A stretch of 64,000 nucleotides of DNA, from assembly GCF_001424875.1 (NCBI RefSeq), contig NZ_LMCT01000067.1:1-64000 (forward strand). Direction: 5' to 3'. Shown here one piece after another: positions 1 through 64,000 of this stretch; position 1 is the first letter of the stretch; every line of letters begins with the position of its first letter. The notes beneath the pieces were generated by a model. That model was not told where the DNA came from. It saw only the letters and a list, made by a program, of their open reading frames with translations, and did not search any database. Origin of the DNA: Kitasatospora sp. Root107 (lineage in GTDB: Bacteria; Actinomycetota; Actinomycetes; Streptomycetales; Streptomycetaceae). The position numbers and the translations under genes are program-made.

Positions 1-66
1 GCTAAGCCTCATAGCGCCGATGGTACTGCAGGGGGGACCCTGTGGGAGAGTAGGACGCCGCCGAAC
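1..66 (+). rRNA. rrf: 5S ribosomal RNA, 3' portion (cut by window edge)
   Basis: The sequence from base 1 matches the second half of an actinobacterial 5S rRNA: GGTACTGCAGGGGGGACCC followed by GTGGGAGAGTAGGACGCCGC and the terminal CCGAAC. The 5' half, and presumably the 16S and 23S genes, lie left of the window. A strong hairpin terminator follows at once, so this is the end of an rRNA operon. Confidence 0.93.
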
Positions 67-76
67 AATCTTTAGT

Positions 77-112
77 CAGAAAGCCCCGCCGGGTAACCGG
101 TGGGGCTTTCTG
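77..112 (+). terminator. rRNA operon intrinsic terminator
   Basis: A 16-bp stem (77-92 pairs with 97-112, one G-U wobble) has a GTAA loop. The 3' arm ends in CTTTCTG and is followed by a T-containing stretch. It lies 10 bases past the 5S end and separates the rRNA operon from the sigma-factor gene. Confidence 0.85.
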
Positions 113-176
113 CATTTCCGGACCAAGGCACCTGTCCAGTTGCCTCGGCGTTCCGTCCACGGCACACTGGCCCGTC

Positions 177-896
177 ATGGGCGGTGACCGAGAGCACGAG
201 GCGGAGAGCGACTTCCGGGCGTTCTACGAGGGTGCCTACGGTCAGTTGGTGGCTCACCTCTATGCCCTGACCGGGGATCTCGGCGATGCGCAGGACGCTG
301 CACAGGAAGCGTTCGTGCGGGCCTGGAGTCACTGGGGCCGGCTCAGTGCGTACGAGAATCCGGTGGCCTGGGTGCGGTTGACCGGTCAGCGGATCGCGAT
401 CAGTCGGTGGCGGCGGGCCAGGACAGCGTTGCGGAGCTGGGTACGGCACGGCGAGGGGAGTCCGCTGCCCGGGCCCGGGCCGGAGTCGGTGGCGTTGGTG
501 GAGGCGTTGCGGAGGTTGCCCGAGGCGCAGCGGTCCGCGTTGGTGCTGCATCACATGGGAGGCCGGGCGGTGGCCGAGATCGCGGCCGAGGAGGGTGTCC
601 CGGTCGGGACGGTGAAGGCGCGGCTGCACCGTGGGCGGCAGGCGTTGGCCGAGCTGCTGGGGGAGGAGGAGGGCGAGGGCGGTCTGTCGCTCCGTCAGCC
701 GGATGTGCCGTCAGGCCCGATGGCCACGCCGCCGCCGTCGCCGGAGACGAGACAGCCGAAACAGACGAAACAGCCGACCGAGCAGCCACTACAGCCGCAG
801 TCCGAGCAGGGGAAGCAGGGCGCCGCCCCTGCAGTGCCGGAGCAACGGGGCGGCGGGGAGCGTAACTTGAAGAGGACGCTGAGCGCTCGTGGCTGA
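177..896 (+). CDS. ECF RNA polymerase sigma factor (SigE-family type)
   Basis: This 239-residue protein has the two-domain ECF sigma layout. Region 2 spans about residues 10-80 and contains DAQDAAQEAFVRAW, the helix that contacts core polymerase and the -10 element. Region 4 spans about 105-160, with LPEAQRSALVLHHMGG and the helix-turn-helix VPVGTVKARLHRGR. The last 70 residues are low-complexity Pro/Gln/Thr, a tail unusual for this family. It would direct transcription of a dedicated regulon. The next gene begins at or just after its stop and encodes a one-membrane-span protein, probably co-expressed and perhaps its regulator. The ATG at 177 is chosen because region 2 starts about 12 residues downstream. 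Confidence 0.85.
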   Translation: MGGDREHEAESDFRAFYEGAYGQLVAHLYALTGDLGDAQDAAQEAFVRAWSHWGRLSAYENPVAWVRLTGQRIAISRWRRARTALRSWVRHGEGSPLPGPGPESVALVEALRRLPEAQRSALVLHHMGGRAVAEIAAEEGVPVGTVKARLHRGRQALAELLGEEEGEGGLSLRQPDVPSGPMATPPPSPETRQPKQTKQPTEQPLQPQSEQGKQGAAPAVPEQRGGGERNLKRTLSARG

Positions 897-912
897 GAGG
901 GGGGCGATCACC

Positions 913-1824
913 ATGGACGACCAGGATCGTCCGGCCATCACCACCGCGCGGTTGGACGGCCTGTTCGACGGCCTGCGGGGGGAGTTGAGCGGGCTGCGGA
1001 TGCCCGAGCCCGATCAGTTGGTGGTCCGGGCGCTACGCCGTCGCCGTCGGCGGCGGGTCGAACTGACCTTTGTCGCTGGGGTGTTGGTCTCGGCCGGGGT
1101 GTGCGGTCTGGCCGGGGTGCCGGGCGGCGGTGGCGGGATAGCCGCCGAGCTGGTGGGGCCGCCGTCGTTGCGGACCATCACGCCGACCCTGGTGCTGCCG
1201 GGGCCGGGCGATTCGGTCGGACCGGTGGAGACGGTGATGCCGGTGGGGGCGACGGGTGGCGGGCTGCTGTTCGGCCGGGAGCAGCTACCGGTGAGCCAGG
1301 GGCGCTACGGTCCTTGGGGGTCACAGCTGTTGGCGGCTTCGGCGTTCGCGATGCCCACCATGCAGGGGTGTGTACCGGAGCTGGTGGACTCGTTGGGTGC
1401 CCTGCACCGCTGGGAGTTGGTGCACGGGGATGTCGGCCGGCCGAATGTGACGGCGGTGCAGTACCTGCTGGAGTTCCCCGCGGAGTCGCAGGCGGCGCAG
1501 GCGGCGGCCCGGCTGCTCGGGCCGGTGGAGTGCGCGGGGCTGGGCTGGCCGGCGGGGGAGCGGACCGACCGGGCGGTGGCGGTCGGTTCGACCAGGGTGC
1601 CGGGCCGGGTGGAGGAGTTCACCACCCGGGTGAGTGGCCGTCAGCTGGGGGTGCTGATGGTGCAGTACCAGGCCGACCGGTTCGCCGAAGCCGCAGTGCT
1701 GGACCCGGAGTTCCGGGCGGCGGCGGAACAGTTCGGTGCGGTCGGAACAGCTGCGGCCGGGACGAGTACGGGCGGTACCGGCGTGGCCGGGACGGCGTCG
1801 AGGGGTCTGACCGGTCCGGGCTGA
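913..1824 (+). CDS. Single-span membrane protein, possible partner of the ECF sigma factor
   Basis: This protein of about 303 residues has a short cytoplasmic N-terminus, an Arg-rich stretch (RRRRRRR near residues 38-44), one membrane helix (about 46-65) and a long extracytoplasmic part. I recognise no enzymatic motif. The topology resembles anti-sigma or sigma-cognate membrane proteins, but no zinc-binding HxxxCxxC motif is present, so that role is inferred from adjacency only. The ATG at 913 follows a purine-rich run (GAGAGGGGGG, 895-904). An in-frame GTG at 889 overlapping the sigma stop would add eight residues. The C-terminus is Gly/Thr/Ala-rich. Confidence 0.6.
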   Translation: MDDQDRPAITTARLDGLFDGLRGELSGLRMPEPDQLVVRALRRRRRRRVELTFVAGVLVSAGVCGLAGVPGGGGGIAAELVGPPSLRTITPTLVLPGPGDSVGPVETVMPVGATGGGLLFGREQLPVSQGRYGPWGSQLLAASAFAMPTMQGCVPELVDSLGALHRWELVHGDVGRPNVTAVQYLLEFPAESQAAQAAARLLGPVECAGLGWPAGERTDRAVAVGSTRVPGRVEEFTTRVSGRQLGVLMVQYQADRFAEAAVLDPEFRAAAEQFGAVGTAAAGTSTGGTGVAGTASRGLTGPG

Positions 1825-1936
1825 CCGGTGGCAGGAAAACCCCAAAAGTTTTCCGGTTTTCGACGCAACCTTCCTCCGTCGAGGGGCGTGTCCTGTACGT
1901 GCCGACGACGGGGCAGCGATCGCCCGGTCCAGGCCT

Positions 1937-1977
1937 CGTGGGTGCTGTGGAGAACAGGGGACTCCACAGCACCCACG
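1937..1977. repeat. Perfect 16-bp inverted repeat
   Basis: CGTGGGTGCTGTGGAG (1937-1952) is followed after nine bases by its exact reverse complement (1962-1977). No T-run follows, so it is either a U-less terminator for the sigma operon or an operator upstream of the sulfur operon. Confidence 0.6.
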
Positions 1978-2057
1978 CCGCACGTCCCCGGCCAGGGTTT
2001 CTTCCATCGGGGGAACATTCGTTGACCTGGCTCCGCAGCGCTGGAACGCTGAGGGAC

Positions 2058-2141
2058 GTGAGCCGAGCCGTGAGCCTTGTGGGCCGCCTGCACGTCGATC
2101 TCCGACGGCATGCGAGCGCGATCTGTGCCGTCTGTCGCTGA
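2058..2141 (+). CDS. Putative cysteine-responsive leader peptide
   Basis: A 27-codon ORF (GTG at 2058; an alternative GTG at 2070 gives 23 codons) ends in RLHVDLRRHASAICAVCR. This is the shape of the small 'putative leader peptides' found upstream of sulfur-assimilation operons in actinomycetes: a basic stretch with RxHVDLRR, then Ala-Ser-Ala and a Cys-containing end. The two Cys codons near the stop suggest that ribosome stalling under cysteine shortage controls the downstream operon. GAGGGA at 2051-2056 could serve the 2070 start better than 2058. Family resemblance is from memory; control by cysteine is inferred. Confidence 0.75.
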   Translation: MSRAVSLVGRLHVDLRRHASAICAVCR

Positions 2142-2321
2142 CGACGACGCACCGCCCGCCCCTGCCCGGCCGCCGTTCTCCCGGCGCTCCGTGACACCGC
2201 ATCGCTGACCGCGTACCCACGTCCGCCCCGTCTCCCGGGCGGGCTGTTCGACGATCCCGAAGCCCCATCGACCGTCTCGGCGGTCGGGCGCTCCCTGCTG
2301 CCCGTAAAGGACCACATCCCC
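2142..2321 (+). promoter_or_regulatory. Leader/attenuator region of the organosulfur operon
   Basis: Between the leader-peptide stop and the binding-protein gene lie a GC-rich stem (CCGCCC 2223-2228 with GGGCGG 2237-2242) followed by CTGTTCG, and a smaller one (CGACCG 2269-2274 with CGGTCG 2281-2286) ending about 20 bases before the ribosome-binding site AAAGGA (about 2306-2311). The arrangement would suit transcription attenuation or SD masking. Confidence 0.45.
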
Positions 2322-3338
2322 ATGGCCTCCACCACCTCCAGGCGCACCTTCCTCGCACTGGCCGCCGTCGGCGCGGCGTCCGCCGCCTGCGGCCGGGCCA
2401 CCGCCACCGGGGGCGGCGGGGGGAGCGAGACCAAGAAGCTTCGCTACCAGGGCTGGGCCGGGCAGGTCACGCTGCCCGAACTGGCCGAGGATCTCGGCTA
2501 CTTCGGCGATGTGAAGCTGGAGTGGGTCGGCAACACGATCAGCGGCCCGCAGGACATCCAGTCGGCGGCCACCGGCCAGACCGACTTCGGCGGCGCGTTC
2601 AACGGCGCGGTGGTGAAGCTGATCGCGGCGGGCGCCCCGGTGAAGGCGGTGATCAGCTACTACGGCGTGGACGAGTTCACCTTCAGCGGTTACTACGTGC
2701 TGGAGGACAGCCCGATCCGGTCGGCCCGGGACCTGCAGGGCAAGAAGGTCGGGATGAACACCCTGGGCGCGCACAGCGAGGCGATGCTCGACATCTACCT
2801 GCAGCGCAACGGGCTCTCGGCCGGCGAGATCGGCAAGGTCGAGCCGATCGTGATCCCACCGGTGAACAGCGAGCAGACGCTGCGTCAGAAGCAGATCGAG
2901 GTCGCGGTCCTGAGCAGCATCCTGCGTGACAAGGCGCTGGCGACGGGCGGGATCCGGTCGCTGTTCAGCGACTACGAGCTGCTCGGCAAGTTCAGCGCGG
3001 GCACCTTCGTGCTGACCAGCCGCTTCCTGAAGCAGAATCCGGAGACCTCCCGGGTCTTCGTCACCGGTGTGGCCAAGGCGATCGAGTGGGCCAGGACCAC
3101 GCCGCGCGAGGAGGTGATCGCCCGCAGCACCGAGATCATCCGGAAGCGGGGACGGAACGAGGACACCGCCACTCTCAAGTACTGGCGCTCGACCGGTGTC
3201 GCGGAGACCGGCGGGCGGATCAACGACCAGGAGTTCCAGCTCTGGATCGACTGGCTGGTCTCGCACGGCGACATCAAGGCGGGCCAGGTCAAGCCTGCCG
3301 ACCTCTACACCAACGAGTTCAACAAGTACGGGGGTTGA
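2322..3338 (+). CDS. ABC transporter substrate-binding lipoprotein (SsuA/TauA/NrtA-like)
   Basis: This 338-residue exported solute receptor probably captures a sulfonate or related organosulfur anion for the two transporter subunits encoded next. The N-terminus has twin arginines (SRRTFLALAAV) and a lipobox-like SAAC with the anchoring Cys near residue 23, then a Gly-rich linker. The mature part reads like the NMT1/SsuA fold: LPELAEDLGYF, then a two-lobe alpha/beta pattern with SGPQDIQSAATGQTDFGG. Substrate identity is inferred from the TauD-like dioxygenase, the leader peptide and the flavin monooxygenase nearby; nitrate or another anion is not excluded by fold alone. AAAGGA lies about ten bases upstream of the ATG. 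Confidence 0.85.
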   Translation: MASTTSRRTFLALAAVGAASAACGRATATGGGGGSETKKLRYQGWAGQVTLPELAEDLGYFGDVKLEWVGNTISGPQDIQSAATGQTDFGGAFNGAVVKLIAAGAPVKAVISYYGVDEFTFSGYYVLEDSPIRSARDLQGKKVGMNTLGAHSEAMLDIYLQRNGLSAGEIGKVEPIVIPPVNSEQTLRQKQIEVAVLSSILRDKALATGGIRSLFSDYELLGKFSAGTFVLTSRFLKQNPETSRVFVTGVAKAIEWARTTPREEVIARSTEIIRKRGRNEDTATLKYWRSTGVAETGGRINDQEFQLWIDWLVSHGDIKAGQVKPADLYTNEFNKYGG

Positions 3339-3342
3339 GAGC

Positions 3343-4149
3343 ATGACTGCCCACATCAGTTTCCACCAGGTGACCAAGACCTTCCCGATCAAGGACGGGA
3401 CCGAGTTCACCGCCCTGGACCGGGTCGATCTGGACGTCGCCGCAGGTGAGTTCGTGGTGATCGTCGGACCGAGCGGCTGCGGGAAGTCGACTCTGCTGGA
3501 TCTGGCAGGTGGGCTGACGAAGCCCACCGAGGGCCGGATCCTGCTGGACGGCCGCCCGGTCACCGGGCCCGGCCTGGACCGCAGCGTGGTGTTCCAGCAG
3601 TACGCGCTGCTGCCGTGGCGGACCGCGCAGGGCAACGTCGAGTTCGGGCTGGAGGCGGTCGGGGTCCCTCGTCGTCAACGGGCGGCGCTGGCCCGGGAGT
3701 ACCTCGATCTGGTCGGTCTGACCGGTTTTGAGGACCGGCATCCGCACGAGCTGTCCGGTGGGATGAAGCAGCGGGTGGCGATCGCCCGCAGCCTGGCGTA
3801 CGACCCGGGGGTGCTGCTGATGGACGAGCCGTTCGCGGCGTTGGACGCGCAGACCAGGGAGCTGCTCCAGGACGAGCTGCTGCGGATCTGGGAGCGCACG
3901 GGCAAGACGGTCGTGTTCATCACGCATGGCATCGAGGAGGCGGTCTACCTCGGCCAGCGGGTGGCGGTGCTGACCTCCCGTCCGGGCCGGGTGAAGGAGG
4001 TGGTCCCGATCGACCTGGGCGAGCGGACCAAGGCACAGGACCTGCGCTCCGCACCGGAGTTCGCCCGGTACCGGCACGAGATCTGGAGCCTCCTGCACGA
4101 CGAGGTCAGCCGGGCGCAGCAGTTGGAGCGAGAGGTGGCCCACGTATGA
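3343..4149 (+). CDS. ABC transporter ATP-binding protein (SsuB/TauB-like)
   Basis: This 268-residue cytoplasmic ATPase energises the importer. Walker A is GPSGCGKST, the Q-loop lies in VVFQQYALLPW, the signature is LSGGMKQR, Walker B is VLLMDEPFAALD, and the switch His is in VFITHGIEEA. These match the nitrate/sulfonate/taurine ATPase class. The start ATG is four bases after the receptor stop, which suggests translational coupling; a longer upstream reading frame has no support. Its 3' end overlaps the permease start by ATGA. Confidence 0.92.
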   Translation: MTAHISFHQVTKTFPIKDGTEFTALDRVDLDVAAGEFVVIVGPSGCGKSTLLDLAGGLTKPTEGRILLDGRPVTGPGLDRSVVFQQYALLPWRTAQGNVEFGLEAVGVPRRQRAALAREYLDLVGLTGFEDRHPHELSGGMKQRVAIARSLAYDPGVLLMDEPFAALDAQTRELLQDELLRIWERTGKTVVFITHGIEEAVYLGQRVAVLTSRPGRVKEVVPIDLGERTKAQDLRSAPEFARYRHEIWSLLHDEVSRAQQLEREVAHV

Positions 4150-5018
4150 GCACCGACCTGAGCACTGACCTCAGCACCGACCTGAGGACTGCACCGTCGA
4201 TCAGCCTGCCGACCCCGAAGACGCTCGCTCCGGCGCGCCGCCCGTCCCGGTTGCCCGGGCTACTGTTCACCGCCGTCACCAAGTCGGTGGCGATCGCGCT
4301 GCTGCTGGTGATCTGGGAGCTGGCGCCGCGCTTCGACCTGGTGGACCGGACCTTCCTGCCCCCGGCCAGCGAGGTGCTGGACGCCTGGATCGGCCTGTTG
4401 AACAGTGGTCAGCTGGCGGTCAACACCTGGGCCAGCCTGGCCCGTTCGCTCAGTGGTTTCGGCCTGGCGGTGGCGATCGGCGTGCCGCTCGGCCTGCTGA
4501 TCGGCTGGTACCGACCGGTGGCCAATCTGCTCAGCCCGTTGCTCGAACTGTTCCGCAACACCGCCGCGTTGGCACTGCTGCCGGTTTTCGTGCTGATCCT
4601 CGGGATCGGGGAGACTTCCAAGATCTCGATCGTGCTGTACGCCTGCCTGTGGCCGATCCTGCTGAACACCATCAGCGCCGTACGCAGCGTCGACCCCACT
4701 CTGCTGCGGCTGGCCCGTTCGCTGGACCTGTCGCCGGTGCGGCTGTTCCAGAAGGTGATCCTGCCCGCCTCGGTGCCGGTGGTGTTCACCGGCATCCGGC
4801 TGGCGGGGGCGGTGTCGATCCTGGTGCTGGTCGCGGCCGAGATGGTCGGTGCGAAGGCCGGCCTGGGCTATCTGATCAACGCTTCGCAGTACAACTTCGC
4901 GATCCCGCAGATGTACGCGGGCATCGTCACCATCTCCGTCATCGGGGTGGCCTTCAACCAGCTGCTGGTCTGGCTCGAACGCCGGTTCACCGCCTGGCGC
5001 GCCCCGCTCAACAGTTGA
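4146..5018 (+). CDS. ABC transporter permease (SsuC/TauC-like)
   Basis: This 290-residue inner-membrane subunit has about six membrane helices. It carries the BPD-transport loop that docks on the ATPase: LARSLDLSPVRLFQKVILPA, followed by SVPVVFTGIRLA. The N-terminus is odd: STDLSTDLSTDL, encoded by imperfect 12-base tandem repeats from 4149, looks variable and dispensable. An internal start after the repeats cannot be ruled out. Together with the previous two genes it forms a complete importer. Confidence 0.9.
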   Translation: MSTDLSTDLSTDLRTAPSISLPTPKTLAPARRPSRLPGLLFTAVTKSVAIALLLVIWELAPRFDLVDRTFLPPASEVLDAWIGLLNSGQLAVNTWASLARSLSGFGLAVAIGVPLGLLIGWYRPVANLLSPLLELFRNTAALALLPVFVLILGIGETSKISIVLYACLWPILLNTISAVRSVDPTLLRLARSLDLSPVRLFQKVILPASVPVVFTGIRLAGAVSILVLVAAEMVGAKAGLGYLINASQYNFAIPQMYAGIVTISVIGVAFNQLLVWLERRFTAWRAPLNS

Positions 5019-5028
5019 GGAGAGAGCC

Positions 5029-6594
5029 GTGCAGGAGCTGAGTACGGACGTGCTGGTGGTCGGGGGCGGCCCGGCCGCCACCTGGGCCGCGCTGGATGCG
5101 GCACGAGCGGGCGTGGACGTGGTCCTCGCCGACAAAGGGTACTGCGGTACCAGCGGAGCAACTGCCGCCGGGGGGACGGGAGTCTGGTACGTCGAGCCCG
5201 AACCGGCGGCGCGGGAGGCCGCGATGGCGAGCCGGGAGGCGCTGGGCGGCTACCTGGCCGGCCGCCGCTGGATGGGCCGGGTACTGGAGCGCACCTACGA
5301 CATCATGAACGAGCTGGCTGACAGCGGGAGTTACCCCTTCCCGACCGGTCCGGACGGGCGGCAGCTGCGCAACGGCCTGCAGGGGCCCGAGTACATGCGC
5401 CGGATGCGGATCAGGATCAGGCGGGCCGGGGTGCGGGTGCTCGACCACAGCCCGGTGACCGAACTGCTCACCGCCGCCGACGGATCGGTGGCGGGAGCGG
5501 CGGGGTACCGGCGCCAGGAGGGCCACGGCTACCGGGTCAGGGCAGGGGCGGTGGTGCTGGCCACCGGGGGCTGTGCCTTCCTCAGCAAGGCGCTCGGCAC
5601 CGACACCAACACCGGGGACGGGGCGCTGTACGCGGCCGAGGTCGGTGCGGAGATGTCGGGGATGGAGTTCTCCAACGCGTACGGCATCGCGCCCGAGCAC
5701 ACCTCGGTGACCAAGACCGCGTTCTACTCCTTCGCCACCTTCTACCAGGAGGACGGCGCGGTGTTGGAGGGCGCGGCCAGCCAGGGCGGGCGCTCGGTGA
5801 TCGCCCGTGCGCTGCTGGAGGGCAAGGTGTACTGCCGTCTGGACCGGGCGGACGAGGCGGCCAGGGCGGCGATGCGGCTGGCCCAGCCGAACTTCTTCCT
5901 CACCTTCGACCGGTTGGGTGTCGACCCCTTCACCGAGCGCTTCGCGGTCACCCTGCTCGCCGAGGGGACGGTACGCGGCACCGGTGGCATCCGGATCACC
6001 GGGGACGACTGCCGCACCACCGTGCCGGGTCTGTACGCGGCGGGCGACGCGGCCACCCGGGAGGAGATCTGCGGTGGCTTCACCGGCGGCGGCAGCCACA
6101 ACGCCGCCTGGGCGATGTCCTCCGGCAGTTGGGCGGGTCGGGGCGCGGCCGGGTACGCGCTGGCGCTGGGGGCCGGCGCGGTCGGCCGCGCCGTCAGCCC
6201 GGCCGGTGGCGCGGGGCTGCGGCCCCTCGGCAACCGGGACGCCGACGCGCGGGAGGTGATCCGGGCGGTGCAGGGAGAGGTGCTCCCGTACGACAAGAAC
6301 TACCTGCGGCACGGCGAGGTGCTGACCGGGGCGCTCGATGTGCTGGACGAGACCTGGGCACGGCTGCGCAGCGGGTTGCACGGCACCGGCCGGGAGGTCG
6401 TGGCGGCCAGGCAGGCCGCCGCGCTGACGGCCAACGCCCGCTGGATGTACCGGTCCGCGCTGGCCAGGACCGAGAGCCGGGGGATGGCCAGGCGGCTGGA
6501 CTTCCCCGAGCAGGATGCGGACCAGCACCACCGGATCGCCTCCGGCGGCCTCGACCGGGTCTGGACCCGGCCGCTGACGGCGGTGGCGGCGTGA
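5029..6594 (+). CDS. FAD-binding oxidoreductase (fumarate reductase/APS reductase alpha-like)
   Basis: This 521-residue flavoprotein has an N-terminal Rossmann motif VLVVGGGPAATWAALDAARAG and CGTSGATAAGG, which hold FAD in the FrdA/SdhA/AprA superfamily. A second FAD-contact region, GDAATREEICGGFTGGGSHN, lies near residues 340-360. The C-terminal helical part contains ARTESRGMARRLDFP, the place where FrdA homologues carry ESRGAH. It overlaps a two-cluster ferredoxin gene by four bases, so the pair probably acts as an AprAB-like electron-transfer enzyme. Its location between an organosulfur importer and a TauD homologue suggests a redox step on sulfite, APS or the imported substrate. That step is inferred, not shown. 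GAGGAGAGAG precedes the GTG start. Confidence 0.8.
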   Translation: MQELSTDVLVVGGGPAATWAALDAARAGVDVVLADKGYCGTSGATAAGGTGVWYVEPEPAAREAAMASREALGGYLAGRRWMGRVLERTYDIMNELADSGSYPFPTGPDGRQLRNGLQGPEYMRRMRIRIRRAGVRVLDHSPVTELLTAADGSVAGAAGYRRQEGHGYRVRAGAVVLATGGCAFLSKALGTDTNTGDGALYAAEVGAEMSGMEFSNAYGIAPEHTSVTKTAFYSFATFYQEDGAVLEGAASQGGRSVIARALLEGKVYCRLDRADEAARAAMRLAQPNFFLTFDRLGVDPFTERFAVTLLAEGTVRGTGGIRITGDDCRTTVPGLYAAGDAATREEICGGFTGGGSHNAAWAMSSGSWAGRGAAGYALALGAGAVGRAVSPAGGAGLRPLGNRDADAREVIRAVQGEVLPYDKNYLRHGEVLTGALDVLDETWARLRSGLHGTGREVVAARQAAALTANARWMYRSALARTESRGMARRLDFPEQDADQHHRIASGGLDRVWTRPLTAVAA

Positions 6595-6926
6595 TCGAAC
6601 TCGTCTCGCCCGAGCGCTGCATCAGCTGCGACAAGTGCATCAAGGTCTGCCCGACGGACGTCTTCGACCGGGGCGCGGACGGTATCCCGGTGATCGCCCG
6701 GCAGAGCGACTGCCAGACCTGCTTCCAGTGCGAGGCCAACTGCCCGACGGACGCCCTGTTCGTCGCCCCGCAGACCCATCCGCAGCCGCCGTTCGACGAG
6801 CTCGCGCTCGCCGAGTCCGGCCTGCTGGGCAGCTACCGGGCCCAGATCGGCTGGGGCCGGGGCCGTACCCCGGGCTCGTTGCGCGCGGTCGGCCCGGCCT
6901 TGGGCACCGCACCGATCACCTCCTGA
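6591..6926 (+). CDS. 2x[4Fe-4S] ferredoxin, AprB-like partner
   Basis: This 111-residue protein carries two classical cluster motifs, CISCDKCIKVCP (about residues 10-21) and CQTCFQCEANCP (about 45-56), and then a roughly 50-residue tail. The GTG start overlaps the flavoprotein stop (GTGA), a strong sign of a fixed stoichiometric partner. It should pass electrons to or from the FAD of the preceding subunit. AprB of APS reductases has the same plan with a C-terminal extension; here the tail is shorter and Gly/Arg-rich. No transmembrane or export signal is visible. Confidence 0.88.
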   Translation: MIELVSPERCISCDKCIKVCPTDVFDRGADGIPVIARQSDCQTCFQCEANCPTDALFVAPQTHPQPPFDELALAESGLLGSYRAQIGWGRGRTPGSLRAVGPALGTAPITS

Positions 6927-6952
6927 ACACCCGTCACGAAAGGACACGAGTC

Positions 6953-7837
6953 ATGAGTCTGGAGATTCACAAGGTCGGTGGCCGGATCGGCGCCGAGATC
7001 ACCGGGGTGGACACCTCGCGGCCGCTGGACGCGGGCACCGTGAGCCGGCTGAACGAGGCGCTGGTGGCGCACAAGGCGCTGTTCTTCCGGGAGCAGCACC
7101 TGGACGACGAAGGCCAGCTCCGGTTCGCCGCCAACTTCGGTGCGCTGACCACCGCCCACCCCACCGTCCCGTCGCTGGCCGGGCAGCCGAGCGTGCTGCC
7201 GGTGGACAGTGAGGACGGTGGCCGGGCCAACCACTGGCACACCGACGTCACCTTCGTCCGTACCCCGCCGAAGGCCAGTACGCTGCGGGCGCTGGTGGTG
7301 CCGCCTTACGGTGGCAACACGCTGATCGCCGACTCCCAGGCCGCGTACCGGGATCTGCCCGAAGCGCTGCGAGAGCTGGCCGACCGGCTGTGGGCGGTGC
7401 ACACCAACGACTACGACTACGCACAGGGCAAGGAGCTGGACGAGGCGGACGCCGAGCGCCGCCGGGTCTTCACGGCCGTCAAGTACCGGACCGCCCACCC
7501 CGTGGTGCGGGTGCACCCGGAGAGCGGTGAACGCGGGCTGTTCGTCGGCGGGTTCGCGCAACGCATTCTCGGTCTGCCGTCCGCCGAGTCGCACGACCTG
7601 CTGCGCAGCCTGCAGGCGTACGTCACCCGGCCGGAGAACGTGGTGCGCTGGCGCTGGTCGGTCGGCGACCTGGTGCTGTTCGACAACCGCTCGACCCAGC
7701 ACTACGCGCCGGACGACTACGACGACCTGCCGCGCCGGCTGCACCGGGTGACGGTGGCGGGGGACGTTCCGGTCGGGGTGAGCGGGGAGTCCAGCTACCT
7801 GATCGAGGGGGACGAGGCTCCGCACTACACCTCCTAG
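6953..7837 (+). CDS. TauD/TfdA-family Fe(II)/2-oxoglutarate dioxygenase
   Basis: This 294-residue enzyme of taurine-dioxygenase length would hydroxylate the carbon next to a sulfonate (or sulfate ester), releasing sulfite. The iron triad is visible: H96-T-D98 in NHWHTDVTF and H250 in DNRSTQHYAPDD. R265 in RRLHRVTVAG sits where TauD binds 2-oxoglutarate. An AAAGGA-like site lies in the 26-base gap after the ferredoxin gene. It is the last gene of the operon, followed by a 22-bp terminator stem. The exact substrate cannot be read from sequence. Confidence 0.88.
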   Translation: MSLEIHKVGGRIGAEITGVDTSRPLDAGTVSRLNEALVAHKALFFREQHLDDEGQLRFAANFGALTTAHPTVPSLAGQPSVLPVDSEDGGRANHWHTDVTFVRTPPKASTLRALVVPPYGGNTLIADSQAAYRDLPEALRELADRLWAVHTNDYDYAQGKELDEADAERRRVFTAVKYRTAHPVVRVHPESGERGLFVGGFAQRILGLPSAESHDLLRSLQAYVTRPENVVRWRWSVGDLVLFDNRSTQHYAPDDYDDLPRRLHRVTVAGDVPVGVSGESSYLIEGDEAPHYTS

Positions 7838-7838
7838 T

Positions 7839-7886
7839 CAACGCCGAAGGGGCGCCCACCAACCGGTGGGCGCCCCTTCGGCGTTG
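7839..7886. terminator. Bidirectional terminator between tauD-like and LLM genes
   Basis: A perfect 22-bp stem (7839-7860 with 7865-7886) has an AACC loop. It sits just after the dioxygenase stop and just before the end of the convergent monooxygenase gene, so it can serve both. Confidence 0.85.
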
Positions 7887-7895
7887 GTCAGGAGG

Positions 7896-9218
7896 TCAGG
7901 AGAACCGGCCGGCCGGGCGGGGCAGGCCGTAGTGCTCGCGCAGGGTGCGGCCGGTGTAGCCCTCGCGGAACAGGCCGCGCTTGCGCAGGATCGGCAGCAC
8001 CTGCTCGACGAAGTCGGTCAGGCCGTCGGGGAGGATCGGCGGCATGATGTTGAAGCCGTCGGCGGCGCCCTGGGTGAACCAGGTCTCGATGTGGTCGGCG
8101 AGCTGCTCGGGGGTGCCGACGACCACCTGGTGGCCGCGTCCGCCGCCGAGCCGGCCGACCAGCTGACGCAGGGTCAGCCGGTCGCGTTCGGCCAGGTCGC
8201 GGATCAGTTCGAACCGGCTCTTGGCGCCGTTGATCTCGGTCACCGGCGGCAGCGGCGGCAGCGGTTCGTCCAGCGGGTGGTCGGTCAGGTCGATGCCGAG
8301 CACGGTGGAGAGCACGCCCACCGAGCGGGCGGGGTTGATGAGGTCGTCCAGCTCGCGGTCCAGGCGGTGGGCCTCCTCCTCGGTGGAGCCGAGCACCGGC
8401 ACCACCCCGGGCAGCACCACGACCTGTTCGGGGGCCCGGCCGAAGCCGGCGGCCTGCCGCTTGAGGTCGGCGTAGAAGGACTGCCCTTCGGCCAGCGTCT
8501 GCTGCGCGGTGAACACCGCCTCGGCCCAACGGGCGGCGAAGGCCCGGCCGTTGTCGGAGGAGCCGGCCTGCACCAGCAGCGGGTGGCCCTGCGGCGGGCG
8601 GGGGATGTTCAGCGGGCCGCGGACCTGGAAGTGCTCGCCGACGTGGTCGATCTCGTGCACCCGGCCGGCGTCGGCGAAGGCGCCGGTGGCCCGGTCCAGG
8701 GTGAGTGCGCCGTCCTCCCAGCTGTCCCAGAGCGCGGTGACCACGTCGAGGAACTCGGCGGCCCGCTGGTAGCGGACGGCGTGCTCCTGGTTGGCGGAGC
8801 GGCTGAAGTTCTGCGCGGACCGCTCCCCGGCCGAGGTGACGATGTTCCAGCCCGCCCGGCCGTGGCTGATGTGGTCCAGCGAGGCGAACTGCCGGGCCAG
8901 GTTGTAAGGCTCGCTGAAGCCGGTGGAGACGGTGCCGATCAGGCCGATCCGCTCGGTCACCACGGCCAGCGCGGTGAGCAGGGTGAACGGTTCGAAGTGG
9001 CTGATCAGGCCCCAGCCGCCGTCCGAGCGGGCCTCCACGCCGTCGGCCAGGAAGACCGAGTCGAAGGAGGCCGCCTCGGCGGTCTGCGCCAGCCGCTGGA
9101 AGTGCGCGATGTCGGCGGCCTGGTGCGGGTCGGTGCGCGGGTGACGCCAGGCCGCCTCGTGGTGGCCGACGCCCATCAGGAAGAGGTTGAAGTGCAGTTG
9201 CCGGTCGTCAGTGGGCAT
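7896..9218 (-). CDS. LLM-class FMN-dependent monooxygenase (NtaA/SnaA/DszA family)
   Basis: This 440-residue bacterial-luciferase-like enzyme uses FMNH2 supplied by a separate reductase. Recognisable stretches are LHFNLFLMGVGHHEAAWRHP at the N-terminus, SFDSVFLADG, the active-site strand SHGRAGWNIVTS, and PQGHPLLVQAGSS. Members cleave C-S or C-N bonds in sulfones, alkanesulfonates and chelators. Its position facing the organosulfur operon fits use of a related sulfur source, but it is not part of that transcript. The ATG at 9218 is preferred over an upstream in-frame extension because homologues begin at this point. A GGGGATTGTCCCC palindrome (9248-9260) lies 30 bases upstream. Confidence 0.88.
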   Translation of the reverse strand: MPTDDRQLHFNLFLMGVGHHEAAWRHPRTDPHQAADIAHFQRLAQTAEAASFDSVFLADGVEARSDGGWGLISHFEPFTLLTALAVVTERIGLIGTVSTGFSEPYNLARQFASLDHISHGRAGWNIVTSAGERSAQNFSRSANQEHAVRYQRAAEFLDVVTALWDSWEDGALTLDRATGAFADAGRVHEIDHVGEHFQVRGPLNIPRPPQGHPLLVQAGSSDNGRAFAARWAEAVFTAQQTLAEGQSFYADLKRQAAGFGRAPEQVVVLPGVVPVLGSTEEEAHRLDRELDDLINPARSVGVLSTVLGIDLTDHPLDEPLPPLPPVTEINGAKSRFELIRDLAERDRLTLRQLVGRLGGGRGHQVVVGTPEQLADHIETWFTQGAADGFNIMPPILPDGLTDFVEQVLPILRKRGLFREGYTGRTLREHYGLPRPAGRFS

Positions 9219-9323
9219 GGTGAAGTGCTCCGGTTCCGGAGGAGATCGGGGATTGTCCCCAATTCTCGTTCCGGACACGGGAGTCGGACAGTGATTCGCC
9301 CACCGACGGAATTAATCCGCCCG

Positions 9324-10526
9324 TCACGAGCTGCGCGCGGTGCGCAGCTCCATCGGCCGCTGGTACGCGCTGTCCAGTACGCCCGCGCAGGCCGCCACGG
9401 CCAGCACGTCCGGCCCGAACGAGGCGGCCGTCACCAGCTGCCCGGGCTCCACCGCGCCGTGCCGGCCGACCTGTTCGTACAGGTAGCCGGCCAGCTCCGG
9501 ACGGACCGTCAACCCGGCCTCGCTGACCACCAGGACCTCGGGGTTGAGCACGTTGAGCAGCAGCGCGGCGGCCGGTGCGGCCAGCCGGAGCCGTTCCTTG
9601 ATCAGTGCCACGGCCCGCTCGTCGCCGGTCCGGGTCAGGGCCAGCAGCAGTTCGAAGTCCGGTGCGGGGATGAGGCCTTGGGCGTGCGCGCGGCGGGCGA
9701 CGGTGCGTTCGGAGACGGTGGCCTGGAGGCAGCCGGTCCGGCCGCAGATGCAGGGCTCGGTGGAGCCGGGTACGGGCAGGTGGCCGACGTTGCCGGCCCG
9801 GGAGCGGCGGCCGCGCAGCACGGCGCCGCCGGTGGCGAAGGCGGCGTCGACGACGTTGCCGACGAAGAGCTGGACGAGTTCGGTCGAGCCGCGGCCGGCG
9901 CCGAACAGCAGCTCGGCCACGGCCAGCGCCCGGGCGTGGCTGTCGACGTGTACGGGTAGCCGGGTGGCGCGGGCGAGTTCGGCCCGGACGGGGACGTCCC
10001 GCCAGCCGAGCGGGCCGTGCTCGACCACGGTGCCGCGTTCGGAGTCGACCCAGCCGCCGGTGACCACCCCGAGGCCGAGCAGCGAGCGTCCGGCGGCCCG
10101 GCGGGCCAGGAAGCCCGGCAGGTGGTCGCGGACGGTGGCGAGCACGGTGGTGGCGTCGCCCCGGCGGGGCAGCCGCTCGTGCGCGACCACCCGGCCGCGC
10201 AGATCGAGCAGCGCGAAGGTGAGGTACGGGACGCCGATGTGCACGCCGCAGGCGAGGTGGTGGCGATTGTCCACGTCGAGCGGCAGCTGGGGGCGGCCGG
10301 CCCGGGGCGGTCCGTCCGGCGCGGGCAGTTCGCGGACCAGGCCGAGGCCGATCAGGTCGGCGGTGTGCCGGGAGACCGCCGCCGGGCTGAGACCGGTGGC
10401 CCGTCCGACGGCGCCCCGGGCCAGCGGCCCGGCGGCCAGTACGGCGCGCAGTACCGCCCCGGCGCCGCCGCCCTCGGCGGGCTGTGGCGCCCGGGCCGGC
10501 GCGGGGGGAGCGACCAGAGAGAGCAT
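9324..10526 (-). CDS. ROK-family transcriptional regulator/sugar kinase homologue
   Basis: This 400-residue protein has an N-terminal winged helix (about residues 22-80: GRATGLSPAAVSRHTADLIGLGLV), followed by an ASKHA fold. The ROK zinc motif is CICGRTGCLQATVS near residue 260. The usual catalytic DxGxT-like segment is replaced by VDNRHHLACGVHIG, which favours a regulator over a kinase. It is 105 bases upstream of, and on the same strand as, the flavin monooxygenase gene, and divergent from kdpD. It may control the monooxygenase. GGGAGC precedes the ATG. A much longer in-frame extension upstream is shadow of kdpD. Confidence 0.85.
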   Translation of the reverse strand: MLSLVAPPAPARAPQPAEGGGAGAVLRAVLAAGPLARGAVGRATGLSPAAVSRHTADLIGLGLVRELPAPDGPPRAGRPQLPLDVDNRHHLACGVHIGVPYLTFALLDLRGRVVAHERLPRRGDATTVLATVRDHLPGFLARRAAGRSLLGLGVVTGGWVDSERGTVVEHGPLGWRDVPVRAELARATRLPVHVDSHARALAVAELLFGAGRGSTELVQLFVGNVVDAAFATGGAVLRGRRSRAGNVGHLPVPGSTEPCICGRTGCLQATVSERTVARRAHAQGLIPAPDFELLLALTRTGDERAVALIKERLRLAAPAAALLLNVLNPEVLVVSEAGLTVRPELAGYLYEQVGRHGAVEPGQLVTAASFGPDVLAVAACAGVLDSAYQRPMELRTARSS

Positions 10527-10721
10527 GCGGTCGATGCTCCCAGTGGGGTGTTGCACGGGCGTGGCGGCGGCATGACGGGGCCCCGGCGCCGTCAAGAGCT
10601 CGCTAAGACTGGCCGTACGCCTCACCTGATCAGCGGATTCCCGGCCGGACGGCCGTAGGCTCGGGGCAGGCGAACAGGTGTCCGGGGGCGTGGCCCGCCG
10701 GGCTGACCAAGAATGGTGCGC

Positions 10722-13295
10722 ATGGCACGCGGCAGGCTGCGGATCTACCTCGGGGCGGCACCCGGCGTCGGCAAGACGTACGCCATGCTGGCCGAGGCGC
10801 ACCGCCGCGCGCTGCGCGGCACCGACGTGGTGGCCGGCTTCGTGGAGCACCACGGGCGGGACCGGACCGCCGAGCTGATCGAGGGTCTGGAGCTGCTGCC
10901 GCGCCGGGAACTGACGTACCGGGGGGTGACCCTCGGCGAGCTGGACCTGGACGCGGTGCTGCGCCGGCGGCCCGCCGTCGCCCTGGTGGACGAGCTGGCC
11001 CACACCAATGTGCCGGGCAGCCGGAACGCCAAACGCTGGCAGGACGTCGAGGAGCTGCTGGCGGCCGGGATCGACGTGGTGTCGACCGTCAACATCCAGC
11101 ATCTGGAGTCGCTCGGCGACGTGGTCGAGGGCATCACCGGGGTCCGCCAGCGCGAGACGGTGCCGGACGAGGTGGTCCGGCGGGCCGACCAGATCGAGCT
11201 GGTCGACATGTCGCCCCAGGCACTGCGCCGCCGCCTGGCCCACGGCAACGTCTATCCGCCGGACCGGATCGACGCCTCGCTGGCCAACTACTTCCGGCCG
11301 GGGAACCTCACCGCACTGCGCGAGCTGGCGCTGCTCTGGACCGCCGACCGGGTGGACGAGTACCTGCAGCGGTACCGGGCCGAGCACGGCATCGAGGGCA
11401 CCTGGCAGGCCCGCGAGCGGATCGTGGTCGGCCTGACCGGCGGCCCCGAGGGCGCCACCCTGATCCGGCGCGCGGCCCGGATCGCCGACCGGGCCTCCGG
11501 CGGCGAGCTGCTCGCCGTGCACATCGCCCGCTCCGACGGGCTGGCCGGGGAGAGCGGCTCCCCGCAGATCCTGATCGAGCAGCGGGCCCTCACCGAGAGC
11601 CTCGGCGGGAGCTTCCACACCGTGCTCGGTGACGATCCGGCCGGCGCCCTGCTGGACTTCGCCCGCGGGGTGAACGCCACCCAGATCGTGCTGGGCAGCA
11701 GCCGCCGCCGGGCCTGGCAGTACCTGTACGGTCCTGGGGTCGGCGCCACCGTGACCCGCGAGAGCGGTGACATCGACGTGCACACCGTCACCCACGAGCA
11801 GGCGGCCCGGGGGCGCGGCCGGGTGCCGGTGCGCAAGGTCACCGACCTGGGCCGGACCAGGACCGTGCTCGGCTGGCTGATCGGCGTCGGCGGTCCGCCG
11901 CTGCTGACCCTGCTGCTCACCCAGGTGAACGGCCTCGGGCTCTCCACCGACATGCTGCTCTTCCTCAGCCTGACCGTCTGCGCGGCGCTGGTCGGCGGGC
12001 TCTTCCCGGCGATCGCCTCGGCGCTGGTCAGCTCCTCGGCGCTGAACTACTACTTCGCGCCGCCGATCCACACCTTCACCATCTCCGAGCCGCAGAACAT
12101 CCTGGCGGTGGCGATCTTCACGGCGGTCGGCATCGCGGTCGCCTCGGTGGTCGACCTGGCCGCCAGACGCACCCAGCAGGCCGCCCGGGGCCAGACCGAG
12201 GCGCAGTCGCTGAGCGCGCTGGCCGGCACCGTACTGCGCGGCGCCCCCGGCGGGGACGGGCTGCTGACCGCCCTGCTCGACCAGGTCAGGGAGACCTTCC
12301 AGCAGGACTCCGCCGCCCTGCTGGAGCGCGCTGACGACCACTCACCCTGGCAGGCCGCCGCCGCCCGAGGCCCGCACCCGCCGACCCGCCCCGAGGACGG
12401 CGACGTGGACGTCCCCGTCGGCGAGCACCTCGCCCTGGTGCTGCGCGGCCGGGTGCTGCCCGCCGCCGACCGCCGCCTGCTCGGCGCGTACGCCGCCCAG
12501 GGCGCGGCCCTGCTGGAACGCCGCCGGCTGGCCGGGGAGGCCGCGGCCGCCCGCCGGGAGGCCGAGGGCAACCGGATCAGGACCGCTCTGCTGGCCGCCG
12601 TCTCGCACGACCTGCGCACCCCGCTGGCCGGGATCAAGGCGGCGGTCAGCTCGCTGCGCGCGGAGGACGTCGAGTGGAGCCCGGAGGACGAGGCCGAACT
12701 GCTGGCGGGCATCGAGACCGGTGCCGACCGGCTCGACCATCTGATCAACAACCTGCTGGACATGAGCCGCCTGCAGACCGGCACGGTGGCCCCGCTGATC
12801 CGCGACACCGACCTGGACGAGGTGGTCCCGTACGCGCTCGGCGGGGTGCCGCCGGGATCGGTCCGCCTCGACGTACCCGAGACGCTGGCCATGGTCCGGG
12901 CCGACGGCGGGCTGCTGGAGCGGGCGCTGGCCAACCTGGTGGAGAACGCCGTCAAGTACAGCTCCGACGTGCTGGTGCGGGCCGCCGCGATCGACCGTCC
13001 GGGCGCCGCCCGGCAGGTCGAGGTGCGGATAGTGGACCGCGGCCCCGGTGTGCCCGAGGACGCCAAGGAGCGGATCTTCGCGCCGTTCCAGCGCCACGGC
13101 GACGCCCCGCGCGGCGCCGGTGTCGGGCTCGGCCTGGCGGTGGCCCGGGGCTTCGTCGAGGCGATGGGCGGCACGCTGGCCGCCGAGGACACCCCCGGCG
13201 GCGGGCTGACCATGGTGGTCGTGCTGCCCGCCGCAGTACCCGAGCCCCTACCCGAGCCCGATCCCTCACCGAACCGAAAGGCGGAGCCCGTATGA
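10722..13295 (+). CDS. kdpD: Sensor histidine kinase KdpD (potassium/osmotic sensing)
   Basis: This protein of about 857 residues has the full KdpD layout. The KdpD N-domain begins ARGRLRIYLGAAPGVGKT with a Walker A. A USP-like domain (about 225-350) follows, ending near VLGSSRRRAWQYLYGP. Four close membrane helices lie near 380-480, with a GAF-like region to about 600, then the kinase. The phospho-acceptor is in AAVSHDLRTPLAGI (His about 629), with N-box VENAVKYSS and G-boxes RGPGVPEDAKER and GVGLGLAVARG. It phosphorylates KdpE, whose ATG overlaps its stop. No kdpFABC pump is nearby in the window. In other bacteria the USP domain of some KdpDs binds c-di-AMP; here that is inference. ATG 10713 is an alternative start. 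Confidence 0.95.
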   Translation: MARGRLRIYLGAAPGVGKTYAMLAEAHRRALRGTDVVAGFVEHHGRDRTAELIEGLELLPRRELTYRGVTLGELDLDAVLRRRPAVALVDELAHTNVPGSRNAKRWQDVEELLAAGIDVVSTVNIQHLESLGDVVEGITGVRQRETVPDEVVRRADQIELVDMSPQALRRRLAHGNVYPPDRIDASLANYFRPGNLTALRELALLWTADRVDEYLQRYRAEHGIEGTWQARERIVVGLTGGPEGATLIRRAARIADRASGGELLAVHIARSDGLAGESGSPQILIEQRALTESLGGSFHTVLGDDPAGALLDFARGVNATQIVLGSSRRRAWQYLYGPGVGATVTRESGDIDVHTVTHEQAARGRGRVPVRKVTDLGRTRTVLGWLIGVGGPPLLTLLLTQVNGLGLSTDMLLFLSLTVCAALVGGLFPAIASALVSSSALNYYFAPPIHTFTISEPQNILAVAIFTAVGIAVASVVDLAARRTQQAARGQTEAQSLSALAGTVLRGAPGGDGLLTALLDQVRETFQQDSAALLERADDHSPWQAAAARGPHPPTRPEDGDVDVPVGEHLALVLRGRVLPAADRRLLGAYAAQGAALLERRRLAGEAAAARREAEGNRIRTALLAAVSHDLRTPLAGIKAAVSSLRAEDVEWSPEDEAELLAGIETGADRLDHLINNLLDMSRLQTGTVAPLIRDTDLDEVVPYALGGVPPGSVRLDVPETLAMVRADGGLLERALANLVENAVKYSSDVLVRAAAIDRPGAARQVEVRIVDRGPGVPEDAKERIFAPFQRHGDAPRGAGVGLGLAVARGFVEAMGGTLAAEDTPGGGLTMVVVLPAAVPEPLPEPDPSPNRKAEPV

Positions 13296-13972
13296 CCCGG
13301 GTCCTCGTCGTGGACGACGAACCGCAGATCGTCCGCGCCCTGGTGATCAACCTCAAGGCCCGGAAGTACGAGGTGGACGCCGCCCATGACGGTGCGTCAG
13401 CCCTGGAACTGGCCGCCGCCCGGCACCCCGACGTGGTGCTGCTCGACCTCGGCCTGCCGGATCTGGACGGCGTCGAGGTGATCCGCGGCCTGCGCGGCTG
13501 GACCAGGGTGCCGATCATCGTGCTGTCCGCCCGGCACAGCTCGGACGAGAAGGTCGAGGCACTGGACGCAGGGGCGGACGACTACGTCACCAAGCCGTTC
13601 GGCATGGACGAGCTGCTGGCCCGGATGCGGGCCGCGATCCGCCGGGCCGAACCGGTGGTCGGCGAGGACGAGTCGACCGTGGTCACCGAGGGCTTCACGG
13701 TCGACCTGGCCGCGAAGAAGGTCAACCGGGACGGCGCCGACGTCCGCCTCACCCCGACCGAGTGGCACCTGCTGGAGGTGCTGGTCCGCAACGCCGGCCG
13801 GCTGGTCAGCCAGACCCAGCTGCTCCAGGAGGTCTGGGGCCCGGCCTACCGCACCGAGACCAACTACCTGCGGGTCTACCTGGCCCAGCTGCGCCGGAAG
13901 CTGGAGGCGGACCCGAGCCGGCCGCGGCACTTCATCACCGAACCCGGCATGGGCTACCGCTTCGAACCCTGA
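13292..13972 (+). CDS. kdpE: Response regulator KdpE
   Basis: This 226-residue OmpR-type regulator has a receiver domain (1-120) with VLVVDDEPQI acidic pair, phospho-acceptor Asp in VVLLDLGLPDLDG (about D52), and KPF near 103. The C-terminal winged helix (about 130-226) contains LTPTEWHLLEVLVRNAGRLV and YLRVYLAQLRRKLE. It receives phosphate from KdpD, whose stop overlaps its start (ATGA). Its usual target, the kdpFABC promoter, is not in this window. Confidence 0.95.
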   Translation: MTRVLVVDDEPQIVRALVINLKARKYEVDAAHDGASALELAAARHPDVVLLDLGLPDLDGVEVIRGLRGWTRVPIIVLSARHSSDEKVEALDAGADDYVTKPFGMDELLARMRAAIRRAEPVVGEDESTVVTEGFTVDLAAKKVNRDGADVRLTPTEWHLLEVLVRNAGRLVSQTQLLQEVWGPAYRTETNYLRVYLAQLRRKLEADPSRPRHFITEPGMGYRFEP

Positions 13973-14023
13973 CCGGACCCCCGGCCCTGCCGTTCGAACA
14001 GCTGAAACCGGTACCCTTCCGAC

Positions 14024-14428
14024 ATGAGTGGTGACAACAGCAGCGAGCAGCCGCAGGGCCGGTTCCGCCGCATGATCAGCCGCCTCACCTCCTCCTCCGA
14101 GGAGCTGGACGCGGAAGAGCTGCGGCAGGACACGGCGGAGTCGGGCTGCACTCCGATCGCCAGCTGCGGGGACCGTGAGGTGGTCACCGTGGCCGGGACC
14201 CTGCGCACCGTTACCCTCCGCCCCCGGGCCGGGGTCCCCGCCCTGGAGGCCGAGCTCTTCGACGGCAGTGACGCGCTGGACGTGGTCTGGCTCGGCCGCC
14301 GTTCGATCATCGGTATAGAGCCGGGCCGTCGGCTCATCGCCACCGGCCGGATCAGTCACGCACGCGGGCGCCGCGTGCTGTTCAACCCCCGCTACGAACT
14401 GCGTCCGGCCGGACACGGGAGCGAGTGA
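14024..14428 (+). CDS. OB-fold nucleic-acid-binding-type small protein (Rv2694c-like)
   Basis: This 134-residue protein has a basic N-terminus (RFRRMISRLTSSSEELDAEE), then an OB-like beta-barrel: VVTVAGTLRTVTLRPRAG, LEAELFDGSDALDVVWLGRR, IGIEPGRRLIATGRI and RRVLFNPRYEL. This pattern matches the OB-fold proteins paired with DUF3159 membrane proteins across actinobacteria. A TACCCT hexamer ends six bases before the ATG, which suggests a leaderless or very short-leader transcript. It overlaps the next gene by four bases. Molecular role unknown. Confidence 0.8.
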   Translation: MSGDNSSEQPQGRFRRMISRLTSSSEELDAEELRQDTAESGCTPIASCGDREVVTVAGTLRTVTLRPRAGVPALEAELFDGSDALDVVWLGRRSIIGIEPGRRLIATGRISHARGRRVLFNPRYELRPAGHGSE

Positions 14429-15186
14429 GTGTGACCAACCTGCCCGGCGGCGATCCCGCCGCCCAGCTCGACCTGGCCAAGCCCGTCCCCGCCGCCCTGA
14501 CGGCGGAGGAGGAGCAGGCCGGTCGCGAGGCTGCCTCCAAGGAGGCGGCCGAGACGGTGCTGAAGGCCTTCGGCGGTGTCCGGGGCATGATCGACATGAC
14601 CCTGCCCGGTCTGGTCTTCATCATCACCTTCAACATCACCCACGAGGTGGCCCCGGCCGCCTGGGCCGCGCTCGGGCTGAGCCTGCTGTTCGTGGTGGTC
14701 CGGCTGTTCCGCCGGGAGACCGTCCAGCACGCCTTCAGCGGCGTGTTCGGGGTCGCGCTTGGTGCCTGGATCTCGATGAAGACCGGCAAGGCGGAGAACT
14801 TCTACCTGCCAGGCCTGCTCTGGAACGTGGGCTACTGCGTGGGCCTGGCGGTCTCCGCCCTGGTCCGCTGGCCGCTGATCGGCGTGATGCTCGGCCCGAT
14901 CACCGGTGAGATGTTCACCTGGCGGACCCAGAACCCGGGCCGGCTGGCCGCGTACACCAAGGCCACCTGGGCCTGGGTGGTGGTGATGGGCATCAAGCCG
15001 GTGATCCTCTTCCCGCTCTACTTCACCGGGAACGTCAACCTGCTCGGCTGGCTCAAGGTCGCGCTGGGCATTCCGCCGCTGCTGCTGGCGATGTACCTGA
15101 CCTGGCAGATCCTGCTCAAGGCGCCGCCGCCCATCAAGGCGGAGATCGAAGAGCACACCGAAGAGCACGGCGAAGAGCCGAAGTAA
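14425..15186 (+). CDS. DUF3159 family integral membrane protein
   Basis: This 253-residue protein has a hydrophilic N-terminal 45 residues and then about five or six membrane helices (for example LPGLVFIITFNITHEVAPAA and LIGVMLGPITGEMFTW) and an acidic C-tail (EIEEHTEEHGEEPK). The charged, conserved loops match DUF3159. The GTG start overlaps the OB-fold gene stop, so the two are translated together. The order OB-fold, DUF3159, two RCK proteins, APC transporter and TRAM methyltransferase resembles M. tuberculosis Rv2694c-Rv2689c. Function is unknown; a link to ion homeostasis is inferred from these neighbours. Confidence 0.85.
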   Translation: MSVTNLPGGDPAAQLDLAKPVPAALTAEEEQAGREAASKEAAETVLKAFGGVRGMIDMTLPGLVFIITFNITHEVAPAAWAALGLSLLFVVVRLFRRETVQHAFSGVFGVALGAWISMKTGKAENFYLPGLLWNVGYCVGLAVSALVRWPLIGVMLGPITGEMFTWRTQNPGRLAAYTKATWAWVVVMGIKPVILFPLYFTGNVNLLGWLKVALGIPPLLLAMYLTWQILLKAPPPIKAEIEEHTEEHGEEPK

Positions 15187-15189
15187 CGC

Positions 15190-15219
15190 CGAAGGGCCCC
15201 ACCGGAGTGGGGCCCTTCG
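15190..15219. terminator. Bidirectional terminator
   Basis: A 13-bp stem CGAAGGGCCCCAC / GTGGGGCCCTTCG has a CGGA loop. It lies between the ends of the DUF3159 gene and the convergent TrkA gene. Confidence 0.8.
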
Positions 15220-15235
15220 TCCGTTCCGGGTGCCG

Positions 15236-15907
15236 CTACTGGGCGCCGGAGCCCGCCGACAGGAGCTCCTCGAGCTCCTCCTCGCGCTCCTGGGCCGCCA
15301 CGAAGAGCAGCTCGTCGCCGCCCTCCAGGGTGTCGTCCTTGCCCGGCACCAGCACCCGGCCCTCGCGGATGATGGTCACCAGCGCGGTGTCGGTCGGCCA
15401 GGCGACATCGCCCACCCGGGTGCCGACCAGCTCGGTGTCGGCCGCCAGCGTCAGCTCGACCAGGTTGGCGTTGCCCTGGCTGAACCGCATCAGCCGGACC
15501 AGGTCGCCGACGCTCACGGCCTCCTCGACCAGCGCCGACATCAGGCGCGGGGTGGAGACGGCGACGTCCACGCCCCAGGACTCGTTGAACAGCCACTCGT
15601 TCTTCGGGTTGTTCACCCGGGCGACCACCCGGGGCACCCCGTACTCGGTCTTGGCCAGCAGCGAGACGACCATGTTGACCTTGTCGTCACCGGTGGCGGC
15701 GATCACCACGTGGCAGCGCTGCAGCGCGGCCTCGTCCAGCGAGGTGATCTCGCAGGCGTCGGCCAGCAGCCACTCGGCCATCGGCACCCGCTCCACCGAG
15801 ATGGAGTTCGGGTTCTTGTCGATCAGCAGGACGTCGTGGCCGTTCTCCAGCAGCTCGCCCGCGATCGAGCGGCCGACCGCGCCGGCTCCGGCAATGGCGA
15901 CTCTCAT
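15236..15907 (-). CDS. trkA: TrkA-type potassium-uptake regulatory protein (RCK), second of pair
   Basis: This 223-residue cytoplasmic protein has an RCK_N Rossmann domain (MRVAIAGAGAVGRSIAGELL, then LLIDKNP) that binds NAD(H) or ATP-type ligands. An RCK_C domain (about 135-215: NLVELTLAADTELVGTRVGD) follows. It overlaps the upstream RCK gene by ATGA, so the two probably form a hetero-assembly like mycobacterial CeoB/CeoC. No TrkH/KtrB pore gene is present in the window; the nearest membrane transporter is the divergent KimA-like gene. RCK_C domains in other bacteria bind c-di-AMP, which is possible here. The acidic tail EREEELEELL may be coiled. Confidence 0.92.
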   Translation of the reverse strand: MRVAIAGAGAVGRSIAGELLENGHDVLLIDKNPNSISVERVPMAEWLLADACEITSLDEAALQRCHVVIAATGDDKVNMVVSLLAKTEYGVPRVVARVNNPKNEWLFNESWGVDVAVSTPRLMSALVEEAVSVGDLVRLMRFSQGNANLVELTLAADTELVGTRVGDVAWPTDTALVTIIREGRVLVPGKDDTLEGGDELLFVAAQEREEELEELLSAGSGAQ

Positions 15908-16575
15908 CAGTGCTCATCCTCCTGCGGGCCCTGCGCGAACGCGGCCTCGACGGTGTCCAGGTCGGCCCGGCGCAGCATCACGTGCACCAGGTCGCCCTCC
16001 TGGACGACGAGTTGAGGGGTCGGCAGGACGCCCTCGCCCAGCCGGGTGAGGAACGCGATCCGGGCCCCGGACGCCTCCTCCAGCGCGGTCAGCTTGTGGC
16101 CGACCCAGGACGGCGCGTACGCGACCTCGGCCAGCTGCACGCCGCCGCTCGGGTCCTGCCAGAGCGGCTCGCCGCCGCTGGGCAGCAGCCGGCGCAGCAT
16201 CTGGTCGGCGGTCCACCGGACGGTGGCCACGGTCGGGATGCCCAGGCGCTGGTACACCTCGGCCCGGCGGGGATCGTAGATCCGGGCCGCGACGTTCTCC
16301 ACACCGAAGTTCTCCCGGGCGACCCGGGCGGCGATGATGTTGGAGTTGTCACCGCTGGAGACCGCGGCGAACGCCCCGGCCTCCTCGATCCCGGCCTCGC
16401 GCAGGGTGTCCTGGTCGAAGCCGATCCCGGTCACCCGTCGGCCGTTGAAGTGCGAGCCGAGTCTGCGGAAGGCGGTCGGGTCCTGATCGACCACGGCGAC
16501 CGAGTGACCCTGTTTCTCGAGCGCGCGCGCGAGGGCGGAACCCACCCGGCCGCAGCCCATGATGACGATGTGCAC
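15907..16575 (-). CDS. trkA: TrkA-type potassium-uptake regulatory protein (RCK), first of pair
   Basis: This 222-residue protein starts MHIVIMGCGRVGSALARALE, a textbook dinucleotide-binding RCK_N. VVDQDPTAFRRL is the acidic end of strand 2 and GDNSNIIAARVARENF a later conserved segment. The C-terminal RCK_C (about 135-215) includes GGVQLAEVAYAPSWVGHKLT. It is the promoter-proximal gene of a two-gene operon, divergent from the KimA-like transporter with a 238-base intergenic region. Homologues in mycobacteria are CeoB/CeoC. Confidence 0.92.
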   Translation of the reverse strand: MHIVIMGCGRVGSALARALEKQGHSVAVVDQDPTAFRRLGSHFNGRRVTGIGFDQDTLREAGIEEAGAFAAVSSGDNSNIIAARVARENFGVENVAARIYDPRRAEVYQRLGIPTVATVRWTADQMLRRLLPSGGEPLWQDPSGGVQLAEVAYAPSWVGHKLTALEEASGARIAFLTRLGEGVLPTPQLVVQEGDLVHVMLRRADLDTVEAAFAQGPQEDEH

Positions 16576-16813
16576 GGGACTACCTCACCCGGTCCGTTGG
16601 GATCATGACCTGCGCAGACACCGATCGTCATCCTTCCGCCCCCGACTCCGGGGGGACAGTTCGCCGAGTCCTCGGCACCGTGTGGCGCGGGATGTTCCTG
16701 ATGGTTCCCGCGCACTCATCATCCGACACGCTAGCCCCTCCACCGAACACAGTCCCGACAAAGGGGCCACCGGGGGGCGTCGATCCGGAGGCGACCCCCT
16801 ACGATTCCTTAAC

Positions 16814-18877
16814 GTGCCTATGCCTGCTGACCTACCGAAACGCATTCTGATCGGCCGCGCGCTGCGCAGCGACAAGCTCGGGGAGACTCTGCTTCCCAAG
16901 CGGATCGCTCTGCCGGTGTTCGCCTCCGACGCCCTCTCCTCCGTGGCGTACGCGCCCGAGGAGATCCTGCTCACCCTCTCGGTGGCGGGCGTCTCGGCGA
17001 TCCACTTCTCCTGGCAGATCGGCATCGTGGTCGCCGTCGTGATGCTCGCGGTGGTGGCCTCGTACCGGCAGAACGTGCACGCGTACCCGAGCGGTGGCGG
17101 CGACTACGAGGTCGCCACCGTCAACCACGGGCCGAACTCCGGCCTGGTGGTGGCCAGCGCGCTGATGGTCGACTACGTGCTCACCGTGGCGGTGTCGACC
17201 ACCTCGGGCGTGGCCAACGTGGTGTCCGCGGTGCCGTCGTTGCGCGGGCACGAGATGGGGATCTCGATCACCCTGGTGATCGTGCTGATGGGGATCAACC
17301 TGCGCGGCGTACGGGAGTCCGGCAGCGCCTTCGCGATCCCGACCTACGCCTTCATGTTCGGCATCGTGGGCATGATCGTCTGGGGCATGGTCCGGGACCT
17401 GGTCTTCGGGTCCGAGATGGCCGCGGAGAGTTCCGGTTTCCAGCTGGAGGCGCTGCCCGGCAACGACAATCTGGCCGGGTTCGCGCTGGTCTTCCTGCTG
17501 CTCAAGGCGTTCTCCTCGGGCTGTGCCGCGCTGACCGGCGTCGAGGCGATCAGCAACGGGGTGCCCGCCTTCCGCAAGCCGAAGAGCAAGAACGCCGCGA
17601 ACACGCTGCTGATGATGGCGGTCTTCGCGGTCGTGATGTTCATGGGCATCATCTACCTGGCCCGGCTGACCGGTACTCAGATGGCCGAGGAGCCGCACCA
17701 GCTGGTCGGCGCTCCGGCGGACTACCACCAGAAGACCGCGCTGTCGCAGATCAGCGAGGCGGTGTTCTCCAACTTCACCCCGGGCTTCTACTTCATCGCC
17801 GCCGTCACCGGGCTGATCCTGGTGCTGGCCGCCAACACCGCCTTCAACGGCTTCCCGGTGCTCGGCTCGATCCTGGCCCAGGACCGCTACCTGCCCCGGC
17901 AGCTGCACACCCGCGGCGACCGGCTCGCCTTCTCCAACGGCATCATCCTGCTGGCGGGCGCGGCGATCCTGTTCATCGTGGCGTTCAACGCCGACCCGAC
18001 CCGGCTGATCCAGCTGTACATCGTCGGCGTCTTCGTCTCCTTCAACATGAGCCAGTCCGGCATGATCCGGCACTGGACCAGGCTGCTGCGTACGGAGCAG
18101 GACCCGAAGAAGCGCGCCCACATGCAGCGCAGCCGGGCGATCAACGCCTTCGGCCTGGTGATGACCATGGCGGTGCTGATCGTGGTGCTGGCCACCAAGA
18201 TCGGCCACGCCTGGATCGCGATCGCCGCGATGGTGGTGCTGTTCGTGATGATGAAGGCGATCCGCAGGCACTACGACCGGGTCTCCCGCGAGCTGGTCGC
18301 CGCCGAGGAGCCGGACGACGTGGTGCTGCCCACCCGGGTGCACGCCATCGTGCTGGTGTCCAAGCTGCACAAGCCCGCCCTGCGCGCGCTGGCGTACGCC
18401 CGGCTGACCCGGGCGCACACCCTGGAGGCGGTCACCGTCAACGTGGACCCCTCGGACACCGAGGCGCTCCGCCGGGACTGGGACGAGCGCGGCATCGAGG
18501 TGCCGCTCAAGGTGCTCGACTCGCCGTTCCGCGAGGTCACCGGGCCGGTGCTGGAGTACGTGAAGAACCTGCGCCGCAGCAGCCCGCGCGACGTGGTCGC
18601 GGTCTACATCCCCGAGTACGTGGTCGGGCACTGGTACGAGCACCTGCTGCACAACCAGAGCGCGCTGCGGCTCAAGGGACGGCTGCTGTTCAAGCCCGGA
18701 GTGATGGTGACGTCCGTACCCTGGCAGTTGGAGTCCTCCGAACGGCGCAAGCCGCAGAAGGCCTGGTCCGCTCCCGGCGCCGTCCGGCGCGGTGAGCCCC
18801 GGCCGCAGCGCGTAGAGTCGAGGACTTCCGCATCCGCCAGTACCGCCAGCAACCCCAGCAAGGACGCCGACTCGTGA
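16814..18877 (+). CDS. KimA-like APC-superfamily potassium transporter
   Basis: This protein of about 687 residues has about 12 membrane helices (30-480) and a soluble USP-like C-domain (about 500-640). Close resemblance to Bacillus KimA is visible: PKRILIGRALRSDKLGE, FASDALSSVAYAPEEIL, SYRQNVHAYPSGGGDYEV, LLLKAFSSGCAALTGVEAIS and, in the C-domain, LLHNQSALRLKGRLLFKPG. KimA is a c-di-AMP-inhibited high-affinity K+ importer. Generic annotation would be APC family permease. A TACGAT hexamer (16800-16805) ends eight bases before GTG 16814; ATG 16820 is an alternative start. The C-terminal 50 residues are Pro/Arg/Ser-rich and probably disordered. Confidence 0.85.
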   Translation: MPMPADLPKRILIGRALRSDKLGETLLPKRIALPVFASDALSSVAYAPEEILLTLSVAGVSAIHFSWQIGIVVAVVMLAVVASYRQNVHAYPSGGGDYEVATVNHGPNSGLVVASALMVDYVLTVAVSTTSGVANVVSAVPSLRGHEMGISITLVIVLMGINLRGVRESGSAFAIPTYAFMFGIVGMIVWGMVRDLVFGSEMAAESSGFQLEALPGNDNLAGFALVFLLLKAFSSGCAALTGVEAISNGVPAFRKPKSKNAANTLLMMAVFAVVMFMGIIYLARLTGTQMAEEPHQLVGAPADYHQKTALSQISEAVFSNFTPGFYFIAAVTGLILVLAANTAFNGFPVLGSILAQDRYLPRQLHTRGDRLAFSNGIILLAGAAILFIVAFNADPTRLIQLYIVGVFVSFNMSQSGMIRHWTRLLRTEQDPKKRAHMQRSRAINAFGLVMTMAVLIVVLATKIGHAWIAIAAMVVLFVMMKAIRRHYDRVSRELVAAEEPDDVVLPTRVHAIVLVSKLHKPALRALAYARLTRAHTLEAVTVNVDPSDTEALRRDWDERGIEVPLKVLDSPFREVTGPVLEYVKNLRRSSPRDVVAVYIPEYVVGHWYEHLLHNQSALRLKGRLLFKPGVMVTSVPWQLESSERRKPQKAWSAPGAVRRGEPRPQRVESRTSASASTASNPSKDADS

Positions 18878-20538
18878 CCCCCAACAACCCGCCCCGCTCC
18901 TCCGGCTCCGGCTCCGGCCGTACCGGCAAGGGCAAGGGCAAGTCCGGCAGCAGCAAGCCGGGCCAGGTCGCCCGGCCCCGCTGGGGCGCCCGCCCGGCCC
19001 GCCCGGAGGCGACCGACCGTGACGGCTTCACGGCGCAGACCGCGCCGCTCGCGCCGGGTGAGCCCGAGGTGCGTCCCGAGTCCAAGCGGGCGGCCGGCAA
19101 CAGCGCGAAGAAGCAGACCGTACGCCCCCCGAAGGCCGCTGGCACCGGCGCGCCCGCTGCCCGCGCAGCCCGTCCGATGAAGACCGAGCGGTCCACCAAG
19201 GCGTCCACCCCCCGGGTGCCCGCCGGTGACCCGCTGGTCGGCGAGCGCTACGAGGTCGAGGTCGGCGCGGTCGCGCACGGCGGCGGCCACTGCGTGGCCC
19301 GGCACGAGGGCCGGGTGCTCTTCGTCCGGCACGCGCTGCCCGGCGAGAAGGTGATCGCCCAGGTCACCGAGGGCACCACCAAGTCCCGTTTCCTGCGCGC
19401 CGACGCGGTGGAGATCCTGGAGCCCGCCAAGGACCGGATCCCGGCCCCCTGCCCGTTCTCAGGACCCGGCAAGTGCGGCGGCTGCGACTGGCAGCACGTC
19501 ACTTCCGGCGGCCAGCGCAAGCTCAAGGTCGCGGTGCTCACCGAGCAGCTCGCCAAGCTGGGCGGCCTGACCCCCGCCGAGGCCGGCTGGGACGGCACCG
19601 TCGAGCCGGTCGGCGGCAAGCTCCCGGCGGGCGAGGTCCCGGCCTGGCGCACCCGGATCCAGTACGCGGTGGACCCGGCGACCGGCAAGGTCGGCCTGCG
19701 CCGCCACCGCTCGCACGAGCTGGAGCCGGTCGACCGCTGCCTGATCGCCGCCGAGGGCATCACCGAGCTCGGCGTCGAGGCCCGCAGCTGGCCCGGCATC
19801 AGCTCGATCGACGTGATCGCCGCGGCCGGCTCCTCCGACCGCCAGGTGATCCTCACCCCGACCCCCGGTTCCCAGCTCCCGCTGGTCGAGCTCGACAAGC
19901 CGGTCTCGATCTCCCGGGTCGACGAGCAGGACCTGATCCACAAGGTGCACGGCCGTTCCTTCGTCCGTGAGCGGGCGGCCGGCCGCACCTGGCGGGTCTC
20001 CAACGGCGGCTTCTGGCAGATCCACCCGGCGGCCCCCGACACCCTGGTCGGCGCCGTCCTGGACGGCCTCGACCCGCAGTGGGGCGAGAGCGCCCTCGAC
20101 CTCTACTGCGGCGTGGGCCTGTTCGCCGGCGCCCTGGCCGACCGGGTCGGCGAGGAGGGCGCCGTCCTCGGCATCGAGTCCAGCAAGCAGGCCGTCGTCG
20201 ACGCCCGCCACAACCTGGCCACCCTCGACAACGTCCGGATCGAGCACGACCGGGTGGAGACCCTGCTGCCCCGCACCGGCATCACCTCCACCGACCTGAT
20301 CGTCCTCGACCCGCCCCGCGCGGGCGCCGGCCGCGAGACCGTCGCCCACCTGGCCGGCCTCTCCGCCCGCCGGATCGCCTACGTCGCCTGCGACCCCGCC
20401 GCCCTCGCCCGCGACCTCGCCTTCTTCCGCGAGGGCGGCTACCGGCCGGTCTCGCTGCGCGCGTTCGACCTCTTCCCGATGACCCACCACTTCGAGTGCG
20501 TGGCCATCCTGGAACCGATCGCCGAGCTGGCGGTCTGA
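18874..20538 (+). CDS. TRAM-domain class I SAM-dependent RNA methyltransferase (TrmA/RlmD type)
   Basis: This 554-residue enzyme would make 5-methyluridine in tRNA or rRNA. Residues 1-120 are a Gly/Lys/Ser/Pro-rich extension absent from E. coli homologues. A TRAM domain follows (VGAVAHGGGHCVARHEGRVLFVRHALPGE). Fe-S cysteines are in CPFSGPGKCGGCDWQH, with a fourth in VDRCLIA. The SAM site is ALDLYCGVGLFAGAL and the catalytic Cys lies in IAYVACDPAALARDL. The GTG start overlaps the transporter stop by four bases. Mycobacterial Rv2689c occupies the same position. Which uridine is modified cannot be told from sequence. Confidence 0.88.
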   Translation: MTPNNPPRSSGSGSGRTGKGKGKSGSSKPGQVARPRWGARPARPEATDRDGFTAQTAPLAPGEPEVRPESKRAAGNSAKKQTVRPPKAAGTGAPAARAARPMKTERSTKASTPRVPAGDPLVGERYEVEVGAVAHGGGHCVARHEGRVLFVRHALPGEKVIAQVTEGTTKSRFLRADAVEILEPAKDRIPAPCPFSGPGKCGGCDWQHVTSGGQRKLKVAVLTEQLAKLGGLTPAEAGWDGTVEPVGGKLPAGEVPAWRTRIQYAVDPATGKVGLRRHRSHELEPVDRCLIAAEGITELGVEARSWPGISSIDVIAAAGSSDRQVILTPTPGSQLPLVELDKPVSISRVDEQDLIHKVHGRSFVRERAAGRTWRVSNGGFWQIHPAAPDTLVGAVLDGLDPQWGESALDLYCGVGLFAGALADRVGEEGAVLGIESSKQAVVDARHNLATLDNVRIEHDRVETLLPRTGITSTDLIVLDPPRAGAGRETVAHLAGLSARRIAYVACDPAALARDLAFFREGGYRPVSLRAFDLFPMTHHFECVAILEPIAELAV

Positions 20539-20705
20539 CGGTCTGCCACTGATGGGCGTCGAGGCTTCTGCCCCGGCGCCCATCAGTCATCTCCACGGGT
20601 GCTGCTACATCGCTGGTGCCAGGCGGCATCTCGAGTCGGGCGCGGAGCAGTAGCCCATCCAGCTCGGGCAGGCAGCGGCCCGGCGTTGCCGAGCGGTTCG
20701 GGCTC

Positions 20706-20957
20706 GTGGGACTGCGGGAGTACCGGCGGATCGACGTGGCGTTCCTCGGGGTCGCAGCCCTGCTCGCGTTCGTGATGCCGCTGACCAGGGAGATCTCCTG
20801 GGTGCCGGCGGTGGTGCTGATCGCCTGCCTGCCGCTGGGCTACGTCTACCTCGCGCTCGCCCTGCTCAGCCGGTGCCGGCGCGAACTCGGCCCGACGGCA
20901 AGGGCATTGGGTGGCCGGATCGAGGGCGACCCACACCGATGCCGGCTGCTAGGTTGA
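20706..20957 (+). CDS. Small two-span membrane protein, unknown
   Basis: This is an 83-residue protein from GTG 20706; an in-frame ATG at 20616 would add 30 low-quality residues. Two membrane helices are evident, VAFLGVAALLAFVMPL and WVPAVVLIACLPLGYVYLALALL, with a charged N-terminus (LREYRRID) and a basic tail. Third-position GC is very high across the helices, which supports real coding. I do not recognise the family. It has no obvious operon partner and reads toward the next hypothetical gene. Confidence 0.55.
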   Translation: MGLREYRRIDVAFLGVAALLAFVMPLTREISWVPAVVLIACLPLGYVYLALALLSRCRRELGPTARALGGRIEGDPHRCRLLG

Positions 20958-20984
20958 CCGGGACTCCGGCTCCGAGGAATCCCG

Positions 20985-21491
20985 ATGCCCACCACCTCCG
21001 AACGCCCGCATTTCGCCGCCTGGTTGGCGGACACGGCACGGGATCCGGAGATCGGATTCGAAGTCGAAGAGCTCTCGGCAGAGGCTCGGGGCTGGTACGC
21101 GAGCGTCTTCGACTCGCACGGTGAGGTGCCCCCGCCCTATCTGGTCGGCTTTCTGCTCGAGCGTCGGGTTTCGGTCGCGACGACGGCACTCGACCTGCTG
21201 CGCATGGCAGCCGAGCGCGATCTCGGCTACCCACTCGCACTGGAGGTGTGGACCGAGCCGCAGGCGTCGGACGAGACCTGGGTCGGAGTGCACGGTGATC
21301 GGGTCCGTGCTCTGGGGGTGCAGGAGGCCATGGCCACGGTGGCGAGTGCAGTGCAGGACCTCGTGGCAGGCGCGCACCGGGCGGTTTGGCCCACCTGCGC
21401 CGTCCACCGCCTCGGTCTGCATCCGGTGCTGGCGGACGGCCGCGCGGTCTGGCACTGCCGTACCCGCGGGCACCAGTTGCCGATGCCGTAG
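20985..21491 (+). CDS. Hypothetical protein
   Basis: This 168-residue soluble protein is not recognised. It has no signal peptide or membrane segment. The first half is helical and acidic (ARDPEIGFEVEELSAEARGWYASVF); the second half contains TWVGVHGDRVRALGVQEAMATV and ends with several His/Cys residues (CAVHRLGLHP, WHCRTRGHQ). An upstream TAGGTT at 20951 may be a -10 element. The Cys/His-rich end could bind a metal, but spacing does not match a known finger. Confidence 0.65.
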   Translation: MPTTSERPHFAAWLADTARDPEIGFEVEELSAEARGWYASVFDSHGEVPPPYLVGFLLERRVSVATTALDLLRMAAERDLGYPLALEVWTEPQASDETWVGVHGDRVRALGVQEAMATVASAVQDLVAGAHRAVWPTCAVHRLGLHPVLADGRAVWHCRTRGHQLPMP

Positions 21492-21601
21492 CACCGGGCA
21501 GCCCTGTGAGGCCGGTCGTACCGCCGATGCCGTTGCGTTCACGGGGTGCCAAGCACCCCGTGCGCGGGTAAGGGAGTGCGGAGGCCGGAATGCGCCCTTG
21601 T

Positions 21602-21626
21602 TGTGCTAGCACATCAGCGCTAGCGT
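21602..21626 (+). promoter_or_regulatory. Toxin-antitoxin promoter/operator
   Basis: TGTGCTAGCACA (21602-21613) is a perfect 12-bp palindrome, followed by a second CGCTAGCG element (about 21618-21625). TAGCGT (21621-21626) lies five bases before the antitoxin ATG and can act as a -10. Two GCTAGC cores about 13 bases apart, right on the promoter, suit autorepression by a ribbon-helix-helix antitoxin. Confidence 0.6.
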
Positions 21627-21631
21627 GAAGC

Positions 21632-21868
21632 ATGGCCAAAAAGCAGCTGAACGTCAGGGTGGATGCCACGACCGCCGAGATCGCCCGGGAGCGGGCCGAG
21701 CAGCAGGGGATCAGCATGAACCAGTACATCGAACGGCTCGTGCAGCAGGACATGGGCGAGGCAGGGCGACTGTTCGTCGACACCGCCGCGCAGTTCATGA
21801 AGGAGTACGAGACCGCCTTCCTCGCCGAGTTCGAGCGCGGCGCCGAGCTGCAGGACGTGCGCCGTTGA
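21632..21868 (+). CDS. Ribbon-helix-helix antitoxin
   Basis: This 78-residue protein begins AKKQLNVRVDATTAEIARERA and continues with GISMNQYIERLV, the beta-strand plus two-helix pattern of Arc/MetJ/HicB-type DNA-binding antitoxins. The C-terminal half (AAQFMKEYETAFLAEF) would clasp the toxin. The next ORF starts on TTG overlapping its TGA, the usual coupling of antitoxin and toxin. It probably binds the twin GCTAGC sites just upstream. Confidence 0.85.
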   Translation: MAKKQLNVRVDATTAEIARERAEQQGISMNQYIERLVQQDMGEAGRLFVDTAAQFMKEYETAFLAEFERGAELQDVRR

Positions 21869-22296
21869 AACTTGAGGTAGACCTGTCCTGGCTGCTCATG
21901 ACAGCCGAGCAGTACACCCCGGGCGACCCGCAGGTGACCGACTACGGTTCGCTGCTCGCCTCGGTTGCCCGGCACCAGGCCGAGATCTTCGACATCGCCG
22001 TCTACCCCGAGCCGCAGGACCGTGCTGCGGCCCTGATGCACCAACTGATCCGCGTTCCTGCCCTGGAGCGGACCAACGAGCTGTTCGCCACCGCCGTCGC
22101 CTACTCCTACCTGGTGGCAAGCGGTTGCACCGTCGCCACCACCGCCCGTGAGGTACGCAGCCTGGCCCGGGCCATCCGGGAGGGCAAGCTCAGCGTCAGT
22201 GGGGTCGCCGAGCGGCTGGCCGGCTGGATCGTCGACGACCCCGAGGACGAGGAGGTCAGCGGCGAGGACGACGGCGAAGAGGGCGAAGCTGATTGA
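21865..22296 (+). CDS. Fic/Doc-like toxin component with degenerate Fic motif
   Basis: This 143-residue protein starts on TTG (KLEVDLSWLLMTAEQYTPGD), overlapping the antitoxin stop. The pattern GDPQVTDYGSLLASVARHQ, DRAAALMHQLIRVPALERT and FATAVAYSYLVASG follows the fold of small Doc-type toxins annotated in actinomycetes as the Fic family toxin component. The catalytic motif HPFxxGNxR is not present: the corresponding stretch reads IRVPALERTNELFAT. It therefore either lacks AMP/phosphate transfer or uses another chemistry. The C-terminal 20 residues are very acidic (DDPEDEEVSGEDDGEEGE). The Fic assignment rests on family memory. Confidence 0.7.
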   Translation: MKLEVDLSWLLMTAEQYTPGDPQVTDYGSLLASVARHQAEIFDIAVYPEPQDRAAALMHQLIRVPALERTNELFATAVAYSYLVASGCTVATTAREVRSLARAIREGKLSVSGVAERLAGWIVDDPEDEEVSGEDDGEEGEAD

Positions 22297-22339
22297 GTAG
22301 CCTGGTGGTCCACCCCCACACCGGCGAGGACCATCCACG

Positions 22340-23188
22340 TTGTTGCAGGACATCGAGCGCTATCTGGCCTGCCCGCACTGCGCCCGACCGTTGAACCTGG
22401 ACGGCCGGACCCTGCGCTGTGCGGCGGGCCACAGCTTCGACCAGGCGAAGCAGGGCTACGTCAGCCTGCTCGCCGGTGACGCCCACACCGGCACCGGCGA
22501 CACCGCCGAGATGGTGGCCGCCCGGGGGGACTTCCTGGCCGCCGGGCACTACCGTCCGATCGCTGACGCACTGGCGAAGGCGGCCGAGGTGGCAGCGGCA
22601 GCCGGCCAGGGCGGCGACGGGCCGACGGGCCTGGTCGCCGACCTGGGGGCGGGCACCGGCTACTACCTGGCGCACGTACTCGACCGGACAGGCGGGGCCG
22701 GCGCCGCGCTCGACATCTCCAAGTTCGCACTCCGGCGCGCAGCCAGGGCGCACCCCAGGATCGGCGCGCTGGTCTGCGATGCCTGGCGCCCGCTGCCGCT
22801 TCTGGACGGCTCCGCCGATCTGCTGCTCAACGTCTTCGCGCCGCGCAACGGCCCCGAGATCCGTCGGGTGCTCCGCCCCGGCGGCCGGATGCTGCTGGTC
22901 TCGCCGACGTCCCGTCACCTCCGGGAGCTGGTGGACGCGTTGGGACTGCTCTCGGTCGACGAGGACAAGGAGCGCCGTACGGACGAGAAGCTCAGCCCGT
23001 GGCTGACCCGCACCGACCGCACCGAGGTCGAGTTCCGGCTGCGGCTCTCGCACGCGGAGGCCAACGAGGTGGTCGCGATGGGCCCGAACGCCTGGCACAC
23101 CGACCCGGCCCGGTTGGCCGCCGCGCTCGCCGAGCTGCCCGACCCGGTCGAGGTGACCGGCTCGGTGCACCTCACCACCTACCGCTGA
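22340..23188 (+). CDS. RlmA-family 23S rRNA (guanine-N1) methyltransferase
   Basis: This 282-residue enzyme has an N-terminal zinc finger, CPHCARPLNLDG then LRCAAGHSFD (Cys-x2-Cys, Cys-x3-His), followed by QAKQGYVSLL as in RlmA/TlrB/MyrA. The SAM site is VADLGAGTGYYL and NVFAPRN the usual post-motif. RlmA(I) methylates G745; RlmA(II) such as TlrB methylates G748 and contributes to macrolide resistance. Which applies here is not clear from sequence. The start is a TTG (22340 or 22343), unusual but in line with the first zinc-finger residues. It follows the toxin gene by 43 bases but need not be functionally linked. Confidence 0.85.
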   Translation: MLQDIERYLACPHCARPLNLDGRTLRCAAGHSFDQAKQGYVSLLAGDAHTGTGDTAEMVAARGDFLAAGHYRPIADALAKAAEVAAAAGQGGDGPTGLVADLGAGTGYYLAHVLDRTGGAGAALDISKFALRRAARAHPRIGALVCDAWRPLPLLDGSADLLLNVFAPRNGPEIRRVLRPGGRMLLVSPTSRHLRELVDALGLLSVDEDKERRTDEKLSPWLTRTDRTEVEFRLRLSHAEANEVVAMGPNAWHTDPARLAAALAELPDPVEVTGSVHLTTYR

Positions 23189-23320
23189 GCGACCGAGCCC
23201 CCGCGTCGAGCCCGAGCCCGGGTCGGGCCGGGTCGGGCCAGGCAGGGCCGGGGACTCGTTGGGATGAAGATGCGCCGCAGGCACGTTTCGGCACCTCCGA
23301 CGGCGGCTAACGTCCCATCA

Positions 23321-24601
23321 GTGACCAGCGAAGTCGTCCGTCCCGCAGCCGTCCGCCCCGTGCTCCGCCCCACCGTGGAGGAGCTGCGCCTCACCTCCTT
23401 CAAGTCCTACCGGCGGACCACCCTGCCGCTCTCCCCGCTGACCGTCCTGTACGGCCCTTCGGGGGTCGGCAAGTCGAACGCGCTCGACGCACTGGCCACC
23501 CTCTCCCGGCTCTCTCTCGGCGAGCCCATCGGTCTTTCGCTGGACGGCATCGGCGGCAGTTCGGGCCCGCTCGCGCTGCCGATCCGCGGCGGCATGCTCG
23601 GCTGCGTCCCGCACGGTCGGAACGCGATCATCCTCGGCTGCACCGTCCGCTCGGCCGCCGGGCCGATCCGGCTCGAACTGGTGGTCCGCACCGACGGCCC
23701 GGTCCGGGTCGCCCGGGAGTGGCTGACCTGCGCCGGGCAGACCCTGGTGGAGACCGGTGAGCAGGACGTCGCCCACGGCAGGGTCAACGTCACCTGGCAC
23801 AACGACAGCAGGCAGGGCGACATCCGGGCGCCGTTCCCCAACGACAGTCTGATCACCGCTCAGATCCCGCTCCGGGTGGCGGGCTCCTCCAACGGTGAGC
23901 GCCAGGTGCTGGCCGCCGCCGAGCAGTTGCTCACCGCCCTGCGTGAGGTCTTCCCGCTGCACCCGGTGCCCGCACTCATGCGCGACTGGGCCGAGCCCGA
24001 GCAGGAGGCCAGGCTGCTCGCCTCGGCCGCCAACATCTCGCCCGTGCTGGCCCGGGTGAAACAGCAGTGCACCCGCCGGTACGGCCGGCTGCTCAAGGCC
24101 GTCCAGCAGGCGGCCCCGCACCCGTTGCTCGGCCTGGACGTGGCCCGGCGTGGCCCGGAGGCCCGTGAGCAGCTGCTCGCCGTCTTCGACGAGGGAGTGC
24201 TCGGCCGGACGGGCGCGGACCAGGCCTCGGACGGGATGCTGCGACTGCTCGCCTTCGCCACCGTCCTGCTCACCGGCGCGGGGGTGCTGGACGTCGATCC
24301 GGCCGTCGAGGTCCCGGCGGCGCACCGTCAGCTGACCGTGCTGGCCGAGGACTTGGCGGCCGGCCTCGGGGCGGAGCAGGTCTCGGCGCTGCTCCGGCTG
24401 GCCCGGGAGGTGTGCGAGAAGGAGGACATCCGCCTGCTGGGAGCGGTGCAGGACGTGGCTCCGGCCCGCGAACCCGGCCTGGGCGTCGAGCTGATCGAGT
24501 GCCGGCGCGATCCGGCCAGCGGCCACAGCGTGCTGCGGCCGGAGTCGGCCCGGGTGCCGCTGCAGGGCGCCCGGGGCGGCGTCGATGGGGTAGACCTGTA
24601 G
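23321..24601 (+). CDS. AAA/ABC-type ATPase (RecF/SMC-like), unknown role
   Basis: This 426-residue protein opens with a RecF-like head: LRLTSFKSYRRTTLPLSPLTVLYGPSGVGKSNALDALATL, with Walker A GPSGVGKS. A signature-like region with TGADQASDGMLRLLAFATVLL (about 305-325) recalls the ABC signature and Walker B neighbourhood of OLD/RecF-type ATPases. No clear nuclease (TOPRIM) domain follows. TAACGT (23308-23313) ends exactly seven bases before GTG 23321, which suggests a leaderless mRNA; an ATG at 23264 lies upstream of that promoter. The MazG-like gene starts two bases after the stop, so the two are co-transcribed. Confidence 0.75.
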   Translation: MTSEVVRPAAVRPVLRPTVEELRLTSFKSYRRTTLPLSPLTVLYGPSGVGKSNALDALATLSRLSLGEPIGLSLDGIGGSSGPLALPIRGGMLGCVPHGRNAIILGCTVRSAAGPIRLELVVRTDGPVRVAREWLTCAGQTLVETGEQDVAHGRVNVTWHNDSRQGDIRAPFPNDSLITAQIPLRVAGSSNGERQVLAAAEQLLTALREVFPLHPVPALMRDWAEPEQEARLLASAANISPVLARVKQQCTRRYGRLLKAVQQAAPHPLLGLDVARRGPEAREQLLAVFDEGVLGRTGADQASDGMLRLLAFATVLLTGAGVLDVDPAVEVPAAHRQLTVLAEDLAAGLGAEQVSALLRLAREVCEKEDIRLLGAVQDVAPAREPGLGVELIECRRDPASGHSVLRPESARVPLQGARGGVDGVDL

Positions 24602-24603
24602 TC

Positions 24604-24924
24604 GTGACCGACAAGACCCTCGACGAACTCCAGCAGCGGCTCACCGACTTCGCGGCCGCCCGGGGCTGGGAGCCCTTCCACACGCCGAAGAACCTGGCGG
24701 CCGCGCTCAGCGTGGAGGCGGGCGAACTTCTGGAGATCTTCCAGTGGTTGACTCCCGAGCAGGCGGCGACGGTGATGGCCGACCCGGACAGTGCGCACCG
24801 GGTCAGGGACGAGGTCGCCGACGTGCTGGCGTACCTGCTCCAGTTCTGTACGGCGGTCGGCGTGGACCCGGCGGCCGCGTTGGCGGCCAAGATCGAACGC
24901 AACGAGATCCGCTTCCCGATCTGA
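24604..24924 (+). CDS. MazG-like nucleotide pyrophosphohydrolase
   Basis: This 106-residue all-helical protein has the MazG/RS21-C6 metal-site pattern: SVEAGELLEIFQWL (ExxE) and VRDEVADVLAYLLQF (ExxD). Such enzymes hydrolyse NTPs or dNTPs to monophosphate and pyrophosphate, cleaning modified nucleotides or lowering pools. It probably acts as a dimer or tetramer. The GTG start follows the ATPase gene by two bases. The pairing with a RecF-like ATPase is unusual and might reflect a stress or defence function, but that is inference. Confidence 0.85.
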   Translation: MTDKTLDELQQRLTDFAAARGWEPFHTPKNLAAALSVEAGELLEIFQWLTPEQAATVMADPDSAHRVRDEVADVLAYLLQFCTAVGVDPAAALAAKIERNEIRFPI

Positions 24925-24965
24925 GACCGGTCCCCCTGTCCGGTCCCTCGTGTGGGTGACGGAAG

Positions 24966-24992
24966 TTGTCCACAGGGGGTGGGTTGTCCACA
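24966..24992 (+). promoter_or_regulatory. Pair of DnaA-box-like sequences
   Basis: Two perfect copies of TTGTCCACA, the Streptomyces-type DnaA box, occur at 24966-24974 and 24984-24992, 18 bases apart in the same orientation. They lie about 115-140 bases before the DUF6099-like gene. No cluster large enough for an origin is present. Confidence 0.6.
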
Positions 24993-25104
24993 GCTTCCCG
25001 GCTGTTTCGCCCGCACTGCCCGGGCCCGCCGCACTCTTGCCGCGTGACACACCGTCGACGACGACGGTCGGACGGTCGTACGCGAGCGAGGGGAGCGGCG
25101 AGGT

Positions 25105-26034
25105 ATGGACGCGCTGCGATTGATCAAGACGGCCCGGCACGCCCTGGCGGAGGCCCGGAGTGCGCCGGACGCACTGGTGGAGGCCTGGCAGGCGGGCTTG
25201 CTCACCGAGGCCGTCGGGGCCGGGATCGCCGGGCGCGAGAGCGGGGAGCTGGCCGCCCTCGGGCAGCTGCTCTGCGATGCGGGTGCGCACGCGGTCAGCT
25301 GTCTGGAGGAGCCGGGGCCGGCCGAGAGCGCGCAGGAGACGGCGGAGGCGGAGTGGCACCGGGCAGACTGGGGCGGCAACGGCCGGGCCGCCCGGCTGGA
25401 CGAGCTCGGCGAGCTGGAGCCGGTGCTGACCGAACTCGGCCTGCTGCTGTACGACATGGCCGAGGCCCTGGTGGTGCTGGCCTGCGGGGCGGACGGGGAG
25501 AGCTTGTACTGGCGCTGCATCGACGGCGTGGACGCGGGCTCCGAGTGCAAGGACGTGGTGGTCGAGCTGCTTCGGACGCTCCGCCGGGAGGCGGCGGAGG
25601 CGGAGCCGGCCGATTCGGCCGAGCCGACGGAGGCGGGGACAGGGACAGGGACGGATGCTGGGGCGGAGGTGGAACGGGCGGCGACCGCCAGGGGAGCGGT
25701 GGCCGGGGCCGGACCGGCGGAGAGCCAGGGGGTGCCGACCTTGGTCGTCCCGCTGGGGCCGCCGGTCACGGCGCGAGGCGGTCAGCCCCGGGTGGCGGAC
25801 CCGGCGGAGCGGTCGTCCGCGTCCCGCTGCTCGCCGGTCCGCCCGGCCGAGGACTGCAGATCGGCGTCCAGTCCCGCGAGGTTGGCGTTCAGGTCGGCGA
25901 GCATGCGCTGCATCTGCTCCAGCAGGGTGCCGGGGGAGGCCGCCGGGGCGGGCGCGTCCTGCTGCGGTGTAACGGGTGCCTCGGACCAGGGCTCGGACAT
26001 GAGCGGACCCCTCCAGCTCGGTAGTGCGGTGTGA
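25105..26034 (+). CDS. DUF6099-like protein with probable read-through C-terminus
   Basis: The first 180 residues look like genuine helical protein (MDALRLIKTARHALAEARSA, LEPVLTELGLLLYDMAEALV, LYWRCIDGVDAGSECKDVVV) and recall the actinomycete DUF6099 family. After a Glu/Thr/Gly-rich linker (about 170-220), composition changes to Ser/Arg/Cys-rich (ARLAFRSASMRCICSSRVPG). From there the frame runs antisense through the whole 25782-26000 gene. The natural C-terminus may therefore be near residue 225, and the remainder an artefact of a lost stop or a frameshift. Two DnaA-box-like sites lie upstream. Function unknown. Confidence 0.6.
   Translation: MDALRLIKTARHALAEARSAPDALVEAWQAGLLTEAVGAGIAGRESGELAALGQLLCDAGAHAVSCLEEPGPAESAQETAEAEWHRADWGGNGRAARLDELGELEPVLTELGLLLYDMAEALVVLACGADGESLYWRCIDGVDAGSECKDVVVELLRTLRREAAEAEPADSAEPTEAGTGTGTDAGAEVERAATARGAVAGAGPAESQGVPTLVVPLGPPVTARGGQPRVADPAERSSASRCSPVRPAEDCRSASSPARLAFRSASMRCICSSRVPGEAAGAGASCCGVTGASDQGSDMSGPLQLGSAV
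25782..26000 (-). CDS. Small helical hypothetical protein (convergent overlap)
   Basis: This 72-residue protein has an acidic Pro/Ala-rich start (MSEPWSEAPVTPQQDAPAP), an amphipathic helix (TLLEQMQRMLADLNANLAGL) and a hydrophilic tail. A strong GGAGGGG ribosome-binding site sits about eight bases upstream of the ATG, and the composition is more protein-like than the antisense frame. It lies entirely inside the 3' part of the opposite-strand ORF 25105-26034. The helix could form a small coiled-coil oligomer. No family recognised. Confidence 0.6.
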   Translation of the reverse strand: MSEPWSEAPVTPQQDAPAPAASPGTLLEQMQRMLADLNANLAGLDADLQSSAGRTGEQRDADDRSAGSATRG

Positions 26035-26286
26035 ACCGACGGGCGTCGGTGGCAGAGCCGCCGCTCGGGCAAGCGGCCCCGCCGGTCCAACGACCTCTGC
26101 TGACGCCCGGTCACCCCGGACCACTCGTAGAGGTCCAACACCCGCCCCCGGTCAGCCTCAGGGGTGATCCCGGTTTGCGGCTCGCCCGGCCACTGGGCTA
26201 CGCGGCTCGGCCTTGGCCGCCACCCACGGGGCGACCGGAGACGCCGGAGGCGCGGCCGCCGGTTGCCCGGCCCCGCGCCTCCATTG

Positions 26287-26356
26287 CCCTACCAGCTCAG
26301 CCCTACCAGCTCAGTCCTGCCGGCTCAGCCCCGCCGGTTCGGCTCCTGCCGGTCCG
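26287..26356 (+). repeat. Imperfect 14-bp tandem repeats
   Basis: About five copies of a 14-base unit, CCCTACCAGCTCAG drifting to TCCTGCCGGCTCAG and CTCCTGCCGGTCCG, lie between the small minus-strand gene and the dapD end. The rest of the 26001-26381 gap shows nothing I can name. Confidence 0.55.
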
Positions 26357-26381
26357 CAGACCGACCGACCCTGACGGGAGA

Positions 26382-27371
26382 TCAGTTGTGAGCGTGCAGC
26401 TCCGCGTTGAGACCGCCCCACGAGCCGGACCGCGCGATGACCTCGACGGCGCCGCTCTGCGAGTTGCGGCGGAACAGCAGGTTGTCCTGGCCGGAGAGCT
26501 CGACCGCCTTGGCGATCTTCCCGTCCGGGGTGGTGACCCGGGTGCCGGCCGTCACGTACAGACCGGCCTCCACCACGCAGTCGCTGCCCAGCGAGATGCC
26601 GATGCCCGCGTTGGCGCCGAGCAGGCAGCGCTCGCCGACCGAGACGACCTGCTTGCCGCCGCCCGAGAGGGTGCCCATGATCGAGGCGCCGCCACCGATG
26701 TCGCTGTTGTCGCCGACCACGACGCCCGCGCTGATCCGGCCCTCGACCATCGAGGTGCCCAGGGTGCCCGCGTTGAAGTTGACGAAGCCCTCGTGCATCA
26801 CGGTGGTGCCGACGGCCAGGTGCGCCCCGAGCCGGACGCGGTCCGCGTGCGCGATCCGGACACCGCTCGGCGCGACGTAGTCGGTCATCCGGGGGAACTT
26901 GTCGATCCCGTACACGGCCAGCTGCCCGCCCTGCGCACGGACGGCGAGCCGGGCCCGCTCGACCTGGTCCACCGGCACCGGGCCGATGGAGGTCCAGGCG
27001 ACGTTGGCGAGCAGGCCGAAGAGGCCGTCCAGGTTCTGGCCGTGCGGCTGGACCAGACGGTGGCTCAGCAGGTGCAGACGCAGGTAGGCGTCGTGCGCGT
27101 CGATCGGCTTCTCGTCCAGCGAGGCGATCGTGGTCCGCACCGCGACGACCTCGACGCCCCGGCGGGCGTCGGCGCGCAGCGCCTCGGCAGCGCCCGCGCC
27201 GAGCGCGGCGTCGGCCTCCTCGGCGGTCAGCCGGACGGTGCCGGCCGGGCCGGGGGCAGCGGCCAGCTCCGGGGCGGGGTACCAGGTGTCGAGGATGGTG
27301 CCGTCGGCGGCGATGGTCGCCAGGCCGACGGCCACGGCACCACTTGCGAGGGAGGAGGTTTCAGCAGTCAC
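26382..27371 (-). CDS. dapD: Tetrahydrodipicolinate N-succinyltransferase
   Basis: This protein of about 329 residues is of the actinobacterial DapD type. It succinylates tetrahydrodipicolinate using succinyl-CoA in the lysine/meso-diaminopimelate branch. The C-terminal half is a left-handed beta-helix of hexapeptide repeats ([60 protein letters not shown]). Substrate loops include [19 protein letters not shown] hexamer (27379-27384, minus strand) ends seven bases before GTG 27371, so a leaderless start there is preferred; GTG 27380 would add three residues but overlaps the -10. Confidence 0.92.
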
Positions 27372-27520
27372 ATCGAGCACGTTAACGAATCACCGCCCGG
27401 GCTGACGAACACGCTCACCGTGCGGACATCGGACCACCCCTCCGAACAGCGGTCGCGTGGCCCCTCACCTCGGGGAAAACCCGATGCCGCAGTTATCCGC
27501 CGTCAGCAATACTCGGACAG

Positions 27521-29152
27521 GTGTTCATCTCGATCTCCACCACAGGCACGGCCGAACGCCCGGCTTCCGACCTGGGCTTTCTGCTCCACAAGCACCCCGA
27601 CAAGGTGCAGCGCTTCTCCACCTCGCACGGTGAGGCCCACGTCTTCTACCCGGAGACCGGCACCGAGTCGTGCACGGCGGCGATGCTGCTGGACATCGAC
27701 CCGATCGCACTGGTCCGCAAGGGCCGGGGCAAGGGTCGCGGGGGCTCACCCGACTTCGCCCTGGCGCAGTACGTCAACGACCGCCCCTACGCAGCCTCCT
27801 CGCTGCTCGCGGTCGCGTTGCGGACGGTGTTCCGTACGGCGATGAAGGGTGTCTGCGAGCAGCGTCCCGGCCTGGCCGAGCAGCCGCGCCCGTTTCGGAT
27901 CGCGCTGCCCGCCGTGCCGGCCAACGGCGCGGGGGAGGAGGGCGGCCCGGCCATGGTGCGGCGGCTGTTCGAGCCGCTGGGCTGGCAGGTCGAGGCCACC
28001 GCGATCCCGCTGGACGAGACCTTCCCGGAGTGGGGCAACTCCCGCTACGCCCGGGTGGAGCTGTCCGCCGAGATCCGGCTGGCCGACGCGCTGCAGCAGC
28101 TCTACGTGCTGCTGCCGGTGCTGGACGGTGCCAAGCACTACTGGGTCGCGCCCGACGAGGTGGACAAGCTGCTGGCTGCGGGAGAGGGCTGGCTCGGGAC
28201 GCACCCGGAGCTGGCACTGATCACCCGTCGGTACCTGGCCCGCCGCTGGTCGCTGACCAGGACGGCGCTGGAGCGGCTGGAGCTGGCTCGGCTGGCGGAG
28301 GCCGACGACCGGGAGGCGGAGGAGGTGGACAACGCCGTCGACGACACCCTCGAACCCAACGACACCACCGAGCCCAACGGCGCCACCGAGCCCGACGGCA
28401 CGCCGGAGTCCAACAGCGGACCCGGGCAGCGACCCGACCCGACGGTGGCTCAGGAGTCCAAGCCGGTCAGCCTCGGGGTCCTCCGCAGGGAGGCGATCCT
28501 GGCCGCGCTGGCCGAGGTCGGCGCCGTCCGGGTGCTCGATCTCGGGTGCGGGCAGGGCGAGTTGGTGGAGGCGCTGCTGAAGGACATTCGGGTCACCGAG
28601 GTGCTCGGCGTGGACGTGTCCTCCCGTGCCCTCACCGCCGCCGCCCGCAAGCTGCGGCTGGACCGGATGTCGGAGCGTCAGGCGGCCCGGGTCCGGCTGG
28701 TCCAGGGCGCGCTCACCTACACCGACGACCGGCTCAAGGGCTACGACGCCGCGGTGCTCTCCGAGGTGATCGAGCACCTCGACCTGCCCCGGCTGCCCGC
28801 GCTGGAGTACGTGGTGTTCGGCTCGGCACGCCCTGGTGCCGTGGTCGTGACCACCCCCAACGTCGAGTACAACGTCCGCTGGGAGACCCTCCCGGCCGGC
28901 CACGTCCGGCACAGTGACCACCGCTTCGAGTGGACCAGGGCGGAGTTCCTGGCCTGGGCCGAGCGGATCGCGGCCGACTACGGCTACTCCGTCACCGTCC
29001 GCCCGGTCGGTCCGCTGGACGAGCAGGTCGGTGCGCCGACCCAGCTCGCCCTGTTCCGCCGCACCTCCGAAGCCGGATCCGAAGCCGGATCCACAGCCGC
29101 CGCCACAGCCACCGCAACGACCGTCACCACCGAAGGGAGCGCAGCCCGATGA
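27521..29152 (+). CDS. hen1: 3'-terminal RNA ribose 2'-O-methyltransferase Hen1
   Basis: This 543-residue bacterial Hen1 has an N-terminal domain (1-245: LGFLLHKHPDKVQRFSTSHG, VNDRPYAASSLLAVALRTVF) that partners Pnkp. An acidic linker with TEPN-like repeats (about 265-305) follows. The methyltransferase (about 315-525) has SAM motif VLDLGCGQGELVE, metal ligands in SEVIEHLD, and later His in GHVRHSDHRFEW. It 2'-O-methylates the 3' end at a break during repair, so the sealed RNA resists the same cut. It overlaps pnkp by four bases. AATACT (27508-27513) ends seven bases before GTG 27521, suggesting a leaderless mRNA. Confidence 0.95.
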   Translation: MFISISTTGTAERPASDLGFLLHKHPDKVQRFSTSHGEAHVFYPETGTESCTAAMLLDIDPIALVRKGRGKGRGGSPDFALAQYVNDRPYAASSLLAVALRTVFRTAMKGVCEQRPGLAEQPRPFRIALPAVPANGAGEEGGPAMVRRLFEPLGWQVEATAIPLDETFPEWGNSRYARVELSAEIRLADALQQLYVLLPVLDGAKHYWVAPDEVDKLLAAGEGWLGTHPELALITRRYLARRWSLTRTALERLELARLAEADDREAEEVDNAVDDTLEPNDTTEPNGATEPDGTPESNSGPGQRPDPTVAQESKPVSLGVLRREAILAALAEVGAVRVLDLGCGQGELVEALLKDIRVTEVLGVDVSSRALTAAARKLRLDRMSERQAARVRLVQGALTYTDDRLKGYDAAVLSEVIEHLDLPRLPALEYVVFGSARPGAVVVTTPNVEYNVRWETLPAGHVRHSDHRFEWTRAEFLAWAERIAADYGYSVTVRPVGPLDEQVGAPTQLALFRRTSEAGSEAGSTAAATATATTVTTEGSAAR

Positions 29153-31755
29153 CCAACGACACCGACACCGACACCGGAACCCCGGCCGAGCGCCCGTCCA
29201 CCCGCTCCCTTCCCGTCACCGACGTCTCGCTGGTGGTCCTGGTCGGCACCAGCGGCTCCGGCAAGTCCACCTTCGCCCGTCGTCACTTCCGCCCGACCGA
29301 GGTGGTCTCCTCGGACTTCTGCCGTGGCCTGGTGGCCGACGACGAGAACGACCAGTCGGCCTCGGCCGACGCCTTCGACGTGCTGCACTACATCGTCGGC
29401 AAGCGGCTGGCGGCCGGCCGCCGCACCGTGGTGGACGCCACCAACGTCCAGCCGGAGAGCCGCAAGCAGCTCATCAAGCTGGCCCGCGACCACGACGTGC
29501 TGCCGATCGCCATCGTGCTCGACCTCCCGCAGGAGGTCTGCGCCGAGCGGAACAAGGCCCGCCCGGACCGCCAGTTCGCGGCGCACGTGATCCCCCGTCA
29601 GCAGCGCGAGCTGCGCCGCTCGCTGCGCGGCCTGGAGCGCGAGGGCTTCCGCAAGGTGCACATCCTGCGCGGTGAGGCCGAGGTGACCGCCGCCGAGGTG
29701 GTCACCGAGAAGCGGTACAACGACCTGCGCGAGCTCACCGGCCCGTTCGACATCGTCGGTGACATCCACGGCTGCCGGTCCGAGCTGGAGACCCTGCTCA
29801 CCACCCTCGGCTACACCCTGGCCAGGGACGAGCAGGGCCGCCCGGTGGACGCGGTCCATCCCGAGGGCCGTACCCCGGTCTTCGTCGGTGACCTGGTCGA
29901 CCGCGGCCCGGACAGCCCGGGCGTGCTGCGCCTGGTGATGGGCATGGTCGAGGCGGGTCACGCGATCTGCGTGCCCGGCAACCACGAGAACAAGCTCGGC
30001 CGCTGGATGGACGGCCGCAAGGTCACCGTCTCGCACGGCCTCCAGGAGAGCATCGACCAGCTGGCCGAGGAGAGCGAGGAGTTCCGGGCCCGGGTCCGGG
30101 CGTTCATGCGTGGTCTGGTCAGCCACTACCTGCTGGACGGCGGCAACCTGGTGGTCTGTCACGCCGGTCTGCCGGAGAAGTACCACGGCCGCAACTCCGG
30201 CCGGGTCCGCTCGCACGCGCTGTACGGCGACACCACCGGTGAGACCGACGAGTACGGTCTGCCGGTCCGTTACCCGTGGGCGGAGGAGTACCGGGGCCGG
30301 GCCCTGGTGGTCTACGGCCACACCCCGGTGCCGACCGCGAGCTTCGTCAACAACACCATCTGCCTGGACACCGGCTGCGTCTTCGGCGGCAGCATGACCG
30401 CGCTGCGGTACCCGGAGCGTGAGCTGGTCACGGTCGAGGCCGAGCGGGAGTGGTACGCCCCGGTCCGGCCGCTGCACACCGATGCGCCGGGTGGCAGGGA
30501 GGGCCGTCCGCTCGACCTCCAGGACGTCGCGGGCCGTCGGATCGTGGAGACCACCCAGCACGGCCGGGTCTCGATCCGGGAGGAGAACGCGGCTGCCGCG
30601 CTCGAGGTGATGAGCCGGTTCGCGCTCGACCCGCGGCTGCTCGCCTACCTGCCGCCGACCATGGCACCGGTCGCCACCTCGCGCCGGGACGGGTTCCTGG
30701 AACACCCGGAGGAGGCCTTCCTCGGCTACCGCAACGACGGCGTCCAGCAGGTGATCTGCGAGGAGAAGCACATGGGCTCCCGCGCGGTCGTGCTGGTCGC
30801 GCGAGACGAGGCGGCGCTGGAGCGCCGGTTCGGTCTGGCCGGTTCGGGCGCGATCTGGACCAGGACGGGCCGGGCCTTCCTGAACGACGGTGAGCTCACC
30901 GACGCGGTGCTGGAGCGACTCCGGGCGGCGGCCGAGCGGGCCGGGCTGTTCGAGGAGCTGGGCACCGACTGGCTGTTGCTGGACGCGGAGCTGATGCCCT
31001 GGTCGCTGAAGGCGGTCGAGCTGCTGCGCCGTCAGTACGCGGCGGTCGGTGCGGCGGCCGGTGCCGCACTGCCGGAGGCGCTCGCCGCGCTGCGGCTCGG
31101 CGCCGCCCGTGGCCTGCCGCTGGACGAGCTGATCGGGCGTCAGCAGCAGCGCTCGGCGGACGCGGCGGCGTTCACCGTCGCCTACCGGCGCTACTGCTGG
31201 CCCACCGAGGGCCTGACGGGTCTTCGGCTGGCCCCGTTCCAGGTGCTGGCGGCCGAGGGGACGAATCTCGCGGTCCGTTCGCACGACGAGCACCTCGGCT
31301 GGATCGACCGGCTGGTGGCGGCGGACGACCCGGCCGCGCCGATCCTGCACCGGACGGGGCGGCTGCTGGTCGACACCTCCGACGCGGCCTCGGTCGCGGC
31401 CGGTGTCGCCTGGTGGGAGGAGCTGACCGGGGCGGGCGGCGAGGGCATGGTGGTCAAGCCGCTGGCCTCGCTGGTCCGCGGCGGGGCCGGCGGCCGGGGC
31501 GGCCTGGTCCAGCCCGGTGTGAAGGTCCGTGGCCGGGAGTACCTGCGGATCATCTACGGTCCGGACTACACCGAGCACCTCGGCGAGCTGCGTCAGCGTT
31601 CGCTCGGCCACAAGCGTTCGCTCGCTCTGCGGGAGTACGCCCTCGGCCTGGAGGCGCTGGACCGGCTGGCCGGGGCCGAACCGCTCTGGCGGGTGCACGA
31701 GGCGGTCTTCGCCGTCCTCGCACTGGAGTCGGAGCCGGTCGACCCGCGGCTCTGA
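29149..31755 (+). CDS. pnkp: Polynucleotide kinase-phosphatase/ligase Pnkp
   Basis: This 868-residue three-domain RNA-repair enzyme begins with a 5' kinase (about 20-185) with P-loop GTSGSGKST at 33-41. The 2',3'-phosphatase (about 200-480) is a metallophosphoesterase with GDIHG (Asp205, His207), GDLVDRGPD and GNHE. The C-terminal adenylyltransferase/ligase (about 500-868) has motif I EKHMGSR with Lys540 as the predicted AMP acceptor. With Hen1 it re-seals RNAs cut by ribotoxins. The ATG overlaps the hen1 stop, so they form one operon. A 12-bp terminator stem follows at 31794-31825. The length matches Clostridium-type Pnkp. Confidence 0.95.
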
Positions 31756-31793
31756 CCCCCCGGTTCTGACCCACGGCTCTGACCCCGGACTCA

Positions 31794-31825
31794 GGCGGGC
31801 CACCCACGCGGGCGGGTGGCCCGCC
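31794..31825 (+). terminator. Terminator of the hen1-pnkp operon
   Basis: GGCGGGCCACCC (31794-31805) pairs with GGGTGGCCCGCC (31814-31825). It sits 38 bases after the pnkp stop and just before the argF promoter. Confidence 0.7.
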
Positions 31826-31839
31826 ACGCCCACCTCCTG

Positions 31840-31873
31840 TTGCATAAGAATTCTGGAAGTCGTATACACTTCC
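31840..31873 (+). promoter_or_regulatory. argF promoter with ArgR (ARG-box) operator
   Basis: TTGCAT (31840-31845) and TATACA (31863-31868) are spaced by 17 bases, a good vegetative promoter. The same AT-rich tract, TTGCATAAGAATTCTG and TCGTATACACTTC, resembles two adjacent ARG boxes, so arginine-bound ArgR would cover the promoter. Confidence 0.7.
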
Positions 31874-31906
31874 CGTCTCATTGTCCCCGCAACCCAGGAG
31901 CCCGGC

Positions 31907-32908
31907 ATGGCCTTCAACCTCCGGAACCGGCACTTCCTCAAGGAGCTGGACTTCACCGCGCAGGAGTTCCGCTTCCTGCTCGAGCTGTCCGCCCAGCTCA
32001 AGGCCGCGAAGTACGCGGGGACCGAGCAGCCCCGACTGACCGGCAAGAACATCGCGCTGGTCTTCGAGAAGACCTCCACCCGGACCCGATGCGCCTTCGA
32101 GGTGGCCGCCCACGACCAGGGTGCCAGCACCACCTACCTGGACCCGTCCGGCTCGCAGCTCGGCCACAAGGAGTCCATCAAGGACACCGCCCGGGTGCTC
32201 GGCCGGATGTTCGACGGCATCCAGTACCGGGGCCACGGCCAGGTGCTGGTGGAGGAGTTGGCCACCCACGCGGGCGTCCCGGTCTGGAACGGGCTGACCG
32301 ACGAGTGGCACCCCACCCAGTCGCTGGCCGACATCCTGACCGTCGTCGAGCACAGCACCAAGCCGCTGGAGCAGACCACGCTGGTCTACCTCGGTGACGC
32401 CCGCTACAACATGGGCAACTCACTGCTCGTCACCGGAGCACTGCTCGGGATGGACATCCGGATCGTCGCCCCGCAGCAGCTCTGGCCCGCCCCGGAGGTG
32501 CAGAAGGCGGCCCAGGCGCTGGCCGAGACCAGCGGCGCCCGGATCACCCTCACCGAGGACGTCGCCGAGGGCGTGGCCGACGCCGACTTCCTCTACACCG
32601 ACGTCTGGGTCTCGATGGGCGAGCCCAAGGAGGTCTGGGCGGAGCGGATCGCGCTGCTGAAGCCGTACCAGGTCTCGATGGAGACGATCCGGGCCACCGG
32701 CAACCCGGCAGTGAAGTTCCTGCACTGTCTGCCGGCCTTCCACGACCTGGGCACGGAGGTCGGCCGGCAGCTCTTCGAGGTCAGCGGCCTCAGCGAGCTC
32801 GAGGTCACGGACGAGGTCTTCGAGTCCGCCCACTCGGTGGTCTTCGACCAGTCCGAGAACCGCCTGCACACCATCAAGGCGATCCTGGTGGCGACGCTGG
32901 GCTCCTGA
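31907..32908 (+). CDS. argF: Ornithine carbamoyltransferase
   Basis: This 333-residue cytoplasmic enzyme joins ornithine and carbamoyl phosphate to citrulline in arginine synthesis. The carbamoyl-phosphate loop STRTRC, the YRGHGQ segment, [17 protein letters not shown] and the ornithine-site HCLPAF are all intact. Length is normal. AGGAG lies about ten bases before the ATG. The other arg genes are not adjacent, so this copy stands alone. An anabolic role fits the ArgR-type operator; a catabolic copy would usually sit with arcA/arcC, which are not seen. Confidence 0.96.
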
Positions 32909-32927
32909 CCGGCCCGCTGACCGGTCC

Positions 32928-33449
32928 TCAGAAGTCCACGTTGACGCAGCCCACCCGCTGCGCCGGCGCGTGCTCGTGCCCGTCCGCTCCGGCGTGCAGC
33001 ACCACCGAGCCGGCCTCGCCGTCCCGGAACTCCCACTCCACGGTGGTGCTGGCGGTGGCGTGGCCGGTCCCGTCGGTGTGCAGGGTCAGCCGGAGCTCGT
33101 TCCGGTCGTTGGCGTAGGCGGGGTCGGTGGAGGGCTGCACCGGGTCCCGCCGGTCCTGGTAGTGCGGGCCGGAGTCGGCCGGCACGGTGCCGCAGCCACC
33201 GGTGTGCGCGTGCACCGGGTAGACGTGACCGGGCGTCAGTCCGTCCACCGTCATTGAGACGGTGGTGTGTCCCGCCGCCCGGTGCACCATGATCCGGGCG
33301 CCGGCGCCGTAGGGGACGGCGTCCGGGGCGAAGCTGACGGCGGTGGCGGGCACGATGCCGTCCGGCCGGTCGAAGGTGGCCTCCACCGTGTGGGCGGGCG
33401 GGAGAAGCGGCTGCAGCAGGGCGAGCGCCAGGACGGGGGCGGCGTACAT
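32928..33449 (-). CDS. Secreted SodC-like superoxide dismutase family protein (probable Cu-only)
   Basis: This 173-residue protein has a short N-terminal hydrophobic signal (MYAAPVLALALLQPLLPPAHT). The copper-site HxH is in YPVHAHTGGCG, a further His in SGPHYQD, and the last copper His in VVLHAGAD. The two zinc-site histidines between HYQ and the NDRNEL segment are missing, as in Cu-only SODs. It would remove superoxide outside the membrane. The ATG at 33449 follows a GGAAAGG site; an upstream in-frame extension has poor composition. The stop lies 19 bases from the convergent argF end. Confidence 0.75.
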   Translation of the reverse strand: MYAAPVLALALLQPLLPPAHTVEATFDRPDGIVPATAVSFAPDAVPYGAGARIMVHRAAGHTTVSMTVDGLTPGHVYPVHAHTGGCGTVPADSGPHYQDRRDPVQPSTDPAYANDRNELRLTLHTDGTGHATASTTVEWEFRDGEAGSVVLHAGADGHEHAPAQRVGCVNVDF

Positions 33450-33525
33450 GAGCGGGCCTTTCCGGAGGGGTTCAGCCCCAAGCTGCCAGCTCCGGCCGCG
33501 CCGGGGTGCACCCCGCCCCCGGAAG

Positions 33526-34005
33526 TCACCCGTACGGGGCGTCCGCCACGAGGCCGCCCGAGTAGCCCATCCCGGCGGGCCGGGTCGCCACCCCGGGGGT
33601 GTCACGGACCGGGCCGATGCCCCGGATCTCGCAGCGCGGCCCGCTGGCCCGCATCAGCCGCAGATCCGCCGTCACCAGCGGCACCCCGAGCTGCTCCGCG
33701 ACCGCGACGTACGCCGCGTCGTCCGGCGTCAGGTTGTCCTTGAGCTCCCAGACCCGCCCGAGCAGCGGGGCGACCGAGATCTTGCGGATGGTCAGCCCGG
33801 GCAGTTCGGCGGCCAGTTCGGCCACCCGCTCGGCCGGTACCTCGCGGGCCAGGTAGAGCCCGCGCAGGGACTGCATCACCTCGATGAGCACGTGCTCAGG
33901 TGCGGCCCACTCCTGGTCCGCCGCCAGCTCGGCCCGGGCGGTCTCACCCCGGGGGCCCTGGTCGGCCAAGGCCAGCACCAGCGCGGAAGCATCGACGACG
34001 ATCAC
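33526..34005 (-). CDS. PIN-domain protein (VapC-like), no antitoxin seen
   Basis: This 159-residue protein has PIN-fold acidic residues in VIVVDASALVLALAD, EHVLIEVMQSL, LTPDDAAYVAVAE and VTADLRLM, the set that binds Mg2+ in VapC ribonucleases. The GTG at 34005 has GGAGGG upstream; the in-frame extension to 34086 looks like translated regulatory DNA. A VapB antitoxin would be expected just upstream, but no short ORF with a DNA-binding pattern is visible there on this strand. It may be an orphan or a non-toxin PIN nuclease. It is divergent from acnA. Confidence 0.75.
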   Translation of the reverse strand: MIVVDASALVLALADQGPRGETARAELAADQEWAAPEHVLIEVMQSLRGLYLAREVPAERVAELAAELPGLTIRKISVAPLLGRVWELKDNLTPDDAAYVAVAEQLGVPLVTADLRLMRASGPRCEIRGIGPVRDTPGVATRPAGMGYSGGLVADAPYG

Positions 34006-34212
34006 GGGAAACACCCTCCGACACGCAGACGGACACGGACGACAGAACGGCAGGAACACGCGCGCACGCACGCGCGCGATCACCATGGATCCGCCCCACC
34101 GTAGCCTGACGGCGCGACGGCAGCGGGCGCGGAACTTTGGAGAAGTATCGCGGCCGGACCGTCGAACAGGGGCCTGCCTGACGCGGTGCTCACCCGGGCA
34201 TGCACTATGGTT

Positions 34213-34264
34213 TATCTCGACATCGAGATAACTCCGCGCTATGGTTTATCTTGACGTCAAGATA
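34213..34264 (+). promoter_or_regulatory. Twin 18-bp palindromic operators upstream of acnA
   Basis: TATCTCGACATCGAGATA (34213-34230) and TATCTTGACGTCAAGATA (34247-34264) are each perfect palindromes apart from the central dinucleotide. They are 34 bases apart and each preceded by CTATGGTT, so the element was probably duplicated. The shape suits a MarR-family dimer; TamR, which controls aconitase in S. coelicolor, is a candidate. Confidence 0.7.
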
Positions 34265-34305
34265 CTTGCCGAGAGGCGTACGCCTCCACCGGAGGCCGGG
34301 CGGGC

Positions 34306-34324
34306 CCAAGTTAGGGTCACCTTA
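34306..34324 (+). promoter_or_regulatory. Iron-box-like (DmdR/IdeR/DtxR) site before acnA
   Basis: CCAAGTTAGGGTCACCTTA matches 14 of 19 positions of the actinomycete iron box TTAGGTTAGGCTCACCTAA. It ends 29 bases before the acnA GTG, adjoining the ribosome-binding site region. A 14-bp palindrome GAGGCGTACGCCTC lies at 34273-34286. Confidence 0.5.
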
Positions 34325-34353
34325 CCACCGGGTGGATCCAAAAGGAGTCAGTC

Positions 34354-36999
34354 GTGTCCGCGAACAGCTTCGACGCCCGCAGCTCGCTGCAGGTGGGCGA
34401 CGAGTCGTACGAGATCTTCAAGCTCTCCGCCGTCGAGGGTTCCGAGCGGCTGCCGTACAGCCTCAAGGTGCTGCTGGAGAACCTGCTCCGCACCGAGGAC
34501 GGCGCGAACATCACCGCCGACCACATCCGGGCGCTGGGCAACTGGGACGAGAACGCCCAGCCCAGCCAGGAGATCCAGTTCACGCCCGCCCGCGTGATCA
34601 TGCAGGACTTCACCGGTGTCCCCTGTGTGGTCGACCTGGCCACCATGCGTGAGGCCGTGAAGGAGCTGGGCGGCGACCCGGCGAAGATCAACCCGCTGGC
34701 GCCGGCCGAGCTGGTCATCGACCACTCCGTCATCGCCGACAAGTTCGGCACCCCGGACGCCTTCGTCCAGAACGTCGAGATCGAGTACGGCCGCAACAAG
34801 GAGCGCTACCAGTTCCTGCGCTGGGGCCAGACCGCGTTCGACGAGTTCAAGGTCGTCCCCCCGGGCACCGGCATCGTGCACCAGGTCAACATCGAGCACC
34901 TGGCCCGCACCGTCATGGTCCGCAACGGCCAGGCGTACCCCGACACCTGCGTCGGCACCGACTCGCACACCACCATGGTCAACGGCCTGGGCGTGCTGGG
35001 CTGGGGCGTCGGTGGCATCGAGGCCGAGGCCGCGATGCTCGGCCAGCCGGTCTCCATGCTGATCCCGCGCGTGGTCGGCTTCAAGCTGAGCGGCGAGCTG
35101 CCGGCCGGCACCACCGCCACCGACCTGGTGCTCACCATCACCGAGATGCTGCGCAAGCACGGTGTGGTCGGCAAGTTCGTCGAGTTCTACGGCGCCGGCG
35201 TCACCGCCATCCCGCTGGCGAACCGCGCCACCATCGGCAACATGTCGCCGGAGTTCGGCTCGACCTGCGCGATCTTCCCGATCGACACCGAGACGATCAA
35301 CTACCTGAAGCTCACCGGCCGTTCGGCCCAGCAGCTCGCGCTGGTCGAGGCGTACGCCAAGGAGCAGGGCCTCTGGCACGACCCGTCGGTCGAGCCGGTC
35401 TACTCCGAGTACCTCGAGCTGGACGTCTCCACCGTCGTCCCGTCGATCTCCGGCCCGAAGCGTCCGCAGGACCGGGTGATCCTGGCCGAGGCGGCCGAGA
35501 AGTTCGCCGAGGTGCTGCCCGCGTACTCCGCCGAGGCCAGCAAGCCGACCGCCGTCACCGCTCCCGACGGCAGCAGCTACCAGATCGACAACGGCGCGGT
35601 CGTGATCGCCTCGATCACCTCCTGCACCAACACCTCCAACCCCTCCGTCATGCTGGGCGCCGCCCTGCTGGCGAAGAAGGCCGTGGAGAAGGGCCTGCAC
35701 GTCAAGCCCTGGGTCAAGACCACCCTGGCCCCCGGGTCCAAGGTCGTCATGGACTACTACGAGAAGGCCGGCCTCATCCCCTACATGGAGAAGCTCGGCT
35801 TCAACCTGGTGGGCTACGGCTGCGTCACCTGCATCGGCAACTCGGGCCCGCTGCCCGAGGAGGTCTCGGCCGCCGTCAACGAGGCCGACCTCGCGGTCGT
35901 CTCGGTGCTCTCCGGCAACCGTAACTTCGAGGGCCGGATCAACCCCGACGTCAAGATGAACTACCTGGCCTCCCCGCCGCTGGTGGTCGCCTACGCGCTC
36001 GCGGGCAACATGAACATCGACATCACCCGGGACGCGCTCGGCCAGGACCAGGACGGCAACGACGTCTTCCTCGCCGACATCTGGCCCTCCGAGAAGGAGG
36101 TCTCCGACACCGTCGCGAGCTCCATCGACGAGGCGATGTTCAACAAGGGCTACCAGGACGTCTTCGCCGGTGACCACCGCTGGCAGTCGCTCCCGATCCC
36201 GACCGGCAACACCTTCGAGTGGGACGCCGAGTCCACCTACGTCCGGAAGCCCCCGTACTTCGAGGGCATGGCCAAGACCCCGAGCCCGGTGAACGACATC
36301 GCCGGTGCCCGCGTGCTGGCCAAGCTGGGCGACTCGGTCACCACCGACCACATCTCCCCGGCCGGCAACATCAAGCCGGGCACCCCGGCCGCGCAGTACC
36401 TCACCGAGAACGGCGTGGAGAAGCGCGACTTCAACTCGTACGGCTCGCGCCGTGGCAACCACGAGGTGATGATCCGCGGCACCTTCGCCAACATCCGGCT
36501 GCGGAACCAGATCGCCGAGGGCACCGAGGGTGGCTACACCCGCGACTTCACCCAGCCCGACGCGCCGGTGTCGTTCATCTACGACGCCTCGCAGAACTAC
36601 CAGGCCGCCGGCATCCCGCTGGTCGTCCTGGCGGGCAAGGAGTACGGCTCTGGCTCGTCCCGTGACTGGGCCGCCAAGGGCACCGCGCTGCTCGGCGTCA
36701 AGGCCGTCATCGCCGAGTCCTACGAGCGCATCCACCGCTCGAACCTGATCGGCATGGGCGTCCTGCCGCTGCAGTTCCCGGAGGGCCAGACCGCCGAGTC
36801 GCTGGGTCTGACCGGCGAGGAGACCTTCTCCTTCACCGGCGTGACCGAGCTCAACGAGGGCCGCACCCCGAAGACCGTCAAGGTCACGGCGGGCGACCTC
36901 AGCTTCGACGCGGTGGTCCGGATCGACACCCCCGGCGAGGCGGACTACTACCGCAACGGCGGCATCCTGCAGTACGTGCTGCGTAGCCTGATCGGTTAA
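34354..36999 (+). CDS. acnA: Aconitate hydratase A
   Basis: This 881-residue TCA-cycle enzyme isomerises citrate to isocitrate through cis-aconitate. It is of the AcnA/IRP type (swivel domain C-terminal). The [4Fe-4S] cysteines lie in [10 protein letters not shown] and [12 protein letters not shown]. Other active-site stretches are [22 protein letters not shown] and [19 protein letters not shown] lies six bases before the GTG. A labile Fe-S cluster and the upstream sites suggest control by iron, citrate or oxidative stress. A 14-bp terminator follows. Confidence 0.97.
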
Positions 37000-37011
37000 G
37001 GCGCAGGACAG

Positions 37012-37045
37012 GAGGCCCGGACCGCATCGAAGCGGTCCGGGCCTC
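37012..37045 (+). terminator. acnA terminator
   Basis: A perfect 14-bp stem GAGGCCCGGACCGC / GCGGTCCGGGCCTC has an ATCGAA loop. TTGTGCGTT follows. Confidence 0.85.
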
Positions 37046-37063
37046 TTGTGCGTTCGCGCGCAA

Positions 37064-37102
37064 TGGACTAAACCTCTCAATCAGCACATGGTCCAGACCA
37101 AT
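37064..37102 (+). promoter_or_regulatory. DasR-like (dre)/chitinase direct-repeat elements
   Basis: TGGACTAAACC (37064-37074) and TGGTCCAGACC (37089-37099) are 25 bases apart. The second, within ATGGTCCAGACCAAT, is one base from the palindromic dre core TGGTCTAGACCA. Both lie within 70 bases of the chitinase start, where Streptomyces chitinase direct repeats usually occur. Confidence 0.7.
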
Positions 37103-37130
37103 TGACGCTGATTCAGAGAACGGGTCCCGC

Positions 37131-38429
37131 ATGCCCAGAAGAACCTCTGCACTGCTCGCGGCCGTCACCATCGCCGCCGTACTGGCCCCCACCACGGCTC
37201 AGGCCCACACCACCCCGCGCCTGAACGGCGAGCGGGTCGGTTACTTCACCCAGTGGGGCGTCTACAGCGGCTTCTCATTCAAGAACGTCCAGACCTCCGG
37301 CCAGGCCGCGAAGCTCACGGTGATCAACTACGCCTTCGGCAACGTCAACGCCGAGGGCAGGTGCTTCGAGGCCAACAAGGCCGGGGTGGGCGACGCCTGG
37401 GCCGACTACCAGCGCCCGGTCGGCGCCGAGGAGTCGGTGGACGGCCAGGCCGACACCGCCGAGCAGCCGCTGAAGGGCAGCTTCAACCAGCTGCGCAAGC
37501 TCAAGGCGAAGAACCCCCAGCTCAAGGCCGTGATCTCGCTGGGTGGTTGGACCTGGTCGAAGTACTTCTCGGACGCCGCGCTGACCGATGCCTCCAGGAA
37601 GGCCTTCGTCTCCTCCTGTCTGGACCTGTACGTCCGGGGCAACCTGCCGCAGCTCGGATCGGCCGAGGGCGGCACCGGGGCCGGCGCCGGTGTCTTCGAC
37701 GGCATCGACCTGGACTGGGAGTACCCGGGCGGCGGCGGCGACGCGGGCAACGTGGTCCGCCCGGAGGACGGTCGCAACTTCACCCTGCTGGTGCAGGAGT
37801 TCCGCCGTCAGCTGGACGAGTTGGGGAAGAAGTCGCGGCAGCACTACCTGCTGACCGCCGCCGTGGCCGCCAACGAGACCGTGGCGGACCGGCTGGAGCT
37901 CCCCAGGGTCGCCAGGTCGGTCGACTGGCTCAACCTGATGACCTACGACCTGCACGGCCCCTGGGAGGGCACCGGGCCGACCGCCCACCAGGCCAACCTG
38001 TTCGCGGACAGCGCAGACCCCTCGCCGACGCAGCGCAGCGGTGACAAGGTGGTCAGGCACTACATCGAGCGTGGCCTGCCGGCCCGTCAGGCCGTGCTCG
38101 GGGTGCCGTTCTACGCCCACGGCTGGACCGGGGTGCAGCCGGGCCCGAGGAAGAACGGCCTGTACCAGCCCGCCACCGCGGCGGTGCCGGACCTGCCGTA
38201 CAAGGAAGTGAAGAACCTGCCGGGCACGGTGCACACGGACTGGCTGCGCGGAGCCAGCTGGAAGTACGACGGAACGACGCTGTACACCTTCGACACCCCC
38301 GAGGTGCTCAGCTACAAGGCCGCCTACTCGCGCTTGAACGGCCTTGGTGGTGTGATGCTCTGGGCCCTGGACAACGACGACAGCAATGGCACCCTGGTGA
38401 AGGCGCTGGACAAGGGTCTGAGGTTCTGA
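37131..38429 (+). CDS. Secreted GH18 chitinase
   Basis: This 432-residue glycosidase hydrolyses chitin to chitobiose-type products. Residues 1-25 are a signal peptide ending TTAQAH. The catalytic GH18 motif is DGIDLDWEYPG, with Glu197 as the acid/base; SLGGW and LMTYDLHG are other barrel strands, and VMLWALDND closes the active site. There is no carbohydrate-binding or fibronectin module, so it is a catalytic-domain-only form. DasR-type repeats precede it and the diacetylchitobiose/GlcNAc importer ngcEFG follows, giving a local chitin-use unit. Confidence 0.93.
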   Translation: MPRRTSALLAAVTIAAVLAPTTAQAHTTPRLNGERVGYFTQWGVYSGFSFKNVQTSGQAAKLTVINYAFGNVNAEGRCFEANKAGVGDAWADYQRPVGAEESVDGQADTAEQPLKGSFNQLRKLKAKNPQLKAVISLGGWTWSKYFSDAALTDASRKAFVSSCLDLYVRGNLPQLGSAEGGTGAGAGVFDGIDLDWEYPGGGGDAGNVVRPEDGRNFTLLVQEFRRQLDELGKKSRQHYLLTAAVAANETVADRLELPRVARSVDWLNLMTYDLHGPWEGTGPTAHQANLFADSADPSPTQRSGDKVVRHYIERGLPARQAVLGVPFYAHGWTGVQPGPRKNGLYQPATAAVPDLPYKEVKNLPGTVHTDWLRGASWKYDGTTLYTFDTPEVLSYKAAYSRLNGLGGVMLWALDNDDSNGTLVKALDKGLRF

Positions 38430-38477
38430 CGGCGGTCCAACCCGTGATCTGAGCCGGGCCCGACCCCGCTCGACCCC

Positions 38478-38525
38478 ACGCGCAGTTTCGTGCGTCACTG
38501 TTCTGTGATGCGCGAAGCTGCGCGT
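38478..38525 (+). terminator. Chitinase terminator, 21-bp stem
   Basis: Bases 38478-38498 pair with 38505-38525 (three G-U wobbles) around a TGTTCT loop, followed by TTCTATGTT. A small palindrome TGTTCAAACGAACA (38531-38544) and TGCAGGCCCCCTGCA (38591-38605) follow in the same gap. Confidence 0.75.
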
Positions 38526-38670
38526 TTCTATGTTCAAACGAACACAAGCGCGCTAGATTCTCCTGCATCGACGGGCCGGATGGGCAAATATGCAGGCCCC
38601 CTGCACATTGCACATGCTGCATCGCCGACAACGCTTTGGCCCCCAGGGGCCGCATCGGGCGGTTCGGCTA

Positions 38671-38700
38671 TTGCTGCCAGATGAACAGTGGACTATACCT
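38671..38700 (+). promoter_or_regulatory. ngcE promoter with DasR-like site
   Basis: TTGCTG (38671-38676), 17 bases, then TATACC (38694-38699) form a promoter. AGTGGACTATACCT (38687-38700) on the -10 matches the same TGGACTAnACC element seen before the chitinase and resembles a dre site, so a repressor there would block initiation. Confidence 0.7.
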
Positions 38701-38822
38701 TTGCCCATCACAGAAACCGCCTCTGACCGGCCCCTTGGCCGCTGGGCGCGCCTCACTGGCAGGAATTGACGATCCGTCAGTACCTGTACGCATCTTCTGG
38801 ACACCGAGGGGTTAGGGCACTC

Positions 38823-40223
38823 ATGGGCTCTGCAACCGAGTACAACCGCCGTGACATCTTCAAGCGGGCCGCGGCCATCACCGTGCTCGCGGCCGGCAGC
38901 GGTTCGCTGCTCGCCGCCTGTGCCGGTGGCACCAGCAGCAACGACAGCAAGAAGGCCGGCGAGTACAACCTGAAGGACGCCAAGAACCCGTTCGGCGTGG
39001 ACGCCAAGAAGGGTCTTGAGGTCTTCATCTTCGACGGTGGCTACGGCAAGGACTACCTGGCCGCGTTCGCCGCGATCTACGCCAAGACCTACCCGGACGC
39101 CAAGATCGACCAGCAGGCCGACAAGGACATCACGGGCAAGCTGCAGCCGCGCTTCAACGCCGGCTCCCCGCCGGACGTCATCGACGACTCGGGCAACAAG
39201 CAGATCAAGCTCGACGTGCTGGCCAAGGACAAGAGCCTGGTCGACCTGGCCCCGCTGCTGGACGCGCCGTACATCGACGACCCGTCGAAGAAGGTCCGCG
39301 ACGTCCTGATGCCCGGGACCATCGAGTCCGGCACGATCGACGGCAAGGTCTACAACCTGTCGTACGCGTACACCATGTGGGGCCTGTGGTTCTCCGGCAA
39401 GCTCTTCAAGGACAACGGCTGGACCGTGCCGAAGACCTGGGCCGACTTCATCACCATCTGTGAGCAGGCCAAGGCCAAGGGCATCGCCCCGCTCGCCCAC
39501 CAGGGCAAGTACCCGTACTACATCAACGTCGCCATCCTGGACATGATCGCCAAGCAGGGCGGCCTCGACCTGATGGCCCGGATCGACAAGCTCGACCCGA
39601 CCGCGTGGGACGACCCGGCCGTGAAGACCGCCGTCGAGGCGTTCTTCCAGGTGGTGGAGAAGGACTTCCTGCTCCCCGGCACCAACGGCATGACCCACAC
39701 CGAGTCGCAGACCGCGTGGAACCAGTACAAGGCGGTCTTCATCCCGTCCGGTTCCTGGCTGGAGAACGAGCAGCTCGCCTCCACCCCGGCCGACTTCGAG
39801 ATGACCTTCCTGCCGATGCCGTCGCTGCCCGGCGACAAGCTCCCGTTCGAGGCCATCCGGGCCGGCTCCGGCGAGCCGTTCGTGGTGCCGACCAAGGCCA
39901 AGAACGTGGCCGGCGGCCTGGAGTTCCTCCGGATGATGCTGACCAAGGAGGCGTCGGGCAAGTTCGCCCAGGCCGCCAACAGCCTCACCTGCCTCAAGGA
40001 CGGTGTCGGCCCGGACGTCCAGCTGAAGCCGGGCACCAAGTCCACCGTCGTGGCGCTGAAGGCGGCGGGCGACAAGGTCTTCAACTTCCAGTACCCGAAC
40101 ACCGCGAGCAAGTTCGACGAGGACCTGCAGAACGCGTCCGGTGAGCTCCTGGCCAAGCGCATCACTCCGGCGGAGTGGATCAAGCGCGCCAAGGAGTCGG
40201 CCACCAAGAACAAGAGCGCCTGA
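38823..40223 (+). CDS. ngcE: N-acetylglucosamine/chitobiose ABC transporter binding lipoprotein NgcE
   Basis: This 466-residue CUT1-family sugar receptor has twin arginines (YNRRDIFKRA), a hydrophobic stretch and lipobox LLAAC with the lipid Cys near residue 36. The mature part follows NgcE: FIFDGGYGKDYLAAFAAIY, PPDVIDDSGNKQ, LSYAYTMWGLWFSGKLF and PSGSWLENE. It captures GlcNAc or (GlcNAc)2 released by chitinases. GAGGGG lies about 12 bases before ATG 38823; the upstream in-frame ATG is less likely. No ATPase gene is in the operon, as usual for ngc systems that use the shared MsiK. Confidence 0.9.
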   Translation: MGSATEYNRRDIFKRAAAITVLAAGSGSLLAACAGGTSSNDSKKAGEYNLKDAKNPFGVDAKKGLEVFIFDGGYGKDYLAAFAAIYAKTYPDAKIDQQADKDITGKLQPRFNAGSPPDVIDDSGNKQIKLDVLAKDKSLVDLAPLLDAPYIDDPSKKVRDVLMPGTIESGTIDGKVYNLSYAYTMWGLWFSGKLFKDNGWTVPKTWADFITICEQAKAKGIAPLAHQGKYPYYINVAILDMIAKQGGLDLMARIDKLDPTAWDDPAVKTAVEAFFQVVEKDFLLPGTNGMTHTESQTAWNQYKAVFIPSGSWLENEQLASTPADFEMTFLPMPSLPGDKLPFEAIRAGSGEPFVVPTKAKNVAGGLEFLRMMLTKEASGKFAQAANSLTCLKDGVGPDVQLKPGTKSTVVALKAAGDKVFNFQYPNTASKFDEDLQNASGELLAKRITPAEWIKRAKESATKNKSA

Positions 40224-40239
40224 CCGGCGATGTGTTCTG

Positions 40240-40277
40240 GCGCACCGGGGGCCTCCCGCACCAGGCCCCCGGTGCGC
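40240..40277 (+). terminator. Intra-operon hairpin between ngcE and ngcF
   Basis: A perfect 15-bp stem (40240-40254 with 40263-40277) follows the binding-protein gene. No T-run is present. Such hairpins stabilise the upstream mRNA or partly terminate, keeping receptor above permease levels. Confidence 0.65.
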
Positions 40278-40305
40278 TCACGCCTGACGGACAGGAGATG
40301 TGACC

Positions 40306-41238
40306 ATGCGTCACGGCAAGTACCCCTTCATCGTGGGGTTCCTCTTTCTTCCGATCCTGCTGTACGTGGGCCTGGTGCTCTGGCCCTACGCGCAGACGTT
40401 CGGATACTCCCTGACCGACTGGTCGGGGCAGAGCCAGGAGATGAACTTCGTCGGCCTGGACAACTACACCAAGCTCCTCGGTGACGAGGTCTTCCTCGGC
40501 GCGCTCTGGCACAACCTGCTCCTGCTCGCCGTGCTTCCGGTCGCCACCATCCTGATCGCGCTGTTCTTCGCCTTCATGCTCAACGTGGGCGGCAAGGGCG
40601 GCACCGGCGGTGTCCAGGGTGTCGCGGGTGCCGCCTTCTACAAGGTGGTCTTCTTCTTCCCGCAGGTCCTGTCGATCGCCATCCTGGCGGTGCTCTGGCA
40701 GGCGGTGTACCGCAGCGACGGCGCGGGTCTGGCCAACGGCGCGCTGATCGAGCTCGGCCTTGGCGACCCGCAGCACCCGGTCGAGTGGCTGAACGACCCG
40801 AACCTGGTGCTCTGGTGCATCATGGGCGTCCTGATCTGGGGCGGCGTCGGGTTCTACCTGGTGCTGTTCTCGGCGGCCATGCAGTCGATCCCGAAGGACA
40901 TCTACGAGGCGGCGCTGCTGGACGGCGCCAAGCGTGGCCAGACCTTCTTCAAGATCACCCTGCCGCTGCTCTGGGAGACCATCCAGACCGCCTGGGTCTA
41001 CCTCGCCATCGTGGCGATGGACGCCTTCGCGCTGGTGGCCAGCATGACCCCGGGCCGCACCTACGGCGGTGGCCCGGACCACCACAGCGAGTTGATGTCG
41101 ACGTACCTGATGCGCAACTTCCTCGCCTTCGGTGAGGCGGGCTACGCCTGCGCGATGGGTGTTGTGATCTTCTTCTTCACCCTCATCCTGTCCGTCGTCT
41201 CGCTGCGGGTCACCCGGCGCGAGCGCATCGAGTACTGA
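40306..41238 (+). CDS. ngcF: Sugar ABC transporter permease NgcF (MalF type)
   Basis: This 310-residue membrane protein has about six helices. The EAA loop reads YEAALLDGAKRGQTFFKITLPLLWET and would dock on the MsiK-type ATPase. The first helix (YPFIVGFLFLPILLYVGLVLW) starts almost at the N-terminus. CAGGAGA lies about seven bases before ATG 40306; a GTG six bases earlier is possible but too close to the site. Confidence 0.92.
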   Translation: MRHGKYPFIVGFLFLPILLYVGLVLWPYAQTFGYSLTDWSGQSQEMNFVGLDNYTKLLGDEVFLGALWHNLLLLAVLPVATILIALFFAFMLNVGGKGGTGGVQGVAGAAFYKVVFFFPQVLSIAILAVLWQAVYRSDGAGLANGALIELGLGDPQHPVEWLNDPNLVLWCIMGVLIWGGVGFYLVLFSAAMQSIPKDIYEAALLDGAKRGQTFFKITLPLLWETIQTAWVYLAIVAMDAFALVASMTPGRTYGGGPDHHSELMSTYLMRNFLAFGEAGYACAMGVVIFFFTLILSVVSLRVTRRERIEY

Positions 41239-41250
41239 GCGGGGCATGGC

Positions 41251-42195
41251 ATGAGTACCAGCATCGACAAGACCACGACCGTTCCCGCCCAACGCTCCGT
41301 CAAGCCCCGGCCGCCGGCCAAGGAGGCGCGCTTCGCCGACGGTGGCGGGGTGCTGAACGTGTTCTCGCACGGCTTCCTGGCCATCTGGGCCCTGCTGATC
41401 CTGTTCCCGCTGGCCTGGGTGGTGCTCGGCTCGTTCAAGACCGACACCCAGATCAACACCAGCGCCTGGAGCTGGCCGACCTCCTGGAGCTTCAAGAACT
41501 TCGGCAGCGCCTGGGAGAAGGGCATCGGCGGCTTCTTCGCCAACACCCTGATCGTGCTGGCGGGTTCGCTGACCCTGACCATGCTGCTCGGCGCGATGGC
41601 GGCTTACGTGCTGGCCCGCTACGAGTTCAAGGGCAACCGGTCGATCTACTTCCTGTTCGTCGCGGGCGCGATGTTCCCCGTCTACCTCGCGCTCGTCCCG
41701 CTGTTCTTCATGGTCCGCAACCTCGGCGAGATCAGCCCGTACCTCGGTCTGAACAGCTACGGCGGCCTGATCCTGGTGTACACGGCGTACTCGCTGCCGT
41801 TCACCGTGTTCTTCCTGCACTCGTTCTTCCGCACGCTGCCCACCGCGATCCACGAGGCGGCCATGCTGGACGGCTGCTCGCACGCGCGGGCGTTCTTCCA
41901 GGTGATGGTGCCGATGGCCAAGCCCGGCCTGATCAGCGTCGGCATCTTCAACGTGCTGGGGCAGTGGAACCAGTACATCCTGCCGGTCACCCTGATGCAG
42001 CCGACCTCGGCCGGCGAGGCCGACCACTCGATGCTGGCCCAGGGCCTGGTCAACCTCGCCCTGCAGTCCGGCTACAAGAGCGACGCCCCGGCGCTGTTCG
42101 CGGGTATGACCATCGCGATGCTGCCGGTGCTGGTGGTGTACCTGTCCTTCCAGCGGCAGGTGCAGTCGGGTCTCACCTCGGCCACCCTGAAGTAG
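41251..42195 (+). CDS. ngcG: Sugar ABC transporter permease NgcG (MalG type)
   Basis: This 314-residue membrane protein has a hydrophilic 30-residue N-terminus and about six helices. The EAA loop is HEAAMLDGCSHARAFFQVMVPM. MalG-like landmarks are ILFPLAWVVLGSFKTDTQIN and VLGQWNQYILPVTLMQ. It starts 12 bases after ngcF. With NgcF it forms the pore for GlcNAc/chitobiose. A 17-bp terminator follows. Confidence 0.92.
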   Translation: MSTSIDKTTTVPAQRSVKPRPPAKEARFADGGGVLNVFSHGFLAIWALLILFPLAWVVLGSFKTDTQINTSAWSWPTSWSFKNFGSAWEKGIGGFFANTLIVLAGSLTLTMLLGAMAAYVLARYEFKGNRSIYFLFVAGAMFPVYLALVPLFFMVRNLGEISPYLGLNSYGGLILVYTAYSLPFTVFFLHSFFRTLPTAIHEAAMLDGCSHARAFFQVMVPMAKPGLISVGIFNVLGQWNQYILPVTLMQPTSAGEADHSMLAQGLVNLALQSGYKSDAPALFAGMTIAMLPVLVVYLSFQRQVQSGLTSATLK

Positions 42196-42210
42196 TCGCC
42201 CGGAGACGCA

Positions 42211-42248
42211 GAAGGGGCCGCCCACTTATCCAAGTGGGCGGCCCCTTC
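42211..42248. terminator. Bidirectional terminator between ngcG and pepN
   Basis: A perfect 17-bp stem (42211-42227 with 42232-42248) has a four-base loop and ends eight bases before the convergent pepN stop. Confidence 0.85.
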
Positions 42249-42255
42249 AGTGCGT

Positions 42256-44820
42256 TCAGCCCTGGTCGACCGCCTGCGCGCGCAGCGCGCGGGCCAGGTC
42301 GTCCCGGCACTCCAGCACCAGGCGGCGCAGCGCGGGAGCGGCGCCCTGGTGTCCCGCCAGCCAGGCGTCGGCGGCGGCCAGCGTCGCCTGGTCGGTCTGG
42401 AACCGCGGGAAGAAGCCGCCGACGATCCGCATCGCGATCTCGATCGAGCGCTGGGCCCAGACCGACTCGATCACCTCGAAGTAGGCGTCGGTGTACCCGG
42501 CGGTCAGCTCGCGCTGGCCAGGCTGGGCGAAGCCCGCGATCTGGGCCTCCACCAGTGCGTTCGGCAGCTCGTCGGAGTCCACCACGGAGGCCCAGGCGGT
42601 GGCCTTGGCGCCGGGGGTGGGCAGGGCGGCCAGACCGTGCGTCAGGTGCTGGCGCCCGCTCGCGGTGTTGTCCAGCTCCAGCTCGCCGCGCAGCTGCTCG
42701 GGGGTCGCCCGCCCGGCCGAGGCGAGGGACAGCCAGAGCTCCCAGCGCAGTTCCTGGTCCACCGCCAGACCGTCGATCCGGGCGGTGCCGGCCAGCAGGC
42801 CCTCGACCAGCTGGAGCTGCTCGGCCTCGTCGGCGGTCAGCGCCAGGAACCGGGCCCAGGCCAGCTGGTGGTCGCTGCCGGGTTCGGCGGCGCGCAGCTC
42901 GCGCAGCGCGCAGGCCGCCAACTGCCGTGCGCCCGCTGCCCGGTGGTCCGGCGCGGCGTACAGGTCGAGGGCGCTCTTGGCCTGCTGGTGCAGCGACTGC
43001 AGCACCCCGATGTCCGACTCGGGGCCGGCGAACCGGTCGACCAGGTCGAGGTAGTCCCGGGTGGGCATCAGCCCGTCCCGGGTCAGGTTCCACGCGGCGG
43101 ACCAGGCCAGCGCGCGGGACAGCGGGTCGGCGATCTCGCCGAGGCCCTCGCGCAGGGTCTCCAACGAGTGGTCGTCGAACCGGATCTTGCAGTACGTCAG
43201 GTCGTCGTCGTTCAGCAGCACCAGCGCCGGGCGCGGCTTGCCGGCCAGCTCGGGCACCACGGTGCGGGCGCCGTCCACGTCCAGCTCGACCCGCTCGGTG
43301 CGCACCAGCGCGCCGTCGGTGTCCCGCTCGTAGAAGCCGATCGCGATCCGGTGCGGGCGCAACGTGTCGCCGTCCTGGAGCACGGCCAGCTCGGTGATCC
43401 GGCCCTCGGCGTCCACGGTGAGCTGCGGGGTGAGCGAGTTGACCCCGGAGGTCTGCAGCCAGGCGGCGGCCCAGGAGGTGAGGTCCCGTCCGCTGGTCGC
43501 CTCCAGCGCGCCGAGCAGGTCGCCGAGCACGGTGTTGCCGAAGGCGTGCCGCTTGAAGTACTGCCGGGAGCCCTCGAAGAACGCCTCGGCGCCGACGTAC
43601 GCCACCAGCTGCTTGAGCACCGAGGCGCCCTTGGCGTAGGTGATGCCGTCGAAGTTGAGCTTGGCGTCCTCCAGGTCACGGATGTCGGCCGTGATCGGGT
43701 GGGTGGTGGGGAACTGGTCCTGCCGGTACGCCCAGGCCTTGCGCCGGTTGGCGAAGGTGATCCAGGCCGCCTTGTACTTGGTGCCCGCGCCGATCAGGGC
43801 GTACGAGCCCATGAAGTCGGCGAAGGACTCCTTCAGCCAGAGGTCGTCCCACCACCTCATGGTGACCAGGTCGCCGAACCACATGTGCGCCATCTCGTGC
43901 AGGATGACGTTGGCCCGGCCCTCGTACGCGGCCTCGGTGACCTTCGAGCGGAAGACGAACTCCTCCCGGAAGGTGACGCAGCCCGGGTTCTCCATCGCGC
44001 CGATGTTGTACTCCGGGACGAAGCACTGGTCGTACTTGCCGAACGGGTACGGGTAGTCGAAGGTGTCGTGGAAGAAGTCCAGGCCCTGCTTGGTGACGGT
44101 GAAGATCTCGTCCGCGTCGAAGTACTTCGACAGCGACTTGCGGCAGGTGGCCGCGAGCGGGATCTCCAGCGTCGAGCCGTCGGCCGACTCGCGGCTGTAG
44201 TGGTCGCGTTCGACGTGGTACGGGCCGGCCACCACGGCGGTCAGGTAGGTGGAGATCGGCTGGGTGGGGGCGAACTCCCAGACCCGGGCGCTGCCGTCCT
44301 CGGTGACCGTGGTGTGCACCGCGTTGGCGTACACGTCCCAGGCGGCCGGGGCGGTCACCGTGAAGGTGAACGGGGCCTTCAGGTCGGGCTGCTCGAAGTT
44401 GGCGAACACCCGCCGGGAGTCGGCCGGTTCGAAGTGCGTGTAGAGGTAGGTCTCGCCGTCCACCGGGTCGACGAAGCGGTGCAGGCCCTCGCCGGTCCGG
44501 CTGTAGGCACAGTCCGCCTCGACCACCAGCAGGTTCTGCTCGGCCAGGCCGGCCAGCGTTACCCGGGTGCCGTCGAAGACCTCGGCCGGGTCCAGGGAGC
44601 GGCCGTTCAGGGTCACCGCCCGCACCTTCGGGGCCAGCAGGTCGGCGAAGCTCGCCGCCCCGGCCTCGGCGGAGCGGAAGGCGATGGTGGTGGTCGACCG
44701 GAAGGTGGCGGCCGTCGGATCGACGGCCGAGGTCAGGTCGAGGTGGACGCGGTAGCTGTCCACCGAGAGGATGGCGGCCCGCTGCTGGGCTTCCTCGCGG
44801 CTCAGGTTCTTGCCCGGCAC
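42256..44820 (-). CDS. pepN: Aminopeptidase N (M1 family)
   Basis: This 854-residue cytoplasmic zinc metallopeptidase removes N-terminal residues from peptides. The exopeptidase motif IGAMENPG and the zinc site HEMAHMWFGD with the downstream Glu in WLKESFADF are intact. Domain order is the N-terminal beta saddle (1-200), the thermolysin-like domain (200-450) and the ERAP1-like C-terminal helices. The GTG at 44820 has GAGGAG upstream. Length is normal for actinobacterial PepN. Confidence 0.96.
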   Translation of the reverse strand: MPGKNLSREEAQQRAAILSVDSYRVHLDLTSAVDPTAATFRSTTTIAFRSAEAGAASFADLLAPKVRAVTLNGRSLDPAEVFDGTRVTLAGLAEQNLLVVEADCAYSRTGEGLHRFVDPVDGETYLYTHFEPADSRRVFANFEQPDLKAPFTFTVTAPAAWDVYANAVHTTVTEDGSARVWEFAPTQPISTYLTAVVAGPYHVERDHYSRESADGSTLEIPLAATCRKSLSKYFDADEIFTVTKQGLDFFHDTFDYPYPFGKYDQCFVPEYNIGAMENPGCVTFREEFVFRSKVTEAAYEGRANVILHEMAHMWFGDLVTMRWWDDLWLKESFADFMGSYALIGAGTKYKAAWITFANRRKAWAYRQDQFPTTHPITADIRDLEDAKLNFDGITYAKGASVLKQLVAYVGAEAFFEGSRQYFKRHAFGNTVLGDLLGALEATSGRDLTSWAAAWLQTSGVNSLTPQLTVDAEGRITELAVLQDGDTLRPHRIAIGFYERDTDGALVRTERVELDVDGARTVVPELAGKPRPALVLLNDDDLTYCKIRFDDHSLETLREGLGEIADPLSRALAWSAAWNLTRDGLMPTRDYLDLVDRFAGPESDIGVLQSLHQQAKSALDLYAAPDHRAAGARQLAACALRELRAAEPGSDHQLAWARFLALTADEAEQLQLVEGLLAGTARIDGLAVDQELRWELWLSLASAGRATPEQLRGELELDNTASGRQHLTHGLAALPTPGAKATAWASVVDSDELPNALVEAQIAGFAQPGQRELTAGYTDAYFEVIESVWAQRSIEIAMRIVGGFFPRFQTDQATLAAADAWLAGHQGAAPALRRLVLECRDDLARALRAQAVDQG

Positions 44821-44921
44821 GGTGGTTTACTCCTCTGTCCGGCTCGCACGGTCTCTGTCGGGAGGTCGTCCCAGGCGCATCCTTTCACGGGGGCCGCGTG
44901 GTGCCATTGCACAGGTCCGAC

Positions 44922-44947
44922 GGAATCAGCGGCGGCCGGCCGCTGTT
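44922..44947 (+). promoter_or_regulatory. SigR-type (thiol oxidative stress) promoter
   Basis: GGAAT (44922-44926), exactly 18 bases, then GTT (44945-44947) is the S. coelicolor SigR / M. tuberculosis SigH consensus. It lies 43 bases before the DsbA-family gene start. The spacer is a GGCCGGCC-rich palindromic run. Confidence 0.75.
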
Positions 44948-44989
44948 GCTGACCCGTGGAACCGCCCGTACCGAGCGAAGGACGCGTCA

Positions 44990-45625
44990 GTGACGACCGC
45001 AGACTCCAAGAAGATCGCCGACTTCTGGTTCGACCCGACCTGCCCGTGGGCGTGGATGACGTCCCGTTGGATGCTGGAGGTGGAGCAGCTCCGCCCGGTG
45101 CAGACCCGCTGGCACGTGATGAGCCTGTCGGTGCTGAACGAGCACCGCGAGGACCTGCCGCAGCAGTACAAGGACTTCGTCGCCAAGGGCTGGGGCCCGG
45201 TCCGGGTGCTGATCGCCGCCGCCCAGGCGCACGGTGACAAGGTGCTCGGCCCGCTCTACACCGAGCTCGGCACCCGCTTCCACAACCAGGGCCTGCCCAA
45301 CGAGCGCGCCACCATCGAGGCCGCCCTGCTCGCGGCCGGCCTGCCGGTCGAGCTGGCCGACGCCGCCGACTCCACCGAGTACGACGAGGCGCTGCGTGCC
45401 TCGCACGCCGAGGGCATCGGCCTGGTCGGCGAGGACGTCGGCACCCCGGTGATCGCGGTGGACGGCCCGGACGGCGGCCGGGTCGCCTTCTTCGGCCCGG
45501 TGGTCACCCCGACCCCGCGCGGCGAGGCCGCCGCCCGGCTGTGGGACGGCACCCTGCTGGTGGCCGGTACCCCCGGCTTCTACGAGATCAAGCGCACCCG
45601 CACCGCAGGCCCGTCCTTCGAGTGA
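44990..45625 (+). CDS. DsbA-fold mycothiol-dependent oxidoreductase, Rv2466c-like
   Basis: This 211-residue thioredoxin-fold protein with helical insertion closely follows M. tuberculosis Rv2466c: ADFWFDPTCPWAWMTSRWML, FHNQG, VGEDVGTP and FFGPVVTPTPRGE. Rv2466c has an active-site CPWC; here it is C18-P-W-A21, so the resolving Cys is gone and a one-Cys mycothiol mechanism is expected. Rv2466c is a SigH-dependent nitroreductase, and the SigR-type promoter upstream agrees. GAAGGAC precedes the GTG start. It is divergent from pepN. Confidence 0.85.
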   Translation: MTTADSKKIADFWFDPTCPWAWMTSRWMLEVEQLRPVQTRWHVMSLSVLNEHREDLPQQYKDFVAKGWGPVRVLIAAAQAHGDKVLGPLYTELGTRFHNQGLPNERATIEAALLAAGLPVELADAADSTEYDEALRASHAEGIGLVGEDVGTPVIAVDGPDGGRVAFFGPVVTPTPRGEAAARLWDGTLLVAGTPGFYEIKRTRTAGPSFE

Positions 45626-45632
45626 CGGCACA

Positions 45633-45671
45633 CCGAGGGGCCCGTACACGCATCGTGTACGGGCCCCTCGG
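45633..45671. terminator. Bidirectional terminator
   Basis: A perfect 17-bp stem CCGAGGGGCCCGTACAC / GTGTACGGGCCCCTCGG has a five-base loop. It lies between the DsbA-family gene and the convergent permease. Confidence 0.88.
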
Positions 45672-45679
45672 CATGTGGT

Positions 45680-47083
45680 TCAGGCGGTCCGGCGTTGCTT
45701 CCAGTAACCCGCCGCGGCCAGCGCGGCGACCAGCACCCCGGCGGCGTAGAGCTGGTCGCGGTTGCCCTCGGTGGTGGTCATCAGGGCCAGGATGCCGACG
45801 TTCGCGACCAGCGCGGCCCAGGTCAGGTACGGGTAGCCCCACATCCGGACGGTGAGCAGCTCGGGCGACTCGCGCTCCAGCCGGCGGCGCATCCGGAGCT
45901 GGGCGACGCAGATGAAGATCCAGACCACCAGGATCGCCACACCGGTGGTGTTCATCAGCCAGGTGAACACCGTGTCCGGCCAGACCTTGCCCGCCAGCAC
46001 CGCGCCGAAGCCGAAGGCGCAGGAGACCAGCACGGCCAGGCGCGGCACGCCGCCGCTGACCTTGGCCAGCACCCTCGGCCCCTCGCCCCGGCCGACCAGC
46101 GAGTAGGCCATCCGCGAGGCGCCGTAGATGTTGGCGTTCATCGCGGACAGCAGCGCGATCAGCACCACGGCTTGCATGATGGCGCCCGCGCCGGGGACGT
46201 CCAGGTGCCGAAGCACCGTCACATACGGGCCCTCCGAGGCGACCTGCGGGTCGTTCCAGGGGACCAGGGTGACCACCAGCGCCATCGAGCCGATGTAGAA
46301 GACGGCGATCCGCCAGACCGCGGTGCGCACCGCGTTCGCCACGTTGCGCTGGGGGTTGTCCGACTCGGCGGCGGCGATGGTCACCGTCTCCAGGCCGCCG
46401 TACGCGAAGACGGAGGCCAGCAGCCCGACGATCAGGCCGTCCATCCCGTTCGGCAGAAAGCCGCCGTGACCGGTGAGGTTGGCGGTGCCGGGCGCCCCGT
46501 CGCCCAGGACGCCGGCCACACCGAGCACGCCGAGGGCCAGGAAGGCCACGATCGCGGTGATCTTGACGGCGGCGAACCAGAACTCGAACTCGCCGAAGTT
46601 CTTCACGCCGGTGAGGTTGCTGGCGCAGAAGAACGCCATGAAGACGGCGACCCAGGCCCAGCCGGGTACGTCCGGGATCCAGCCGTTCATGATCGTCCCG
46701 GCGGCGGTCGCCTCGGCCGCGACGCCGCAGCAGAGCATCACCCAGAACATCCAGCCCGCCGTCACCCCGGCCCAGGGCCCGATCTCCCGCTCGGCGTGTA
46801 CCGAGAAGGAGCCGGAGGACGGCCGGGCGGCGGACATCTCGCCGAGCATCCGCATCACCAGCATGACCAGCAGGCCGGAGAGCGTGAACGCCAGGATGAT
46901 GGCCGGGCCCGCGGCGGCGATGCCCTTGCCCGTGCCGACGAAGAGACCGGCACCGATCACGCCGCCGAGCGCGATCATCGACAGGTGACGCTGCTTCAGG
47001 CCGTGGGACAGCTGCCCGGACGGGGCAGGCCCGGCCGACTGCTCGGTCTGCTCCAGCGTCGGCTGGGGAGTGGGGGACGTCAT
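45680..47083 (-). CDS. Amino-acid permease (APC superfamily, GabP/AnsP-like)
   Basis: This 467-residue protein has a hydrophilic N-terminus (about 30 residues), then LSHGLKQRHLSMIALGGVIGAGLF, the conserved first helix of AAT-family permeases, and about 12 helices. Other family marks are GEMSAARPSSGSFSVHAE and FAYGGLETVTIAAAES. Substrate (GABA, Asn, aromatic or basic amino acid) cannot be assigned. ATG 47083 is chosen over an in-frame upstream ATG (47128) because the extra 15 residues lack family support. Confidence 0.88.
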   Translation of the reverse strand: MTSPTPQPTLEQTEQSAGPAPSGQLSHGLKQRHLSMIALGGVIGAGLFVGTGKGIAAAGPAIILAFTLSGLLVMLVMRMLGEMSAARPSSGSFSVHAEREIGPWAGVTAGWMFWVMLCCGVAAEATAAGTIMNGWIPDVPGWAWVAVFMAFFCASNLTGVKNFGEFEFWFAAVKITAIVAFLALGVLGVAGVLGDGAPGTANLTGHGGFLPNGMDGLIVGLLASVFAYGGLETVTIAAAESDNPQRNVANAVRTAVWRIAVFYIGSMALVVTLVPWNDPQVASEGPYVTVLRHLDVPGAGAIMQAVVLIALLSAMNANIYGASRMAYSLVGRGEGPRVLAKVSGGVPRLAVLVSCAFGFGAVLAGKVWPDTVFTWLMNTTGVAILVVWIFICVAQLRMRRRLERESPELLTVRMWGYPYLTWAALVANVGILALMTTTEGNRDQLYAAGVLVAALAAAGYWKQRRTA

Positions 47084-47351
47084 CAGGCGGGTCCAGACTC
47101 TGTACGGATAGCGGGAGGACCCGTTCACTATTCGGTACGAACGGTGGGCATGCCAATATCCAGGCCCCGACGACCGCCATCCGGACGGTTATCTGACGGA
47201 AAGTGATCGCTTCCTCACCCGTACTGGCTGGAACAGGTCGGACACGACAAGTCGGTGCACCGCCTGTTGGCCGGATCCGATGCCCTCACCGGCCCGGGCG
47301 ACGACGTAGGTTCACAAGTGATCACCCAACGAGTCGTCAGGAGACCCGCCC

Positions 47352-47951
47352 ATGGCCACCGCCACGTCCGCCGCCACCACCCCGGTCCTCGCCGACCTGC
47401 TCCCGCAGGCCGGCTCCCGGTTCGGCGTCCAGGCCCGCGAACTGGCCCTGGTCGCCGGGGGAGCGGCGGTCACCGGTCTGGCCGCCCAGCTCTCGGTGCC
47501 CGTACTCGGCTCGCCCGTCCCGGTCACCGGTCAGACCTTCGCCGCCCTGCTGGTCGGCACCGCGCTCGGCACCCGGCGCGGCGTCGCCGCCCTCAGCCTC
47601 TACCTGCTGGCCGGGATGGCGGGCCTGCCCTGGTTCGCCGGCGGCAGCTCCGGCTTCGCGATGCCCAGCCTCGGCTACGTGGTCGGCTTCGTGCTGGCGG
47701 CCGGCCTGGTCGGCGCGCTGGCCCGGCGCGGCGCGGACCGCAGCCCGCTGCGGACGGCCGGCGCGATGCTGCTCGGCACCCTGGTCATCTACGCCGTCGG
47801 TGTCCCGTACCTGGCCGCCTCGCTGCACGTGCCGCTGGCCCGCGCGGCCGAACTGGGGCTCTACCCCTACCTGGTGGGCGACGCGCTGAAGCTGGTGCTG
47901 GCGATGGGCGCGCTGCCGCTGGCCTGGAAGCTGGTCCGGCGCGCCTCCTGA
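47352..47951 (+). CDS. bioY: Biotin transporter BioY
   Basis: This 199-residue S-component has about six helices. Family motifs are PVLGSPVPVTGQTFAALLVG and GLPWFAGGSSGFAMPSLGYV, the biotin-binding region. It works with a shared ECF module or alone; no EcfA/EcfT genes are adjacent. Upstream, TAGGTT (47307) and a TCACAAGTGA palindrome (47312-47321) may form promoter and operator. CAGGAGA precedes the ATG by about nine bases. Confidence 0.92.
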   Translation: MATATSAATTPVLADLLPQAGSRFGVQARELALVAGGAAVTGLAAQLSVPVLGSPVPVTGQTFAALLVGTALGTRRGVAALSLYLLAGMAGLPWFAGGSSGFAMPSLGYVVGFVLAAGLVGALARRGADRSPLRTAGAMLLGTLVIYAVGVPYLAASLHVPLARAAELGLYPYLVGDALKLVLAMGALPLAWKLVRRAS

Positions 47952-48002
47952 TCCGACCTGCCGACGGCGGTCCCGGGGACCCGCGCGTGCCACAATCTGC
48001 GC

Positions 48003-48488
48003 ATGCGCGTGTACCTGGGTTCCGACCATGCCGGATATGACCTCAAGAACCACCTCGTCCAGTGGCTGAAGGAGAACGGCCATGAGCCGGTCGACTGTGG
48101 CCCGCACATCTACGACGCGGTGGACGACTACCCGCCGTTCTGCCTCCGGGCGGCCGAGCGCACCGCCGCGGACCCGGAGTCGCTGGGCGTCGTGATCGGC
48201 GGGTCCGGCAACGGCGAGGCGATCGCCGCCAACAAGGTCAAGGGCGTCCGGGCGGCGCTGGCCTGGAGCGAGCAGACCGCCTCGCTCGGCCGCGAGCACA
48301 ACAACGCCAACGTGATCAGCGTCGGCGGTCGGATGCACACCGAGGCCGAGGCCACCCGCTTCGTCGAGATCTTCCTCAACACCCCGTACAGCGGCGAGGA
48401 GCGGCACACCCGCCGGATCGAGATGCTCTCCGAGTACGAGACCACCGGCGAGCTCCCCCCGATCCCCGCCCACCACCCGCAGGTCTGA
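48003..48488 (+). CDS. rpiB: Ribose-5-phosphate isomerase B
   Basis: This 161-residue sugar isomerase interconverts ribose-5-P and ribulose-5-P. The N-terminal phosphate site is YLGSDHAGYDLK, and VIGGSGNGEAIAANKVKGVR includes the place where E. coli RpiB has its catalytic Cys. Here the stretch is GGSGNG, as in mycobacterial enzymes that use a Glu instead. CACAAT (47991-47996) lies six bases before the ATG, suggesting a leaderless mRNA. Confidence 0.94.
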   Translation: MRVYLGSDHAGYDLKNHLVQWLKENGHEPVDCGPHIYDAVDDYPPFCLRAAERTAADPESLGVVIGGSGNGEAIAANKVKGVRAALAWSEQTASLGREHNNANVISVGGRMHTEAEATRFVEIFLNTPYSGEERHTRRIEMLSEYETTGELPPIPAHHPQV

Positions 48489-48503
48489 CCTTCCCGACCC
48501 TCC

Positions 48504-48543
48504 GGGGCCCGGGGGTGTGCGCCGAGCACGCGCCCCGGGCCCC
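48504..48543. terminator. Terminator after rpiB
   Basis: GGGGCCCGGGG (48504-48514) pairs with CCCCGGGCCCC (48533-48543). The loop holds a smaller GTGC/GCAC stem. It lies between convergent rpiB and the acetyltransferase gene. Confidence 0.6.
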
Positions 48544-48560
48544 GTCGGCTTGACGGGCGG

Positions 48561-49841
48561 TCAGAAGCCGTGCGGCAGCCACGGGGCGAGGTCCGAGGCG
48601 AAGGCCCGGTCGGCCTCGGCCAGCGCACCGTCGCCCAGCTCCCGCACCAGCCCGGCCCGGCCGAGTGCCGCGAGCCTGACCCCGCCGAGGTAGGCCGCCC
48701 CCAACTCCCTTACGTCCAGCGCGATCCCGGCCGGGTCCTCGGTACGGACGCAGCTCGCCGCCTTGCCCGGCCCGGCACTGCGCAGCCGCCAGCGTCCGGC
48801 GTTCCACGGACAGAAGCGGTCGGTCACCTCCAGCACCACGTCCAGCGCCGTCGCGTACTCGCGCAGCTCCAGCGCCTCGCCGAGCCTGACCAGCCGGACG
48901 TGCAGCGCGTCGCCCAGCCGGGGCTCCAGCCGACGGGGGTCGTCGACCAGGTGCAGCACCGGGTCGTCCACCGGGCGGTTGGCGACGGTCACCCGGTCGA
49001 CCAGGTCCAGACTCAGCAGGTAGTCCCAGAGCGCCGCGTACACCCCGGGGGTCAGCGCCTCGACGTCCCGGACCCGGACGGTGCCGTCCGGGATGTCCTC
49101 GGTGCCCCAGGCGACCGAGGCCGAGTACCGGGCGTAGCCGAGCAGCCGGCCGCTCTCCCGGTCCTCGGCGAGGACGCACTGCTGCGGGGAGGCGCCGTCC
49201 CGTCCGGCGGGCGGGTCGAGCAGCGGAAGCCGCTCCCAGCCGGGGCGGCGCTCCAGCATCCCCGGCCGCCCGGGCACCAGCCGGGCGTACAGCTCCTCGC
49301 AGGCCGGGCCGCTCCCGGCCGGGTCGGCCAGCCGGAGCCGGACGCCGCGATCCACCGGCGCCTGCACCCTGACCTTGCGGGTCGGTACGGTCAGCGCCAT
49401 CCGCCAGCTGCCGAGTCCGTACCCGAACCGGCCGTAGATGCCGGACTCCGAGGCGGTCAGCACCGCGAGTGCCTCGCCACCATCCCGGAGCCCGGTCAGT
49501 TGACGGCGCATCAGCCCGGTGAGGATGCCGCGCCGCCGGTGGGTCGGCAGCACGCCGACCATGGTGACCGCCGCGACCGGGACCACCGCGCCGCCCGGCA
49601 CGGTCATCCGCAGCGAGAACGCCCCGGCGCAGGCCACCGGGTCGGTACCGTCCCAGACGCCCAGCGAGCGGTCCGGCTCGGTCAGTTCGCGCCAGAGCGC
49701 GCGCTCCTCGGGATGCTCCTCCTGGCCGCCGAAGGCGACCTCCAGGGTCCGGTACCAGCCGTCCCATTCCTCGTCCGTCAGGGTACGTACCGTCAGGTCG
49801 TCAACGGTCGGGCGGTCAAATGTCTCGGTATCAGCGGTCAT
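48561..49841 (-). CDS. Eis-like GNAT N-acetyltransferase
   Basis: This 426-residue protein has the three-part Eis layout. An N-terminal GNAT domain (1-150) has the acetyl-CoA loop VLPTHRRRGILTGLMRRQL. A second degenerate GNAT domain follows, then a C-terminal SCP2-like domain ending APWLPHGF, whose terminal carboxylate is catalytic in Eis. Mycobacterial Eis acetylates aminoglycosides and other amines; the Streptomyces substrate is unknown. ATG 49841 is preferred; an in-frame ATG at 49868 adds nine residues. Confidence 0.85.
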   Translation of the reverse strand: MTADTETFDRPTVDDLTVRTLTDEEWDGWYRTLEVAFGGQEEHPEERALWRELTEPDRSLGVWDGTDPVACAGAFSLRMTVPGGAVVPVAAVTMVGVLPTHRRRGILTGLMRRQLTGLRDGGEALAVLTASESGIYGRFGYGLGSWRMALTVPTRKVRVQAPVDRGVRLRLADPAGSGPACEELYARLVPGRPGMLERRPGWERLPLLDPPAGRDGASPQQCVLAEDRESGRLLGYARYSASVAWGTEDIPDGTVRVRDVEALTPGVYAALWDYLLSLDLVDRVTVANRPVDDPVLHLVDDPRRLEPRLGDALHVRLVRLGEALELREYATALDVVLEVTDRFCPWNAGRWRLRSAGPGKAASCVRTEDPAGIALDVRELGAAYLGGVRLAALGRAGLVRELGDGALAEADRAFASDLAPWLPHGF

Positions 49842-50024
49842 ATGCCAACAGCTATCACCGAGTTGCATCGTGCGCGACCGGCTTTCGGCGGCTTGACCTC
49901 CCGGGTTCCAGCGGCGGGTGGGCGGCTCCGGCGGCCGAAATCCGTTGAACCAGAGCGGAACGGTGCGCCCGGCGGCGCCCCAACCGTCGACGGCGGGCTC
50001 CGCCGGTGGATAAGGTCATAGCCC

Positions 50025-51260
50025 ATGGCTGGCAGCACGCCGGGCTTCACGCCCCGGCCGACTGAGACGGGCCCGGTCGCACAGGCGGCCGACACCCCGT
50101 GGACGGCCCGGTTGCGCAGCAGGCTCTACCGGGTCCGCCGAGTGCTGCGCCGGACCGGGGTGGACTACTTCCGCGGCGACGCCTCCGACTGGCTCGCCTT
50201 CGCGGTGCTGTTCGCGGCCGTCCCACTGCTGGTGGTGCTCAACATCCTGATCCCGGCCTGGGCCCCGCCCACCGCGCTGGTACTGCCGATCCTGGCCGGG
50301 GCGCTGCTGCTGCGCCCGGGCACCCTGGTGGTGCTCTACGCGGCCGCCGCGCTCGGGCTCTCGGTCGAGTCGCTGATCCACACCGGCGAGCGGGTGGCCA
50401 GCGACCGCCCCGACATGTACGTCTTCGGTGTCACCCCCGGCGCCGCCCTGGTGGTCGGCGCGGTCGGGGTGGCCGGGCTGCTGCTGGCCCAGTTCCGCAG
50501 CCGGGTCGGCGTGCCCTGGCGGGGCGGCGGCTCGATGCTGTTCGACCTGCGCGAGCGGCTGCGGGTGCAGAGCCGGGTGCCCGCGCTGCCCGAGGGCTGG
50601 TCCGCCGACATGGCGCTCCGCCCGGCCGGCGGCCAGTCCTTCTCCGGCGACTTCGTGGTGGCCACCAGGACCGGTCCCGGCCGGCGGACCCTGGAGGTGG
50701 TGCTCGCCGACGTCTCGGGCAAGGGCATGGACGCGGGTTCCCGGGCCCTGCTGCTCTCCGGCGCGTTCGGCGGGCTGCTCGGCTCGCTGCCGGCCCATCA
50801 GTTCCTGCCCGCCGCCAACGGCTACCTGCTCCGCCAGGACTGGGACGAGGGCTTCGCGACCGCCGTGCACCTGGTGCTGGACCTGGAGACCGGCGAGTAC
50901 GAGCTGCTGTCGGCCGGGCACCTGCCCGGGATGCAGCGGCACGCGGGCAGCGGTCGATGGGAGGTCAAGGAGTCCGTCGAGGGCGCGCTGCTCGGGGTCT
51001 ACGACGGCGCGGTGTTCGAGGCGGTGCGCGGCCGGCTGGACCAGGGCGACGTGCTGATGCTCTGCACCGACGGCATGGTGGAGATCCCCGGCCGCGACCT
51101 GACCGAGGGGATGGACCGGCTGATGGGAGAGGCCGACCGGTTGGTCGGCGGCGCCCCGTTCTCCCAACACGGCGGCCGGGGCTCGGCGGTGAAGCTGATC
51201 GAGTCGGTGGCCAAGGACGTCAACGACGACCGGGCGGTCCTGCTGCTCTGGCGCGGGTGA
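50025..51260 (+). CDS. Membrane-anchored PP2C/SpoIIE-type serine phosphatase
   Basis: In this 411-residue protein, three to five helices (about 55-165: WLAFAVLFAAVPLLVVLNIL, LILAGALLLRPG-like, GVTPGAALVVGAVGVAGLLL) anchor a cytoplasmic SpoIIE domain (about 195-411). Metal-binding residues are in SGDFVVA, VVLADVSGKGMDAG, LLSAGHLPG, CTDGMVEIPGR and NDDRAVLLL. It probably dephosphorylates an anti-sigma-factor antagonist; none is adjacent, and no kinase or PAS domain is fused. TAAGGT (50011-50016) ends eight bases before the ATG. Confidence 0.9.
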   Translation: MAGSTPGFTPRPTETGPVAQAADTPWTARLRSRLYRVRRVLRRTGVDYFRGDASDWLAFAVLFAAVPLLVVLNILIPAWAPPTALVLPILAGALLLRPGTLVVLYAAAALGLSVESLIHTGERVASDRPDMYVFGVTPGAALVVGAVGVAGLLLAQFRSRVGVPWRGGGSMLFDLRERLRVQSRVPALPEGWSADMALRPAGGQSFSGDFVVATRTGPGRRTLEVVLADVSGKGMDAGSRALLLSGAFGGLLGSLPAHQFLPAANGYLLRQDWDEGFATAVHLVLDLETGEYELLSAGHLPGMQRHAGSGRWEVKESVEGALLGVYDGAVFEAVRGRLDQGDVLMLCTDGMVEIPGRDLTEGMDRLMGEADRLVGGAPFSQHGGRGSAVKLIESVAKDVNDDRAVLLLWRG

Positions 51261-51604
51261 CCGACCGATGGCCGAACTGTGTCAAGTCGGTGCACCGGTC
51301 TTCGGCCATTCCTGACGGCGGCCCGGCGGAGTGGATCTAGGTCCGGCCTCACCAGCACGGGAACCCTCAACTTCCGCTTCGGGGTACCCGTTCGACGCCC
51401 CGTCAGGTCGGCTGGGCTATCGTCTCGGTCGGCGGAAATTCGTCTCACATCGCAGGATCTTCGCGGCTGCGTTCCGGCAAGTCCTTTACGCAGTCGGCAC
51501 GAACGACCACACTGAGTTCGGGTGGGACGGTCGGTTCTCGGGGGGTCTCGGGGGATTGGGCCCGCCACGAAGCTCGCTACGAAAGAATGAGGAAGTGAGT
51601 CCTG
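51261..51604. other. Gene-free stretch
   Basis: 344 bases. Third-position bias is lost. GGCTATCGT near 51415 could be a -10 element for the small membrane gene, and GAGGAAGTGAG just before 51605 includes its ribosome-binding site. I see no further structure. Confidence 0.5.
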
Positions 51605-51799
51605 GTGGCCTTCTCCGTCTCAGCGCTGGTCCTGTTCGGGATCATCGTGGTCATCTTCATCCGCAACAAGCAGCTGAAGACCAGTCATGCGGTCATGGCC
51701 GCGCTCTTCGGCTTCATGCTGAGCCAGTCCACGGCGGCCAAGCCGATCCAGGACTTCCTCACCCAGCTCGCGCAGACCATCTCCTCGGTCGCCAGCTGA
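51605..51799 (+). CDS. Small single-span membrane protein
   Basis: This 64-residue protein starts GTG. One membrane helix (FSVSALVLFGIIVVIFI) is followed by a basic loop (RNKQLKTSH), a second hydrophobic stretch (VMAALFGFML) and a helical tail (PIQDFLTQLAQTISS). A GAGGAAGTG site lies 10-15 bases upstream. Similar short proteins are common in Streptomyces genomes; function unknown. Confidence 0.6.
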   Translation: MAFSVSALVLFGIIVVIFIRNKQLKTSHAVMAALFGFMLSQSTAAKPIQDFLTQLAQTISSVAS

Positions 51800-51855
51800 C
51801 CAGGCGCGGCTGACCCGGGTCGGGCCGGCCGCGGCCGGTCTCGGACCGGCCGGTC

Positions 51856-52593
51856 TCAGCGACGGCTCCGCCACCAGCGGCCCAACCAGTGGCGCTGCGG
51901 CGGGGGTTCGGCCTGCCCGGAGGTCTCCGACCGAGGATGCTCGGCGACCAGCAGCAGGAACAGCCGGGCCCAGCAGAGCCGTTCGCCCCGGGGCCAGTCC
52001 AGCGCACGCAGCGCGGCAGAAGCCTGCTCGCAGACCGTCCCGTTGATCCGGACCTCGGCGACGTCGTCGCCCGCCTTGCCGCCGAAGAACAGCTTCACGC
52101 CGTTGACCTGACGCTCGGTCAGCTTCGGCAGTACGGCGGCGGCCAGCACCGGGCCGAGGTCCCGCTCGGTGACCCAGTCGAATAGCGGGTCGGTGTCGGC
52201 GCCGAACACCGCGGCCGGGCCCTGCACGACGTGCCAGCCGGGGAACTCGGGGGCGTCGTAGTGGTCGCCGTTGCCGGTCAGCAGGCTCACCACGGCGGAC
52301 GCCGTGGTGCCCGCCCACATCCGTACCGCGCTGTCCAGCTGCTCCACCTCGGTGCCGCCCACGCCGGCCGCGCAGTCCCAGATCACCGGCGCGTCGCCCT
52401 GGCCGAGCCGCAGAACGTACCCCAGGTCGACATGGCCGCCGCCGGTGCCGTGCTCGTCGTGGTCGCGGAAGGCCACCGCCGTGGTGCCGGGCCCGCGGAC
52501 CAGCGGGCCGTCGACGGTGAAGTCCTGACCGAGCCCGGCCATCTCGCGGATCACCGCGCGCTGGATGACGGCCAGCCGTTCCTGGGGGCGCAC
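51856..52593 (-). CDS. DUF6348-like hypothetical protein
   Basis: This 245-residue soluble protein has a DNA-free, enzyme-less look: alternating beta strands (VDGPLVRGPGTTAVAFRDHD, GHVDLGYVLRLGQGDAPVIW) and a Trp-rich middle (FPGWHVVQGPAAVFG). The C-terminal end is basic (WLGRWWRSRR). It recalls the DUF6348 family of actinomycetes, from memory only. AAGGAG lies about nine bases before the GTG. An 18-bp near-palindrome (52621-52638) sits 28 bases upstream and could be its operator. Confidence 0.65.
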   Translation of the reverse strand: MRPQERLAVIQRAVIREMAGLGQDFTVDGPLVRGPGTTAVAFRDHDEHGTGGGHVDLGYVLRLGQGDAPVIWDCAAGVGGTEVEQLDSAVRMWAGTTASAVVSLLTGNGDHYDAPEFPGWHVVQGPAAVFGADTDPLFDWVTERDLGPVLAAAVLPKLTERQVNGVKLFFGGKAGDDVAEVRINGTVCEQASAALRALDWPRGERLCWARLFLLLVAEHPRSETSGQAEPPPQRHWLGRWWRSRR

Positions 52594-52620
52594 AGGCGGG
52601 CTCCTTGCTCAGCGGGTGCT

Positions 52621-52638
52621 TCGAACACCGGCGTTCGA
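52621..52638. promoter_or_regulatory. Near-perfect 18-bp palindrome upstream of the DUF6348-like gene
   Basis: TCGAACACCGGCGTTCGA has perfect TCGAAC/GTTCGA arms with six bases between. It resembles a LexA box, but the spacing is two bases too long. Confidence 0.45.
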
Positions 52639-52904
52639 GCTCGACCGTGGGCGAGCGTATCGGCCCGGCGTGACCGGTGTCACGGCGCATGCTGGCGGAG
52701 CGGGTCCAGGTGGGTACGGACGGCGATATCGGCCACCCTCCGTGAACAGATCGGGGACGAAGCGTCGCCGATTCGGGCCGTCCGGGTCGCAAGTCCCGGC
52801 CGGGACGTGACCTACGTCCCTGATCATCCTTGTTCACCGTTCAACCGGGGCTTGCCACGAAGCGGTCGATCGGCTTTGCTTCGAGGCCTGTCCGGTGAAC
52901 GACC

Positions 52905-53095
52905 GGACGGGCTCAACCGGGCGGAACGCCGAGTCCTGCCGCCGCCCGGCGCCTCGAACAAGGCACGCATGGCAGGAGCGGGGGACCCAAGGTAAGTCGC
53001 CGAACCGGTGTGAACCGGGACGGCTTGGGGTGAAGCCGCATTCCTGCGGCCGGGCATCTCCCGCCCGAACCCGACAGCTCACCTCGTAGGCGTCG
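52905..53095 (+). ncRNA. ydaO-yuaA (c-di-AMP) riboswitch
   Basis: The leader of the M23 gene carries the stretches I recognise from Streptomyces ydaO elements: GGGGGACCCAAGG, TTGGGGTGAAGCCGC, TCTCCCGCCCGAACCCGACA and GCTCACCTCGTAGGCG, then GGAGAGGAC just before the coding region. c-di-AMP binding would turn the gene off. The remaining upstream part of the gap (52639-52904) contains GGGACGT/ACGTCCC arms (52802-52820) and nothing else clear. Boundaries are approximate. Confidence 0.85.
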
Positions 53096-53110
53096 GAGAG
53101 GACTACCCCC

Positions 53111-54133
53111 ATGTCCGCACAGGGCAAGCACCGTCGCGTCCAGCTGTCCCACCTGACCCGGATCGCCGTCGCGACCGGCGTACTCGGCGCCACCTTCGCA
53201 CTCCCGGTGGCCGCCGCCAGCGCTCACCAGGGCCACGCCGCCGCCTCGGTGCCCCAGGCCGCCCCGGCTGCCGTCACCACCATCGCCACCGAGACCGCCG
53301 CGCCCGCCGTGGTGCCGGTCGCCGCCGCCACTCCGGCCGCGAGCAGCTACCAGGTCGTCAGCGGCGACACCCTCTCGAAGATCGCCAACGCCAAGCAGGT
53401 GGACGGCGGTTGGCAGAAGCTCTACCAGGACAACCGCACCGTGGTGGGCGGCAACCCGAACCTGATCTACCCGGGCCAGCAGCTCTCGCTCGCCGGTCAG
53501 GCCGTGGCCGCCGCGCCGCAGCCCGCCGCGGAGGCCCCGAAGGCCGCCGTCGAGGCGCCGAAGACCGAGACCAAGTCCTCCTCGTCTTCCTCCGCGAGCA
53601 CCACGGACTCCACCAAGGCGTCCCGCTCCAAGTCGACCACCGCAGCCCCGAAGGCCAGCACCCCGAAGGCCAGCACGGCCCCGAAGGCTGCTGCGGCTCC
53701 GAAGGCCCAGTCGACCACCGTGGCGGCCGGCGGTTACGTCGCCCCGGTCAGCGGTGGCACCTCCACCGCGTACCACGCCTCCGGTTCCTCCTGGTCCAGC
53801 GGCTACCACACCGGTGTCGACTTCCGTGCCTCGACCGGCACCGTCGTCAAGGCCATCACCACCGGCACCGTGGTCTCGGCCGGCAACGGCGGGTCCTACG
53901 GCAACGAGGTCGTCGTCAAGCACGCCGACGGCAAGTACTCCGAGTACGCCCACCTCTCCTCGATCTCCGTCAAGGTCGGCCAGTCCGTCTCGGCCGGCCA
54001 GCAGCTCGGCCTCTCGGGTGCCACCGGCAACGTGACCGGCCCGCACCTGCACTTCGAGGTCCGCACCGGCCCGTCCTACGGCTCCGACATCGACCCGGTC
54101 GCGTACCTCCGCGCGCACGGCGTCAACGTCTGA
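53111..54133 (+). CDS. Secreted LysM + M23 peptidase (cell-wall hydrolase)
   Basis: This 340-residue protein has a signal peptide (1-38, ending AAASAH), an Ala/Pro linker, one LysM (about 78-125: YQVVSGDTLSKIANAKQVDG) for peptidoglycan binding, and a long Lys/Ala/Ser/Pro linker (about 135-205). The M23 domain (about 210-335) has zinc ligands in YHTGVDFRA and PHLHFEVRTG. It cleaves peptide cross-links in the wall. Control by the upstream c-di-AMP riboswitch matches Streptomyces wall-hydrolase genes used in growth and spore germination. Confidence 0.93.
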   Translation: MSAQGKHRRVQLSHLTRIAVATGVLGATFALPVAAASAHQGHAAASVPQAAPAAVTTIATETAAPAVVPVAAATPAASSYQVVSGDTLSKIANAKQVDGGWQKLYQDNRTVVGGNPNLIYPGQQLSLAGQAVAAAPQPAAEAPKAAVEAPKTETKSSSSSSASTTDSTKASRSKSTTAAPKASTPKASTAPKAAAAPKAQSTTVAAGGYVAPVSGGTSTAYHASGSSWSSGYHTGVDFRASTGTVVKAITTGTVVSAGNGGSYGNEVVVKHADGKYSEYAHLSSISVKVGQSVSAGQQLGLSGATGNVTGPHLHFEVRTGPSYGSDIDPVAYLRAHGVNV

Positions 54134-54157
54134 TCCGTCTGACCCCGCCTCAGACGA

Positions 54158-54192
54158 CTTCGGCCCCCCGGTCATTGACCGGGGGGCCGAAG
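54158..54192. terminator. Terminator after the M23 gene
   Basis: CTTCGGCCCCCCGGTCA (54158-54174) pairs with TGACCGGGGGGCCGAAG (54176-54192). The innermost bases must open to form a loop. It also faces the convergent tRNA-Gly gene. Confidence 0.8.
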
Positions 54193-54198
54193 CGTTGG

Positions 54199-54269
54199 AG
54201 CGGGTGACGAGAATCGAACTCGCGTGACCAGTTTGGAAGACTGGGGCTCTACCATTGAGCTACACCCGC
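54199..54269 (-). tRNA. tRNA-Gly (anticodon TCC)
   Basis: The reverse strand reads GCGGGTGTAGCTCAATGG at the 5' end, with anticodon stem CCAGT/ACTGG and loop CTTCCAA (anticodon TCC), and T-arm GTTCGATTC. The acceptor GCGGGTG pairs with CACCCGC. A CCA end is encoded at 54196-54198. Confidence 0.95.
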
Positions 54270-54445
54270 ATGTGGTGCCGGAGCACACAGTGACCTCGGG
54301 GCCGTTGCCGGTCGCGAGGACAGGGCCAGCGTACCTGGTCGGGTCGGTTGCTCGCACACCGCTTTGGCGGTTCGGCCCGTTCGGCGGGTCTCCGATATGA
54401 CCAATGGGGCGGCTTGGGTGGCGTGTACGCTTCCTCTCGGCACCA

Positions 54446-54519
54446 CGGGGTGTGGCGCAGCTTGGTAGCGCGTCCGCTTTGGGAGCGGAAGGCCGTCGGT
54501 TCGAATCCGGCCACCCCGA
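54446..54519 (+). tRNA. tRNA-Pro (anticodon TGG)
   Basis: Acceptor CGGGGTG pairs with CACCCCG. The D-arm is GCGCAGCTTGGTAGCGC, the anticodon loop TTTGGGA within TCCGC/GCGGA, and the T-arm GGTTCGAATCC. No CCA is encoded (CAG follows). Confidence 0.95.
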
Positions 54520-54902
54520 CAGTGCGGCAGGGTCTCGTCAACGGGCGGGGCCCTGTTGGCGTTTGGGGATGCCGGGTGGGTGCGGGGCGGGTGCGAGGAG
54601 GGTGAATTCCGGGCTCGCGCAGCGGCCGTCACAGCGGCCATCAGGGGGCCACTGTCACTCGAAGCGCGGCGCCCTGGCGTCCGCCTTTCGTGGTACCGGT
54701 AGGATGGGCCGCTGGCGGTCGTCCCTGTGGCATGTGCACAGGTCAGACCGCCCGAGGGCGAGGAGTCACGCTCACCGTCCACCCCCGTACGGGAGATGCA
54801 GCTCCAACCGCCCATCGCCCGTCTCGCCCGAACCCGATCGGCCCACGGCCGGTCGTCGGACGGCGTAGACAACCTGACCGCAAGCCCCTAGGAGACCCAA
54901 CC
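54520..54902. other. Gene-free stretch carrying the tig promoter
   Basis: 383 bases between tRNA-Pro and tig. TAGGAT (54700-54705) is the best -10, which gives a leader of about 190 bases. Frames that run through here cross the tRNA or lack codon bias. Confidence 0.45.
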
Positions 54903-56294
54903 GTGAAGAGCGCCGTCGAGACTCTGAACCCGACCCGGGTTCGACTCACCGTCGAGGTGCCCTTCGAGGAGCTCAAGCCGAGCCTCGACGCGGCTTACAA
55001 GAAGATCAACTCGCAGGTCTCGGTCCCGGGCTTCCGTAAGGGCAAGATCCCGAACCGCGTCATCGACCAGCGCTTCGGCCGTGCCGCCGTGCTGGAAGAG
55101 GCGGTCAACGACGCCCTGCCGCGCTTCTACACGCAGGCCGTCGACGAGGGCAAGATCGAGGTCCTCGGACAGCCCGACATCACCGACATCCAGGGTGTCG
55201 AGAACCTCGCCGACGGCGGTGACCTCAGCTTCGTCGCCGAGGTCGACGTGCGTCCCGAGATCACCCTCCCGGACTTCGCCGGCATCGAGGTCGTCGTCGA
55301 CCCGATCGTGGTCGAGGACGAGGACGTCGAGAAGTCGCTGGAGCAGCTGCGCGAGCGCTTCTCCTCGGTCAAGGACGTCGAGCGCGCCGCCGCCGAGGGC
55401 GATGTCGTGGTCGTCGACCTCGAGGCCAAGGTCGACGGTGAGGTGCCGGACGACGGCACCGCCACCGGCGTGAGCTACGAGATCGGCTCCGGCCGCCTGC
55501 TGGACGGCATCGACGAGGCCGTCATCGGCCTGTCCGCCGGCGAGACCAAGACCTTCACCACCGAGCTCAAGGGCGGCACCCAGGCCGGCCAGAGCTCCGA
55601 GGTCACCGTCACCGTGACCGCCGTCCAGGAGAAGGAACTCCCCGAGCTGGACGACGAGTTCGCCCAGATGGCGAGCGAGTTCGACAGCCTGGAGGAGCTG
55701 AAGGACGACTCCCGCAAGCGCCTCGAGCGGATGCGCGAGTTCGACCAGGCCACCCAGGCCCAGGAGCGGGTGCTCGACGAGCTGCTGAAGCTGGTCGAGA
55801 TGGACTACCCGGAGAAGCTCCTCAAGGACGAGGTCGAGACCCGCAAGCACAACCTCGAGCACCACCAGCTCGAGCCCATGGGCCTGACCCTCGAGACCTA
55901 CCTCGCCACCCAGGACAAGTCCGTCGAGGACTTCGCCAAGGAGACCGAGGACCAGGCCAAGAAGGGCATCAAGACCCAGTTCGTGCTCGACGAGATCGTC
56001 GACAAGGAGAAGCTGGGCGTCAACCAGGAGGAGCTCACCGAGCACCTCATCCGCCGTGCGGCGGGCTCCGGCATGACGCCGGACCAGTTCGCCCAGCAGG
56101 TCGTCCAGGGCAACCAGGTGCCGCTGCTGGTCGGCGAGGTCGCCCGTGGCAAGGCGCTGGCGCTGGTGGTCGAGGCCGCCAAGGTCACCGACACCAACGG
56201 TGACGTCGTCTCCTTCGAGGACGACGAGGACGAGGACGCCGCCGAGGCGTCGACCGAGGCTGTCGAGGCTTCGGCCGAGACCACCGAGGCCTGA
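54903..56294 (+). CDS. tig: Trigger factor (ribosome-associated chaperone/PPIase)
   Basis: This 463-residue protein has the ribosome-docking N-domain (1-110: [21 protein letters not shown]), an FKBP-type PPIase domain (about 160-240: [20 protein letters not shown]) and a helical chaperone C-domain. The tail is very acidic ([13 protein letters not shown]). It binds nascent chains at the exit tunnel. A TAGGAG site lies just before GTG 54903. Placement before clpP1-clpP2-clpX is widely conserved. Confidence 0.97.
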
Positions 56295-56320
56295 TTCCCC
56301 CGGTAGTACCGAGCTGTTCC

Positions 56321-56362
56321 GGACGGCCCGGACACCCCGTCAGCGGGGTGTCCGGGCCGTCC
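56321..56362 (+). terminator. tig terminator
   Basis: A perfect 18-bp stem (56321-56338 with 56345-56362) has a GTCAGC loop. GTTGTTCC follows. Confidence 0.88.
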
Positions 56363-56383
56363 GTTGTTCCCGCTCCGACCCTG

Positions 56384-56441
56384 CGCTCACAGCGAACAGT
56401 TCTGCGTGGGGGATTCTGCGGCCGGGCCTGCGCGTTAGGGT
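56384..56441 (+). promoter_or_regulatory. clpP1 promoter region with ClgR-type box
   Basis: CGCTCACAGCGAAC (56384-56397) fits the core CGCYNANRGCG reported for actinobacterial ClgR, an activator of clp genes. TAGGGT (56436-56441) is a likely -10, which puts the box near the -50 position. TTCACGCAGTGA (56456-56467) is another partial palindrome. Confidence 0.6.
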
Positions 56442-56534
56442 CCTTAGACAGTGACATTCACGCAGTGATATCTAGCTGTGCGACAGAGCGGCGGCTGTAG
56501 CGCGGCCGTCCAATTCGACTGAGCAGGTGGCTAA

Positions 56535-57173
56535 GTGACGTTCCCGCAGATGCAGATGCCTGGCCTGATGGCGCCGCACGCCGCCGGTGGTGACGTGCTC
56601 GGCGGCCTGGGAGACCAGGTCTACAACCGGCTGCTCAACGAGCGGATCATCTTCCTCGGCCAGCAGGTCGACGACGATATCGCCAACAAGATCACGGCCC
56701 AGCTGCTTCTCCTTGCCGCAGACCCGGACAAGGACATCTACCTGTACATCAACTCGCCCGGCGGCTCGATCACCGCGGGCATGGCGATCTACGACACCAT
56801 GCAGTACATCAAGAACGACGTGGTCACCATCGCGATGGGCATGGCGGCCTCGATGGGTCAGTTCCTGCTGACCGCGGGTGCGAAGGGCAAGCGCTTCTCG
56901 CTGCCGAACGCCAACATCCTGATGCACCAGCCCTCCGCCGGTCTCGGCGGTTCGGCCACCGACATCCGGATCCAGGCCGAGCAGCTGCTCCGTACCAAGA
57001 AGCGGATGTCCGAGCTGATCGCCGCGCACAGCGGCCAGTCGTTCGACCGGGTCACCGCGGACTCCGACCGGGACCGCTGGTTCACCCCGGAGCAGGCCAA
57101 GGAGTACGGCCTGATCGACTCGATCATGCACAGCGCCGCGGACGTTCCCGGCGGCGGCGGCACCGGCGCCTGA
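56535..57173 (+). CDS. clpP1: ATP-dependent Clp protease proteolytic subunit 1
   Basis: In this 212-residue serine protease, the catalytic triad is Ser106 ([10 protein letters not shown]), His131 (LMHQPSAG) and Asp180 (SDRDRWF). Handle and gating segments are normal: [20 protein letters not shown]. The first 15-20 residues form a propeptide normally removed by self-cleavage. It assembles with ClpP2 into a mixed tetradecamer fed by ClpX or ClpC. It starts on GTG with only a weak CAGGTGG site upstream. Confidence 0.95.
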
Positions 57174-57227
57174 CAGCACCGGCAGCAGACCCAACCGACC
57201 GTCACGCTTCGGAGGACCGAACACCCC

Positions 57228-57875
57228 ATGAACACCGTGCGCACCGAGTTCACCGCCCCGAGGGCCGAGGGCCGCTACATCGTCCCGCGCTTCGTCGAGC
57301 GCACCTCGCAGGGCATCCGCGAGTACGACCCGTACGCCAAGCTGTTCGAGGAGCGCATCATCTTCCTCGGCTCCCAGGTGGACGACATCTCGGCCAACGA
57401 CATCATGGCGCAGCTGCTCTGCCTGGAGTCGATGGACCCGGACCGCGAGATCCAGATGTACATCAACTCGCCCGGCGGCTCCTTCACGGCGCTGACCGCG
57501 ATCTACGACACCATGCAGTACGTCAAGCCCGACATCACCACCGTCTGCATGGGCCAGGCGGCCTCCGCGGCGGCCGTGCTGCTGGCGGCGGGCACCCCCG
57601 GCAAGCGGATGGCGCTGCCGAACGCCCGGATCCTGATCCACCAGCCGTACACCGAGACCGGCCGGGGCCAGGTCTCCGACCTGGAGATCCAGGCCCGGGA
57701 GATCTTCCGGATGCGCGAGCAGCTGGAGGAGATGCTGTCCAAGCACTCCAACAAGCCGGTCGAGCAGGTCCGCGACGACATCGAGCGGGACAAGATCCTG
57801 ACGGCCGAGGAGGCCCTGGAGTACGGGCTGATCGACCAGATCATCTCCACCCGGAAGTCCTCCATGACCTCCTGA
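57228..57875 (+). CDS. clpP2: ATP-dependent Clp protease proteolytic subunit 2
   Basis: In this 215-residue partner of ClpP1, the catalytic residues are Ser113 ([10 protein letters not shown]), His138 (ILIHQPYTE) and Asp188 (IERDKILT). [20 protein letters not shown] is the oxyanion strand. Residues 1-20 include a propeptide. It starts 54 bases after clpP1 with CGGAGGA upstream, in one operon. Confidence 0.95.
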
Positions 57876-58109
57876 ACCCCGCTGGGTTCACCGGGCGGGG
57901 CATGGCACTGAGCCATGCTCCGCCTGTCTCTTCGACGGCATCTGTTCGGTATCAATTCGCCCTGGGCGTACCGCAGAGCTGTCGAAGACGGCGGAATTGG
58001 CGGCTCGGCAGAGTACCGTCGGATAGCGAGACCGATCGCTCGACGGCGACCGGTCCACAGCACCAGGCCCCGGACCCCCGCGGGGCCCCTGGCGAAGGGG
58101 AAGCACCTC

Positions 58110-59399
58110 GTGGCACGCATCGGAGACGGTGGCGACCTGCTCAAGTGCTCGTTCTGTGGCAAGTCCCAGAAGCAGGTGAAGAAGCTGATCGCCGGGCCTG
58201 GCGTGTACATCTGCGACGAGTGCATCGACCTGTGCAACGAGATCATCGAGGAGGAGCTCGCCGAGACCTCCGAGGTGCGTTTCGAGGAGCTCCCGAAGCC
58301 CCGTGAGATCTACGAGTTCCTGGATCAGTACGTGGTCGGCCAGGACACCGCCAAGAAGTCGCTGTCGGTCGCGGTCTACAACCACTACAAGCGCGTCCAG
58401 GCCGGCGAGGCCGGGCGCAGTGGTGGCAACGGCCGCGAGGACGCGATCGAGCTGGCGAAGTCCAACATCCTGCTGCTCGGCCCGACCGGCTCCGGCAAGA
58501 CGCTGCTCGCGCAGACCCTGGCCCGGATGCTGAACGTGCCGTTCGCGATCGCCGACGCCACCGCCCTCACCGAGGCGGGTTACGTCGGCGAGGACGTCGA
58601 GAACATCCTGCTCAAGCTGATCCAGGCCGCTGACTACGACGTCAAGAAGGCCGAGACCGGGATCATCTACATCGACGAGATCGACAAGGTCGCCCGCAAG
58701 AGCGAGAACCCGTCGATCACCCGCGATGTCTCCGGCGAGGGTGTCCAGCAGGCGCTGCTGAAGATCCTGGAGGGCACCACCGCGAGTGTGCCGCCGCAGG
58801 GCGGCCGCAAGCACCCGCACCAGGAGTTCATCCAGATCGACACCACCAACGTGCTGTTCATCGTCGGCGGCGCGTTCGCCGGCCTGGAGCGGATCGTCGA
58901 GGGCCGCGCGGGTGGCAAGGGCATCGGCTTCGGTGCCAACATCCGCTCGAAGCGCGAGTCGGACAGCAGCGACCACTTCCGTTCGGTGATGCCGGAGGAC
59001 CTGGTGAAGTTCGGGATGATCCCCGAGTTCATCGGGCGGCTCCCGGTGATCACCAGCGTGCACAACCTGGACCGCGAGGCGCTGCTGCAGATCCTCACCG
59101 AGCCGAAGAACGCGCTGGTCAAGCAGTACCGCAAGCTCTTCGAACTGGACGGCGTGGAGCTGGAGTTCAGCCGCGACGCGCTGGAGGCGATCGCCGACCA
59201 GGCGATCCTGCGCGGCACCGGTGCCCGTGGCCTGCGGGCCATCATGGAGGAGGTGCTGATGTCCGTGATGTACGAGGTGCCGTCCCGGCAGGACGTGGCC
59301 CGCGTGGTGGTCACCGGCGACGTGGTCTCCAAGCACGCGATCCCGACCCTGGTCCCGCGCGACATGATCAAGCGTGAGCGGCGCGACAAGAGCGCCTGA
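58110..59399 (+). CDS. clpX: ATP-dependent Clp protease ATPase subunit ClpX
   Basis: In this 429-residue AAA+ unfoldase, the N-terminal zinc finger uses C13, C16, C35 and C38 (CSFCGK and CDECIDLC). Walker A is GPTGSGKT, Walker [10 protein letters not shown], and pore loop GYVG lies in [10 protein letters not shown]. Adaptor and substrates enter through it for degradation by ClpP1P2. GTG 58110 fits the family start and has AAGGGGAAG upstream; an ATG 195 bases earlier would add a non-homologous, basic stretch. Confidence 0.97.
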
Positions 59400-59416
59400 C
59401 CCGCAGTCAGCAGAAC

Positions 59417-59446
59417 GGCCCCGCACCCTGTGAAGGGTGCGGGGCC
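59417..59446. terminator. Bidirectional terminator after clpX
   Basis: A 13-bp stem GGCCCCGCACCCT / AGGGTGCGGGGCC has a GTGA loop. TTCTCGTTGT follows on the clpX side; the opposite gene ends at 59463. Confidence 0.85.
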
Positions 59447-59462
59447 TTCTCGTTGTCACGGA

Positions 59463-60452
59463 CTACTTGGCGACCACCACGAGATCCCGGATCGCCCGGG
59501 CCTGGTCGGCGGCCTGGGTCAGGGAGACCGGGGTGGTCTTGCCGGTCAGGGAGACCTTGATGAAGGCGACCGTGCCGACGGTGGAGTGGTTGGCCCAGAC
59601 ACAGAGCGGGACGTCCATGGTCCCCATCGACGCGACGCCGCAGGAGAGCTTGCCGCCCGGGTCCTTCTCGTCCTTGGCGTCGACCGAGGCCAGCGGGGTC
59701 TTCCAGGTCACCTTCTCGTCGGCGCCGGCGTTGGCGCCGGTGGCGAACCTCTCGGTGCCTGCCTTGATGACGGCAGCCGGATCGCTGAACTTGCCCCACG
59801 AACCGCCGATGGCGATCGTGTCCGTCGCGTCCTTGCCCTTGAGGTAGCTCGCGGAGATGCCACCGTCGTACGCGATGCCCCCCGTGCCGAGTGCACCGGC
59901 CGACTCGGGCTTGGTCGACTTCTGGGTGTAGCCGCCGGGCAGCGTGGCCGGGGCGGCCAGCTTGTACTTGCCCAGAGTGGAGTTACCGGCGCTGCTGCTG
60001 CCGCCGCCGGGCGAGTCGGAGCTGGTCAGCGCCCAGACGCCGATGCCGCCACCGACCAGCACCAGCGCACCGATCACCAGGCCGATCACCAGCCCGGCGC
60101 TGCTCTTCTTCGGCTCGCCCGGCCCGCCGAACTGCTGGCCGTACGGCTGCTGCCCGTACGGGGGCTGCGGCGCGCCGTACTGCGGGGCCTGCCCGTACGG
60201 CGGCGGGGTGCCGAACTGGGGTGCGGGGGACTGCTGTTGGGGCTGGCCGAACTGCGGCGGGCCCGGCTGCTGCGGCGGCGCGCCGTACGGTCCGGCGGGC
60301 GGCTGGGCCTGGGGCGGGTAGCCGTACTGCTGGGGCGGCTGGCCGTACGGGGGCTGCGGCGCGCCGTAGGGCTGCTGCGGCGGCTGGCCGTACGGCTGCT
60401 GCGGCTGTTGCGGCGGCTGGCCCTGCGGATACTGCTGCCCCGGCCCGTTCAT
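59463..60452 (-). CDS. Pro/Gln-rich single-span membrane protein, unknown
   Basis: In this 329-residue protein, residues 1-115 are Pro/Gln/Gly/Tyr-rich repeats (QPPQQPYGAPQPPYGQPPQQ-like) facing the cytoplasm. One membrane helix (about 120-142, GLVIGLVIGALVLVGGGIGV) follows, then a Ser/Gly linker and an extracytoplasmic domain of about 175 residues with two Cys (LSCGVASMG, PLCVWANH) that may form a disulphide. Such PQQP-type proteins are common in actinomycetes and role is unknown. GGGGGAGACCG precedes the ATG. It converges on clpX and is divergent from valS. Confidence 0.75.
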   Translation of the reverse strand: MNGPGQQYPQGQPPQQPQQPYGQPPQQPYGAPQPPYGQPPQQYGYPPQAQPPAGPYGAPPQQPGPPQFGQPQQQSPAPQFGTPPPYGQAPQYGAPQPPYGQQPYGQQFGGPGEPKKSSAGLVIGLVIGALVLVGGGIGVWALTSSDSPGGGSSSAGNSTLGKYKLAAPATLPGGYTQKSTKPESAGALGTGGIAYDGGISASYLKGKDATDTIAIGGSWGKFSDPAAVIKAGTERFATGANAGADEKVTWKTPLASVDAKDEKDPGGKLSCGVASMGTMDVPLCVWANHSTVGTVAFIKVSLTGKTTPVSLTQAADQARAIRDLVVVAK

Positions 60453-60591
60453 CGGTCTCCCCCACGTCGGTTGTGACTGTTCGTCAGTGCGCGCCAGACG
60501 GGCGTGCGAGTATCGGGGCACGGTATCGCACGCGTCAAGACCGGCCCCGTCCGGGTGGTCGCCGGGGAAGGCGGTCGAAGCCGGTCCCCAG

Positions 60592-60604
60592 GTTTACGTA
60601 AACT
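60592..60604 (+). promoter_or_regulatory. valS -10 with perfect palindrome
   Basis: GTTTACGTAAAC (60592-60603) is a perfect 12-bp palindrome. TAAACT (60599-60604) within it is a good -10, ending seven bases before GTG 60612, so valS mRNA may be leaderless and the palindrome a steric operator. Confidence 0.55.
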
Positions 60605-60611
60605 GTGTGTC

Positions 60612-63251
60612 GTGACCGACACGACGAACCAGCGCCCCGGAACCTTCGACGGGGACAACGCAGCCACCCTCCCGACGACCTACGCCCCGGCGGAGGTAGA
60701 GGGCGTGCTGTACGAGCGCTGGGAGGAACGCGGTTACTTCACCGCCGACGCCAAGAGCGACAAGCCCGCGTACACCATCGTCATCCCGCCGCCGAACGTC
60801 ACCGGTGCGCTGCACCTCGGCCATGCCTTCCAGCACACCCTGATGGACGCCCTGACGCGCCGGAAGCGGATGCAGGGTTTCGAGACGCTCTGGCTGCCCG
60901 GCATGGACCACGCCGGTATCGCCACCCAGAACAAGGTGGAGCAGCAGCTCGCCGAGTCCGGCCTGTCCCGGCACGACCTGGGCCGGGAGGCCTTCGTCGA
61001 GAAGGTCTGGGAGTGGAAGGAGAACTACGGCGGCCGGATCCTCGGCCAGATGCGCCGCCTCGGCGACGGCGTGGACTGGTCGCGCGAGCGCTTCACCATG
61101 GACGAGGGCCTGTCCAAGGCCGTCCAGACCATCTTCAAGAAGCTCTTCGACGACGGCCTGATCTACCGCGCCGAGCGCATCATCAACTGGTGCCCGCGCT
61201 GCCTGACCGCGCTCTCCGACATCGAGGTGGAGCACAAGGACGTCCCCGGCGAGCTGGTCTCGATCCGCTACGGCGAGGGCGAGGACTCGCTGGTCGTCGC
61301 CACCACCCGGGCCGAGACGATGCTCGGTGACACCGCGGTCGCCGTCCACCCCGACGACGAGCGCTACCGGCACCTGGTCGGCCGCACCATCAAGCTGCCG
61401 CTGACGGACCGTGAGATCCCGGTCGTCGCCGACGAGCACGTCGACCCGGAGTTCGGCACCGGCGCCGTCAAGGTGACCCCGGCGCACGACCCGAACGACT
61501 TCGCCATCGGCCAGCGCCACGGCCTGCCGAACCTGACCGTGATGGACGAGCACGGCGCGATCACCGTGCACGGCCCCTTCCTCGGCCTGGACCGCCTGGA
61601 GGCCCGCTCGGCCGTGGTCGGCGCACTGCGCGAGCAGGGCCGGATCGTCGCCGAGAAGCGTCCGTACGACCACTCCGTTGGTCACTGCTCGCGCTGCCAC
61701 ACCATCGTCGAGCCGCGGCTGTCGCTGCAGTGGTGGGTCAAGGTCGAACCGCTGGCGCAGGCCGCCGGCGACGCGGTCCGCGACGGCCGGGTGGACATCC
61801 ACCCGAAGGAGCTGGAGCGCCGGTACTTCGACTGGGTCGACAACATGTACGACTGGTGCATCTCGCGCCAGCTCTGGTGGGGCCACCGGATCCCGGTCTG
61901 GTACGGCCCCGAGGGCCAGGTCGTCTGCGTCGGCCCGGACGAGCAGCCGCCGGCCGGCGAGGGCTGGCACCAGGACCCGGACGTGCTGGACACCTGGTTC
62001 TCCTCCGGCCTGTGGCCGTTCTCGACCCTCGGCTGGCCGGAGCAGACCCCGGACCTGGAGAAGTTCTACGCCACCGACGTGCTGGTCACCGGCCACGACA
62101 TCATCTTCTTCTGGGTCGCCCGGATGATGATGTTCGGCCTGTACGCGATGGACGGTCAGGCGCCGTTCCGCACGGTCGCGTTGACCGGCCTGGTCCGCGA
62201 CCAGTTCGGCAAGAAGATGTCCAAGTCCTCCGGCACCGCGGTCGACCCGCTGGACTGGATGGACGAGTACGGCGCGGACGCAGTCCGGTTCACCCTGGCC
62301 AGCGGTGCCAACCCCGGTGCGGACGTGCCGGTCGGCGAGGACTGGGTCAAGGGCTCGGGCAAGTTCTGCAACAAGATCTGGAACGCCACCCGGTTCGCGC
62401 TGATGAACGGCGCCACGGTCGAGGGCCCGCTGCCCGCGCCCGAGGAGCTCACCGCGGTCGACCGCTGGATCCTGTCCCGGCTGAACGCGACCATCGCCGA
62501 GGTGGACGCGTTCTACGAGGACTACGAGTTCGCCAAGGTCTCGGACACCCTGTACCACTTCGCCTGGGACGAGGTGTTCGACTGGTACGTCGAGCTCTCC
62601 AAGACCACGCTGTTCGCGGGCGGCCCGCAGGCCGACGCGGCCCGCCGGGTGCTCGGTGAGGTGCTGGACAAGACCCTGCGCCTGCTGCACCCGATCGTCC
62701 CGTTCGTCACCGAGACGCTGTGGACCACGCTGACCGGCGGGGAGTCGCTGGTGATCGCCGAGTGGCCGAAGGCCGACGCCAGCCGGATCGACGCCGCCGC
62801 CGAGGCCGAGGTCGCCACCGTCCAGCAGGTGGTCACCGAGGTCCGCCGGTTCCGCTCCGACCAGGATCTGAACCCGGGTCAGCGGGTGCCCGCCCGGCTC
62901 GAGCTGGCCGGCACCGCGCTGGCCGTGCACGAGGCTGCGATCCGTTCGCTGGCGCGGCTGACCGAGCCCGAGGAGGGCTTCACCGCCACCGCCTCGCTGC
63001 CGGTCGCCGGTGTCACCGTGGCGCTCGACCTGTCCGGCACCATCGACGTGCCGGCCGAGCGCAAGCGCCTGGCCAAGGACCTGGCCGCCGCCGAGAAGGA
63101 GAAGGTGCAGGCCACCGCCAAGCTCGGCAACGAGGCCTTCCTGGCCAAGGCCCCGGACGAGGTGGTGGCCAAGATCAAGGGCCGCCTGACCGCCGCCGAG
63201 GCCGACATCGTCCGGATCACCGCCCAGCTGGCGTCGCTGCCACAGGGCTGA
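60612..63251 (+). CDS. valS: Valyl-tRNA synthetase
   Basis: This 879-residue class I synthetase charges tRNA-Val. HIGH-type motif [15 protein letters not shown] (about residues 60-75), the CP1 editing domain (about 200-350), and KMSKS-type KKMSKSSGT (about 535) are intact. The C-terminus (about 810-879) is the Val-arm coiled coil ([19 protein letters not shown]). GTG 60612 is chosen because the in-frame sequence before it includes the -10. A 22-bp terminator follows. Confidence 0.97.
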
Positions 63252-63256
63252 CCGTC

Positions 63257-63308
63257 CACTGAGGGCCGTACCTCCGCGCATCGTTACGCGGAGGTACGGC
63301 CCTCAGTG
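63257..63308 (+). terminator. valS terminator
   Basis: A perfect 22-bp stem (63257-63278 with 63287-63308) has an eight-base loop. TTTGGC follows. Confidence 0.88.
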
Positions 63309-63750
63309 TTTGGCGGCGCAAAGGAAGTTGATTACCCGTTGGCTATTTCCTGAACCCGGCCGAGTTCCGGATAGCCCGTTCGGCCGAATTGCATCACGTA
63401 CGCCGGCCGACGGCGGATGTGCACGAAGAGTTCGAAAGCGGAGAAGGCGGACGGCGGCGCGGGCAGGACATCGGCATACCGGGGTCGAACGCCGGGCCGT
63501 GATCGAGTCGATGGGCGGCATGGTGGCGGCGCGTTCGGTCCGGGTCGCCGGCAGACCCTGGACGCGGTGCCGCCGGAGCCCGCAGGCGACGTGATGGGCC
63601 AGGGCATCGTGAATCAGTGAATTCCTGAATTGGCGTTCGGCCGATCGGGTCTGGTTCTTTTGCGCGCGGGTTAAGGGGCGTTTGCAGTTCGACTGTGTAC
63701 GGTAAGTGGGAGTTCTGGGCAGCGGATGTCGACTGACGGGAGGGCACGGC
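63309..63750. other. Gene-free stretch
   Basis: 442 bases with lower GC than its surroundings. Several frames are open on both strands, but none has actinomycete codon bias or a convincing ribosome-binding site. TACGGT near 63699 may be a -10 for the next gene. Confidence 0.45.
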
Positions 63751-64000
63751 GTGGTGGTGACCAAGGAGTTGGCCGACGAACTGCCTGCGGAGGCGGTGGA
63801 CGTGGCCAAGGCCAGGGCGGCGGCGCTGCTGATCGCCTTCCGACACGGCAACCAACTCGCCTTCGACCGCGAGCTGGAGCGCCTGCTGGCCGACCAGGCC
63901 GAGCAGGAGGTGACCACCCTGCTGGTGTGGATCGCCGCCGAGGCGGTCCGCAAGGCGTACGCGCCCGAGGTCGCCGACCGGGTGCTGCGCGGCCTGGCCA
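63751..64000 (+). CDS. Unknown protein, N-terminal part (cut by window edge)
   Basis: 83 codons are visible. Three GTG codons in a row (63751, 63754, 63757) follow a CGGGAGGG site; 63751 or 63754 is the likeliest start. The sequence is helical and Ala/Glu/Leu-rich (VTKELADELPAEAVDVAKAR, FDRELERLLADQAEQEV) with strong codon bias. No family can be named from the part seen. Confidence 0.65.
   Translation, partial: MVVTKELADELPAEAVDVAKARAAALLIAFRHGNQLAFDRELERLLADQAEQEVTTLLVWIAAEAVRKAYAPEVADRVLRGLA

Follow-up and report, generated by a model that had tools for sequence, protein, structure and literature searches.

The asf genes are needed for sulfur supply from aromatic sulfonates, and asfA is a marker gene for soil bacteria that free sulfur from these compounds, according to the accessible sections of a review (PMC4267179). 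In the same sections, asfA transposon mutants are said to have lost the use of aromatic sulfonates while keeping that of aliphatic ones, P. putida S-313 is described as requiring ssu plus asf, and AsfAB is described as an electron-transfer (reductase/ferredoxin) or multicomponent monooxygenase system (PMC4267179). For C. metallidurans CH34, the accessible part of a second paper gives AsfA and AsfB as Rmet_4334/5 and lists the genes as asfRAB (PMC2864759). Two further papers, in their accessible parts, hold nothing more on the AsfAB mechanism (PMC10441942; PMC4070957), and the pair goes unmentioned in the accessible portions of two papers on sulfur-limited actinobacteria and one on P. aeruginosa. 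No description of AsfA as an AprA- or fumarate-reductase-like protein was found in the literature searched, with Vermeij 1999 and Schmalenberger and Kertesz 2007 falling outside its scope.

An importer operon carrying an AsfA/AsfB pair

In the window, the whole 64,000-nucleotide stretch of Kitasatospora sp. Root107 DNA that was analysed, positions 2322-7837 form a single plus-strand operon. Its first gene (2322..3338) encodes an ABC substrate-binding protein of the NMT1/SsuA superfamily (Pfam NMT1, 72 bits) with an RR-containing lipoprotein-type signal, read by eye. The protein scores 62 bits with the SsuA model TIGR01728, below the cut-off of 163.5, and its nearest PDB entry is SsuA, a weak match at 38 bits. 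The ATPase (3343..4149) belongs to the TauB/NrtD/SsuB group (262 bits with the TauB model NF008421, below the cut-off of 357). The importer has one permease ORF (4146..5018), overlapping the ATPase ORF by 4 bp and assigned to the TauC/SsuC group (Pfam BPD_transp_1); its scores with SaoP (144 bits), TauC (134 bits) and SsuC (115 bits) all lie below the cut-offs. The flavoprotein gene (5029..6594) encodes 521 aa of SDH/FRD fold with FAD_binding_2 and Succ_DH_flav_C domains. Its end overlaps by 4 bp (GTGA) the start of the ferredoxin ORF (6591..6926), whose 111-aa, 2x[4Fe-4S] product carries two CxxCxxCxxxCP motifs. The last gene (6953..7837) encodes an Fe(II)/2-oxoglutarate dioxygenase of TauD/TfdA fold, whose phmmer scores (AtsK 324 bits, Rv3406 292 bits, E. 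coli TauD 184 bits) place it with the sulfate-ester enzymes AtsK and Rv3406 and not with taurine dioxygenase proper.

Convergent with this operon, tail to tail, is the minus-strand gene of an NtaA/DmoA-family FMN-dependent monooxygenase of luciferase fold (7896..9218; 569 bits with TIGR03860, cut-off 280). Its nearest solved relatives are YtnJ/MoxC, NTA monooxygenase and DszA, and it reaches 60 bits with the SsuD model TIGR03565, below the cut-off of 518. Genome-wide, no SsuD exceeds that cut-off, the best candidate scoring 200 of 518 bits. Between the two units lies an inverted repeat (7829..7896) with 32-nt arms (7829-7860 and 7865-7896) that are 91% complementary, a possible bidirectional terminator that is absent from the output of a consensus terminator scan. 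A sigma-70 promoter scan found no promoter.

Beyond the monooxygenase, a ROK-family regulator with a winged helix (9324..10526, minus strand; Pfam ROK 121 bits, MarR_2 33 bits) is a candidate regulator of the cluster. AsfA has a ROK gene nearby at 16 of 94 loci, compared with none of 20 control loci. The genes examined next to the cluster (within 1-14 kb) encode a sigma factor, a protein with no Pfam match, the ROK protein, KdpD and a response regulator. No LysR-type AsfR was found beside the cluster, and none of the 32 LysR HTH matches genome-wide is on the window's contig (150 of 216 candidates scored).

By sequence comparison, the flavoprotein and ferredoxin belong to the AsfA/AsfB family. 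The window AsfA is 63% identical over 515 aa to a homologue on CHR2 of C. metallidurans CH34, and the window AsfB is 53% identical over 91 aa to the partner of that homologue; CHR2 holds only one strong AsfA homologue (905 bits, the next at 43.5 bits). The CH34 pair was located by gene-order mapping, in which six TauD genes on CHR2 were fitted to the six tauD locus tags of the published work. One orientation and rotation gives a fit of 4.7 genes rms, whereas the 11 alternatives give at least 88.5. The best fit places the homologue at Rmet_4338.5-4339.9, 4-6 gene numbers off Rmet_4334/5, with leave-one-out errors of 3-11 genes; the mapping is inferential because the sequence record is without annotation at that place. 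Among the genes examined in the 15.5-kb CH34 locus, no LysR gene adjoins the pair, which is at odds with the name asfRAB.

An earlier, sequence-only reading of this DNA had described one importer-plus-oxygenase operon facing a flavin monooxygenase, and ORF and domain searches bear this out, the two units being convergent with an inverted repeat in common. It had also called the pathway a candidate undescribed one, which no longer holds, since the pair is of a family reported for aromatic sulfonates. The cluster instead looks like a new form of an already described system, centred on the little-understood AsfA/AsfB pair of other soil bacteria.

AsfA within the SDH/AprA superfamily

Among the matches listed, the predicted model of AsfA aligns over residues 1-517 with FrdA (Z 37-38.5) and near end to end with NadB (Z 36), PAPS reductase (34.8) and AprA (27-29). 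This end-to-end alignment of the model suggests that FAD, capping and helical domains fill the chain, with no separate NAD(P)H domain apparent. A Pfam Pyr_redox_2 match (42 bits, residues 7-196) overlaps the FAD part. Though FrdA, SdhA and NadB match the model best in structure (Z 36-38.5), AsfA differs from them at most of the positions compared. Its FAD is predicted to be non-covalent, with Gly43 replacing the FAD-linking His of FrdA, and the columns of FrdA H233, E246, H356 and R391 (Met1 counted), which we take to be dicarboxylate-site residues, hold Tyr, Lys, Glu and a gap in 19 of 19 AsfA rows. The Arg in the column of FrdA R288 is kept in 16 of 19. A dicarboxylate enzyme of the SDH/FRD/NadB type was rejected on the strength of these residues. 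Within the family, all 32 aligned AsfA sequences keep Lys229, Glu312, Arg316, Cys182 and Cys328 unchanged.

In the tree, AsfA forms its own clade on a 100/100 branch, outside the clade of AprA, PAPS reductase and PRK13800 (99/98) and also outside SDH/FRD/NadB; eight rows carry a flag for unusual composition, and there are long branches that join one another. The tree was built from 14 of 32 rows of alignment A3, 5 of 14 of alignment A1 and 8 of 10 AprA loci; other FAD frames (L015, L016, L017, L019, L024) and repeats were omitted.

This placement bears on the scheme of the sequence-only reading, in which the AprAB-like pair would carry out a redox step of its own on sulfite/APS or the carbon product. 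A step on sulfite or APS would resemble those of AprAB or PAPS reductase. With AprAB and the PAPS reductase of Methanothermococcus (8a8o), AsfAB shares the fold of the large subunit and a two-subunit layout with a small 2x[4Fe-4S] partner; the covalent-FAD His is absent from both groups, and AsfA gives weak AprA and PAPS-reductase matches. Against the scheme stand the separate clade and the loss of AprA-type Asn, Arg and Lys, presumably active-site residues of AprA (columns taken from AprA sequences), from 19 of 19, 18 of 19 and 19 of 19 AsfA rows, respectively. All three are kept in PAPS reductase, and PRK13800-type rows keep Asn and Lys, with Leu for Arg in six of six. In the column of the AprA active-site His, PAPS reductase has Lys and all 19 AsfA rows have Ser; 16 of the 19 have a His one column beside, which from the alignment may be the same residue as the AprA His. 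Tree and residues, bar this one His, lead us to reject an AprAB-type APS/sulfite enzyme, and a sulfite or APS step for AsfAB is very improbable.

Conservation of the neighbourhood and the electron-relay view

Neighbourhoods were counted in named loci, the best 80 of at least 584 confirmed candidates, and in 20 SdhA control loci; the 80 are the nearest relatives of the window, so that the counts are inflated, and 19 of the 80 loci span less than 19 kb and five of the 20 controls less than 16 kb. In these best 80 of at least 584, AsfA is adjoined by a ferredoxin in 77 loci and accompanied by an ABC ATPase plus permease in 53, a monooxygenase in 40, a binding protein in 38 and a dioxygenase in 34, with 0 of 20 controls in each case (one has an ATPase alone). 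The conserved tail motif G-x-Y-R-xxx-G-W of AsfB occurs in 11 of 13 sequences of alignment A2 and in 85 of 85 from the genome_contigs loci, a set chosen by Cys motifs in which the tail count alone is informative.

All seven genes occur together in each of the four other Kitasatospora genomes compared (75.6-90.7% identity per gene), in one of which AsfA is internally shortened. The layout is not due to chance, because it recurs in these four congeneric genomes and distant bacteria likewise have components of it around the flavoprotein. Pairs of the asf type, with varying oxygenases and neighbours, are found in actinobacteria, cyanobacteria, rhizobia and Paenibacillus, in prevalence counts that may be low, with at most three scored candidates per genome in two surveys and 21 in another. 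One scan of viral_contigs showed no relative.

The sequence-only reading had proposed such a survey, and also that its scheme would fail if the flavoprotein grouped with non-sulfur dehydrogenases in an unconserved neighbourhood. The neighbourhood proved conserved, and AsfA groups neither with SDH/FRD/NadB nor with AprA. The organosulfur theme and the single importer-plus-oxygenase operon find support, as does conservation of the neighbourhood; the AprAB-like step does not.

The same counts bear on the published view, as worded in the accessible parts of both sources, that AsfAB transfers electrons (PMC4267179; PMC2864759). In a relay only, AsfA would draw electrons from a reductant of the cell and AsfB would pass them on to flavin or to the monooxygenase, in keeping with the monooxygenase near AsfA in 40 of the best 80 of at least 584 loci and with the Pyr_redox_2 match over the FAD part. 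However, neither a monooxygenase nor a dioxygenase lies in the flank in 24 of the 61 full-length loci among these 80. The AsfA chain is, moreover, filled by SDH-type domains, which as a rule have a small organic or sulfur compound as their redox substrate, and strictly conserved charged residues of AsfA align with the FrdA dicarboxylate site. A pure relay is possible but somewhat unlikely.

Proposed function and comparison with described systems

The cluster probably pulls sulfur out of sulfonates. On balance, and with modest confidence, we favour an Asf-type sulfur-scavenging cluster that combines uptake, oxygenolytic C-S or S-O cleavage and, in AsfAB, an enzyme of SDH architecture acting on a small molecule. 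The SsuABC-like importer would take up organosulfonates and/or sulfate esters, and the NtaA/DmoA-type FMNH2 monooxygenase and AtsK-type Fe/2OG dioxygenase would cleave C-S or S-O bonds, yielding sulfite or sulfate for cysteine synthesis. An imported sulfonate or a desulfonation intermediate may bind at the FAD of AsfA, under the capping domain. Electrons would move between this FAD and the pair of [4Fe-4S] clusters in AsfB, which may dock on AsfA via its conserved tail.

More tentatively, and as a possibility that we consider doubtful, AsfAB may be the substrate-acting enzyme of aromatic-sulfonate desulfonation rather than an electron-transfer accessory. The SDH/AprA superfamily would then have AsfA as a third branch, in which Lys229, Glu312, Arg316, Cys182 and Cys328 make up a separate active site. 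AsfAB would reduce or oxidise either the ring that bears the sulfonate or its sulfonyl group, which would allow a general flavin monooxygenase to finish the reaction. In favour of a substrate-acting AsfAB are the end-to-end alignment of the AsfA model, these five invariant residues and the AsfB tail motif. The published electron-transfer description, in the portions accessible, and the Pyr_redox_2 match speak against a substrate-acting AsfAB.

It is improbable that AsfAB instead oxidises or reduces the carbon product of desulfonation (a phenol, aldehyde or ketone) while the oxygenases alone free the sulfur. The superfamily consists mostly of organic-substrate dehydrogenases and reductases, and oxygenases such as SsuD, TauD and AtsK can release sulfur alone, both of which suit this idea. 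Yet the loss of aromatic sulfonates reported for asfA mutants, in the accessible sections of the review, suggests that AsfA is needed for sulfur release, beyond carbon disposal (PMC4267179). As its own superfamily branch with invariant residues and a dedicated ferredoxin, AsfA has a function that becomes a testable question of enzymology.

Among other described flavoproteins, the PRK13800/PRK08275 'fumarate reductases' likewise occur together with a ferredoxin and an importer of the SsuABC type. They group with AprA/PAPS reductase, however, and are 29-34% identical to AsfA, and PRK13800 bears HEAT repeats. One such cluster lies elsewhere in the host genome, where a flavoprotein of the AprA clade has a ferredoxin and an importer to itself. 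Within the genus, AsfA and PRK13800 show no significant linkage (five of the 10 AsfA genomes carry both, the overall figure being 19 of 70; p 0.09, hypergeometric).

Compared with asfRABC of P. putida S-313, likened here by its description in the accessible sections of the review (PMC4267179), the window has a nearby ROK gene in place of LysR, and an AtsK-type dioxygenase with an NtaA/DmoA-type monooxygenase. The host genome has no SsuD over the cut-off, whereas S-313 is described there as requiring ssu plus asf, a point against the Asf reading. The LysR results (none on the window's contig with 150 of 216 candidates scored, none next to the CH34 pair among the genes examined) and the 24 of 61 full-length loci with neither oxygenase in the flank count against it as well. 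With S-313 and with AsfA/AsfB of CH34 (PMC2864759, accessible part), the window nonetheless shares the adjacent flavoprotein and ferredoxin, the binding protein, the ABC importer and the sulfonate context.

Gene organization and identity of the cluster

A tight operon of open reading frames on the forward strand (2322-7837) encodes a binding protein, an ATPase, a permease, a flavoprotein (AsfA, 5029-6594), a ferredoxin (AsfB, 6591-6926) and an Fe/2OG dioxygenase, with start/stop overlaps at the ATPase/permease and flavoprotein/ferredoxin junctions. Tail to tail with the operon lies the gene for an NtaA/DmoA-type monooxygenase (7896-9218, reverse strand), and the two convergent units are separated by an inverted repeat with 32-nt arms, which was absent from the output of a consensus terminator scan of the window. 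Past the monooxygenase is a ROK-family regulator gene (9324-10526, reverse strand), followed by KdpD and then a response regulator. The sequence-only reading had given both the description and the coordinates of this cluster correctly. The host genome comprises 8.17 Mb in 73 contigs.

Among named relatives of the flavoprotein, the first listed comes from Kitasatospora indigofera (85% identity). Relatives on plasmid-collection replicons (52-66% among the 40 of 60 records listed) occur in rhizobia, Azospirillum, Cupriavidus, Nocardia, Paenibacillus and Nostoc, and the ferredoxin adjoins the flavoprotein in all 10 loci fetched from that collection. A review describes asfRABC of Pseudomonas putida S-313 as coding for a LysR regulator and a reductase/ferredoxin system along with a binding protein and its ABC transporter, and reports that asfA transposon mutants lost the use of aromatic sulfonates and kept that of aliphatic ones (PMC4267179). 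Rhodococcus, Williamsia and Cupriavidus, named as asfA carriers in this and further literature (PMC4267179), are all present among the matches of the window flavoprotein.

In Cupriavidus metallidurans CH34, the CHR2 replicon carries one strong homologue (928,267-929,817; 905 bits, the next match reaching 43.5). As genes in that region of the record are unnamed, this homologue was placed by gene order, fitting six TauD genes on CHR2 to the six tauD tags of the C. metallidurans paper. One rotation and orientation fitted at 4.7 genes rms (88.5 or more for the 11 alternatives), mapping the homologue to Rmet_4338.5-4339.9 with leave-one-out errors of 3-11 genes; the published AsfA/AsfB are Rmet_4334/5 (PMC2864759). 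Counting against the Asf identity, there is no LysR gene among the genes examined beside the CH34 pair. The window cluster is a real, conserved organosulfur cluster of the kind already known as Asf, and the proposal of an undescribed pathway gives way to homology with the CH34 pair (63% for the flavoprotein, 53% for the ferredoxin). The interest of the cluster lies in the unsolved chemistry of AsfAB.

Conservation and distribution of the neighborhood

Neighborhoods with flanks of about 9 kb were counted in the best 80 of at least 584 confirmed candidates, chosen by closeness to the window. The expected conservation of the pair's surroundings was borne out: AsfB directly follows AsfA in 77/80 loci, and 53/80 have both an ABC ATPase and a permease no more than about 9 kb away. 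A window-type binding protein is nearby in 38/80, the monooxygenase in 40/80 (34/80 under a stricter identity rule) and the dioxygenase in 34/80 (31/80). Around SdhA-type genes (20 control loci), all these counts are 0, save one ATPase. All 10 plasmid-collection loci hold an AsfA-AsfB pair; ABC genes are present in 8, a monooxygenase in 3 and a dioxygenase in 1. Having been selected by closeness to the window, the 80 loci give an upper estimate of the oxygenase share, and 24 of the 61 full-length loci have neither oxygenase. This pattern suggests an Asf core of importer, AsfA and AsfB, with exchangeable oxygenases. The three loci without AsfB directly downstream are cyanobacterial (L106, L117 and L118), with AsfB elsewhere in the same locus in L118.

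Distribution of AsfA is patchy, with at least 10/70 genomes of the genus, at least 4/396 Actinomycetota (window genome included) and at least 2/385 Alphaproteobacteria (counting the genome chosen as center). Two AsfA genes are found in 11/80 loci (L077, L078, L079, L080, L081, L092, L102, L115, L120, L121 and L123) and also in L044, from Paenibacillus; the two such loci that were examined (L044 and L079) each have two AsfAB pairs with a binding-protein gene between them. In a congener (G005, L053:7915-9030), AsfA is short of about 150 internal residues, in frame, with the remaining cluster present, reflecting either natural decay or an assembly fault.

Relationship of AsfA to AprA and SDH/FRD enzymes

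Against NCBIfam models, window AsfA scores best with TfrA (88 bits), then with other SDH/FRD and NadB models, and reaches 70 bits with PRK13800 and 45 bits with AprA, all below cut-offs. A 43-row tree separates AsfA (19 rows, support 100/100, branch length 2.66) from SDH/FRD/NadB (9 rows, 100/96) and from AprA, PAPS reductase and PRK13800/PRK08275 (15 rows, 99/98). With an unknown root, long branches that meet and odd composition in eight rows, this tree does not show which group is the nearest kin of AsfA. As judged from sequence, AsfA falls inside neither the SDH/FRD/NadB nor the AprA/PAPS reductase group. Comparison with AprA, FrdA and aspartate oxidase thus gave AsfA a group of its own and spoke against membership of SDH/FRD/NadB as well as of the AprA group suggested by calling the pair AprAB-like.

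The AsfA structure model (mean pLDDT 83, pTM 0.88) aligns over residues 1-517 with FrdA (Z 37-38.5), compared to 36 for NadB, 34.8 for PAPS reductase and 27-29 for AprA. In the sequence alignment, Gly occupies the column of the FAD-linking His. Among catalytic residues of FrdA, the columns of H233, E246, H356 and R391 hold Tyr218, Lys229, Glu312 and a gap in 19/19 AsfA rows, and that of R288 holds Arg in 16/19. Catalytic AprA-type Asn, Arg and Lys are not kept in 19/19, 18/19 and 19/19 rows, respectively. The AprA His column is Ser, with His357, which may be its equivalent, one column off in 16/19 rows. Invariant in 32 aligned AsfA are Trp53, Tyr54, Cys182, Thr228, Lys229, Glu312, Arg316, Cys328, Arg344 and Glu345. 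The AsfB tail motif G-x-Y-R-xxx-G-W occurs in 85/85 AsfB from genome_contigs loci and in 11/13 of alignment A2.

The window genome carries a second cluster (contig C12, about 339,265-345,900; L049:9266-15901). Besides a GntR gene and a ferredoxin frame, it holds genes for a binding protein, permease, ATPase and a HEAT-repeat flavoprotein of 886 aa (PRK13800 score 1531 bits, above the cut-off of 1196). This flavoprotein type, present in 19/70 genomes of the genus, shares the AprA/PAPS reductase clade, but has Leu at the AprA Arg position in 6/6 rows. A PRK13800/PRK08275-type flavoprotein flanks AsfA in 3/80 loci (L057, L062 and L110; two Streptomyces, one Anabaena). From sequence comparison, the description of an AprAB-like pair beside SsuABC fits the C12 cluster better than it does the window pair, and of the two C12 is the stronger candidate for an organosulfur system of AprA-like type.

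Proposed chemistry and comparison with known Asf systems

The window dioxygenase scores 324 bits with AtsK and 292 with Rv3406, versus 184 with E. coli TauD, so that alkyl sulfate esters and sulfonates are predicted to be equally likely substrates. The monooxygenase passed the NtaA/DmoA model and failed that of SsuD; its closest relatives of solved structure, YtnJ/MoxC, NTA monooxygenase and DszA, are enzymes of C-S or C-N compounds. In the proposed route, a substrate would be imported and cleaved oxygenolytically to sulfite or sulfate, with an AsfAB-dependent step for substrates beyond the reach of the oxygenases alone. AsfAB would act on a small molecule at the FAD, with AsfB as its fixed electron partner. 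The main rival is the electron relay of the literature; a Pfam Pyr_redox_2 match in AsfA (42 bits) overlaps the FAD part. We favor a substrate-acting AsfAB because the AsfA domains are SDH-type and a separate NAD(P)H domain is not apparent.

A ROK-family gene is near AsfA in 16/94 AsfA loci, versus 0/20 controls, and the window ROK regulator is a possible replacement for the LysR regulator AsfR. In P. putida S-313, asf is accompanied by ssu, whereas no SsuD in the Kitasatospora genome exceeds the model cut-off (best 200 of 518 bits), so the S-313 arrangement is not simply copied here. Compared to asfRABC, the window cluster differs in its oxygenases and has a ROK gene where asfRABC has LysR.
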